From NCBI GenBank assembly GCA_018292915.2, contig JACVVK020000205.1, forward strand, positions 82,501-146,500: a DNA stretch of 64,000 bases, in the 5' to 3' direction. Of the stretch, positions 1 to 64,000 are shown one piece after another. Numbering within the stretch: the first letter of the stretch is position 1; each line of letters begins with the position of its first letter. The DNA is from Batillaria attramentaria (Eukaryota; Mollusca; Gastropoda; Batillariidae). The notes below the pieces were generated by a model. It had not been told where the DNA came from. It made no database searches and saw nothing but the letters and a program-made list of their open reading frames with translations. A program made the translations under genes and the position numbers.

Positions 1-215
1 CGCCTGAAACCAAATTACAGTGTTTATGTCTTACCAACCACGGCCCATGAAGGGTTAAAGAGCAATAACGACCAAAACAGCAAAGTTCAGGAACAGCTTT
101 AACCCCACGGCTTTGAAGTGTGCCCCCCTCACCCCTTCCATCTAATATGTGATAATAGGATGTCTTACTTCTCAATTCTTAGTTCTGACCTATTTCTGCT
201 GTTAATGGTGTATCT
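1..215. repeat. Head of tandem duplication unit A
   Basis: This sequence (CGCCTGAAACCAAATTACAG onward, through the GGCCCATGAAGGGTTA motif and TCTGCTGTTAATNGTG) recurs with few changes at 10355-10570 and 51646-51765. In each place it lies 2-4 kb beyond the 3' end of a desulfhydrase copy. It marks the same point of a segmental duplication that includes the gene. No coding potential is seen. Confidence 0.75.
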
Positions 216-1228
216 TAGTCCAAGAATTTTATCAGTCTGTTTGTATTTGTTTTCGCAGTTTTAGTCAACAAGCCGGTTTAATGTATGTGTATGCCGTATG
301 TGCGAGTGACTGTAATATATATTAAGTTCCACGTGTGAGTGATTGCAAAGCAGCTGTGTTGAACCACAACAAATTCCCAGTGTTTGCACATAATATGGTA
401 ATAACGTTATGTTCATGTTTATGATTTTACACGTGTCTTTGAGGTAAATGTGCCAAATATTATCATCGTGGAAGCTGAGTGCAAATCAGTCTGTGAGCAT
501 GGTAAAGTTCATATGCCGTTTCTCTTTAAATCCACTCACCTTTCTATTAGCACTGCATTTGTGTCCGGTGTCACAATTATGAAGTTGCTGGCTCTCTGAG
601 TGAGGAAGCAACAATGATACTGTCAGTTGTTTTGTTGTTGTTGTTGTTTTAACGTTTACAAGGATACACCTGTTGCCACTGATGCTAACTGAATATGACT
701 CTATAACTGGCGACTCCACTCCGCAAACCCCAAGGCCAAAGCCCCGCCCCTTGGCTCTGCCGTGTAGTGCCGAAACACAGTACGTCCTTGACGTCACTGT
801 ATGGGAAAAGGAGTGATTTCAAGATGAAAGAGACTGACGTAATGGTCTTTTTCCTCAAATGGCGTCAGCGGAGTTACTGCTTTCTTTCCACGTTTCAGTC
901 ATATCAAACTACAAGTAATGTGCTTCCCTCGTTGCAGCGTCTGGCAAACAGTTTGCCAGACCATGCCATGTGCTGTGCTCATTATCAATGCCGCGGGACG
1001 CGATTGGCTGAATTCTTGGGGGAACGACCCTTTCGATTGACAGGGGTGGAGTTGTCCATTATCAACCTGACTTTCCCTCGTGTTTACAACACCGTCGAAA
1101 AACATTCCGGCAGAAGTGCAATACACAGATAAAAACAGATGGCTTTCACGCCGTTAGCATAATGAACGATACAGGAGATTCTAGCATTGTTTTTAAATGA
1201 AAACAGATTGACATGGAGATATTATGTG

Positions 1229-1230
1229 TT

Positions 1231-1262
<32 letters not shown>
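1229..1262. repeat. (CA)n microsatellite
   Basis: An uninterrupted CA tract in the unit-A-specific stretch. Confidence 0.95.
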
Positions 1263-1264
<2 letters not shown>

Positions 1265-1314
1265 CCAGATTTCTATGGGACCCACAGCCGCGGAACAGAA
1301 CAAACTTTGGCTCA

Positions 1315-1350
1315 AAGAGAGAGAGAGAGAGAGGAGGGGGGGGGGGGGGG

Positions 1351-1391
<41 letters not shown>
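1315..1391. repeat. (GA)n tract interrupted by a G run
   Basis: GAGA repeats with an internal run of about 18 G. It yields meaningless open frames on both strands. Confidence 0.95.
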
Positions 1392-1392
<1 letters not shown>

Positions 1393-1902
1393 TGCTTACA
1401 ATGTATTCATTTTCGTCATCTGCAGTGATGTAGTGATTCAGATTTGTCATGTTGGACACTATGGTTCTGATTATCTCCAAAGAACATTTGTCAGTGCCAC
1501 TCACACTTCCCCCATGACATTGAAACGACTCAAAATGACACTATATCTCACAATGCTCTGACGTGTTTTGCAGGATGATATCACTGCAGGATAAAGTTTG
1601 AGTTCCGCACTGAGGAACTGAGGAAAGAATGGCCAGCAGCACATCTTGATGAACATGACAAATTCAAGGAATCAAAACCTATTGATATTGATCAAAACGT
1701 GATTCGGGCCGGGTTTATAATGGTTTAAGAACTTTATACATAAAGGCACCGTATCATCGCTGTTGCCGAACGCGTGTGCTAAATCTGTGCCATCTAATCT
1801 TGGCATAGATAACGTGATTACGCTATTTGAAAGCCTATCTCCATTATCTTTATCACTATGCTGATAAAGTTATCGTTAGGTGCTTGTCAAAATGTGGATC
1901 GA

Positions 1903-1968
<66 letters not shown>
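1903..1968. repeat. (CA)n microsatellite, conserved position in the duplication unit
   Basis: It follows the shared sequence CAAAATGTGGATCGATNA. The equivalent tracts are 10810-10858 in unit B and a nearly lost CACACACAC at 51884 in unit C, so the tract predates the duplication and changed length afterwards. Confidence 0.95.
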
Positions 1969-1971
<3 letters not shown>

Positions 1972-2316
1972 GTTTCTCCCAAACAAGTGTCAGTTTGCAT
2001 TCCTCTCATTTTGCATGTTGTTTCTGTACCGTATGTATAAAAGTCATTTCACGACATTGGATGCACACAATGGTATTGCTTTTTCCGTGGTAGAATTAAT
2101 TATAAAATATTTGTATGCTTTTCGTAAACTGGATAACGGAATATGTACAAAATTAAGTGACTGCTTTCCCAGACGCAATATATCATCACAATAAAACATT
2201 TTAGAAAGACAAATCAGCACCAAGCGTAGCAAAATTATGCTCTGCAATCACATTTTACAAAAAAAAAGATCATAAATCAATTATGAGTTATGAATTATGA
2301 AAAAGGATATAAAGGT

Positions 2317-2327
2317 CCCCCCCCCCC

Positions 2328-2359
<32 letters not shown>

Positions 2360-2360
2360 G
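2317..2360. repeat. Poly(C)/(CA)n compound tract
   Basis: A run of C followed by CACACA. The paralogous tracts are 11571-11606 (unit B) and around 52243-52265 (unit C, reduced). Confidence 0.95.
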
Positions 2361-2544
2361 GCGTGCCTAAACACCTGTAACAATTATATATGTGCTCAGT
2401 ACTGTACCAAAAACATGAAATAAAAAGCATGTACAGGTATACATGTAAAATACTACCAAACCATATGCTACGGCACATGTATGAATGTAAGAAAAGAAAT
2501 GCCAAATGCCCGTGCATCTGTCAGAACACACTAACATCGCTCTG

Positions 2545-2550
2545 TTTAAT
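2545..2550 (-). promoter_or_regulatory. Candidate polyadenylation signal of copy A
   Basis: ATTAAA on the minus strand, about 60 bases past the stop codon of copy A. The same hexamer in the same surrounding sequence occurs downstream of copy B (14739-14744) and copy C (54573-54578). Conservation among paralogs supports it, but flanking bases are also conserved, so use is inferred. Confidence 0.4.
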
Positions 2551-2609
2551 ATCACATAAAGAAACACAACACTGTGCCAGTCACAATTATCTCCTGGAAG
2601 TAGTCAGTG

Positions 2610-9637
<7,028 letters not shown>

Positions 9638-9781
9638 TGCAGAATACTGTCTGTTCAAAGCGACGGTGTGTGCGCACTGTGTCATTTCGGAGAGGGCCCT
9701 ACGCTGAGCACCGAACAAATTCAGAACACAGACTGCACTTCTCCCCATAAAATGAGGGTGCAGGAACGGTGACACAGGCAT
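9638..9781 (-). other. Copy-A-only in-frame N-terminal extension (possible targeting peptide)
   Basis: Upstream of the chosen start the reading frame stays open to a Met at 9781 and another near 9745, adding roughly 36-48 residues. The segment starting MGRSAVCVLNLFGAQRR is rich in Arg and hydrophobics with one acidic residue, as in mitochondrial targeting peptides. Copy B keeps the proximal part (ALSEVTH...ALNRQYSAM) but has an in-frame TGA farther up and no equivalent Met. The extension may be 5' UTR that happens to be open. Plant relatives of this enzyme can be mitochondrial, which is the only functional support. Confidence 0.3.
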
Positions 9782-10354
9782 GCAGCTACTCGGACATATC
9801 TATTATCAGTGTGTATTGTTCGGATACATCTCTGTGGCTGTCAGTAGCGATACTGCAGAGTGGAAAATTCCGGCAGCTGGTGGCCCACACACACGTTGTA
9901 GTGTGTTCGTAAAGAGAGTTATTTCCCTTGTGTCGTCTGCTAATAGCGCGGTTTTGTGTGTGTGTGTGTGTGATGATGATGATGACGATGAAACTTTATT
10001 ACACAAGGATTGAGATATAGGTTCACGAGAACCTGTCTGACAATCTGTCCTTGCTAAACTACAACATCACAAGATTATAAAAAGACGAAGGGGAAAAAGA
10101 AAAAAAAAGCTAAATCCAAATGTGTGAGAGTCAGTGTGTGTGTGTGTGTGTGTTTAGGTGTGAGGGTTTTGGCTGGGTAGCGAAAATAGGGGTTGGAGGG
10201 AGAGGCTCCCAGTCAATCGGAAAAGGTACGGTAAATTGGAATTTCTTGTCAGTTAATTTGTTATCAGTTTATAGGTACCCGGCAATAGCACCCACACCAC
10301 AATCCACCGCGGAAGGACAAAAGTGATAAGACAATGTCGTGTATGATTTACTGT
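9638..10354. other. Region upstream of copy A
   Basis: It contains the 5' flank of copy A and short GT and GAT tracts (about 9955-9995, 10130-10153). Parts match the 5' flank of copy B (32520-32690). No TATA box or further exon is convincing. Confidence 0.4.
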
Positions 10355-10806
10355 CCGCCTGAAACCAAATTAGTGTTTGTGTCATACCAACCATGGCCCA
10401 TGAAGGGTTAGAGAGCAATAACGACCGAAACAGCAAAGTTCAGGAACAGCTTTAACCCCACGGCCTTAAAGTGCTCCTCACCCCTTCCATCTGATATGTG
10501 ATAGCATGTCTTACTTCTCAATTCTTTATTCTGACCTAGTTCTGCTGTTAATCGTGTATCTTAGTCAGTGACACTTTTAAAGGCATTTAGTAGCCTCTAC
10601 TGGCTATCCCGGCTTTTACACATAAAGGCATGTTATGTTACTTGAATCTTCACCGTATCAGTGCTGTTGCTGAAGGTTTGTGCTAAATCTCCGTCGTCTA
10701 ATTTTCGCATAGATGATGTGATTACTTGAAAGCCTAGCTAGCTATCTCCATTACATGTATCTTTATCACTAGACTGATAGGTACTTGCCAAAATGTGGAT
10801 TGATGA

Positions 10807-10860
<54 letters not shown>

Positions 10861-11198
10861 GCGTTTCTCCCAAACAAGTGCAAGGTTGCATTCCTCTCTT
10901 TCTGCATGTTGTACTGGATTTATAAGTCATCAACCAATCAGTCACTACGTCTTTATTATCCCGAGGGAAATTTGGGTGTGGTGTTCAAAGAAAGACACTG
11001 ATACACATCAAAATAAAAATACACTTAAGATAAAAAAATAATAAACACTACAAAAAGTACAATTAAATTAGAGATTTTTATGAATTAAAAACGGTCTTGG
11101 TATTAAGGTAGGAATAATCTAAAATAACTATTTAAGGTTATCACACAAAAATCACAGTCTTCATCCTCCACACCCGCTCCATTTGATCACAGTCCTGC

Positions 11199-11257
<59 letters not shown>

Positions 11258-12050
11258 CCTTTCTACCTCAAGGAATTTAATATGTTTATGACGGACGGAA
11301 TAAAATTTTGTCATATCATGACAAAGAATGCATACAATGGTACTGCTTTTTTCTGTGGCAAAAAGTATAAAATTCCTCCAAGGTTTTCATAAACCGAATA
11401 ATGGAAAAATGTACCATTAAGTGACTGCTTTTCTAAAAGCAATATATGATCACAATAAGACATTTTAGAAGACAAATAAGCAACAAGCGAGGCCAAATTA
11501 TCATCTGCGATCACATTTACAAAAATGTTTATAAATCAATTACGAAAAATGATGTAAAGGATTTCATACCCCCCCCCCCCCCACACACACACACACATAC
11601 ACACACGAGTGTGCTTAAAATAATCATACACTGTGCAAAAAACATGAATTTTGTGTATAAAAATACACACATGTACAGGTACACATGTAAATGCTGCCAA
11701 ACCAGAAGCTACTGCACATGTATGCATCTGACTAGTTGCCAAAAGGTGCACACGAAAAGTGGACAGTGTTGATGCAAAAACAAAATACATGCGAGAAACA
11801 ATTTATGTGCACTTTTAGGGAAGTGTTGTGACTGTTGATGATATCCTGCAAGCAGATGATAAAAAATATTATCGTTTCTGAGAAAATGTACTTTGAATAC
11901 TTTGAGGAGGCAGTATGTCGCACATCAAACATTACATCAAAACTACATTATTTTGTAAACTTAATAAAAACAAAGTACTCCAGAAACATAACTAGTATGC
12001 TAGAACAGGTGTTCTCATCATATATGTGGATTCTTAAGTTTGTTACCTAA
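10355..12050. repeat. Head of duplication unit B
   Basis: It aligns by eye with unit A (1-215, then about 1740-2600) and unit C (51646-52800). It includes the CA tracts 10810-10858 and 11197-11256 and the poly(C) tract at 11571. No gene is seen. Confidence 0.6.
11197..11256. repeat. (CA)n microsatellite
   Basis: A pure CA tract of about 60 bases in the head of unit B. Confidence 0.95.
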
Positions 12051-13634
12051 TTTTAAGATGGCTGCCTTAGTGTGTGATGTTGTACTGCATAACGTGAGAC
12101 ATATTCCTCATTTTTTCAGTGCTTTTGTGTCAGATAGCATGTGCTCACATTTTGTCATACAAAACCCCAGTAATTTGCAGACCTTAAATTTGATATAAAA
12201 CCGTTTTATACAGCAAAAATACCATGTCAGAAATCACTTTTGTGTTGAACATCGTCTAGCCAAAACTATTACAACATATCTGCACAAGCTGCTCCCTCAC
12301 TCTCCTTTAGATAGCCATTCAAATCAACCAGGAGTACAGACCTGCCTACCCACCAAACATGACAGAGTAGTGCCAAAAACCAAATGAGCAGTTTTTTTGC
12401 CAAATGAGTAGTCTCGGCTAACAAATCCCAACCGAAATGTGCCACTTGCTAGCTTGTTGCTTAAGTTACAAATCAACAATTCCATTCTTTGGCTTGTTTG
12501 ATTCGACTGGTTACGGTGTACTACCACAGTATCTATCTTTTTTTCTTCTTCTTTTTTTTTAAAAGCCAAATTTCTTTCTACGGGGAATTTATACATCGTT
12601 AAACTTTGAATGAGGCTTGTTCAAAAAGCTGGATAGGTGCAAGCAAAAGATAAGATTGGATTTGACAAAACGCTAACTGCTAACTTGATAACTTGTAGAT
12701 TAAGGAAACGAAATTGCGTAGTGGGGCAATTAAATGCGTAGTTGCGTAGTAAGCTCAATGTTACTTAGTTTTCTATGGTCAATGTGTAGGGTAGGCAGGT
12801 CTGGGAGTAGCACGTGGCAGCTCGAGACGTATTGAAAAGTGGGATCCTTTTCACAGTTGATGTTTTCAGATTTTTTAAATTTGATGGAATGTTGCGCATC
12901 ATTTATTACAACAAAACCTGAGTGGTTCAAATATCTATCCTCAAAAATTACTCCGGCTTTTTATGAGCGAATTGATCATTCTTCTGACATTTCACATTAT
13001 TAGAGCACCTCTGGGGGGGGGGGGGGGCATTTTTGGTTTGTTTTAATTGTGGGATACATGAGAACATGCTTTTGAAACGTTAGGTTTCAACAAAGTTGAT
13101 GTTCAACACGCCAACCTTTCAGGTGCATTTTAATTTTTTCTAAGGATGTGAGTATTGACGTTGTGTACTAACCTGTAAATCAATCCTTCTAGTAAATGGA
13201 TCAATAAATTGTTTCTTTCAATCCAAAGCTGTTTTTGAACAGCAGGGCGTTGTAAGGTCACATGCAACAGTTGTCAGTTTTCACCAGTCTAGTTGTGGCT
13301 CTCTTTTGCACAATGCAAGCAGATTTTTCTCCAAAAGCAGCATTCTGGCCGGTGAAATTATTTCCACTATATCTCTATCCGCTTTTCTACACAATACACT
13401 GAACTTTAAAGAAGAGAAATTACACATACATGTGTTTTAACATTTTTCTTTTGTCCAAACCAACATCACCCACACTGTGTGCACCTCTGGGCAACTAGTC
13501 AAATACCTTGGCACGAAGATCTTGCACATACAAAAAAAAATTGGAATGCAGTGAATGGTAAAAGTAATAAAAAAAAGAAAAAGAAAAACCAAAATCGCCC
13601 TTTGATGAGCAACTGTTGCATTAATGCAAGGTAA
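12051..13634. other. Non-coding stretch, no feature recognised
   Basis: A/T-rich DNA absent from the equivalent place in unit A. It has a G run at 13014-13026. No open frame over 100 codons and no terminal repeats were found. Confidence 0.5.
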
Positions 13635-14209
13635 AGGCCGTTCTTAACCGAGCGAACCACCAGTTCGGTGAACTTGTTTGGCGAACTGTGTACATGTATC
13701 GTACATGAACAGGGCAAGCGCGCACATGTACGTAGTTCCAGAGGTTCGGCCGAACTAGTTCTCTTTCTTAACCGACCGTTAATGATATGCATACGTCATC
13801 GCCCGAACAAGGCGGACTCAGAAGTTGAGACAATCTTAAACAACCAAAATGGCCGCCTTCGTAGATCGAGACGACGAGGCATTTGCAGTAATTATCGTTT
13901 TGAGTGAACTCTTGGAAGCCGAGGAAGAGGGGAAAAGAGGAAAAGAGCGCAAGAGAGGGAAATGTCAAGTGAGTTTTCCTCAACTTTGTACATGCGCACA
14001 ACAGCTCTCCCCGAGCAACCAATCAGAGCGCAGGATCGGCAAAAGGATCGCGAGGGTTCCCACGACACAAACCTAGTTCGGCGTACCTTTCGAACCAGGG
14101 TTTGCGGAGAAGTGTTTGGTCGGTTACGAAACAACGTGCGCGAATCTAGTTCGTCGTACTCTTCGAACCTAGTTCGCGAACCAAAAGTTCGCCCGGTTAA
14201 GAACGGCCT
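13635..14209 (+). mobile_element. PIF/Harbinger-like non-autonomous element with transposase N-terminus remnant
   Basis: A 575-bp element with terminal inverted repeats AGGCCGTTCTTAACCG / CGGTTAAGAACGGCCT (about 30 bp, imperfect inward) and a 3-bp target duplication TAA (13632-13634, 14210-14212), as expected for PIF/Harbinger. Inside, a frame starting at 13849 reads MAAFVDRDDEAFAVIIVL, then LLEAEEEGKRGKERKR. This resembles the acidic-then-basic N-terminus common in Harbinger transposases. The rest of the transposase is missing. The interior is full of GTTCG/CGAAC inverted pairs. Confidence 0.75.
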
Positions 14210-14761
14210 TAAGGGCACTGTTCCTACATTTCTCAGACCCAGAAAAAGCTGGTGTGCACATGAACTTTTTAACTGTTGTTGAACTTTTTATCGGGTACAA
14301 AGAGCTGCACCTGCATTTGGATGGTCACATGCTGTGGTTTCTTCTTCAGAAGTCAAAAAAAGGTGAACTTTGACGAACTTTTGGCCTTTTGGCCTTGAAC
14401 ATGCAAAAGCTCACTCACCATTGCCAATACAATTGTGTCAGTCAGAAACAACATCAAAAACACTAAAACTCATACTAGGTCTCTCAAAGTATGGTTGCAT
14501 TAAAGAATAAAAGGGACTTTAGTGTTCTAAAATCCGTATCCTGGTGACCATGAGCCAGTGACGACAACACTAAATAACAATTATAAATGTACTCAGTACA
14601 CTGTGCCAAAAACATGAATTAAAAAGCATGTACAGGTATACATGTAAAATACTACCAAACCATATGCTACGGCACATGTATGAATATAAGAAATGGCAAA
14701 TGCCCATGCATTTGTCAGAACACACTACCACGGTTCTGTTTAATATCACATAAAGACACTA

Positions 14762-15111
14762 AAGTTCTGTGCACCCCCTCAGTAAGAACTAAAACATATG
14801 GTCAGAGATCCTTTTCCTTATAGGCTCCAGCTCTTTGGAACCAACTTCCTAAACCGCTTAGACACACAGAGTCCAGTGCCAGCTTCAAACGCTGCCTCAA
14901 AACCCACTTATTTAAAACTGATTACTGATTTACTCTGCCCTTCCACACCGTGTCAGTCTGCTTGTTGTGAGTTATTGTTTAACTTTGAATGTTCCCTGTG
15001 AGTCTGTGTGTATGAAAGTGGTGTATGTAGTTATGATGTACGGCGCATAGAGCCTGTTTTATTTCATGTATAGGCGCCTTATAAGTCGTCATTATTATTA
15101 TTATTATTATA
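14762..15111 (+). mobile_element. 5'-truncated CR1-like LINE 3' end, in the 3' UTR of copy B
   Basis: In-frame codons 14824-14928 read APALWNQLPKPLRHTESSAS, then FKRCLKTHLFKTDY and stop. This is the conserved tail of CR1/jockey-type reverse transcriptases. The 3' UTR ends GTATAGGCGCCTTATAAGTC plus an ATT repeat. Copies A and C lack it at the same point (ATCACATAAAGAAACACAAC continuous in copy A), so it inserted after duplication, between the stop codon of copy B and its ATTAAA signal. Confidence 0.75.
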
Positions 15112-15162
15112 AAGAAACACAACACTGTGCCAGTCACAATTATCTCCTGGAAGTAGTCAGTG

Positions 15163-18100
15163 CTACAGAGGACCACCATTTACATCTGGCCACATTCTGA
15201 TGGTGGGTTGGCTCTGCTGTTTTTGTTGTAGCAATGGTGCCATTCTCCCATCGAACAGTTCATACACCCCACCTGAAAATAGCCATCAAAGTCAAAACAA
15301 TGATAATACATAGACCGCGCTTTACGTTTAGCAATCTTTGGTATCGACCAAAACTTTAGAACAGACAGTACATTTGACTTGATAATCTTCCTGGCTAAAT
15401 TCCATATCTATAAATGAAGACCGTAAAACTCTCTACTGGACTGGGATATTTTTACCAGACTGTTAAAACACTGAGTTGAAATAGAACGTTATAGATATGG
15501 AATTACTGGACAAATGTCTAAATTCAAATGTAAATGGTTTCCATACCGACTGTTACTACAATAGCACCCTATGACTTATTTCACTCAAGTTTAATCGACA
15601 TTGTCCCAAGGTACTGCTGTGATTGTGTATGTATTCCATTTTCCACTCCCCTTCTCTCCTCTTCTTCCTTTCTTGTTTTTTGTTATTATTTTTGTTTTGT
15701 TTGAATTCACTTATCTCAGTCTGCTTGTTTATCTGTCTATAGTGTATGTATACTTCTCTATATGTGTGTCTATGTTGTAAAATACTAAAAACAGAAAAAA
15801 GAGGCGCTTTACTCCAATTTTATTATTATTATTTTTTATTTTTTTTTACCTTATTGTCCCTTTTGGGAAATTTGGCTGCTTCCCCCTGGGGGAGAGCGCG
15901 TCACCACGGCACCCATACCTATCCTATTTTTCAAGTTTGCTGTAGTAAGAACAATGGATAACCCGGAGAGAAAACCCCTAATGAGCAGCCCGGTAGCCAG
16001 GAAACATCGTATAACATATCACAAGCTCGACCTGGGCTTGGCCCCACGCTTTATCACCGTGACAGCAGTGACAACCATTCAGAAGCGCAGCGGCCGAGCC
16101 CGATGCGCTATCTGTTATCTGCGCTTGAACCTGTGACCCTCCCATTAGTGAAGTTTTCACCTTCACCTACCTGGTCACCACAAAACATAAGAAAAGAAGA
16201 CCCTACCTGTGTGCACAAAGAGAATGCGTTTTCCGGTGAACGATGCTGGATTGTTCCTCAACTCTCGCACCATCCCAAGGGCTGCTTTACCACTGTATGT
16301 AGGATCCAGCATCACTCCACTGTTGCACGCCACTTGGTAGATGAAATCTGCCAGTAACAGACAGAAAATTGAGACGGTGATTCTCTTGCCATGCTGACAG
16401 AATAGAATAGACTACTACTACTACTACAACCACCACCATATTGCTTTTATGGGGCACAATATCCCAGCAGATGCTGGCTCAAAGTGCTTTACAATAAGTT
16501 TAAACACAAACACGCACACACAAGGCAATGCACACCCACCCCAGTGCACCAGAAAACAAGCAGCATATACCTACAATTTACCTTGTTTCCCGATGGTTTT
16601 CACGAGAAACCATTTCCTAGACAAAGCCACAAAAATACCGCCAACACAAAAGTACCCGCAAGAATCAACAAGCGAATAATCATATAACAGACTTAAGTCA
16701 GCCAATATAATTTATTTTCTGAATAAAAAACATACCAAGTTCATCATCAGTGGAGATGCCATAACCTTTGCCCTTGTGACCTTCAACCACATGCAGTATA
16801 TCCTCTGAACGCAGGTGACCCAGACCTGCCTCCTGCAGTGTTTCGATGCAATGGTTGTGGAAGTATTCTGCATTATCAAAAACAGCAACAGCGTGCACTC
16901 TGAAACCGAGTGAATCAAAGGGACGCAACTTCTTTAGGAGCACATACGAAAGCCACGAGGTTCTTGGAAATGCACTACTACTACTACAGGTGCCAGTAAG
17001 GCTGCGTTGATATAGGTCTCCCCCTTGTGACATTTGCACCTGCAATAAATGCACTTAAATGCGCGTGGCTGTTTCGGTACAGTCGCCCAATATGGCGCAA
17101 GGGTGCGCAATATATATACTGAGCGCCAGTAAGGATGGAACACCTTCTGGTGCAGTCAGGGTATTAGCAAGAAAGCGGATGGGAAGTGGCTGAGCGCTGT
17201 TCTCTAGTTTACCCGGTGATGCTACAGTTCTAAAATTGTCCCAAACTGTTCTGTAGTAGAGTTACTGTGCAGAAACTCAGCAGATATTTTTTGGGATTTA
17301 GGATTCCCGATTCCCAACAAAACCATATTTTTTTATGCACTCCAATAACCACACACAACTCCTTATAAGATGTAGGATAACTGCACAAGCTTCAAGTCTG
17401 TAAATTCTAACTCTTACTTCAATTTAGATCCAGTGAGATAGTTGCCAATGGACAGTCCTGACGCGGTGCCTCCGCTGCCACATGCACACACCACGTCATC
17501 GAAGCTCTCCAGGACTCCCTGATACAGACCCAAACAAAAGTGTACGCAAAAAAAAAACCATGGCCAAGGTGTCAAAGTATCATTTTTGAGATATTAATTT
17601 TGTGGAAGCATTCAAACTATGTCCTTCCAGTGGCAAAAAACCCCCAGAATAGTTCTAAGTGTAATAGCTTTTGATCTGTAATTGTTTGTAGTTGGGAGGG
17701 ACAGAGGTCAGTCCAGCACCAGGTGACTGTTTGACTGGTTCAGCTCAAAACAGTACCCAGCAACTCCAGCCCTGACTTTGTGTGCCCAATCACAAATACC
17801 TACACGTGATGATGAAAAATATCTGATCTCATGGCACACTGTTGGGGGCGGGGAGATGCAGCGGTGAATGCTTGTTGAATATTCCAATTTGCATTCACTG
17901 GATTAATACATATACATTATATACATGTAATATCGTGATGAAAATATACTGTAGTGTGCAAACCTTGTCACAAGAAATTTTATTCTAGATGCAAGTAAAT
18001 AATTTATGTACTAATTAGTACCTAAAAAAAAAAAAAAAAAAAAATTCTCCCATGAAAAAGAAAACACATTTGTTGCTCACATGAAAAGACCTTGAAACAC

Positions 18101-21100
18101 AATGCAGTTTAAAAACGCAAAAACAACAACTCATTTTCACCTGCTGCCGCATCTCCTCAAATACGGTGATGCACCCAAACAGTCCGACTTGACTGGAACC
18201 ACCAATTGGGACCAGGTAAGAGTCCTCATCGGTGGATGCTCTGAAATATTAACAATAATAAGACTAATATGAAAAAATTTCTAATGCAGACCTAATCACT
18301 GTTCCTTACAGCTTTAACAAGATGGCCACCAGCCCAATATGTTGTTTCCATTCAATGACCTGCTGTAGTCACAGTCGTAGTCGTTGTGTCATGTATGCAG
18401 CCCGCGCGCACACGAACGCAAGCTCTCTGACATCAAGCATGCTGACATAAAGTACTGGAAACCCTTTCCGTGCCTCAATGCACTTGCAAAACCCCAAACA
18501 CATGAGGTCGTGTGAGCTCGCCTAGCTGGTTGACGTCACAAACTTTTTGGCGTATGCGAGGTTCTACATGGGTGAATGAATTCTTTAGACTCCAGAGTGC
18601 AGTCCCTTTTCGGCGGGGCGTGAAAATGTGACTGCTTACAGCCAGCGCCATTTTCAAAAATGGCGATTTTTTTTTTTTTTTTTTTTTTAGAAAAGCGAAG
18701 ACTTGTGTGTCATATGATTCGATTTGAAACGAAGTCTTGAATATCCGACCACTTTTCGTTTGGGCAACATCTTTGCCAGCGGACAATTATTGTTGCGCTT
18801 TGATGGCACTGTTTACATGGTACACTGATCCAACAGGATGTGAGTAAACGGCAAGGGGGTTGCACTCTGACAGGCTAAGGTGTAGACTCCAGAGTGCAGT
18901 CCCTTTTCGGCGGGGCGTGAAAATGTGACTGCTTACAGCCAGCGCCATTTTCAAAAATGGCGAATTTTTTGTAGAAAAGCGAAGACTTGTGTGTCATATG
19001 AATCGATTTGAAACGAAGTCTTGAATATCCGACCACTTTTCGTTTGGGCAAAATCTTTGCCAGCGGACAATTGTTGCGCTTTGATAGCACTGTTTACGTG
19101 GTACACTGATCCAACAGGATGTGAGTAAACGGCAAGGGGGTTGCACTCTGACAGGCTAAGGTGCACTCTCTGGGGCACAGTCTTTCAGTGGAAAGTACCT
19201 CTGTGCACGGTGGGGAAATGGCGCTCACTGCGCTACCGTGACGGGCCTAAATTGTCTCGGTGCTCTCAAACACAAGGTCGCGCACTATGCCATCCTTGAC
19301 CAGCTTTGAACCCAGAGGGATCCTCAGTGGCGCAAGTGATGGCAGGCTGTCTTCAGAGTGAAAGTAGGCGTGTTTCTGAATCAGAGACATACATAACATG
19401 TCTCTGTCTGAATGGACAGATCTATTATTACATTCAGTCCTAGAGCACGGGTGTGTATGCTTTTGTAATCGTCTCTTATTCCACCACAAGGCAGGTACGT
19501 GATCGTGTGCAATAATACTTGCCTGTAGAGTGCAACACCCTTGCCTGTCAGAGTGCAACCCCCTTGCCGTTTACTCACATCCTGTTGGATCAGTGTACCA
19601 CGTAAACAGTGCCATCAAAGCGCAACAATAATTGTCCGCTGGCAAAGATTTTGCCCAAACGAAAAGTGGTCGGATATTCAAGACTTCGTTTCAAATCGAA
19701 TCATATGACACACAAGTCTCTGCTTTTCTAAAAAAAAATTCGCCATTTTTGAAAATGGCGCTGGGTGTAAGCAGTCACATTTTCACGCCCCGCCGAAAAG
19801 GGACTGCACTCTGGAGTCTAGCCAAGGTGTTGCACTCTACAGGCAAGTATTATTGCACGGTGCAGACGATCACGTACCTGCCTTGTGGTGGAATAAGAGA
19901 CGATTACAAAAGCATACACACCCGTGCTCTAGGACTGAATGTAATAATAGATCTGTCCATTCAGAAGGGGACATGTTATGTATGTCTCTGATTCAGAAAT
20001 ACGCCTACTTTCACTCTGAAGACAGCCTGCCATCACTTGCGCCATTGAGGATCCCTCTGGGTTCAAAGCTGGTCAGTCAAGGATGACATAGTGCGCGACC
20101 TTGTTTTTGAGAGCACCGAGACAATTTAGGCCCGTCACGGTAGCGCAGTGAGCGCCATTTCCCCACCGTGCACAGAGGTACTTTCCACTGAAAGACTCGA
20201 GTCTGTGCCCCAGAGAGTGGCTAAGGTGCTGCACTCTACAGGCAGGTATTATTGCACGGTGCAGACGATCACGTACCTGCCTTGTGGTGGAATAAGAGAC
20301 GATTACAAAAGCATACACACCCGTGCTCTAGGACTGAATGTAATATAGATCTGTCCATTCAGACAGAGACATGTATGTATGTCTCTGATACAGACACACG
20401 CCTACTTTCACTCTGAAGACAGCCTGCCATCACTTGCGCCATTGAGGATCCCTCTGGGTTCAAAGCTGGTCAAGGATGACATAGTGCGCGACCTTGTGTT
20501 TGAGAGCACCGAGACAATTTAGGCCCGTCACGGTAGCGCAGTGAGCGCCATTCCCCCACCGTGCACAGAGGTACTTTCCACTGAAAGACTCTGTGCCCCA
20601 GAGAGTGTGTGAATTCTTGTAATAAAGTCGTTCCCCTTTGACAGAGTTACTTCCCGCAGACCTGACTGACAGACGATTGCTTACTGGTAGCCTATCGGAG
20701 AAGAGACCCTCTCTCTCTCTCTCTCCCTCTCGCCTTAGACGCGCGCTTGCGCGCGCACACACACACATACTTGTTTAACTTACATGACGAGGACGTTGAA
20801 CTTCCATCATCATCGTGAGGACCATAGGAAAATACTGCTTTTTCGAGGAAATGGCCGGTGGAATGAGATGAAGTTGCCTTCGGTATGACGATTGTCGGTT
20901 GGAAACCCCGTTAATAGGATTGCATTGCTGAGTACGTAATATGACTTTGTACATGCACTGTGAAGACTACGTACTAAGGACCTACTTTGTGTATCTGAGA
21001 AGACCCTCCTCCTGAGGACCTGTGTTAGTCCTCACTATTACAAGTACTAGCATGATCGCACACCTGCCTCACTGAGACATGAAACCTAGAGAGGACTTGC

Positions 21101-24100
21101 ACTCATTTTAGATAAATACACCAACAGTAAACGAGTAATGACTGTAAATGATTATTATAGACGCGGAGAGCAAACTTGCATTGTTTTAATATCCACAACA
21201 CCTGTTCAAGTTGACAACTGTTGTTGCATCCAGCCTTTTGCACAAAGACGATGTTAAGAGGGTCCTCAGTGTATAATTAGAAACTGCATCCTCCTCCTGA
21301 AGACTTGAGTAAGTCCTTATTGTTACTGGTGTGGGTATTAGCATGATCACACACCTGCTTCACTAGGACTTGTGCGAGTTTTCATTATTATCCGGTACTA
21401 GTGTGAGTATGAGCATGATTGCACACCTGCCTCACTAGGACCTGTGTAAGTCCTCATTATTACTAAACAGTAATGTGAGTATTAGCATGATTGCACACTT
21501 GTCTCACTAGGAGTCTTTAGGATTTGAAACGTATAGAGGACTTGCATTCACCATATCAATAAGACTACATCATAATTGACGATAACTTACATTCCTTTTG
21601 ATAACATAGTGAAAAGTTACAGTATTGCATACATGAAATTATTCATGCATGATTGTAAGCACATGTAGATTGTATGAAATGCATGTGCCCTTTTGACTTT
21701 GACTCCAGGTGACTCTTGGTCCTAACAATGCATTGCCTAGAGGATGCTTTAGATGAATAGATACTGAGAATACTATTTTGATGATCAGCAACTCAGAAAT
21801 TATCTACTTTTTCCTACTTTTTAGAAGAACTAATCTTTTGGCCCTCCTTGACCGATTGCAGTTGGTTTTTTTTTTTTTGCGACTTTTGCAATTTGTTCTA
21901 TACAGTTTCACCAGCTTCTTCCGCTATAGCCTATAGGCTAGTCTAATTAGGCTTTTAATATAGCGGAAGGTAGGAACAAAATTGATCCTAACTTTTTATT
22001 ACAGAAATCAGTAGAGCACAGGCCCCTAATGCTGTGGTGGACTCCGTGAATTTTTTCTCCGTCCGCGTCACCGTTAAAAACGACCGTTTATCTTGCCATT
22101 TTCACTATATGAGCCCTATAAATGGGCTTTTGAGGGTGTGCACAAAGTATGCGTGTTTGCGGGTACAGAAATGCGCAGAACTCCACTCTAAATACGGTTA
22201 CTGTTAGACAAGACATGCATTGTTGACAAACTGAAATTTTACCCCAATCAGAATGATGCTTCCTGGGTAATTGCGGCAATTAGTTTGACCGTTGATTGAG
22301 GACCCTGTAAAACGGCTGTATTTCATGCTTGTGCACTTATCAGGTCACTGCAGTTGACATGTATCGCGGAAAACATTTACGAACATTGAACAGTTTAGTC
22401 AGGAAACGCTTCTTTGGTGTTGTGACGTTCCCTTGCCACCGCATGTGCAGGTTCGTATGAAATATGATATCCAAGTGAGCACTTTTTTCGGTAGCGATAT
22501 TTTGGGGGTGTACTTATTAAAGTAGTTGCTGCGTTGTGAGTAGTGAACGTTTTTTCTCAAAGAGCAGTGCACACTCAAAAATAGTATCCCAGTTGTGTCA
22601 TATCATAAGTTCATTGAAATCGCTATTGTACTTTTGTCACGAACAGCCATCGAAAGTGCAATCTGTTTAATAATGGCTGAATATGCGTAATGATGGGAGT
22701 AGGGACACTTGATTGGTTGCTGTGATAAGGTGTATCCGCGAAAACAAGTATAATATGATGCAAATATTCGGGCACATGCTCGGTGTTTCAGAATTATCTC
22801 CCTGAACTTGAATGAGATTCATTGCTTATAGACGGCCGTTAATTGAAGCTATCAGTTCCCTATATGGGCTGAAAGCGGTGCTTATCAAAGAGCCTGCCAT
22901 AATTGCTACACTTGATTCAATTTCTTTTTATACATTTGTCTTAGTTGAAAAAACAATGACTAGTCGTATGAAGAAAGATCCGTGAATATAAACAAGCACG
23001 TCTTTTTTTACAGCGGTCATTATTTTTACCCATTTTTTTCCATTTCCTTCATTACATGCTGCGTGGGGGGTAGGTTTATATTTTGCTGCTAGCAGCCACC
23101 AATTTTAACTTGTCATTGTTTTACATATTGGAAAAAGTAGAGTGATTCCAGATGAAGGAAAACGTGCATCCCACATCAAATTTCATGAACTCTTCAATGC
23201 TTGAAATAGGTGACTGAAAATAAAATACCTTTTTCTAATTAAACAGAGCATTAACTAGTACGGGAGTCACTTACCAAGTAGCCAGATATGACGGCCACAG
23301 TGTACACAGCGTTTTTTGTTATTTACCAACTTTGAGAGGAGAGGCTTGGCACTTACGTGTTACTAACCCATCCACTATGTCCCTTTGGCTGTGAGTGGTA
23401 ATGAGGGGAATCCATATTGTGATTGGGTAAAAAATTGACAGTACACAGCAAAGATTACAAATGACTCCGCTGCAGCAGGTATTGTGCACACACTTCAAGT
23501 TTGACTACTGGATATGTTAGGCCAAACACCCTGCGGTGGTCCAACGAAATGACAACAGATTTGCCTGTAGCGGCTGTCGGTTATCAAATCTTCCTTTTTC
23601 CATATAGATGCCAATTCTCTTACTGATGGGGATCGGGCTGACATATTACGCTGCTGCAGCTGCTACGCTCGACAGATCATGTGCAGACGCACATCATGCT
23701 TTAGAGAAATAGTCCAGCATCCCTAAAATACTATGTTAAGTATACCTTTTTGCCTCAAATTCAAACGCACTCAGAAATTGTCGGAAATTTTCATGAATTT
23801 TTGTTTTAATATGAAACTTCAAGTAAAATAATATTACGCGAATGCAAATAAAAAACAACAGACACAAAAGTAAATCTGTGAAATCTCTTTTATTTTCAAC
23901 GTGTTCTTCCTTGGGAACAAACGCCGTTATTTTTGCCTTTTTTTGGACATTCTCAAATTTACGAATGAAAATTACTGGCGTACATTACTTGCAAAGTGTG
24001 ATGGAAAGTATGTAGAACACAACCTCAAGTCTACAGTAGTAAGTGGCTGAATTCATTTCAAGTGTTATGACGTATGTTACTCACACGGCAAACATGTTTA

Positions 24101-27100
24101 CAAGGTCAAGGTCATCGGTTCGTCTGTTTACTCCCAAACATTTTATTTCATCGCTCTGTTAGAATAAGCAAAAGAACAAGCAGTCACAAGCACCAGGCAA
24201 AACAAAATTAGCACAAACGATGTTCGTATGAGAAGATTTCTTGTCTAAAACTTTGGTGACCTTGACCTTGGGGGTAAAGGTCATAGAGACTGGGTGAAAA
24301 TTTTGTAAATACAACTTTCGGCATAACATTTGCCTTATATGCATTGATAACAATGCCTTTCTGGTGACCTCTAGTAAAGGTCTGCATGGTTTGGGTACCC
24401 AGCAAGTTTAATATGAATCACTGAATGTCTTTCTCGTTACTGTCCCGTGTAATTAATGAGATTCAAAATATAAAATCCGTCAGGTGGCGCTCTTTATCAT
24501 TGCTCAGTCGAGAATGACTGCCAGTTGCGTGTATTGGACTCGGTGTTTTATTCAACCGCCAAGTTAGATGGCTCATCTTACGTTTACTTGGGACAACGTG
24601 GCGCCGACACAGACAATGAAAACAATGGAGATGATTTACAGCAGACCAACGCAGTGACAAGATGACTTTGGGCCGCCAGCTTATTTAGGCTTGTATTGTG
24701 CGTGTATTGGAATCGGTGTTTTATTCAACCGCCAAGATAGATGGCTCATCTTACGTTTACTTGGAACAACGTGGCGCCGACACAGACAACAAGATGGCCA
24801 CCAGCCCATAATGTTGTTTCCATTTGATCACCTGCTATCGTCACGGTCGTTCTTTTGTAATGCCATGTATCCACACACACACACACACACACTCTCTCTC
24901 TCTCTCTCTCTAAATGGAAACAACTGACCGGGCTGTCACACCAATCTTGTTTTTGGAAGAGAGACGTCAAGTTGTATTCTTTGAAATCTATGACGTTTTT
25001 CCTCACTGGGATGACGCATAATACATTTGGCGTAATAACTTTGATACAGTTCTTGCAATGAAAGCAGGCCCATGAAAATTGAAGTGTTGCTGCTGCGTGC
25101 GCAGTGTAAAGATCGAATTAATGCCGACCCAATATGTTTAACAGACAAGTCTGCGCGGCGAACGTTTTCTAACTATGTGTTATGTCAGACATACACACGC
25201 GCGCGCGCACACACTCACACGCACGCACGCATACGCACACACACACACAGACTCGCGCGAGCCGCGTTTGTGCTCCATTGAGACCTATGTGGTGTTCTCT
25301 CACTCTACTATGCTATTGAGTGAGAGTCAGTGGGAAAAACAAAGCACACTACATCAATGAAACTCCCGCTTTCCCCGTCTACACATAGAGAACGTCCAAA
25401 AAGTGGCGACACATCCCCAAGAAATGCCAGTATCACGTCAATCAAACATGACGTCGGAAAAATGAAGCTGATACTGCCTTTTGCGTCAGTGCGCGCGTGC
25501 CTTTTCTGCGATGGATCTGACCTGTTCAGTACGTAAGCAGCCCTGCACAGCGTTCTGGGTTCTTCTTCTTTCATGAATTTGTTCTCCGTGCATATTCTGT
25601 TCATAAAGTATTGGAGTTGTATTCTGTTATATCCCGTGTCTTCTCTGCGATTGCACGAAGATGGCGACATAGTAGAAGTAAAATACACCACGTCTCCAAA
25701 CAGAGGAATTCGGAAAGAAAGTGGCGAGACACCCCCAAGAAAAAACAGCATCACGTCAATCAAACATGACGCACTTACTTTACGTCAGTGCGCGTGCGTC
25801 TCTTTTTCGATGTTTGTGAGGCGTGTGGCTTGTAGAGGAAATGTGCTGTGAGTACAAATTTTTGAGTCAACTGACGATAACGGCTGCAGTGAATTTTTCT
25901 AATTTTTTTGTATATTTTTTTATGGCACCCCAGGCTCATTATCTATATATAGTAGGAGCGATTTTGAGATCTAAAGTGTGTTCACCAGCACTTTCATCAG
26001 GTACGGCTTACGCCAAAAGTATAAAAGCGACAACCTCCAAAATTCACTTAGTTGAGAGTCCGTATTTATGCTATCTATGTCCAAAAAATGGAGTGGTTTA
26101 GGTAAATATTACGCCTTTAAACGCCAGAAAGCCACTTTTTCTGAAAAGGGCGATAACTCGCAAATCATGTGTGCAATCGTACCTGGATCGGGCCTTCTAT
26201 TCAACAATCTTGATTCATTTAGAAACCCCAAATTTGAAATCGATCGGTTCAGTATTTTCGGAGAAATAGGCATCTGAACTGGGTTCACATGCAATGTCAA
26301 CTCAGGCTCGGTTTACATGAAAACTATAAGAGCGACCATTTTCTAGTAGTGACTCTGTTCAGAGTCCGTATTCAAGCTATCTACTGCCAAAAAATTGAGT
26401 GATTTAAATAAATATTACGCCTGTACACGAAAGACAACCAACTTGTCTCAAAAGGGCGATAACTCCCAAATCACTTAAGCAATCATCACACGCTTGAATC
26501 GTCTAATGTAACATTTTGATATATTTGGATACCCCAAATTTGAAGCCATTCGGTTGAGTATTTTCGAAGAAACGGGCCCGGACACAATTCACACACACAC
26601 GCACGCACGCACACAAGGCACAGACGGCACTCACTGAGGAGGAGAAGCGCGTTCGGTGGACCGTACATGTCAGCATCGATGACGCACGTTTTCTTACGTC
26701 ATTGTCAGAGTTACACTTGCAAAATCGTCTCTGCGGGAGATCGGCAGTGACGTGCGTTTGTACCACAGATGCTTGCCCATGAACGTGGAAAATTTAGCCC
26801 ATCCTATGATGTTGTTTCCATTACTATGGAAACAACATAAAAATGGAGTGGTTTAGGTAAATATTACGCCTTTAAACGCCAGAAAGCCACTTTTTCTGAA
26901 ACTCAGGCTCGGTTTACATGAAAACTATAAGAGCGACCATTTTCTAGTAGTGACTGTTCAGAGTCCGTATTCAAGCTATCTACGCCTGAGCACTGAGACT
27001 GACAGTCAATCTGACCCTCTCTGTCATATTCAGATCTATGGTCATTTTGTAAAATCAATGACATGGGATAAAGAATATAGTTTTTGTGCCAGTTAATACA

Positions 27101-28983
27101 TATTACTTGCATCTAAAATAAAATGTCTGCATGTGATTCTGAAATCTCTGCATAAACAATGTGCATGTCAGCAATAAGGAACACTGAACCTAAACATTTA
27201 GTTGAAATCAAATGTCAACATATAACCTGCACCAGTAATAATTGTAGTGTATTACCCTAAAAGGGGCGGTCGGCGGTCTAGTGGTTAAGAGACCTGTCGC
27301 CAATGCGAGAGGTCAGAGGTTTGAGTCCCACTCAGGGCAAAGAATTTTTCCTTCTCGTATGTGGCACCGTTCATTCGGGCCGATCGTCGGGGGTTCTCTC
27401 CGCGTACTCCGGCTTCCTCCCCCTCTGCTTTGGAAATGTTCAGCCCACCAAATTTGAAAAATAAATGCAATTCTAAATCCCGAAATTTAAATAGCTGAGC
27501 TGACCCCTCGCACCACGTGATTGTAATGTGTTTATGTCCAGTGTGTGAGAGAATGCGTGTGATTCACGTGAGCGTGCGTGTTGGGTTCAGTTCGCGGCGC
27601 TTTGAGCCGATTCATGAAATTGGGTAAAGCGCCTATACAATACGCATTATTATTATTATTATTATTAAAAGCAAAACTCAAATGGGGATCAAACTCAATA
27701 CTGACCAAACAAACCACAAAAACAACAACAACAACAACAAACCAAAGAAAGTTAGTACTGGCTGCACGGTATCAGCCTCCCTCAACATTTCCGCAGCACA
27801 CCTGATCTTTCAAACAATACAAAGATTGTTCCAAAACATTTCTACTTTAAAAGGGTAAAAACAAGCGTTTTTCACCTTAGCACACCCACTGCTCAAACCA
27901 TTCAAACTTCATAGTTACTTCATGCAACATAGTGTACACTGACTTGATGTCTTGTGCCAGTTTTTCCATTCTGGGCTTGAGATGTGTCAGGTATGGAGAC
28001 TGTTTTGGCACTAGGTAGATGTGTGATCCACACAGACGGTCCATCAATACATTGCCCTCACAACCTGCTCCTTCAGCATCCTAAAATATAAAGATACATT
28101 TTTTTTTCACCGATTTCTTCTTGCTAATTAGCGCAAGGGTACACAATCCTTGCATCTGAGAGGAATTTGATAGAAAAGAAGATAAAAGTGAAAAGTTACA
28201 CAGGCAGATAAGTCTGATTTATACTGGCAAACAGACAGACAGACAGACAGACAGAGACAGACAGAAGAATATCTTTAACAACATTACGCAATTTTCTCAT
28301 TCCCTTTTCAACTGTTCTGAGACTCCGAGACTGATGATTTTCAAACAGTTGAAAAAAAAAGTTTGAAGGGGGGGTGAGGGAGGGGGAGGGGGAGCCATGA
28401 ACTGTACGAGACAGCCAGACTGCACTAAAGCAGTGTTCCCTACAGCTCTGTCAAATTAAGGGGCTCACTTTGTAAACTGCAGGGCTCCCTAAAAGTTACA
28501 GACCTAAAGGGTCCACTGACCCCCAGTTCAAAATTTTAGGGGGTCTTTGAACAGTATACGCCGGTTATAAGAAACTCGAGGGGGGTGAATTTTTTGGTTT
28601 CTTATATCCGAGTTTTCTTATATCTGAAAGTCGGATATAAGAAAGTATTTTGAAAAATATTTCTTATAACCGAGTTCAGTGAAAAAAAGGGTTTAAAAAA
28701 TTTCTTTTTTCTCAGTTCGTGTATGTTTTGCATTAAATTAAGAAATATCTGGTTTCTCTGAAAGACCTGCACAGAATATAATTATATGTGTAGAGTTAAT
28801 ATACACCAGTGCGCGTGTGTCCTTCAATGTCAGATTTTTTTGTTTGAACATGAAAATACTGTTTTTGCTTCCCAACTGTAGCGCTGGCGGTCATGTGGTA
28901 AGAAAAAACAAAACAAAAAGAAGAAAAAAAACCCAACCAAACCAACCAACCAACCAACCAAACAAACAAAAAAGAACTAAGGG

Positions 28984-29015
<32 letters not shown>

Positions 29016-29284
29016 CCTTGTATTTATAGGATATATTAAAAGTGCATCATGTATCAACTTTTGATCTATGAAACACTCGTCCCATTAGAGTATGATATGC
29101 GATGCTTTCCGTGTCTAATTTGGCTGAAAAAAGCTGCAATTTAGCTTTTTTTCTGTTGGGAGGGGGAAGGGGGATGGAGGAAAGATGGACCACGTATATT
29201 GTCAAAGAAAGGAATTGATCAACAGTTAGTCTAATACTGATAGTTTTATTCTCCTTAACGCGAGCCCTGTAGACAGAGACAGAC

Positions 29285-29324
<40 letters not shown>

Positions 29325-29891
29325 AGCTCCCAATCAGGCAAAAAAAACAACAACAAAATAATAACAAAAACAACATATAACAATAGAACAACAAAAATGC
29401 ATCTCGTATTTTTTCTTCTTGCCAACATCCAATTTTGCACGGAACACAATGGTAAAGAACCAATTCAAGAAAAGAAAATCATGCGCCATCATGTGCCTGT
29501 CCTAAGTGACGTCAGACCTGACCTGTTTTCTTAGAATGAGTGAAATTTTCTTGGAAATGTACTTTCGGTTTCTTACAATGAGTGAAATTTTCTTGGAAAT
29601 GTACTTTCGGTTTCTTATATCCGAGTTTTTGTATCAAGCGGGACAAGAAATTTGCTTTCCTAAAACCGAGTTTTCTTATAAGCGAGTTTCTTGTATCCGA
29701 GTTTTTGTAATACATAATAAAGAAGAGTTTGGCCGGGGGAAAAAAATTCGTTGGCAATAACCGAGTTTTCTTATATCCGAGTTGTTTATATCCGGCGTCC
29801 ACTGTACCTCCACTTTCAATTTTTAAAGGGTCAGAATCATTTCTCAAGTTTTTAGTGCATGAAATTATAAATTCAGTAAATACTGCTGAAC

Positions 29892-29959
<68 letters not shown>

Positions 29960-32517
29960 AAAACTGAATTTTATCAACTTCAAATCATATAATTAAATGA
30001 AGTGGGTACAATTCAGTTTTGAAAGTTGGAAACTCCGACTTTTTGCCGCTGCTTTGTGCCGACTCTGATGCGACGTCTGAATCACGTAGCTGCTCTGCGA
30101 CGCCGAAGTGCACCCGCTGCCGGGCGAGGGCCGGCTCGAGCCCCTCCACAACTTTTCCACTGACGAAAAAGTCCATAGTCTTTTGAACTTTCACTTTTTT
30201 CGGTGGCATGATTCGTCACAGAGAAAGCGAATCCGATCGGTAGCAAGAGCACTGACTCTAAAATCTGTTCGTCCATAGTTTCGAGCGCAGAAGCGGAAAA
30301 AGATGGGGCACGTTCACTACGCGAGAGTGGCTGTAGTAGCCGCCGATCTGCAGCAGTAGACAGTTTAACGCCTGCGAGCGTGAAACAGAACAAAAAACAG
30401 AACCGAACTGAACGCGGCCAAGGCAAGGGAGAACACTTAGGCGTACGCACGGTAGTGCAGAGGTAGTGCGTCAAGCTAAGCACAGATCGCGTTCGAGTCT
30501 GTCCCGGGCCTGGCGCGGGATAAGTCGTATATCTGAACGGCCTTAATGCTTCAACGTACCCCCTCGAATTTTTTTTAGGACGTAAATTTTTACTTCAGTG
30601 CGTAAATTACGCACAGACGCACAGTTTAGGGAGCCCTGGTTTTAAACTCACTGATGTACAGCCTCAAAATCTCTGCAACAAATTCTGAAATCTCTGCGTA
30701 AATGAAGCACATAATTATGTGCGTAATAAGGAACACTGCTGAGGTTTACAGCAAATAAATTAAAATACCAAACTAAATTACTGTAGCATCAGTCCGTAAG
30801 ATGAGATGAGGTGTCAGTCCCAACTGTCTTGCACAGACAGCCACAGCCCGACAATGATTGGACTGTATAGAGCCGCAGGTGATCACATGACGACAACCTC
30901 GCTTCAGGGCATCTGCCATCAAAAACTCCAGCTTTCTGACCTGAAAATAGAAATGAAGAAGATGAAGGCACAGGGACTGCTGTCAGCCAAAGTTCTTTTG
31001 ATAAAGCCTGATGATGTTTTTTTGTTTGTTTGTTTTTTTTCAATTTTAAATCATATCAGTCACAGCTCCCATGCCCATGAGTGCACATCACTTGCACTTG
31101 AAAGAGTATGAAAATGCAACAGCATGACAATACAGTCAAACCTGCAAAAGGGTCATGCAAAAACAAGTGGTCATAACAACAGTGGCATTCCAGGAGAGGT
31201 GAAATAAAGGGAGACGCTTTTGAAAATTTTATTTCAATGCTAAAAGTAGAGGAAAAGATATAAAACAGACAGCGAAAGGGGTGGGGAGGGATGTGTGTGT
31301 AGAGATATGATGATAATAATATAAATAATAATGACGACTTATAAGGCGCCTATACACGAAATGAAACAGGCTCTAAGTGCCGTACATCATAACTAAATAC
31401 ACCACTTTCATACACACAGACTCACAGGGAACATCCAAAGTTAAACAATTAATATCTCACAACAAGCATGATGAAATTTCATATTTCAAAGAGTAAGAAT
31501 CTTGACAAGGAAATCCGTCAGACAGACAGACAGACAGACAGCACCTTGTTTCCTGACAATGTACTGCCAGTCATGTCGTCCCTCTTGATAGAAACAGAAA
31601 ATCCGTCAGGCACTCCAGGTACCAGCCATGGGTGAATCGGTGTGTTGGACATGGCAAGCTGAAAAATTAATAATTGTCTAGTAAGCACGTTGAGGTAAAT
31701 TGTAGCCAGGAAGGACAACTAGTTAGCAGGTGCAAAAAGTTGATAAAGTGTTAATAAGTAAAACAAGATGCCATGTCATCACATGGTTAAAGAACTAATT
31801 TCGTTACTGATGTCAGTGATGTGCAACAATCGATTCACCAACCATCACCTGCCACTGGTGAGCTAGTGAGTTTGCTGAACTTTCCACACTGTGGATGTGT
31901 TTGTGTGGTTTTTATTCTGATATTTATATCATGTGTTCAGGGTTTCATATAGATCTGTGGCAGCTATCTGAGGATGATGTCCTGATTGACTCAAAACTTT
32001 TTTTGGCCTGAATAAGAATAGAAGGACACAAAAATGATACATATACTGGTAATGAAAAAATCGAACATTTCGAAAATGAATCGGCCAACATACAATGTCC
32101 GACACTGGTATGAAACCCTGCTCGTTCATTATTACTCACCTGTTCGTTATTTCTGCTCACCTGTAGTTTAATTACCTCTTTTGCTTGGCACATTCTGGGG
32201 GATGGTAATCACACTACTTTACAAGCTGACAGGGGGGGGGAATCAGTGCCAGTTTTGAAGCTCGAACTTAATCAGTAGGTGAATAAAGTGATGCGCTGTC
32301 TTATGTCATTGCAGTACTGATACCGTCTGTTCAAAACAAAACCATGCTCAAAACCGTGTAGGTCAGCCTATCCCCTGTTAGTGTTCTTGCTGGGCATTCC
32401 TTACGCGTTTTATCACCTGTTTATTATACTACCCACCTGTACTTTTACCTCTGGTACACAGCTCAGTGCTTTGGCCCATTCCGGTGGATGATAAGCTACT
32501 AAGCGATCTGAAGCCAT
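15163..32517 (-). CDS. D-cysteine desulfhydrase-like PLP enzyme, copy B (9 exons, complete, introns inflated)
   Basis: Second paralog, 368 codons, same exon sizes and phases as copy A. Exons in gene order: 32517-32437, 31658-31545, 30940-30782, 28080-27944, 18240-18141, 17518-17418, 16899-16736, 16347-16207, 15272-15163. No frameshift or stop. Catalytic features are kept: SGNK lysine, [28 protein letters not shown] and LFVHTGG. Differences from copy A include GLFGCIT (Tyr to Cys, exon 5), VVCACGSGG (Phe to Cys next to the phosphate loop), [17 protein letters not shown] and VYELFDGRM. Intron 4 is 9.7 kb because of an 8.7 kb repeat block, intron 3 holds a hAT-like element, and the 3' UTR is split by a LINE fragment. 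The protein looks functional; whether such large introns are spliced efficiently is unknown. Confidence 0.88.
15830..16110 (-). repeat. tRNA-like SINE in intron 8 of copy B
   Basis: Ortholog of the 2790-3060 copy, with the same order of T-rich tail, GGGAAATTTGGCTGCTTCCC and tRNA-like head GCATCGGGCTCGGCCGCTGC on the minus strand. Confidence 0.5.
18592..19817. mobile_element. MITE family M1, three copies at the left locus
   Basis: Units of about 270-280 bp with ends CCAGAGTGCAGTCCC and TCAGAGTGCAACCCC (imperfect inverted repeats). Copies: 18592-18871 (+), 18887-19151 (+), 19548-19816 (-). Each contains GGCGGGGCGTGAAAATGTGA and AATATCCGACCACTTTTCG. Matching copies lie at 49272-49541 (+) and 50289-50556 (-). 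No coding capacity. Confidence 0.65.
19163..20608. mobile_element. Repeat family M2, three copies at the left locus
   Basis: Units of about 370-390 bp with one end GCACTCTCTGGGGCACAG and the other GTAGAGTGCAACACC. Copies: 19163-19533 (+), 19822-20217 (-), 20226-20608 (-). Others lie at 49550-49900 (-) and 49899-50278 (+). M2 always abuts M1, so M1+M2 may move as one element. Confidence 0.6.
20609..24460. other. Uncharacterised 3.9-kb stretch inside the intron-4 block
   Basis: It has almost no open frames (largest 65 codons). It begins with an AATAAAG and a CT/CA tract (20705-20766). At 21000-21540 there are four degenerate tandem units of about 70 bp, each with CTCCT/TCACTAGGACCTG and GCATGATYGCACACCTG. 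Around 24100-24300 are CAAGGTCAAGGTCAT-type motifs. No family assignment is possible. Confidence 0.4.
24520..24786 (+). repeat. Direct duplication of about 90 bp
   Basis: The segment from GCGTGTATTGG to GGCGCCGACACAGACA occurs at about 24529-24618 and again at about 24699-24787 with few changes. It includes GGTGTTTTATTCAACCGCCA and TGGCTCATCTTACGTTTACT. It could be a duplicated long-terminal-repeat-like segment, but no protein or primer-binding site supports that. Confidence 0.55.
24808..26833 (+). mobile_element. Element X, left copy
   Basis: Bounded by TGTTGTTTCCAT and ATGGAAACAACA inverted ends. An inverted second copy spans 35534-49152, interrupted by a LINE nest. Shared parts (24940-25990, 26620-26800) are nearly identical between copies. 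The left copy has an extra 600 bp (25990-26600) made of two degenerate units of about 280 bp, each with AAATATTACGCCT and AAAAGGGCGATAACTC. Contains microsatellites 24873-24912 and 25195-25252. No transposase is recognised. Confidence 0.6.
27262..27663 (+). mobile_element. tRNA-derived SINE, intron 4 of copy B
   Basis: About 400 bp. The tRNA-like head contains GGTCTAGTGGTTAAGAGACC and a B box GGTTTGAGTCCCA. The tail reads TAAAGCGCCTATACAATACG plus an ATT repeat. Copies A and C read CCCTAAAAGCAAAACTC without the insert. The flanking TAAAAG occurs on both sides as a short target duplication. Confidence 0.8.
28552..29804. mobile_element. pogo/Tigger-like non-autonomous element nested in the hAT relic
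   Basis: Inverted ends CAGTATACGCCGGTTATAAG and CCGGCGTCCACTG (with GAGTTGTTTATAT before it), plus many internal CTTATATCCGAGTT motifs. CAGT ends with a TTATATCCGAG core are typical of pogo/Tigger. The right flank starts TA; the left flank is AA, so the TA duplication is imperfect. Two 46-bp direct units (AATGAGTGAAATTTTCTTGG) lie at 29535-29615. Confidence 0.6.
29895..29959. repeat. (GT)n microsatellite
   Basis: A pure GT tract inside the hAT relic. Confidence 0.95.
29985..30209 (-). pseudogene. Short frame in the hAT relic, possible N-terminus of its lost protein
   Basis: 74 codons starting [19 protein letters not shown], then a Gly/Ala/Arg and Ser-rich stretch. A basic MPPKK start followed by a DFF motif recurs at the start of many transposon-encoded DNA-binding proteins. 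No BED finger, DDE residues or dimerisation domain follow. Treated as a broken remnant. Confidence 0.35.
31300..31450 (-). repeat. 3' end of a CR1-like LINE, inverted, intron 2 of copy B
   Basis: Paralog of the 8430-8590 insertion, same orientation and position relative to exons 2 and 3. Confidence 0.6.
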
Positions 32518-32689
32518 TGCAGAATACTGTCTGTTCAAAGCGAAGGTGTGTGCTAAGTGTGTCACTTCGGAGAGGGCCCAACGCTGAACACCGAATCAGT
32601 GTGTATTGTTCGGATATATTTCTGTGGCTCAGTATACTGCAGAGAGTGGAAAATCCCGGCAGCTGGTGGCCCACACGCACGTTGTAGTG

Positions 32690-33222
32690 TGTTCGTAATC
32701 TTGGGCTGTATCGTCTTACTTGCTTATACGTGTAATATGCTTCCGCGTTCCTGTCCTATTCTATATGGCAGGTCGCTAGGTAGGCCGGGCTTCCCCTCTC
32801 AGTAATCGAGGGGCAGGGCTCTTCGCATAGGAAAAAATTTAACACATTAATATCTCTGTGGTGGCTGGACCAATATTTAAATAATGATAGGATACAAGTG
32901 ACGCTGAATTACGCTCCATGAAAATATACACTTTGGCCTTACAAGCTACCGTGCATGATTTGTTTAAGAAATCTTTCATTCCCTCAGCAGTATCTATTTT
33001 AAACTCATGACTGTGTTTACTGCCCGTCCCCAGTATGTATAGATTTTATTTGTTGAGATTTTCAAAACTGGGCTTACTACTCAGCTGTGTCATGTCCGCT
33101 ATGCCCTTGCCATCTTTTAGTTTAGATTTCTTAGTTTAGTTGCATAGTATTAGACTTGGACATCACACATTACTTTAGGATCTGTGTTTAATATGTATGG
33201 ATTTATATGTCTAGATAAATTA

Positions 33223-33293
<71 letters not shown>

Positions 33294-33916
33294 CCAGAAG
33301 AAAATTTTCTGCCATCGACAGACAATAAAGTTATATTGAATTGAATTGAATTGAATTGAATGATTGTCTTAGTGGAAAATGCTCAACTCTAACACTGCGA
33401 GCTGAGGTTCGTCTGCTTGGCGGCCATTTGCAAGGTGTCGGCGCATGCGTGTCTGAATAGAAACCGCGGGAAAAGTCGGAGATTTCTAAAGGTGGGCAGA
33501 TCAGACAAAAGCTGACAGAATAACAGGAATTGATGTAATGTCTCTTTGTCAGTCTCAAAAACAGTTGGCTGAAAAATCTCACAGGTCCTGTACTGCTTTC
33601 TACAAGCTTTTCTTAATCAGAAAATTCACTCAGCGAAAAGATTTTTCAACTAAAACGTAAGTCAGTTCAAGATCCCTCGAATCTGACAGGCCGGCATGCC
33701 GGCTGATCCCTCCCAACCGCATAGCAGAAAGATCTACACAAACACACGAGATTTTTCTTTGATGACTGAACAAAATTTCTGATTACCACTGATTTGATGT
33801 GATCACTGATTTGTGAGTGTTTATGTTATGTCTCTCTAGATCTAGAGTGAGCCGACAAGCATATTCACGTGGAAGGATCAGGATGGTAAGGAAACTAGAG
33901 AGGCAAAAGCCTCCAC
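32690..33916. other. Spacer after copy B, no gene
   Basis: The similarity with the 5' flank of copy A ends near 32700. The rest holds a GT tract (33223-33291), a TTGAA pentanucleotide repeat (33336-33361) and ordinary A/T-rich sequence. Confidence 0.5.
33223..33291. repeat. (GT)n microsatellite
   Basis: A pure GT tract of about 68 bases. Confidence 0.95.
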
Positions 33917-33917
33917 G

Positions 33918-35291
33918 GCTCCCTTGTGACAGGGGTCAAGGTCATTCAAAAGAGTATGTTTGTAAATTTCTTATCACTATCTATCATTAAGCCAAGTAAG
34001 GTCAGTGTCTCTGGTGTTCTTAGTTCCTGGCAATGTTACACTTTTTTCCCAAAACTGACTATATGGCCTTGACCTTGGGTCAAGGTCATTCAAATAAGAT
34101 ATCAATGTCTATCATTACACCAAGTTGGATGCCTCTAGTATTTGTAGTTTCTTCAAAAACAGTAGTATTGAAATTCACAACAGACAGCTTTAATGACCTT
34201 GACCTTGAGTCAAGGTCATTTAAGTGGGTATTGGTCTTATCAATGTCTATTAGCATGCCAAGTTTGGCGCCTCTGCTGTTTGTTGTTTCTGAGAAAATGC
34301 CAATGTTACGGTTTCACAGAAATAGCTTGTACGGCCTTGACCTTGACACAAGGCTATTGAATACATCTATATCTGTAAAGTTCTTATCAATGTCTATCAC
34401 CATGTAAAGTTTAAAACCTCTGGTTTATGTAGATTCCGAGAAAATGCCAATGCAAAATTTTAAAACAGACAGCTTTAGTGACCTTGACCTTTAGTCAAGG
34501 TCATTCAACATGATATAATTTTAAAGGTCTTACGGCTGTCTATAGGCATACCAAATTTGGTGCCTCTGCTTTTCGTAGATTCTGAGAAAATGCCCATGTT
34601 AAGGTTTACTGTGGAAATGCGGTAAATAGCTTGTATAGCCTTGACCTTGACACAATGCCATTGAATACATGTACATCTGTAAAGTTCTTATCAATGTCCA
34701 TCATCATGCAAAGTTTAAAACCTCCCGTTTTTGTAGATTCCAAGAAAATGCCAATGCAAAATTGTCAAACAAACAGCTTTAGTGACCTTGACCTTGAGTC
34801 AAGGTCATTCAAGATGATATATTTTGAAAGGTCTTATTGTTGTCTATCAGCATGCCAAGTTTGGTGCCTGTGCTGTTTGTAGATTCTGAGAAAATGCCAA
34901 TGTTAAGGTTTTCTACGGAAATGCGGAAAATAGCTTGTCTGGCCTTGACCTTCACACAAGGCCATTAAATACATGTATATCTGTAAAGTTCTTATCAATG
35001 TCTAACATCATGCAAAGTTGAAAACCTTTGGTGTTTGTAGACTCCAAGAAAATGCCAATGTAAAATTTTCAAACAGACAGCTTTACTGACCTTGACCTTG
35101 AGTCAAGGTCATTCAAAATGATCTATTTTGAAAGGTCTTTTGGCTGTCTATCGGCATGCCAAGTTTGGTGACTCTGCTGTTTGTAGATTCTTAGAAAATG
35201 CCAATGTTAAGGTTTACTGCGGACACACAGACAGACACACACAGACGACGGAGGGTTATAACATAGACTCCCATTGTTACACAAGGGAGCC
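33918..35291. mobile_element. Satellite-bearing element with TCAAGGTCA half-site pairs
   Basis: Ends GGCTCCCTTGTG / CACAAGGGAGCC are inverted repeats. Between them is a tandem array with a monomer of about 145 bp and a higher-order pair of about 290-300 bp. Alternate monomers carry GACCTTGACCTTGAGTCAAG or GGCCTTGACCTTGACACAAG, at about 34063, 34193, 34334, 34478, 34637, 34783, 34940 and 35087. Monomers also share AATGCCAATGTTAAGG and TTCTTATCAATGTCTA. A truncated inverted relative is at 54929-55580. Confidence 0.7.
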
Positions 35292-36635
35292 AAAAAGGGG
35301 GCGGAGGGTAAAATACGGCAAGCACTATTACACAGCTGCTGTACGTTTTAAACGTTACACAATCACTGTCACATAATCCAGTGTGTAAAATTGTACGTGC
35401 AGTTTTGCTTTCCAGGGACAAGGTCGGTGTAAACTAGCATGCATAATCAAACGCAAAACAGTAATGGGAAACGTTGAATCTGAACAGATGATTTAAGTCC
35501 ATCCCATACAAATCAAGACTCTCATCTTTTTTATGTTGTTTCCATAGTAATGGAAACAACATCATAGGACGGGCTAAATTTTCCACGTTCATGGGCAAGC
35601 ATCTGTGGTACAAACGCACTTCACTGCCGATCTCCCGCAGAGACGATTATGCAAGTGTAACTCTGACAATGACGTAAGAAAACGTACGTCATCGATGCTG
35701 GCATGTATAGTGCGCCGAACGCACTTCTCCTCCTCAGTGAGTGCCGTCTGTGTGGATGTGTGCTGGTGAACACACTTTACATCTCAAATTCGCTACTACT
35801 ATACATAGATAATGAGCTGGGGTGCCATAAAAAATATACAAAAAAATTAGAAAAATTCACTGCAGCCGTTATCGTCAGTTGACCCGAAAATTTGTACTCA
35901 CAGCACATTTCCTCTACAAGCCACACGCCTCACAAACATCGAAGAAGAGACGCACGCACACTGACGTAAAGTAAGTGCGTCATGTTTGATTGACGTGATG
36001 CTGTTTTTTCTTGGGGGTGTCTCGCCACTTTCTTTCCGAATTCCTCTGTTTGGAGACGTGGTGTATTTTACTTCTACTATGTCGCCATCTTCGTGCAATC
36101 GCAGAGAAGACACGGGATATAACAGAATACAACTCCAATACTTTATGAACAGAATATGCACGGAGAACAAATTCATGAAAGAAGAAGAACCCAGAACGCT
36201 GTGCAGGGCTGCTTACGTACTGAACAGGTCAGATCCATCGCAGAAAAGGCACGCGCGCACTGACGCAAAAGGCAGTATCAGCGTCATTTTTCCGACGTCA
36301 TGTTTGATTGACGTGATACTGACATTTCTTGGGGATGTGTCGCCACTTTTTGGACGTTCTCTATGTGTAGACGGGGAAAGCGGGAGTTTCATTGATGTAG
36401 TGTGCTTTGTTTTTCCCACTGACTCTCACTCAATAGCATAGTAGAGTGAGAGGACACCACATAGGTCTCAATGGAGCCCAAACGCGGCTCGCGCGAGTCT
36501 GTGTATGTGTGTGTGTGCGTGTGCGCGTGCGTGCATGCGTGCGAGTGTGTGCGCGCGCGCGTGTGTATGTCTGATATAACACATAGTTAGAAAACGTTCG
36601 CCGCGCAGACTTGTCTGTTAAACATATTGGGTCGG

Positions 36636-36808
36636 GTGGGTGGGTGGGTGTTTGGGGGTTTAACGTTCTTTTCCACCACATAGGGTGATATCAAAGACGG
36701 AGCAACGATGAAAAAGCCAGCACAAATATTTGGCCGAAGCCGGGATCGAACTCATGACCCGAGCATTAGAAGTCCAACGCTCTACCATTCGGCCACCCCG
36801 GCTTCCCC
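36636..36808 (-). mobile_element. tRNA-derived SINE with 12-bp target duplication
   Basis: 173 bp. On the minus strand the head reads AGCCGGGGTGGCCGAATGGT and ..GAGTTCGATCCCGGC, a tRNA-Arg-like fold with TCT at the anticodon position. The tail ends AAACACCCACCCACCC. ATATTGGGTCGG flanks it on both sides (36624-36635, 36809-36820) and occurs once in the empty left copy of X near 25125. Related copies: 63259-63426, 57717-57787 (head only), 41658-41699 (tail only). Confidence 0.85.
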
Positions 36809-36930
36809 ATATTGGGTCGGTAATTCGATCTTTACACTGCGCACGCAGCAGCAACACTTCAATTTTCATGGGCCTGCTTTTATTGCAAGAACTGTATCAA
36901 AGTTATTACGCCAAATGTATTATGCGTCAC

Positions 36931-38904
36931 CCCATCGATGAGTGCATCCTTGCCGTTGGAGATGGGGCTTGCGTGTCTCCATGACCCCGAGAGCTATGCC
37001 GGCGGGAGATTCGTCTCCTGGTAGGGCCACCCATGCTGGACAGGTCGAAGGGTAGAGGCCAGACGAAGCGCACTCACTGGTCCTCCAGGTTGGGGGTTTG
37101 AGTAGGGCTAACAACCCAACTCTTTAAAAAAAGAACACGTTACAGAAACTACAACCACAGATCTACAACGCAACTTGGTCCAGGAAGAGTCCTCTCTAGT
37201 AGAGCGCATGACGCGAGCTGGTGAAAGTCCTCGGGAAGCCAGTGCGCCGACTACTCTTCTGACGGCCAAGACCAAAGCCAGGATAGGGACCTGGAACATC
37301 CGAACCCTATATGAAACAGGAAAGACAGCACAAGTGAGTCAAGAAATGCTTAGATACAATCTGAAGCTGCTCGGCCTATGCGAGACAAGATGGACAGGAA
37401 CAGGACGCACACGACTCACCTCCGGAGACACCATCCTCTACTCTGGACACGAAGATGGCCAGCCACACATGCACGGAGTAGCGTTGCTGATGACACCTGA
37501 AGCAACACAAGCACTACTGTCCTGGGAACCAGTGTCACCAAGGATCCTGAGCGCCAGATTCAACTCTAAGGGCAGGAAAGTCACCATCCTCCAGTGCTAC
37601 GCCCCCACCAACGTGGCGGACGAGGAAGAAAAGGAGAACTTCTACGAGCAGCTCCAAGCCGTCCTCGACAAAGCACCGAGAAGAGACCTGAAGATCCTCA
37701 TGGGAGACCTCAACGCCAAAGTGGGCACCGACAACACAGACAGAGAACTCATCATGGGCAAACACGGAACAGGGACACAGAACGAGAACGGAGAGCTCTT
37801 CACAGAATTCTGCACCACCAACGACCTGGTCATCGGAGGCACCATCTTCCCCCACAAGACCATCCACAAAACCACCTGGACATCACCGGACGGAAGAACT
37901 GTAAACCAGATCGACCACATCACCATCGGCAGGAAGTGGCGAAGAAGCTTGCTGGACGTCCGAGCAAAGCGGGGAGCTGATGCAGCCTCAGACCATCACC
38001 TCGTCATTGCAGCGATCAAGATCAAGCTGAAGGCCTACAGAGACCAGGCGGACAGACCATCCCACAAGTACAACGTGCACAGTCTGAAGGAGAGCGTCAA
38101 GACCAACGCCTTCAGATGTGAGCTGAGGAACAGATTCAGCGCTCTCGACACACTACCTGAAGAGACAATCGAGGAGCACTGGCATGACCTGCGAGAAACC
38201 TGGACAGCAACATGCAGGGAAGTGCTGGGAAAGAAGACGAGACAACACAAAGAGTGGCTTACATCTGACACCTGGGACCTCATCACAGAGAGGAAACGCC
38301 TGAAAGACCTGATCAACCACACTGACGACCAAGACCACAAGCGCGACCTGCAGGCTCAATACTGGGACGCCAACCGGCAGGTCAAGAGGAGCGCAAGGAA
38401 CGACAAGAGGAACTTCATCAACGACCTCACAGAAGAAGCAGAAACAGCAGCAGGACAACGGAACATGAAACGGCTCTACGAAATAACAAGGACACTCTCT
38501 GGGAAAAAGAACAACCCCACCAGACCAGTCAAAGACAAGAACGGACAAATCATCACCAAAGAGGAAGACCAAAGGACAAGGTGGGCTGAACACTTTAAGG
38601 AAACGCTCAACAGGCCTCCACCACCAGTCCCACCAGACATACCACCGGCAGCCCAGCTACTCGACATCAGCACCAACCCCCCTACCAAGACCGAGATCAT
38701 CAAAGCCATCAAGTCCCTCAAGTCTGGCAAAGCAGCAGGCCCCGACGGCATACCACCAGAAGCCCTCAAGGCCGACATCCAGACCTCCACCGACATGCTG
38801 CACCCGCTCCTGAGGAAGATCTGGGAGAGCGAGAGCGTGCCACAAGACTGGAAGAAGGGACACCTGGTAAAGCTGCCAAAGAAAGGGGACCTCTCATCCT
38901 GTAG
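36931..38904 (+). mobile_element. Outer LINE, 5' part (endonuclease and start of RT)
   Basis: Inserted in X with the 11-bp duplication ATTATGCGTCA on the left (ending 36930) and right (from 48938). ORF from 37175 with GTWNIRTLYETGKTAQ, LCETRWTG, LMGDLNAKVG, QIDHITIGRKW and SDHHLVIAA (APE endonuclease), then KKGDLSSCS at the start of the RT. It stops abruptly at CATCCTGTAGC where the inner LINE begins. The remainder is at 47620-48937. RTE-like by single-ORF layout and non-poly(A) tail; the clade is not certain. Confidence 0.85.
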
Positions 38905-39018
38905 CCCCCATCGATGAGTGCATCCTTGCCGTTGGAGATGGGGCTTGCGTGTCTCCATGACCCCGAGAGCTATGCCGGCGGGAGATTCGTCTCCTGGTAG
39001 GGCCACCCTCGAGACAAC

Positions 39019-39295
39019 AAAATGTGTTGCTACACGCCACTTACTACACCACGACACCCCACTTACTACACCACGACACCCCACTTACTACACCACGACA
39101 CCCCACTTACTACACCACGACACCCCACTTACTACACTACGACACCCCACTTACTACACCACGACACCCCACTTACTACACCACGACACCCCACTTACTA
39201 CACCACGACACCCCACTTACTACACCACTACACCCCACTTACTACACCACTACACCCCACTTACTACACCACTACACCCCACTTGCTACACCGAT
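39019..39295 (+). repeat. Left terminal array of 22-bp units
   Basis: Unit ACTTACTACACCACGACACC(CC), about 12 copies. The outer units have CGACAC and the innermost three have CTACAC. Long meaningless frames (YYTTTPHL repeats) arise from it. Confidence 0.95.
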
Positions 39296-40261
39296 ACTCT
39301 GTTAACCCACTTGCTACACAATACTCTGCTACACAGCACTGACTTGCTACCCCAGTACGCATCTTGTACGGCAAATAAAAGCGAGACTTGCTCGAAATAC
39401 ACTTGATTTGAAAAAAGAGAGCTTTGACCTGTGTTGTTCATGTGTATAATTATGGCCGACCGTCACTACATGCCATTCTTCACAGTATGCGTTGTGAACA
39501 CTGAATTAGACTAGAAGGAGTAAATGAACAAAGAAGGGAAAATGAACAAAAATATTCACGCGCCCACCAATGCTGAATTTGTGAGTACTCCGAGTCCATT
39601 GAACACAGTGATCCGCCACAGGTGAAACCTTACAGCCGCTGTCCGCAGGCGGACCATAACATTTTCCTGTCGTCCGATTACACGTACTGGCAAGTAATTA
39701 AAATCCGTACCATCGTACACTGACTACCTCTGAATACATCAGTCTTGCCGAGACCTTGTAACTTTGAAACTGCTTCACCTCAGCTGCTGGCGATATACAA
39801 GACGTTAACACGGACTAAAAACACACACCACTCCTTACTGGTTCAATGTCCAGATTTCCCACCAAACAATCCCCAACCCCTCTCTCGGGACCGTGCCACA
39901 CACACCATGACATTACACCAACGGAAACCATGACAAAACGTGACAGACGGTTGTCGCCTCGTTGCACTTGATCTGTTGCGTCAGACTCAAACGCTATACG
40001 GCTGATTGGCGCCGGCCCATACTGCGGAACCTTCCTAGATGGTGACGGGTTTGGCCTAATCCGGATGTTGCTTACGTAACACACGCCAAACGACTTCCGT
40101 CGGGTGTTCTTCTTATCAAGTACCGAAATGGACCGCCACACCCAGCCGTAGTGTCACCATCCCATAAACCCGGCCACGCCCCTCCTCCTGCCAACACCTC
40201 CACCCCCCGCCCACGGCCAAAAACTGAGAGGATAACGCTGCGATTGGCGCCCGATGGCTGA

Positions 40262-40485
40262 CTCGGAAACAGCAATACCGCAGGTTATACGTATTTTGAA
40301 ACAAACTGAGTTGTAGGGTCACTCGTGTTTGTGTCATGGTGCAGAAAGGACGAAAAAGTAGTCTACCAACAATCACGGCTGACGGGTGACTCGGAAACAG
40401 CAAGTACTTGAAACGAACTTAGTTGTTCGGTCACTCTTCTTTTTGTCAGAGTGCAGAAAGGACGAACGAGTACCAACAATCATGG
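40262..40485 (+). repeat. Imperfect tandem duplication before the unknown gene
   Basis: GGCTGACTCGGAAACAGCAA through GTGCAGAAAGGACGAA..TACCAACAATCA appears twice (about 40256-40384 and 40379-40483) with an internal deletion in the second. It may be the promoter or 5' UTR of the unknown gene. Confidence 0.6.
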
Positions 40486-41704
40486 CTGAGGGCGATGGTG
40501 GTGGTAATAATTATGGAGAACTGGAACGTCCGGGTGCCGGAAAAATGCAAACCCCGACGACGTGAGTATGAGGCACAGTCAAGGAGGTTGGCCAAGTGTA
40601 TGTCGTGGTTTAACGACAACGGGTACCCGGCTGCGGCTGTTGTCACGCATATTGGTTTGAGAGGTTGCGTAGGCTTTGGCTCGGACGTCTTCAAGAACTT
40701 TCTTACAGAAAACCTCACAGGAAATGAGCAATGGATCAACGCAATCGGGGTGAACGGTGCAGCGAGTTCCGTTACATTTGTGGACTATACCGCCCCTATT
40801 AGCGCGAGCCAGCCGGGGCCGGAGCGAAACACAAGCTGAGATCAATGTGCAACAAGTTCCTCGTCCAGTTCTGGGCCGTACGCAGACATCATGTTTGAAG
40901 AAAGAGGAAAAACGTACGCGACTCCGCCAGAACTGCAGCAGCTTCGTCGCACGGTCACAAGGACTTCTTTCCAGTAAGTACATTGTGATTGTCATTTTCA
41001 TATTCTATTTATTTGTAGTTTTCTTTGTTTTATTTATTTATTTTTGTTGTTGTTGTTTTTGTTTTTCGGGGGTGGGGTGGGGGTGGGGGATTCGACAAGC
41101 GAATACAAAACGCAGCAGAACAAGTGACGGATTAAAAAAAACCATAAGCTTAGAAGAAAACTATAAGTGGTAGAGTAATTAATCACATTTGTGACATATC
41201 TGCCATTTAGTAGATTTACTAATTTACTACTCGAAATTGTGTGTATGTGTGTGTTTATTTTATGTTTATTTTGTGTTTTGTTGTTGTTCAAGTTTCTGCG
41301 AGAAGCACCGGTCAAAAGAGTTCCAAATTTGCGATTTAATATAAGTACAATCCAAGGTATTCTAGTCCACGTTTCACCAGCCCTCTAGCGACATTTCACC
41401 AGCCCTCTAGATCTTCCAGATTTAATGTGAAAAATAATTCAATCGGGGAAGCCACAAAGCCAACAGGGAAATCACAAGACATAAACAAGCTTCCTCAGAC
41501 GATCGCAGTGCTAGAGGCTGACGTCAAAATATTTAGTTCACGGAATTGACGTCATCTCTCTCTCTCGCTCTCTCTCTCTCTGACTCTCTGTATGATGACC
41601 TGCCTGAGGCTGACGTGAAATGTTTAGTTCACAAAACTGACCTCTCTCTCTCTTACCTGGTGGAAAAGGACGTTAAACTCCTAAACACCAACCCACCCAC
41701 GCTC

Positions 41705-41742
<38 letters not shown>

Positions 41743-42361
41743 CCCCCCCCCCCCCACCCGGCCCCACCCCTAGTCACGTGGCTAATCGGTCGAGGTCGTA
41801 GAGAATATAGTGTCATTGGTAGAACCTGGAGAGGGGAGAAACGGCGGGGAGAGGGGGGGGGGGGGTGGAGTGAATCACCAAATTTTTTCTCAAAATTACA
41901 CTATGCAGGTAAATCGGCACAATTTTGCATGTTAGCTGATGGAAAATATTGTAAGAAATTTATTCAAATTAATTACAGAATCCATCAACTACAAAGTGCC
42001 TCCTCCACTGTGGTGGCCTCAAGGTGTTCCATGGGGACGACCGAAAGGAGAGATCTGGAGGGACATGTCAATCAGAAACCTCCAGATTGTTCACGATGCA
42101 GCGGTAGCTGCTTTCGCAGGGAATGATAACCTGGTGAGTAATTTCCTCAATGTGAGTGTTACGTTTCTTGCATGGAATTTCGCGTGTTTGCTTATTGAGT
42201 GGTCGAAATATGCCGGTAATTCTGAGAGAGAAAAAAAGTTATCGAAACGATTTTCTGCCAAACTACTGACCACCAAGCCGTCCATGTATTATCCGCTGAC
42301 GGAATTCATGCCGACAGATCGAACTGGTGACAGAAAACCGCAGCTCCACCGGAGCTTGTAG
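40482..42361 (+). CDS. Unrecognised spliced-looking gene inside the minisatellite-ended element
   Basis: I do not recognise this gene. Evidence for one: a start MAEGDGGGNNYGELERPG at 40482; a frame (40423-40839) with RREYEAQSRRLAKCMSWFND, then GYPAAAVVTHIGLRGCVGFG and DVFKNFL; a neighbouring frame continuing to SFVARSQGLLS and a strong donor CCA|GTAAGTAC at about 40973; an acceptor AATTACAG before 41979; an exon 41979-42133 reading PPLWWPQGVPWGRPKGEIWR, then MSIRNLQIVHDAAVAAFAGN; a donor CTG|GTGAGTAA; and AATAAA at 42378. The first exon needs a frame change near 40550 and again near 40835, so it may be decayed or spliced differently. Possible identity: element-encoded DNA-binding or accessory protein, or a captured host gene. 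Confidence 0.35.
41541..41756 (+). repeat. (CT)n / SINE tail / (CTGT)n / polyC cluster
   Basis: CT tracts at 41553-41580 and 41641-41655, the SINE 3' tail GTGGAAAAGGACGTTAAACT (41658-41699), then CTGT repeats and a run of C. All non-coding. Confidence 0.8.
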
Positions 42362-42485
42362 GGGCCGCCGGCCTATCAATAAAGTGTCTTGAGTCTTGAG
42401 TCTCTCTCTCTCTCTGAACGCGGGAAAGTTTGAAAATTGGTCACAAGACCAAAGCTTCCACCGTTTTCAAATAAAGTTATTTCAA

Positions 42486-42545
<60 letters not shown>
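42486..42545. repeat. (CT)n(CA)n microsatellite
   Basis: CT repeats passing directly into CA repeats, just after the second AATAAA of the unknown gene region. Confidence 0.95.
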
Positions 42546-42552
<7 letters not shown>

Positions 42553-42599
42553 ACAGAGGAAGGGCAGCATTTGAGGCACATTAATGAGTACTTATCACA

Positions 42600-43112
42600 A
42601 CACACATTGGCTGTCTAATGGCTGGTCGTACGAACTAAGCACCCAGTCAGTACGTGAGCTAGACCGGAGAACGCATTGTGCTTGGCGTCGAATGATTATT
42701 TCTCACAGCGCGTACCTGCGGTCAAGGGTGCATTGTGGCTGGTGTAATGCAAATGACTATTTGTCACAGTGTTTCCTGGCTGTCTATTGGCCGGCCTAGT
42801 CTCACGAAGAAAGCGCCGAGTCGCAGCGAGAGTAGCGTGATGTAGAAAACCACAGTGTATTGTATTTGGTGTGATTGCGTTTCAATATTTATCTTCGGCC
42901 ATATGCTCTGCTGACCATGAACATTGTCTCTGTCTGCTGTGTATTGTCTGTCTGAATACGCCAAGGATCTATTGTTCTTGTTGTTTGATACACTTATCCC
43001 TCTGTTGACACAGGACGTTTCTACGATGGATGGTCCGCAAAGCCATGGGAAAAGAGCCAGGAAAACGAAAGTAGCATACACACCAAGTCACCATTAACTG
43101 CGGTGGCCTTCC

Positions 43113-43152
<40 letters not shown>

Positions 43153-44084
43153 AAGTTGTGCTTTCTGTTCTGAAAAATGTCGAACTGAAGACAATAAAAC
43201 GACACGTTAACCCGCGTTATCAGTGTTTGTATGCGTGCGTGTTTGCGCTAGCGTGTGTGTCTGTGTGCGATTGAAACTCAGTGAACAAAATTGTTGGGGA
43301 AGGTCATCTACTGCTTCTTAAGGAGCAACGTAAAAATTATGTTTTTGAACCACAGCTTCAGTTTGGTGACGTCACTGGGTGATAGAAGATAAATTGGACA
43401 CTCATTAACTCCTTTGTTACTTGGCTCTCTTCCTGTACACCTATGTGACCGTGATCAAAGAAGTGACAAGAAAGGCTATGCCACTCAACTCACGTCGGTA
43501 CTGCGACGTGCACGGCACATGGGTCGGGCCACGTGAAAAGACAACGCGTGCTAGTCCCGCTTCACTGACGGGTCTAAGACACAGGGGCGACGCTGAATGA
43601 GTGAATGAAATATATACGTTTTAAGTCCCTTCCTCCTGTGGGAGATCTTGGGACAATTTTATCAGATTTTCTAAATGGGCATTACACCCATTTTTATTTT
43701 TAATTTTTTTTGTTATAGTTGTATATTTATAAGACTTTAAGTAATTCTTTTGGTTTTTAAGTCTTCTTGAGAGTCCCGAAACGTCCCTGTCTCTACAGGT
43801 CTTTCTTTTTATTCTCTATTTTTTTTTTTAAAAGGGTAAAACTTCAGGACCTTGTCAGGAAATAATTAGAGAAAAAAGGGGCCACAGGAGCGACGCTCTT
43901 CCGCTTGAGCCAGTTAAAAAGGACGGCATTAACGTATTGTGGGTGCCAATCGTCCAGACTGGTATTCAAATACGGTTAGAAGGAGAGTGGGGCTAATTGA
44001 ATTCTTTCGCTGGGAACTGGCAGAAATCGTCGCGCGAGCTGAGGGCATTTCTTTATTTCTGTAATGCTTGATCGGTTTCTCTCG
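42600..44084. other. Interior of the minisatellite-ended element, right part, no gene
   Basis: Contains a GT tract (43113-43149), AATAAA at about 43192 and A/T-rich sequence. The largest frame (105 codons, 42764-43081 minus) shows no recognisable motif. Confidence 0.4.
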
Positions 44085-44428
44085 ATCGGTGTAGTAAGTG
44101 GGGTGTAGTGGTGTAGTAAGTGGGGTGTAGTGGTGTAGTAAGTGGGGTGTAGTGGTGTAGTAAGTGGGGTGTCGTGGTGTAGTAAGTGGGGTGTCGTGGT
44201 GTAGTAAGTGGGGTGTCGTGGTGTAGTAAAGTGGGGTGTCGTGGTGTAGCAAGTGGGGTGTCGTGGTGTAGTAAGTGGGGTGTCGTGGTGTAGTAAGTGG
44301 GGTGTCGTGGTGTAGTAAGTGGGGTGTCGTGGTGTAGTAAGTGGGGTGTCGTGGTGTAGTAAGTGGGGTGTCGTGGTGTAGTAAGTGGGGTGTCGTGGTG
44401 TAGTAAGTGGCGTGTAGCAACACATTTT
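44085..44428 (-). repeat. Right terminal array of 22-bp units, inverted
   Basis: Unit GTAGTAAGTGGGGTGTCGTG(GT), about 15 copies. The innermost three units carry GTAGTGG in place of GTCGTGG, mirroring the left array. The length difference from the left array (67 bases) equals three units plus one inserted A at about 44229. Confidence 0.95.
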
Positions 44429-44578
44429 TATATATGATGCTGGACAGGTCGAAGGGTAGAGGCCAGACGAAGCGCACTCACTGGTCCTCCAGGTTGGGGG
44501 TTTGAGTAGGGCTAACAACCCAACTCTTTAAAAAAAGAACACGTTACAGAAACTACAACCACAGATCTACAACGCAAC

Positions 44579-47500
44579 TTGGTCCAGGAAGAGTCCTCTC
44601 TAGTAGAGCTCATGACGCGAGCTGGTGAAAGCCCTCGGGAAGCCAGTGCGCCGACTACTCTTCTGACGGCCAAGACCAAAGCCAGGATAGGGACCTGGAA
44701 CATCCGAACCCTATACGAAACAGGAAAGACAGCACAAGTGAGTCAAGAAATGCATAGATACAATCTGAAGCTGCTCGGCCTATGTGAGACAAGATGGACA
44801 GGAACAGGACGCACTCGACTCACCTCCGGAGACACCATCCTCTACTCCGGACACGAAGACGGCACACCACACATGCATGGAGTAGCGTTGCTGATGACAC
44901 CTGAAGCAACACAAGCACTATTGTCCTGGGAACCAGTGTCACCAAGGATCCTGAGCGCCAGATTCAACTCGAAGGGCAGGAAAGTCACCATCCTCCAGTG
45001 CTACGCTCCCACCAACATGGCGGATGAGGAAGAAAAGGAGAACTTCTACGAGCAGCTCCAAGCCGTCCTCGACAAAGCACCGAGAAGAGACCTGAAGATC
45101 CTCATGGGAGACCTCAACGCCAAAGTGGGCACCGACAACACAGACAGAGAACTCATCATGGGCAAACACGGAACAGGGACACAGAACGAGAACGGAGAGC
45201 TCTTCACAGAATTCTGCACCACCAACGACCTGGTCATCGGAGGCACCATATTCCCCCACAAGACCATCCACAAAACCACCTGGACATCACCGGACGGAAG
45301 AACTGTAAACCAGATCGACCACATCACCATCGGCAGGAAGTGGCGAAGAAGCTTGCTGGACGTCCGAGCAAAGCGGGGAGCTGATGCAGCCTCAGACCAT
45401 CACCTCGTCATTGCAGCGATCAAGATCAAGCTGAAGGCCTACAGAGACCAGGCGGACAGACCATCCCACAAGTACAACGTGCACAGTCTGAAGGAGAGCG
45501 TCAAGACCAACGCCTTCAGATGTGAGCTGAGGAACAGATTCAGCGCTCTCGACACACTACCTGAAGAGACAATCGAGGAGCACTGGCACGACCTGCGAGA
45601 AACCTGGACAGCAACATGCAGGGAAGTGCTGGGAAAGAAGACGAGACAACACAAAGAGTGGCTTACATCTGACACCTGGGACCTCATCACAGAGAGGAAA
45701 CGCCTGAAAGACCTGATCAACCACACTGACGACCAAGACCACAAGCGCGACCTGCAGGCTCAATACTGGGACGTCAACCGGCAGGTCAAGAGGAGCGCAA
45801 GGAACGACAAGAGGAACTTCATCAACGACCTCACAGAAGAAGCAGAAACAGCAGCAGGACAACGGAACATGAAACGGCTCTACGAAATAACAAGGACACT
45901 CTCTGGGAAAAAGAACAACCCCACCAGACCAGTCAAAGACAAGAACGGACAAATCATCACCAAAGAGGAAGACCAAAGGACAAGGTGGGCTGAACACTTT
46001 AAGGAAACGCTCAACAGGCCTCCACCACCAGTCCCACCAGACATACCACCGGCAGCCCAGCTACTCGACATCAGCACCAACCCCCCTACCAAGACCGAGA
46101 TCATCAAAGCCATCAAGTCCCTCAAGTCTGGCAAAGCAGCAGGCCCCGACGGCATACCACCAGAAGCCCTCAAGGCCGACATCCAGACCTCCACCGACAT
46201 GCTGCACCCGCTCCTGAGGAAGATCTGGGAGAGCGAGAGCGTGCCACAAGACTGGAAGAAGGGACACCTGGTAAAGCTGCCAAAGAAAGGGGACCTCTCA
46301 TCCTGTAGCAACTGGCGAGGCATCATGCTCCTGTCCATACCAGGGAAGGTTCTCACCAGGATCATCCTGGAGAGGCTGAAGACTGCGCTGGACAAGACAC
46401 TCCGGGAGGAACAGGCAGGATTCCGCAACGACCGATCCTGCACTGATCACATAGCCACGATGAGGATCATCATCGAGCAGTCCCTGGAGTGGCAGACCCC
46501 CCTGTACAGCACCTTCGTTGACTTCCAGAAGGCGTTCGACAGTGTTGACAGGGAGGTCATCTGGAAGCTGATGTCTCACTACGGTTTTCCACCAAAGTTT
46601 GTCAGCATCATCCGACAGCTGTACGAAGATGCCACCTGCCAGGTAATCCACAACGGGAAACTGACAGAGCCATTCACAGTACGGACCGGCGTTCGTCAAG
46701 GCTGCATCCTCTCACCCACAATCTTCCTGATGGTGGTCGACTGGGTCATGAGGCAAGCCACCGACGGTAAGAGGACAGGGATCCAGTGGACCTTCAGCAA
46801 ACAGCTCGAGGACCTGGATTTCGCGGACGACATCGCCCTCCTCTCCCACAAACAACAAGATGCGCAGGAGAAGCTGAACAGAGTCGCCGAAGAAGCTGAG
46901 AAGACCGGCCTCAAGATCAACATCAGCAAGACCGAAGTCATGAGAGTCAACCACAAACAGCACGACCCCATCCAGCTGCACCAGGAAGACATCAAAGAGG
47001 TGGACAAGTTCATCTACCTCGGCAGCGTTGTCAGCAAGGATGGAGGAACGGACGAGGACATCAAGAGCCGCACCAACAAAGCCAGACATGCCTTTCGCAC
47101 TCTGCGCCCCATCTGGAGATCAACAGCCCTATCCCTGCGAAACAAGATCCGGATCTTCAACGCAAATGTGAAGTCGGTCCTACTCTATGGCTCGGAGACA
47201 TGGCGCACCACCAAGACAGGCTCCCACAGGCTGCAAACCTTCATCAACAGATGCCTCCGCAACATTCTCAACATCAGATACCCACTGGTGATCACCAACC
47301 AAGACCTCTGGGAGCGAACAAGACAGGTCCCCATCGAGCAGGAGATCAAGAAAAGGAAATGGGGATGGATCGGACACACTTTGCGAAAGCCAACATCAAA
47401 TGTCACCAGGCAGTCCCTTGATTGGAACCCCCAGGGAAAGCGCAAAGTGGGCCGACCGAAGCAGACCTGGCGGAGGAGTACGGACGCTGAAGCCAAGGCC

Positions 47501-47602
47501 GCCGGAACGACGTGGGCCGAACTAAAGAGGGCATCCCAGAACCGAGTGCGCTGGCGGAGTGTGGTTGTAGCCCTATGTTCCCCAGGGAATAAAGAGGACT
47601 AA
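44579..47602 (+). CDS. LINE endonuclease-reverse transcriptase, intact ORF of the inner LINE
   Basis: 1007 codons without a stop; a retrotransposon protein, not a host gene. Residues about 30-290 form the APE-like endonuclease (GTWNIRTLYE, LLGLCETRWTG, ILMGDLNAKVG, DHITIGRKWR, SDHHLVIAA). Residues about 560-820 form the reverse transcriptase ([56 protein letters not shown], catalytic FADD near 748 in place of YADD). The C-terminus carries [20 protein letters not shown] (about 926) and GRPKQTWRR. It ends directly before a short tandem-repeat tail. The start is uncertain: translation may begin at MTRAGESPRE a few codons in. The intact frame suggests recent activity, but its 5' UTR is split by a 5.4-kb insert. 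Confidence 0.88.
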   Translation: MVQEESSLVELMTRAGESPREASAPTTLLTAKTKARIGTWNIRTLYETGKTAQVSQEMHRYNLKLLGLCETRWTGTGRTRLTSGDTILYSGHEDGTPHMHGVALLMTPEATQALLSWEPVSPRILSARFNSKGRKVTILQCYAPTNMADEEEKENFYEQLQAVLDKAPRRDLKILMGDLNAKVGTDNTDRELIMGKHGTGTQNENGELFTEFCTTNDLVIGGTIFPHKTIHKTTWTSPDGRTVNQIDHITIGRKWRRSLLDVRAKRGADAASDHHLVIAAIKIKLKAYRDQADRPSHKYNVHSLKESVKTNAFRCELRNRFSALDTLPEETIEEHWHDLRETWTATCREVLGKKTRQHKEWLTSDTWDLITERKRLKDLINHTDDQDHKRDLQAQYWDVNRQVKRSARNDKRNFINDLTEEAETAAGQRNMKRLYEITRTLSGKKNNPTRPVKDKNGQIITKEEDQRTRWAEHFKETLNRPPPPVPPDIPPAAQLLDISTNPPTKTEIIKAIKSLKSGKAAGPDGIPPEALKADIQTSTDMLHPLLRKIWESESVPQDWKKGHLVKLPKKGDLSSCSNWRGIMLLSIPGKVLTRIILERLKTALDKTLREEQAGFRNDRSCTDHIATMRIIIEQSLEWQTPLYSTFVDFQKAFDSVDREVIWKLMSHYGFPPKFVSIIRQLYEDATCQVIHNGKLTEPFTVRTGVRQGCILSPTIFLMVVDWVMRQATDGKRTGIQWTFSKQLEDLDFADDIALLSHKQQDAQEKLNRVAEEAEKTGLKINISKTEVMRVNHKQHDPIQLHQEDIKEVDKFIYLGSVVSKDGGTDEDIKSRTNKARHAFRTLRPIWRSTALSLRNKIRIFNANVKSVLLYGSETWRTTKTGSHRLQTFINRCLRNILNIRYPLVITNQDLWERTRQVPIEQEIKKRKWGWIGHTLRKPTSNVTRQSLDWNPQGKRKVGRPKQTWRRSTDAEAKAAGTTWAELKRASQNRVRWRSVVVALCSPGNKED

Positions 47603-47619
47603 ACTAAACTAAACTAAAC

Positions 47620-48937
47620 ATCCTGTAGCAACTGGCGAGGCATCATGCTCCTGTCCATACCAGGGAAGGTTCTCACCAGGATCATCCTGGAGAGGCTGAA
47701 GACCGCGCTGGACAAGACACTCCGGGAGGAACAGGCAGGATTCCGCAACGACCGATCCTGCACTGATCACATAGCCACGATGAGGATCATCATCTAGCAG
47801 TCCCTGGAGTGGCAGACCCCCCTGTACAGCACCTTCGTTGACTTCCAGAAGGCGTTCGACAGTGTTGACAGGGAGGTCATCTGGAAGCTGATGTCTCACT
47901 ACGGTTTTCCACCAAAGTTTGTCAGCATCATCCGACAGCTGTACGAAGATGCCACCTGCCAGGTAATCCACAACGGGAAACTGACAGAGCCATTCACAGT
48001 ACGGACCGGCGTTCGTCAAGGCTGCATCCTCTCACCCACAATCTTCCTGATGGTGGTCGACTGGGTCATGAGGCAAGCCACCGACGGCAAGAGGACAGGG
48101 ATCCAGTGGACCTTCAGCAAACAGCTCGAGGACCTGGATTTCGCGGACGACATCGCCCTCCTCTCCCACAAACAACAAGATGCGCAGGAGAAGCTGAACA
48201 GAGTCGCCGAAGAAGCTGAGAAGACCGGCCTCAAGATCAACATCAGCAAGACCGAAGTCATGAGAGTCAACCACAAACAGCACGACCCCATCCAGCTGCA
48301 CCAGGAAGACATCAAAGAGGTGGACAAGTTCATCTACCTCGGCAGCGTTGTCAGCAAGGATGGAGGAACGGACGAGGACATCAAGAGCCGCACCAACAAA
48401 GCCAGACATGCCTTTCGCACTCTGCGCCCCATCTGGAGATCCACAGCCCTATCCCTGCGAAACAAGATCCGGATCTTCAACTCAAATGTGAAGTCGGTCC
48501 TACTCTATGGCTCGGAGACATGGCGCACCACCAAGACAAGCTCCCACAAGCTGCAAACCTTCATCAACAGATGCCTCCGCAACATTCTCAACATCAGATA
48601 CCCACTGGTGATCACCAACCAAGACCTCTGGGAGGGAACAAGACAGGTCCCCATCGAGCAGGAGATCAAGAAAAGGAAATGGGGATGGATCGGACACACT
48701 CTGCGAAAGTCAACATCAAATGTCACCAGGCAGTCCCTTGATTGGAACCCCCAGCGAAAGCGCAAAGTGGGCCGACCGAAGCAGACCTGTCGGAGGAGTA
48801 CGGACGCTGAAGCCAAGGCCGCCGGAACGACGTGGGCCGAACTAAAGAGGGCGTCCCAGAACCGAGTGCGCTGGCGGAGTGTGGTTGCAGCCCTATGTTC
48901 CCCAGGGAATAAAGAGGATTAAACTAAACTAAACTAT
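47620..48937 (+). pseudogene. Outer LINE, 3' part with nonsense mutation
   Basis: It continues the outer LINE from CATCCTGTAGCAACTGGCG to its own AAACT-repeat tail. It is nearly identical to the inner LINE over the same region, but the codon in RIIIEQSLEW that is GAG at 46473-46475 is TAG at 47793-47795. Further differences include YPLVITNQDLWEG and CRRSTDAEA. From 47891 an open frame of 343 codons covers the RT catalytic FADD and the C-terminal domain. The element is dead through both the stop and the interruption. Confidence 0.85.
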
Positions 48938-49051
48938 TATGCGTCATCCCAGTGAGGAAAAACGTCATAGATTTCAAAAAATACAACTTGACGTCTCTCT
49001 TCCAAAAACAAGATTGGTGTGACAGCCCGGTCAGTTGTTTCCATTCAGAGA

Positions 49052-49052
49052 G

Positions 49053-49090
<38 letters not shown>
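49052..49090. repeat. (GT)n microsatellite in X, right copy
   Basis: Inverted equivalent of the CA tract at 24873-24895 in the left copy. Confidence 0.95.
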
Positions 49091-49091
<1 letters not shown>

Positions 49092-49175
49092 ATACATGGC
49101 ATTACAAAAGAACGACCGTGACGATAGCCGGTGATCAAATGGAAACAACATATTGGGCTGGTGGCCATCTTGTTG

Positions 49176-50609
49176 AAAATGGCGCTGGCTGTAAGCAGTC
49201 ACATTTTCACGCCCCGCCGAAAAGGGACTCCGCCGAAAAGGGACTGCACTCTGAAGTCTACTAACATAGACTCCAGAGTGCAGTCCCTTTTCGGCGGGGC
49301 GTGAAAATGTGACTGCTTACACCCAGCGCCATTTTTAAAAATGGCGATTTTTTTTTTATAGAAAACCAGAGACTTGTGTGTCATATGATTCGATTTGAAA
49401 CGAAGTCTTGAATATCCGACCACTTTTCGTTTAGGCAAAATCTTTGCTAGCGGACAATTACTATTGCGCTTTGATGGCACTGTTTACGTGGTACACTGAT
49501 CCAACAGGATGTGAGTCAACGGCAAGGGGGTTGCACTCTGACAGGCAAGGGTGTTGCACTCTACAGGCAAGTATTATTGCACGGTGCAGACGATCACGTA
49601 CCTGCCTTGTGGTGGAATAAGAGACGATTACAAAAGCATACACACCCGTGCTCTAGGACTGAATGTAATAATAGATCTGTCCATTCAGACAGAGACATGT
49701 TATGTATGTCTCTGATTCAGAAACACGCCTACTTTCACTCTGAAGACAACCTGCCATCACTTGCGCCACTGAGGATCCCTCTGGGTTCAAAGCTGGTCAA
49801 TGATGACATAGTGCGCGACCTTGTGTTTGAGAGCACCGAGACAATTTAGGCCCGTCACGGTAGCGCAGTGAGCGCCATTTCCCCACCGTGCACAGCACTC
49901 TCTGGGGCACAGAGTCTTTCAGTGGAAAGTACCTCTGTGCACAGTGGGGAAATGGCGCTCTCTGCGCTACCGTGACGGGCCTAAACTGTCTCGGTGCTCT
50001 CAAACACAAGGTCGCGCACTATGTCATCATTGACTAGCTTTGAACCCAGAGGGATCCTCAGTGGCGCAAGTGATGGCAGGCTGTCTTCAGAGTGAAAGTA
50101 GGCGTGTTTCTGAATCAGAGACATACATAACATGTCTCTGTCTGAATGGACAGATCTATTATTACATTCAATCCTAGAGCACGGGTGTGTATGCTTTTGT
50201 AATCGTCTCTTATTCCACCACAAGGCAGGTACGTGATCGTCTGCACCGTGCAATAATACTTGCCTGTAGAGTGCAACACCTTGGCCTGTCAGAGTGCAAC
50301 CCCCTTGCCGTTTACTCACATCCTGTTGGATCAGTGTACCACGAAAACAGTGCCATCAAAGCGCAATAGTAATTGTCCGCTGGCAAAGATTTTGCCCAAA
50401 CGAAAAGTGGTCGGATATTCAAGACTTCGTTTCAAATCGATTCATATGACACACAAGTCTTCGCTTTTCTAAAAAAAATTCGCCATTTTTGAAAATGGCG
50501 CTGGGTGTAAGCAGTCACATTTTCACGCCCCGCCGAAAAGGGACTGCACTCTGGAGTCTATCGTGCACAGAGGTACTTTCCACTGAAAGACTCTGTGCCC
50601 CAGAGAGTG
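49176..50609. mobile_element. M1/M2 repeat cluster at the right locus
   Basis: Fragment of M1 at 49176-49258, M1 at 49272-49541 (+), M2 at 49550-49900 (-), M2 at 49899-50278 (+), M1 at 50289-50556 (-), M2 fragment at 50561-50609. The two M2 copies meet head to head at the GGGGCACAGAGTCTTTCAG end, giving an inverted repeat of about 360 bp per arm. The cluster starts right at the end of X, as at the left locus. Confidence 0.65.
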
Positions 50610-51426
50610 CTACTAACATTTTTGGTGAAGTGGACAAAAATCAGTCTTTTTCGTCAGTACAATCTGCATACCCCAAAAGAAATCAGTTCACACTTAAAGG
50701 CTGCATCTGTAACCTGGGCAGAGTAGATCTGACATAACTTTCCTTTGTACGAAACTAATTTTGTTGACTCCTCACTGTATTTACCATGCAGGGTACTGGA
50801 CTATCAGATGGCAAGATGTGAAGAGGAATACCATGTTTAAAAAAAGCTCTGTTCGTGTTGGACCGTGGCGCGGTGAGGGTGTGGACGTATTAGCATGTGA
50901 ATTTGTTAACGAGTCTTACAGCGTCAAGACCTCGGTCCGATTTCTGTTATCAGGACAAACGAGACAAAAAAATTGAGTGGCCGCCAAATTTGTACCTTTC
51001 TAGCTGAAAACGCTAGTTATGTGTGAAAAATATATAATATATTTATAGAGAAGCTTTAAAGTTTTGTATCACTACTCGTTCTGGTTAAATCACTTTTTAA
51101 CGGCGTAAAATCACAGGGTTAAGTTTCATGCGGATTTTCACTCGTATTCGACTCCTAAGCTCTTCTCAAGCATTCTAGCTCAAATTTGACATCCGATCTT
51201 CTGAGAAGCCGCGAATGGGTGAAGATGAAGGTCGGCGGAGCTTGTGTGAAGTTTGGAGACCTCAAAGGGCCTTGTTCTGTCCAAGTGTGACTGAGTCTAA
51301 TCGCTGAAGGCATTTTTTTTTTTTTAACTTAAAGACAAGAAATAAAGGTAATGCAGTAGCCGAACCCAGAAAGTCTTCACAGATTGATCATTTGAGGGGA
51401 GTTGAGCCTGAGGTCTCACACCTAAA
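50610..51426. other. Spacer, no gene recognised
   Basis: Mixed-composition DNA with no recognisable protein and no repeat of families seen elsewhere in the window. Confidence 0.45.
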
Positions 51427-51452
51427 CACACACACACACACACAAACGCACT

Positions 51453-51500
<48 letters not shown>
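51427..51500. repeat. (CA)n microsatellite
   Basis: CA repeats with a short interruption (AAACGCACTGA) near 51443. Confidence 0.95.
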
Positions 51501-51503
<3 letters not shown>

Positions 51504-53412
51504 CCGTGCGGTAAATTGAAGCTTCTTGTCAGTTTAATTTGTTATCACTAATATCAGTTTATACAGTTTACCAACAGCATCCACACCACAATCCACGGCA
51601 GAAACACAAAAGTGATAAGACGATGTAGTGTACGATTCACTGTCCGCCTGAAACCAAATTACAGTGTTTATGTCTTACCAACCACGGCCCACAAAGGGTT
51701 AAAGAGCAATAACGACCAAAACAGCAAAGTTCAGGAACAGCTTTAACCCCACGGCCTCAAAGGCTTTCAAATGACGTGATAATGCGATTATGCTATTTGA
51801 AAGCCTGTCTCCATTATCTTTATCACTAGGCTGATAAAGTTATCGTAACTTGAAGGTGCTTGCCAAAATGTGGATCGATGAAACACACACACCACACCGC
51901 GTTTCTCCCACACAAGTGTACAGTTGCATTCCTCTCTTTTTGCATGTTGTACCGAATTTATAAAAGTCATATCATGACAAAGGATACACACAATGGTATT
52001 GCTTTTTTCTGTGGCAAAATGTATTATATATTTAAAATTCCTCTAAGGTTTTCATTAACTGAATAATGGAAAATGTACAATTAAGTGGCTGCTCCTCCAA
52101 AAGCAATATAACATAACAATAAGACATTTTAGAAAGACAAATCATCAACATGCAAGGTCAAATTATCATCTGCGATCACATTTTACAAAAATGTTCATCA
52201 ATCAATCATGAATTATTAAAAAAGATGTAAAGGATTTCACACACCCCCACCCCGCACACACACACGCGTGCCTAAATGGGTCCTACTAATTACCGAAAAC
52301 AACCGAAAACAACTCTTAATACGCGTAGAACGCAGTTAACACATAGAAATAACAACACAGAAACATGATTACAGGTGAAAAAGGAGGCATTAAACTAGTT
52401 TAAAGGAAAAAAGTACTTATTCACTCCAAGAGAACACGACGAAATGAACGTCTCCCAAGGGAAGCGACTCTCGTCCGGACTGGTTATTTTCTGCAATATC
52501 ACCTTTTCTTCCTTTTAGCTTTTTTTAAGGCCACTTTTTTCACCTTTAATCATGTTTGTGTGTTGTTATTTCTATGTTTGAACCGCGTTCTATCCGTATT
52601 AAGAGTTGTTTTTGGTCGTTTCGTTGTTTTCGGTCGTTTCGTTGTTTTCGGTAATTAGTAGGACCAGCCTAAATAACATGTGCTCAGTACACTGTACAAA
52701 AACATGAATTTAAACACATGTACAGGTATATATATATATATATGTAAATGCTACCAAACAATATGCTACTGCACATGTACGCATAGATCTATGAATAAGA
52801 AAAGAAATGTCAACTGCCCATGCATCTGTCCGGTGACTCGGCACTCCCAATGCCTATTACGCACCAAGACTGACCCGCAATCACTTCTCACCCACTTCAT
52901 CACTCAGAGTTTCACAAACCACTGGGTTATTTTGCTGAAGGGGGGGGGGGGGGGGGGAATTTATCCCAGTCCGAACTATCCGTAGTAAATTCATTCAGTT
53001 TCTTGTGGATGCCACAAATTACTTTGTAACTTCTATCAGGTGCTTCACCGCTCACATACAAATTGCATATATTATATATATGCAGGGCTTAACACTTTCC
53101 TACCGCGGTCGGTACCAGGTCACTGTGGAACAAACTGCAACTTTCAGCTCCAACAACTGATGCAATTTTCAATGAAATTGTTCAAAAGTCAGTACACGTA
53201 TCAAACAATATATTATAAAACATGTCACCAAATTTAAAGAAAATCCGTTGAGAACTTAAAGAGTTATTAGCTTTAGAAAGCAGTAACCCATGCTCATGCC
53301 TGGAAAACGCTCAGGCAGAGGCTGCATGCGTGACCTAGATTCCTGTAGGGCTGAAAGTGTTAAATTGGTCCAAGGACCAAAATGAGGAAAAGTGTGTAGC
53401 ATTTAGTGCCTA
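51501..53412. repeat. Head of duplication unit C
   Basis: GTAAATTGAAGCTTCTTGTC onward matches about 10220-10590 of unit B, then 51646 onward matches units A and B. It includes a G run (52940-52957). An insertion at about 52275-52675 holds inverted TTAGTAGGACC / GGTCCTACTAATTACCGAAA ends (52285-52310 and 52650-52670). Confidence 0.55.
52283..52672. mobile_element. Small element with inverted ends in unit C
   Basis: Left end GGTCCTACTAATTACCGAAA (about 52279) and right end TTTTCGGTAATTAGTAGGAC (about 52645) are near-perfect inverted repeats. The inner sides repeat AACCGAAAACAACTCTTAAT / ATTAAGAGTTGTTTTTGGTC. Length is about 390 bp with no coding capacity. Family unknown. Confidence 0.65.
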
Positions 53413-53825
53413 AAGCCCCTTTTCCATGACCAACGTACGTCGCCCGACAATCGGCCAACTTCGCGTCCCAGCTGAAAATCGTCCATGGAAAAGGAGTTGG
53501 CAGACATCGGCCGACGCGTCGGTGAGAGTAGAGTAGAGCAGCGCTCTACTGACTCGGCGCGAGTCGGTGACCTTGTCGGCGGAAATCCAAGCGATCTGAC
53601 TGGCCGCTAGCATAGGAATGCGGCCTTGATCCGGAAACTTTGAAGATGGCGGCTAGCAGTGTTCAGCCTCAACTTTCGGCGGCTAAAGTCATCGAAATAA
53701 TCGATTTGATTCACGACCGGCCATACTTGTGGGAGCGAGTCGGCGAGCGCGCGTTTCCATGGCAGATTTTAGTCAAGTTGCTCGACAATCGGCCGATGTC
53801 TGTCGACGTACGTCGGTCATAGACG
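53413..53825 (+). mobile_element. PIF/Harbinger-like fragment with MADF-type N-terminus
   Basis: The left border reads TAA then AGCCCCTTTTCCATGACC. ACCAACGTACGTCG near the left end and CGACGTACGTCGGTCAT at the right end are inverted. From 53640 a frame reads MKMAASSVQPQLSAAKVIEI, then IDLIHDRPYLWERVGE. This matches the start of a MADF (Myb/SANT-like) domain (I..I..RPxLW), the accessory DNA-binding protein of Harbinger elements. The frame closes after 60 codons; the right terminal repeat is not complete. Confidence 0.5.
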
Positions 53826-54159
53826 CACCTGCAAAGCAGACACATTATGACCAGTACGTTTGTCGGTGGCATGCTCTCCCGGAATCTTTAAAAAAAATTA
53901 ATATTAGATTGAAATCTGTGCATTTTGGCATGATTTTAAGTGCTTCGGAGGAGGAAATACTTTTTGCAAGGAAGAAAAACTGTAGCCAAAGGTGGAAATT
54001 TGCCAAAAGGTGGAAAATTTTAAGCCCTGATATGAAGACCACACTAGCAGCATTTTTTTTTTTTTTTTTTTTTGCTGCCACAACTCTTTGCCGGCTCCAG
54101 TGGTGTTCCTCCCTGGTAATGGGTGGAATCCACGGAGGGCTCGGAAGTCGGGGCAATTT

Positions 54160-54558
54160 TTATTATGCATGATGATGAGGATGATGGTAAGATGATGCTA
54201 TGGAGGTCCGTGTGGTTTGGGATTGCGGGACAGGGCCGCATTCCACGCTTCCTGTCATAAATATCCCGGCATTAACCAGGCCCGGGAACTACGGCACCTG
54301 CAGTGCCGGCCGTGTAATCATCCATATCATAAGACGTGTCATACCAAGGGAAGCACCCCCAAAGTCGCACCTGTGAAGTGGGTGAAGCTCGGCTGTGCGG
54401 CAACAGCCTCCCCATTGGGCCCATAGCACACCCGCTCTGGGTAGGAGCCGACCTAGGTTAGTAGGTAGGAAAATCCCGCTTGCCTCGGCTGGGACTCGAA
54501 CCCGGGTCTCCCGGTCCATAGTCCGAAGTGCTAACCACTACACTAAGGGGGCCGGTCA
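54160..54558 (-). mobile_element. tRNA-derived SINE downstream of copy C
   Basis: On the minus strand the head reads CCCCCTTAGTGTAGTGGTTA, then GGGTTCGAGTCCCAGCC (B box), followed by about 320 bp of tail ending in ATG/ATC repeats near 54165. It is absent from the equivalent place in units A and B. Confidence 0.65.
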
Positions 54559-54637
54559 CTAGCAGGGTTCTGTTTAATATTACAAAAAGAAACACAACAC
54601 TGTGCCAGTCACAATTATCTCCTGGAAGTAGTCAGTG

Positions 54638-57046
54638 CTACAGAGGACCACCATTTACATCTGGCCACATTCTGATGGTGGGTTGGCTCTGCTGTTTTTG
54701 TTGTAGCAATGGTGTCATTGTCCCATCGAACAGTCCGTACACCCCACCTGAAAATACGCATCAAAGTCAAAACAATGATGATACATTGAATTTGAAGTTG
54801 CCTTACTCCAATTTTTTTAAAAAATTTTTTTTCACCTTATTCTCCCTCTTGGGAAATTTGGGCTGCTTCTCCCAGGGGGGGGGGGGGAGCGCGTCACCAC
54901 GGCACCCAATACCTATCCTATTTTTGGCTCCCTTGTGTAACAATGGGAGTCTAGATGTATTAACCCTCCGTCGTGTGTGTGTGTGTGTCCAGAAAACTTT
55001 AACATTAAATTTTGTCATTTTCTCAGAATCTACAAACAGTTGAGGCACCAAACTTGGCATGCTGATAGACAACCACAAGACCTTTCAAAACATGTCATTT
55101 TGAATGACCTTGACTCAAGGTCAAGGTCACTAAAGCCCTCTGTTTGGAAAATTTACGTTGGCATTTTCTCGTAATCTACAAACACCAGAGGTTTTAAACT
55201 TTGTATGATGATAGACATTGATAAGAACTTTACAGACGCACATGTAGTCAGTGGCCTTGTGTCGATGTCAAGGCCTTACAAGCTATTTTTGTGAAACCTT
55301 AACATTGGCATTTTCTCAGAAACAACAAACAGCAGAGGTGCCAAACCTGGCATGCTGATAGACAGTGATAAGACTTATGCACACATACCATATTAAATGA
55401 CCTTGACTCAAGGTCAAGGTCATTAAAACAGTCTGTTGGGAAATTTTACATTTGCATTTTCTCAGTATCTAGAAGAATCAGAACCATTAAACTATGTGCA
55501 ATGATTGACATTTGCAGCACCTTTACAGACATACCTGTGTTCAGTGACTTTTAGTCAAGGTCAAGGTCAAACAAATGGGACATAACATCAACAAACAAAA
55601 GGTAACTCTACAGACATACTGACATACATAGCGCGGGGAAAATGGCATGGCATGGCATCCACCCAGTCTTTGAACAATGGCTTCTCAACAGTCCATGAAC
55701 GAAATTCTGTGAATTTTGAGTATGTTAAAGTCATGTGTTCAAGCTACATGTTGTGAAAATTTCAGAAAATTCAAATGATTTTTTTTGCTAAGTTGTGCAT
55801 GTTTTTGCAAGTGGTCCTTGACTTTTTTTAGCAGTGTACTTTTCAGTCAATATTTCACGGACCGAACATTGCCATAGCAGGCAGGAAGGAAGCTTGAGTA
55901 TCCATAGAGAATAGTGGATGACCAGTCCCAATGAATGGTGCCATTTACTGAAGGATAAAGTCTGATGTCCAAGGCAGGACTTGAACCTGTGACCCCTCCC
56001 ATTAGTGACAGAAGGTTTTACCTGTACCCAACTGGTCACCCCACCATAAGAGAAGCGGGCCCAACCTGTGTGCAAAAAAAGAATGCGTTTGCCACTGAAT
56101 GTCGCTGGATTCTTCCTCAACTCTCGCACCATTCCAAGGGCTGCTTTACCACTGTATGTAGGATCCAGCATCACCCCAGTATTGCACGCCACTTGATAGA
56201 TGAAATCTGCCAGTAAAAGACCAAAAATTCAGTTTACCGGTATCCCAATCAAGACAGTTATCCCCTTGCCAAGCTCACAAAGTAGGAAAGACGACTACAT
56301 GTACTACTACTACTACTACTACTGCTGCTGCTACTACTACAACTACCTGTGTGCAAAAAAGAATGCGTTTGCTACCGAATGTCGCTGGATTCTTCCTCAA
56401 CTCTCGCACCATTCCAAGGGCTGCTTAACCCCACTTTTGCATGTCAAAAATTCAGTTTATCCCAATCAAGACAGTTATCCCCTTGCCAAGCTCACAAAGT
56501 AGGAAAGACGACTACATGTACTACTACTACTACTACTACTGCTGCTGCTACTACTACAACTACCTGTGTGCAAAAAAGAATGCGTTTGCTACCGAATGTC
56601 GCTGGATTCTTCCTCAACTCTCGCACCATTCCAAGGGCTGCTTAACCCCACTTTTGCATGTCAAAAATTCAGTTTATCCCAATCAAGACAGTTATCCCCT
56701 TGCCAAGCTCACAAAGTAGGAAAGACGACTACATGTACTACTACTACTACTACTACTGCTGCTGCTACTACTACAACTACCTGTGTGCAAAAAAGAATGC
56801 GTTTGCCACCGAATGTCGCTGGATTCTTCCTCAACTCTCGCACCATTCCAAGGGCTGCTTAACCCCACTTTTGCATGTCACTTGATAGATGAAATCTGCC
56901 AGTAAAAGACCAAAAATTCAGTTCATCCTGATCAGTGAAGACAGTGATTCCCTTGCCAAGCTCACAGAGTAGGAAAGACGATGACTATTAGTATTACTAG
57001 TAGCAATTACTATCACCAAAGATCCTCTATACAAGATCTTTGCTAT

Positions 57047-57087
<41 letters not shown>

Positions 57088-57289
57088 CTACTACATGTAC
57101 TACTACTACTACTACTACCTGTGCAGGGGCGTAGGAACCACGGGGGCCCTGGGGACCCAGGCCCCCGTTCGATTTTTGGAAGGGGGGCCCGAATATCTTT
57201 GGGCCCCCCCTTGCTTTTGATAAGAGGAGAGGGGGCCCACCAGTGGTGCCCCCCCCCCCCTTCTCTGCTGTCGCAGGACACAATCCTTG

Positions 57290-57344
<55 letters not shown>

Positions 57345-60300
57345 CTCTCTCTATGTAAGAAAATCTCCCCTCCCCCCCCCCCCCCCACTCTTCTTCACCC
57401 CGGCCGTATGGCTCACCCGACTTAGTGGGCCCCCCTTCCTCTCAGCATCTTCCTACGCGCCTGCTGTGTGCAAAAAAGAATGCGTTTGCCACTGAATGTC
57501 GCTGGATTCTTGCTCAACTCTCGCACCATTCCACGGCATTTGGTAGATGAAATCTGCCAGTAACAGACCAAAAATTCAGTTCAACCCGATCAGTGAAGAC
57601 AGTGATTCCCTTGCCGAGCTCACAGGGTAGGAAAGACAACTATTAGTAATTAAATTATACTACTACTACTACTACACGTACTGCTACTACTACATGTACT
57701 ACTACTGCTACTACTATGGGGAGCCGGGGTGGTCGAATGGTACAGCGTTGGACTTCTAATGCTCGGGTCGTGAGTTCGTATCCCAATCCACCCACCTACC
57801 CACCCTGCTACTACTACTACTATACTGCTTTTACGAAGCGCAATATTCCAGCAGATTCTGACTCAAAGCCCTTAACAATAAGCTCTTACACACCCACACA
57901 CCAGCATACCAGAAACCAAGCAACATATAAATTTACAATTTACCTCGTTTCCCAGTGGCTTTTAAGAGAAGCCAGTTCCTAGTCACTACGTCAGAGCCAC
58001 AAAACTACAGCCAGCACACAACTACCAGCAAGAATCAAAACATCAATAAACCATAATCATATAACAGAATTAAGTGAGCCATATAATTTATTTTCTAAAT
58101 AAAAACATACCAAGTTCATCATCTGTGGAGATGCCATAACCTTTGCCCTTGTGACCTTCGACCACATGCAGAATATTCTCTGAGCGCAGGTGACCCAGAC
58201 CTGCCTCATGCAATATTTCGTTGCAATGGTTGTGGAAGTATTCTGCATCATCACAAATAGCAATAGCGTGCACTCTGAAACCGAGTGAATCAAAGGGACA
58301 CATCTGCTTTAGGCGCACACACGAAAGCCACGGGGTTCTTGGAAATACACTACTACTACTGCAGCTGCTAGCAAGGCTGTGATGGTATAGTCCACCCCCT
58401 TGTGGCATTTGCACCTGCTGGAAATGCATTACGGCCACCTAAACAACATAGCGATTGCATCATTGCCACAAGGTAACACCAAACCCAAAACCTAACCCTA
58501 AATCTACCTGTAAACTGAAATAAGCCGTTGAACAATATGCGGCTGTGTTAGTTTGTCCAATATGGCGCAAGGGTGCAGCCTATACTGAGCGCTTGTATGG
58601 ATGAAACGCCTTCTGGTGCAATCAGGGTATGTGGACAGGAAGTGGACAGGAAGTGGCTGAGCACTGTTCTCAAGTTTATCCATGGTGATGCTGGAGTTCC
58701 AAAATTGTCCGAAATTGTCCCGTAGTAGAGTTACAACGCAGAAACTCAATGGATAGTTTGGGGACAATTTAGGATCCCCGATCCCCAAGGAAAGAATAAC
58801 GAAGACAAAATTGCACTTTTTGTATCCACTCCAATGTGGTTCCTTGGGGATCGGGCAATCCCTATGTTGTTTAGTGAAGCTTACATGTGGTTGCCAGTCA
58901 AGCAGAGGAAGCAGCCCGACAAGGGAATCTAAAAGACCTGTACCAGGTGACCAAGAAGCTCGCGGGCAAATTTCAGCAGACAGACAAACCAGTGAAGGAC
59001 AAGAACGGGCACCCACTGACAACAACTGAGGAACAGCTGAAGCGATGGGCAGAACACTTCAGGGAGCTGTTAAATCGCCCCATCCCTGAAACACCACCAG
59101 ACATCCCACCAGCTGAGACAGAACTACCCATCAACTGCGACAAGCCCTCTAAGGCGGAGATCAGGAAAGCCATCATGACACTGAGAAATGGGAAAGCTGC
59201 AGGGCCGGATGAGATACCAGCAGAAGCCATTAAAGCAGACACAGAGACAGCCATCAACATGCTGCACAGCCTGTTCAGCAAGATCTGGGAGAAGGAAGAG
59301 GTGCCAGCCCAGTGGAAAGAAGGGATCGTCATCAAGCTGCCAAAGAAAGGGGACCTCAGGGACTGCAGCAACTACCGAGGGATCATGCTCCTGTCAGTGC
59401 CAGGCAAGGTTCTCAACAGAATTCTACTGGAGAGGATGAGAGAGGCAGTCGACCCCATGCTCCGAGACCAGCAGGCAGGCTTTCGCAGGAACAGGTCCTG
59501 CGCTGACCAGATTGCCAGCCTACGCATCATTGTGGAGCAGTCACTGGAGTGGAACTCCCCCCTCTACATCAGCTTCATAGACTATGAGAAGGCCTTCGAC
59601 AGTGTAGACAGAGAGGCGCTGTGGAAGCTGCTAAGGCACTATGGAGTTCCCGGGAAGATCATCTCCCTGATCCAGTGCACCTACCAAGACATGACCTGCA
59701 GGATTGCCCATGCCGGCCAGTTGTCAGAAAGCTTCGAGGTGAAGACCGGAGTCCGCCAGGGATGCCTGTTGTCCCCGTTTCTCTTCCTCCTGGTCATCGA
59801 CTGGATCATGAAGACCACTACAGCAGGCAGGAAAAACGGGATACAGTGGACACTCTGGACGCAGCTGGATGACCTCGACTTCGCGGACGACCTGGCGCTC
59901 CTGTCTCACAGCCACAGCCAGATGCAGGACAAGACTACGTGCCTGGAAGCCACATCAGCCGGAACAGGGCTCAAGATCAACAGGAAGAAAACCGAGCTGA
60001 TGAAGATCAACACCACTGCCAACACACCAGTCACAGTCGGTGGAGAGCCCATCAGGGAGGTGGAGTCTTTTGTCTACCTGGGGAGTGTGGTTGATGGACA
60101 GGGAGGCACAGACCGAGACGTCACAGCCAGAATCGGCAAGGCAAGGGCAGCAATGGTCATGCTAAAGAACGTCTGGGCATCCAAAGTTGTCAGCATAAGA
60201 ACCAAACTTCGCATCTTCAACTCCAACGTGAAGTCAGTTCTGCTCTACGGATGCGAAACATGGAGGACAACGAAGACGATGCAGCAGAAGATCCAGACAT

Positions 60301-62430
60301 TTCTCAACACCTGTCTGAGGCGCATCTTCAACATCCGATGGCCAGAGAAGATCCGGAATGAAGAGCTGTGGGAGCGAGCGGGGCAGGAACCAGTGGCCAA
60401 GCAGATCCTGCGGAGGAAGTGGGGCTGGATTGGACACACCCTCAGGAAGCCAGCATCCAGCACCACACGCCAAGCCCTGACATGGAACCCGCAGGGGAAA
60501 AGGAAGAGAGGCCGGCCTCGCAACAGCTGGAGGCGGGACACTGAGGCAGAGCTATGTAAGCAGGGGACCAACTGGACTGGAGTGGCAAGACTAGCCCAGA
60601 ACAGAGTGCGATGGCGAAGGGTTGTCGATGGCCTATGCTCCACGTGGAGCCAAGGGCCTAAGTAAGTAAGTACATGTGGTTGGATGGCAATTGCCATGTA
60701 AGCTTCACTTGTCAGATAACTGCACAAGCTTCAAATTCGTAACCTCTAACTCTTACTTCAGTTTAGATCCAGTGAGATAGTTGCCAATGGACAGCCCTGA
60801 CGCGGTGCCTCCGCTGCCACATGCAAACACCACGTCATCGAAGCTCTCAAGGACTCCCTGATACAGACCCAAACAAAAGTGCGACAGAGCACATAAAAAC
60901 ATGGCCAAGGTGTCAAAGTATCATTTCTGAGACATTAATTTTGTGGTAACATTCAGACTATGTCCTTCCATTTACAAAAAGCAGAGGACTTCTAAGTGTA
61001 ATAGTTGCTGATCTACTGAAGGGTGTGTTCTGGGGTCTGGGATCCAGCGCCACATTGACATTCGTCCGTGTGGGCAATCTTGAGTTGGTTGAGGTGTTTT
61101 CGGGGTCAGCAGTGGCCAGTCCTCAATCTGAAGAGGACTGTCTGCTTGTGCCTCTCTCTGGTGCTGGTGGATCGGGTCAACACCACTGTCTGCACCAAGC
61201 CTTCTCTTCCACTGTGACTGGTACTGGTTGTGGATTTCTGTTTTCTCCTCTCTGAAGGTCACTGGGTGGCTGAGCTGCTCCATTCTGCTGCCTGCCTTAA
61301 ATAGAGCATCAGCCTTTTTCGTTCCCTAAGATCCCTCAGTGGGATGGTCTGGCTCAAAACAGTGCCCAGCGACTCTAGCCCTGATTTTGTGTGCCCCATC
61401 ACTAATACCTACACATGGTCTGATGGCACACTGCTTAGGGTGGGGAGATGCAGTGGTGAATGCTTCTTATGTATGTTTCAATTTGCATCCACGGGATTAA
61501 TCAGTGGTTACACAACAGACAAAGGATTAGACGAAGTCTGCACAACAATCATTGTAGGAAGCAAGGGTATGACACAGCTGACTGGGAAACGCTGTAAGCA
61601 ACATTATATACATGTATGTAATATCATGATAAAAATATGTACTTAAGTGGAAACTCAGTGCAAACCTTGTTACATGTACAAGTGGAAACTCAGTGCAAAC
61701 CTTGTTACATGCACAAGAACTTTTATCTGTCTTTTGTGCCGGTTGATGCATATTTACAGGTATCTCAGAATCTGAGATACCTGTAAATATGCATTAACCG
61801 GCACAAAAAAATTATTTTTTATCCCATGAAAAAGAAAACACATTTGCTGCTCACGTGAAAAGACCACAATGCCGTTTTTTTTTGTTTTTTTTTTTAAAGC
61901 AAAAACTATGACGCGTTTTCACCTGCTGCCGCATCTCTTCAAAGACTGTGATGTACCCAAACAGTCCGACTAGACTGTCACCACCCATTGGGACCAGGTA
62001 AGAGTCCTCACCGGTGGATGCTCTGAAATAATAATAATAATAATAAAATGAAGAAATTTCGAATGGTCATGCAGGCATAATCACTGTATCTTACAGCTTT
62101 AAAAACTGAGCCATGAGACTGAAGGTCACTTTGACTCTCTCTGTCCAATTCAGAGGGTCATTTTGAAAAATCAGTGACATGGGATAAAGAATATAGTTTT
62201 TGTGTCAGTTAATACATATTGCTTGCATCTAAAATAAAGTGTCTGCGTGTGATTCTGAAATCTCTGCGTAAACAATGCGCATGTCGGTAATAAGGAACAC
62301 TGAACCTAAACATTTAGTTGAAATCAAATGTCAACATATCATAACCTGCACCAGTAATAATTGTAGTGCATTACCCTAAAAGCAAAACTCAGAGGGGGAG
62401 CAAACTCAATACTGACCAAACAAACCACAA

Positions 62431-62461
<31 letters not shown>

Positions 62462-63911
62462 CACCCAAAGAAAGTTAGTACTGGCTGTGTGGTATCAGCC
62501 TCCCTCAACATTTCCGTAGCACACCTGATCTTTCAAACAAGACAAAGATTAGAAAAGGAAACGGTAATGACTGCGAAGTGGTTACAAGTTAAGCAAATAA
62601 AAGCGACATAAAAGGGACAGAAACCACTTAACTTTCACAAAGGACGGTACAGGTCAACGTTTCAGCTTTCGCCTTCCTCAGGACACAAACAAATTTGATT
62701 TGTTTGTGTCCTGAGGAAGGCGACAGCCAAAACGTTGACCTGTGCCGTCCTTTGTGAAAGTTAAATACAAAGATTGTTCCAAAACATTTCTACTTTAGAA
62801 GGGAGAAAAAAAAATACGGTTTTTTGACCTTAGCACACACGCTGCTCAAACCATTCAAACTTCATAGTTACTTCATGCAACATAGTGTACACTGACTTGA
62901 TGTCTTGTGCCAGTTTTTCCATTCTGGGCATGAGATGCGTCATGATCAGGTCTGGCACTACATAGATGTGGGATCCACACAGACGGTCCATCAATACATT
63001 GCCCTCACAACCTACTCCTTCAGCATCCTAGAATAAAAGACACATTTTGCCACTAATTCCTTCTTGCTAATTAACACACAGGTACACAATCCTTGCATCT
63101 GAGAGGAATTTGATAGAAAAGAAGATAAAAGTGAAAAGTTACACAGGCAGACAAGTTTGATTTGCACTGGCTGGCAGACAGACAGACAGACAGGCAGGCA
63201 GGCAGGCAGGCAGGTAATAAAATTACGCAAGTTTCTCATTTCCTTTTAAATTGTACAGGGTGGGTGGGTGTTTAGGGGTTTAACGTCCTTTTCCACCACG
63301 TAGGGTGATATCAACGACGGGGCAACGATGAAAAAGCCAGCACAATATTTGGCCCCAGCCGGGATCGAACTCACGACCCGAGCATTAGAAGTCCAACGCT
63401 CTACCATTCGACCACCCCGGCTCCCCTTTAAATTGTACAGAGACTCAGAGACTGATGGTTCTCAAACAGTTCAAAAACAAAGTTTGAAGGGGAGGTGGGT
63501 GAGGGGGAGGAATAAACTGTACGAGAGAGCCAGAACGCACTACAGCACTGTTCCTTACAGCTTTCAAAACCGAGGGTCATTTGGACCCTCTCTGTCAAAT
63601 TAAGGGGGGGCACTTTGTAAACTCACTGATGTACAGCCTCAAAATCTCTGCACCAAATTCTGAAATCTCATAAATGAAGCACATATGTGCGTAATAAGGA
63701 ACACCGCTAAAGTTTGCAGCAAATGAATTAATAAGACACCAAACTGTATTACTGTGGCATCAGTCCGTAAGAGGAGATGAGGTGTCAGTCCCAACTGTCT
63801 TGCACACACAGCCACAGCCCGACAATTATTGGACTCTACAGAGCCGCAGGTGATCACATGACGACAACCTTGCTTCAGGGCATCTGCCATCAAGAACTCC
63901 AGCTTTCTGAC
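54638..63911 (-). CDS. D-cysteine desulfhydrase-like PLP enzyme, copy C (exons 3-9 in window, 5' end cut by window edge)
   Basis: Third paralog; exons 1 and 2 (start and PLP lysine) should lie to the right of the window. Exons present in gene order: 63911-63753, 63027-62897, 62022-61923, 60857-60757, 58274-58111, 56206-56066, 54747-54638. All are open with phases matching copies A and B. It is the most divergent copy: the substrate/PLP-loop motif SIQSNHC is SVESNNC (the His at the position equivalent to 94 is Asn), exon 4 is six bases shorter (two codons lost, in frame, with [12 protein letters not shown] replaced by [10 protein letters not shown]), and exon 7 reads [29 protein letters not shown] and LFLHTGG are intact. 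A LINE, an exon-8 duplication array, two hairpins and SINEs sit in its introns. It is either a changed-specificity paralog or an early relic still free of stops. Confidence 0.85.
54929..55580. mobile_element. Truncated TCAAGGTCA satellite element, intron 8 of copy C
   Basis: It starts at GGCTCCCTTGTGTAACAATG, the same end as the 33918-35291 element, and runs inward as its inverse. The CTCAAGGTCAAGGTCA motifs lie at about 55112, 55405 and 55555, with the variant GTGTCGATGTCAAGGCC at 55259. The far end is missing. Confidence 0.65.
56270..56900 (+). repeat. 217-bp tandem array with duplicated exon-8 pieces, intron 7 of copy C
   Basis: Period 217 bp: the segment GTGTGCAAAAAAGAATGCGT starts near 56351, 56568 and 56785. 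Each unit contains the 3' half of exon 8 with its donor, then CCAATCAAGACAGTTATCCC and a CTACTA/CTG trinucleotide tract. The last unit joins an exon-8 acceptor (about 56894). All pieces have lost the active-site DPTYSGK coding segment and are out of frame, so they are pseudo-exons. Confidence 0.85.
57046..57119. repeat. (CTA/CTG)n trinucleotide tract
   Basis: CTACTACTG..CTG..CTA repeats. The same repeat type recurs at 56300-56343 in the tandem array and at 57660-57715. Confidence 0.9.
57124..57463. mobile_element. hAT-like MITE, intron 7 of copy C
   Basis: The left end CAGGGGCGTAGGAACCACGG and right end TTCCTACGCGCCTG form inverted repeats of hAT type. The interior is polyG/polyC, a CA tract (57290-57341) and GGGCCCC blocks. 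It inserted in CTACCTGTGTGCAAAAAAG of a further exon-8 fragment (57464-57550); the flanks share CTGTG but a full 8-bp duplication is not clear. Confidence 0.55.
57464..57560 (-). pseudogene. Fifth partial exon 8 of copy C
   Basis: It keeps the exon-8 acceptor side (ATTTCATCTACCAAATGCCG) and the 3' half with the donor-side TTGCACACAG, but about 50 bases including the DPTYSGK codons are deleted and the frame is broken. Confidence 0.75.
57717..57787 (+). repeat. tRNA-like SINE head fragment
   Basis: GAGCCGGGGTGGTCGAATGG...GGTCGTGAGTTCGTATCCCA; same family as 36636-36808, truncated after the B box. It is not a tRNA gene: the acceptor stem does not pair and there is an extra base in the B box. 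Confidence 0.7.
58866..60714. mobile_element. Short palindromic element hosting the LINE
   Basis: Removing the LINE and one duplication leaves TTAGTGAAGCTTACATG and CATGTAAGCTTCACTTG as inverted repeats with GGCAATTGCC between them. The LINE landed in a small foldback of about 60 bp that copies A and B do not have. Confidence 0.5.
58894..60670 (+). mobile_element. 5'-truncated LINE in intron 6 of copy C, antisense to the gene
   Basis: The 12-bp duplication TACATGTGGTTG flanks it (58882-58893 and 60671-60682), and the tail is AAGT repeats. The frame is open from the left border to 60665 (about 590 codons): [86 protein letters not shown]. The endonuclease is missing and no ATG opens the frame, so it is dead on arrival. 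It belongs to a sister subfamily of the LINEs at 36931-48937. Confidence 0.88.
61015..61335. other. Extra DNA in intron 5 of copy C
   Basis: Copies A and B run CTAAGTGTAATAGCTTTTGATCTG into shared sequence, whereas copy C departs at GATCTACTGAAGGG and returns near 61345. No repeat family or protein is recognised. Confidence 0.4.
61732..61807. repeat. Hairpin-forming inverted repeat, intron 5 of copy C
   Basis: Arms TTTGTGCCGGTTGATGCATA.. and ..TATGCATTAACCGGCACAAA are complementary over about 36 bases with one mismatch and a 3-base loop. Copies A and B have only one arm (ATGCAAGTAAATA..), so this is an inverted duplication of resident sequence in copy C. Confidence 0.85.
62551..62766. mobile_element. 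Foldback retroelement-like insertion with hammerhead-like motif, intron 4 of copy C
   Basis: 216 bp flanked by the 9-bp duplication ACAAAGATT (62542-62550, 62767-62775); copy B has a single ACAAAGATT. Positions 62629-62763 form inverted arms of about 66 bases with about 4 mismatches. The minus strand of the left arm reads CTGAGGAAGGCGAAAGCTGAAACG, which fits a CUGANGA-stem-GAAAC hammerhead core like those in Penelope-like elements. Confidence 0.6.
63259..63426 (-). mobile_element. tRNA-derived SINE with 14-bp target duplication, intron 3 of copy C
   Basis: Same family as 36636-36808 (head GAGCCGGGGTGGTCGAATGG, B box GAGTTCGATCCCGGC, tail AAACACCCACCCACCC). TTTAAATTGTACAG is repeated at 63245-63258 and 63427-63440. 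Copy A has one such site (TTTTTAATTGTTTAG) and no SINE. Confidence 0.88.
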
Positions 63912-64000
63912 CTGAAAATAGATATAAAGAAGATGAAAGAGCTTGGACTACTGTCAGCCACCGTTCCTTTGATAAAGCCTGATTTTTGTTTCTTCTAAAT

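What the first reader, a model, noticed from the sequence alone, without database searches (positions are those of the whole stretch)
39009..44436. Possible undescribed transposable element whose terminal inverted repeats are 22-bp minisatellite arrays
The insertion is defined to the base by the uninterrupted 5' UTR of a sister LINE. Both ends are 22-bp arrays in opposite orientation, and the order of unit variants is mirrored: three CTACAC-type units innermost and CGACAC-type outside, with the same non-repeat cap (AAAATGTGTTGCTACACGCC) and the same inner edge (CTACACCGAT). That mirror symmetry argues that the arrays are one terminal repeat copied to both ends, not two independent satellites. 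The interior has an unknown gene and no transposase I can name. No target duplication is clear: 10 bases (left) and 8 bases (right) lie outside the caps.
Basis: partly seen in the sequence, partly recalled or inferred. Interest (0 to 1): 0.85.

Follow-up and report, generated by a model that had tools for sequence, protein, structure and literature searches.

The report
Snail transposon with minisatellite inverted ends
A mud-snail genome carries a recently active family of jumping DNA whose two ends are mirror-image stretches of a 22-letter repeat; the overall design is known from flies and worms, but the enzyme that moves this family was not found.

Summary
Window 39011-44436 is a 5,426-bp member of a multicopy transposable-element family in what is almost certainly Batillaria attramentaria. 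Inverted 22-bp arrays with caps stop 8 bp inside each terminus; the outermost 8 bp are fixed but not inverted (GAGACAAC left, TATATATG right). A genome census gave 62 left and 153 right ends (reversed-pattern control 0); 37 of 62 left ends face a listed right end within 20 kb. Of 20 elements scored, 17 have exact 7-bp target duplications, two of them in uninformative CA repeats. Five copies, this one included, are identical over about 960 bp, so movement was recent.

The window copy itself lacks a duplication. All 100 listed copies (of 330 matches) of the host LINE are uninterrupted there: a blunt insertion plus TC.

Interiors are inverted relative to the ends in 8 of 20 elements read, and relatives of 125-175 bp exist. 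The three-exon gene is open (241 aa) in one copy and broken in 9 of 10, this one included; no homologue was found outside Batillaria.

Best reading: a non-autonomous foldback-type DNA transposon mobilised in trans by an unidentified transposase. Galileo (P superfamily) is the closest structural match, but no P or MULE match lies near any listed end.

The parts
39009..39010 (.). Two extra bases (TC) between the host LINE and the element; neither LINE nor element
   Evidence: Absent from the LINE junction; the element starts at GAGACAAC in other copies
39011..44436 (+). Complete transposable element, 5426 bp
   Evidence: Borders shared by other copies at unrelated sites, most with 7-bp target duplications
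39011..39018 (+). Left terminal 8 bp GAGACAAC, not part of the inverted repeat
   Evidence: Conserved at left ends; an older subfamily has GAGACTAC
39019..39038 (+). Left cap AAAATGTGTTGCTACACGCC
39039..39292 (+). Left 22-bp array: 11 units plus a partial unit that leads into CTACACCGAT
40482..40973 (+). Exon 1 of the element's gene, frame-disrupted in this copy
41979..42133 (+). Exon 2
   Evidence: Splice-site reading; the same exon is part of an open 241-aa frame in the C375 copy
43014..43097 (+). Exon 3 with stop codon
44088..44408 (-). Right 22-bp array: 14 units plus a partial unit
44409..44428 (-). Right cap, identical to the left cap
44429..44436 (+). Right terminal 8 bp TATATATG, not part of the inverted repeat
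   Evidence: Conserved at right ends
38906..39008 (+). Host LINE, 5' part left of the insertion
   Evidence: 100% identical to 36930-37032
44437..46309 (+). Host LINE right of the insertion (endonuclease/RT frame 44579-47602)
   Evidence: 98.9% identical to 37033-38905; RVT_1, Exo_endo_phos

Best explanation
A non-autonomous, foldback-type cut-and-paste DNA transposon family. Shown: fixed ends GAGACAAC...TATATATG, inverted 22-bp arrays with caps just inside them, 7-bp target duplications, recent copies identical at several sites, interior inversion, and short copies made of little more than the ends. Inferred: a transposase supplied in trans binds the repeated 22-bp units, brings the ends together, cuts at the 8-bp termini and inserts with a 7-bp stagger. 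The inverted arrays then recombine with each other, which flips the interior, changes unit number and shortens copies. The 241-aa gene is not needed in cis.
For: 17 of 20 elements have an exact 7-bp duplication (two of the 17, L018 and L027, lie in CA repeats where the match says little); shuffled flank pairs give 0.1 on average, at most 2. Left-end pattern 62 matches, right-end pattern 153, reversed-pattern controls 0. 37 of 62 left ends face a right end within 20 kb, 0 same-strand neighbours, 1 on the outer side (only 100 of the 153 right ends were listed; one right end is used twice and the C141 pair is probably false). Empty site: of 17 joined flanks, that of L025 matches uninterrupted SINE copies, best window 63265-63429 at 97% without gaps, and that of L022 a nearby repeat at 94.5% without gaps; two further matches (L009, L027) are to own flank or simple repeat. 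Zero differences over about 960 bp among WIN, L009, L010, L012, L020 (17 of 20 elements had the segments). Interior inverted relative to the ends in L013-L018 and L023, and in L019 by one inner edge. Short relatives of 125-175 bp with 7-bp duplications: L031, L034, L042, L045 (L042 and L045 share flanks). Trans mobilisation: of 10 copies holding all three exons, 9 have broken frames.
Against: No transposase was found in any element. The window copy has no target duplication and carries an extra TC; L017 has 8 bp and L028 6 of 7. Of 16 older-subfamily loci only 6 showed a right end in the stretch fetched, and two of these (L037, L039) scored no duplication. 25 of 62 left ends had no listed right partner. 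The large paired spans C120 (13.2 kb) and C257 (8.8 kb) could not be read, so an autonomous copy may exist.
Confidence: 0.87

Rival explanations
1. The family is mobilised by a P-superfamily transposase, i.e. it is a mollusc counterpart of Galileo: THAP domains would bind the repeated units and insertion would give 7-bp duplications.
For: Galileo has long, internally repetitive inverted ends and 7-bp duplications (PMC3573991, abstract and passages), and its THAP domain binds repeats in them (PMC3688188, abstract). 42 P-type RNase-H matches in this genome, 8 of them in frames over 800 aa.
Against: No P match lies within 39 kb of any of the 162 listed ends. The only THAP exon seen (C375) sits in a 793-bp segment absent from the other loci held at that time, so it looks nested. 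P-element termini were not compared.
Confidence: 0.35
2. The family is a MULE foldback like most described foldback elements.
For: Most foldback elements are placed in Mutator (PMC4079207, passages).
Against: Duplications are 7 bp, not the 8-10 reported for Tetris. 13 MULE matches in the genome, all 26 candidates scored, the nearest 796 kb from a listed end.
Confidence: 0.1
3. The family is mobilised by a hAT transposase.
For: Repbase annotates some hAT families with a 7-bp duplication (an example query in PMC4455052, passages).
Against: No direct evidence either way: the hAT search did not complete.
Confidence: 0.1
4. The 241-aa protein is itself the mobilisation protein, so intact copies are autonomous and the superfamily would be new.
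For: Open over three exons in C375; its exon 1 is annotated separately as P0001; all three exons are present in 10 of the 12 standard-orientation elements.
Against: Small; no Pfam match; no homologue outside Batillaria among 5.8 billion proteins at the tool's sensitivity; absent from the inverted group, which moved as well (only exon 3 remains there).
Confidence: 0.1
5. Two unrelated satellites flanking a duplicated genomic segment.
For: The arrays are true tandem repeats.
Against: Fixed borders, target duplications, empty site, inward pairing.
Confidence: 0.01

Closest known systems
Galileo (P superfamily, Drosophila)
   Same: Long inverted ends with internal tandem repeats; 7-bp target duplications; copies with mismatched 7-bp flanks; frequent rearrangement of ends
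   Different: No P transposase found here; repeat unit 22 bp instead of about 210 bp; outer 8 bp are not inverted
Tetris (Drosophila virilis foldback)
   Same: Non-autonomous; tandem repeats inside the inverted ends; no transposase found
   Different: TIR-220 units of about 220 bp; 8-10 bp duplications
Foldback FB and Tm1 (MULE foldbacks)
   Same: Internally repetitive inverted ends (FB recalled; Tm1 seen only in the search listing)
   Different: MULE-type; longer duplications (recalled)
Dada
   Same: 6- or 7-bp target duplications (PMC8869645, passages)
   Different: Many insert in multicopy RNA genes; here the targets are varied sequences
pearl / DTC84 MITEs of bivalves
   Same: Mollusc non-autonomous elements with tandem repeats (PMC5139131, passages)
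   Different: There the repeats are internal, not in the inverted ends

Membership tests
Foldback-type DNA transposon | Long inverted terminal repeats built of tandem repeats | tested here: met
   but they begin 8 bp inside the termini
Foldback-type DNA transposon | Target-site duplication of fixed length | tested here: met
   7 bp exact in 17 of 20; not in the window copy
P superfamily / Galileo | 7-bp duplication | tested here: met
P superfamily / Galileo | P-type transposase between the ends | tested here: inconclusive
   No PF21787 match within 39 kb of the 162 listed ends; 53 right ends and ends with more than 3 mismatches were not seen
P superfamily / Galileo | Termini shared with a P element of the same genome | not tested
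MULE foldback | 8-11 bp duplication (range recalled) | tested here: not met
MULE foldback | MULE transposase between the ends | tested here: inconclusive
   13 matches, nearest 796 kb from a listed end; 53 right ends were not listed
hAT | hAT transposase between the ends | not tested
   The PF05699 search did not complete
Dada | 6-7 bp duplication | tested here: met
Dada | Insertion in multicopy RNA genes | tested here: inconclusive
   Flanks include (CA)n, a SINE and varied sequence, which speaks against it; no search for RNA genes in the flanks was run
Helitron | No target duplication, 3' CTRR end (recalled) | tested here: not met
   7-bp duplications, TATATATG end

The most novel reading that the evidence does not exclude
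A new transposon superfamily: asymmetric 8-bp termini, minisatellite inverted repeats as multi-site binding arrays, 7-bp duplications, and either the homologue-free 241-aa protein or an unread protein in the 13.2-kb C120 copy as the catalytic component.
Probability: 0.12. Interest if true: 0.75.

Novelty: new member of a known kind. Interest (0 to 1): 0.48.

Why it matters
Foldback elements with repeat-built ends are described mainly from flies, worms and plants (partly recalled); this adds a recently active one in a gastropod. Because the two outer 8-mers differ, each copy records which end is which, so interior inversions between the arrays can be read directly. It also shows a transposon seeding minisatellite arrays at many sites, and offers identical young copies for testing how many repeat units a transposase needs.

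Tried and rejected
THAP exon in the C375 copy (PF05485, E 2.1e-9) as proof of P membership: rejected, since the 793-bp segment carrying it had no other match in the window and loci held then. ORF fragments in C141 (L038) as a decayed transposase: no Pfam match at useful score and one unnamed protein only; left as a lead. A remembered coral protein family for them was not confirmed. NRF1-like WWP..VPW motif in exon 2: E 0.46 against PDB chains, not significant. Ectopic recombination between two copies for the missing duplication in the window: unlikely, because both flanks are adjacent bases of one LINE. C141 paired at 13.6 kb is probably a false pair: its own degenerate right end lies near 4.96 kb. 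L021 is paired with an inner cap (5623 bp); its true end gives 6187 bp. L033 is mostly N (4449 of 5000) and was not pursued.
Full report
What is there. Two 22-bp arrays in opposite orientation lie at 39032-39292 and 44088-44415, each bordered outside by the same 20-bp cap. The order of unit variants is mirrored: outer CGACAC-type units, three CTACAC-type units innermost, then CTACACCGAT on both sides. The segment interrupts a LINE whose tandem sister at 36930-38905 lacks it.

Source. A protein encoded by a second copy is annotated in Batillaria attramentaria (P0001). The window's assembly has 715.3 Mb, which fits the 313,966,700 bp = 43.87% repeat content given for that species' assembly (PMC10382545, passages). 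The species name is an inference from these two facts.

It is a family. A 401-bp query found 58 matches in the genome, only 40 of 427 candidates being scored. Twenty 10-kb loci were fetched, plus two extensions. Their ends show that matching stops not at the caps but 8 bp further out: GAGACAAC on the left, TATATATG on the right, followed by unrelated flanks. The element in the window is therefore 39011-44436, 5,426 bp. The outermost 8 bp are conserved at each end but are not inverted copies of each other.

Insertion signature. Eighteen elements with both ends, the window's included, were tabulated, and C375 was completed from the neighbouring stretch. With the small element L031 this makes 20; 17 have an exact 7-bp duplication, against a mean of 0.1 and a maximum of 2 for shuffled flank pairs. 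Two of the 17 (L018, L027) lie in CA repeats, where the match is uninformative. Exceptions: L017 (8 bp), L028 (6 of 7) and the window copy (none). Of the other loci fetched, L020 had a left end only and L026 had no cap. Joined flanks of 17 elements were compared with the window and the loci held: those of L025 match uninterrupted SINE copies, best window 63265-63429 at 97% without gaps; those of L022 a repeat nearby at 94.5% without gaps; the matches of L009 and L027 are to own flank or simple repeat; the other 13 gave none.

Census. Allowing 3 mismatches, the left-end pattern has 62 matches and the right-end pattern 153, with 0 for the reversed pattern in both cases. Using the 62 left and the 100 listed right ends, 37 left ends face a right end within 20 kb, at spans from 135 bp to 13.6 kb, 18 of them between 4.8 and 5.8 kb. 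There are 0 same-strand neighbours and 1 opposite-strand neighbour on the wrong side. Details to discount: C141 is probably a false pair (its own degenerate right end is near 4.96 kb); C58:1372706 took an inner cap (true length 6187 bp); the two C482 left ends share one right end; 25 left ends had no partner. An older subfamily has GAGACTAC at the left. Of 16 such loci looked at, 6 showed a right end in the stretch fetched; four, of 125-175 bp, have 7-bp duplications (L031, L034, L042, L045, the last two with the same flanks) and two (L037, L039) scored none.

Age. Over about 960 bp of interior, 17 of 20 elements could be compared. The window copy is identical to L009, L010, L012 and L020. L013-L016, L018 and L023 are identical to each other and 0.1% from L017; the two groups differ by 0.8-1.0%. 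L022 is the most distant, up to 2.6%, and reads as if it held many small indels.

Inversion. For orientation 20 elements were read (the 18 with C375 and the one-ended L020). In 12 the interior has the window's orientation relative to the two distinguishable ends. In L013-L018 and L023 it is inverted, and in L019 by its one readable inner edge. The 7 full copies of the inverted group are nearly identical, so this is best read as one flip between the arrays followed by spread, with L019 possibly a second case.

Gene. Three exons with GT/AG splice sites (40482-40973, 41979-42133, 43014-43097) form an open 241-aa frame in the C375 copy. The other 9 of 10 copies holding all three exons are broken: eight, the window's included, stop after residue 27, and L027 after residue 59. 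The protein has no Pfam match and no homologue but P0001 in two searches at E up to 10. A 22-residue resemblance to NRF1 has E 0.46. The inverted group keeps exon 3 only. So the gene is not needed in cis.

No transposase found. P-type RNase-H matches: 42, all 51 candidates scored, none within 39 kb of any of the 162 listed ends. MULE: 13 matches, all 26 candidates scored, the nearest 796 kb from a listed end. Since 53 right ends were not listed, and more diverged ends were not sought, this does not exclude either superfamily. hAT did not complete. Interiors of C120 and C257 could not be read. The THAP exon in C375 is in a segment with no other match in the loci held then.

The window copy. The LINE junction pattern has 330 matches; the 100 listed all have nothing between CCC and ATG. 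Against that, the window has TC plus the element and no duplication, with no LINE base lost. Since both flanks are adjacent LINE bases, recombination between two distant copies does not explain it. A blunt capture of an excised element carrying 2 bp of donor flank is possible: four of the 17 exact duplications end in TC (L009, L012, L013, L024). This step is inferred, and an assembly error is not excluded.

Mechanism and comparison. Galileo joins long repeat-bearing inverted ends with 7-bp duplications and has copies with mismatched 7-bp flanks (PMC3573991, abstract and passages); its THAP domain binds sites in the repeats (PMC3688188, abstract). Tetris is a non-autonomous foldback with 8-10 bp duplications and no known transposase (PMC4079207, abstract and passages). 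Foldback structure is said to arise independently in different lineages, and some hAT families too carry 7-bp duplications (PMC4455052, passages). I therefore file the snail family as foldback-type by structure, with the superfamily unassigned. Literature: foldback with transposon and gastropod gave 0 papers; foldback with mollusc, transposable element and terminal inverted repeat gave 2, and the passages I saw of both show no such family; minisatellite with mollusc, terminal inverted repeats and transposon gave 4, of which I saw passages of one; at least three of foldback element, terminal inverted repeats, tandem repeats and 7-bp target site duplication gave 5, of which I opened two. Within these searches of an open-access library I found no description of this family; Repbase was not searchable here.

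Noticed in passing
36930-38905 and 38906-46309; 46299-47616 and 47619-48936: The host LINE carries two tandem partial duplications (98.9% identical), so the whole stretch from about 36930 to 48936 is a rearranged LINE.
   Followed up: partly
36918-36933 and 48935-48950: A direct repeat of 16 bp with one mismatch (TATTATGCGTCAYCCC) flanks the LINE composite; the copy of the surrounding repeat at 24787-25748 has the site once, so it looks like the LINE's own target duplication.
   Followed up: partly
L011:1161-1955: 793-bp segment with a THAP domain nested in the C375 copy, with imperfect inverted ends by eye.
   Followed up: partly
L038:1103-1998: Decayed ORF fragments inside an old GAGACTAC element; one 97% relative is known, on a 1.8-kb contig of an unnamed source.
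   Followed up: partly
G000, 42 places: Many P-superfamily RNase-H matches in this snail, eight in frames of over 800 aa without stops.
   Followed up: no
L037 and L038: A 478-bp and a 4.96-kb element appear to share flanks, as if one is an internally deleted copy in a duplicated locus.
   Followed up: no
L011 (1255-aa frame): Long LINE reverse-transcriptase-like frame inserted in the C375 copy upstream of exon 1; named by eye, not searched.
   Followed up: no
34174-35223: Tandem array of about 304 bp (3.5 copies; also read as a 146-bp period) elsewhere in the window.
   Followed up: no
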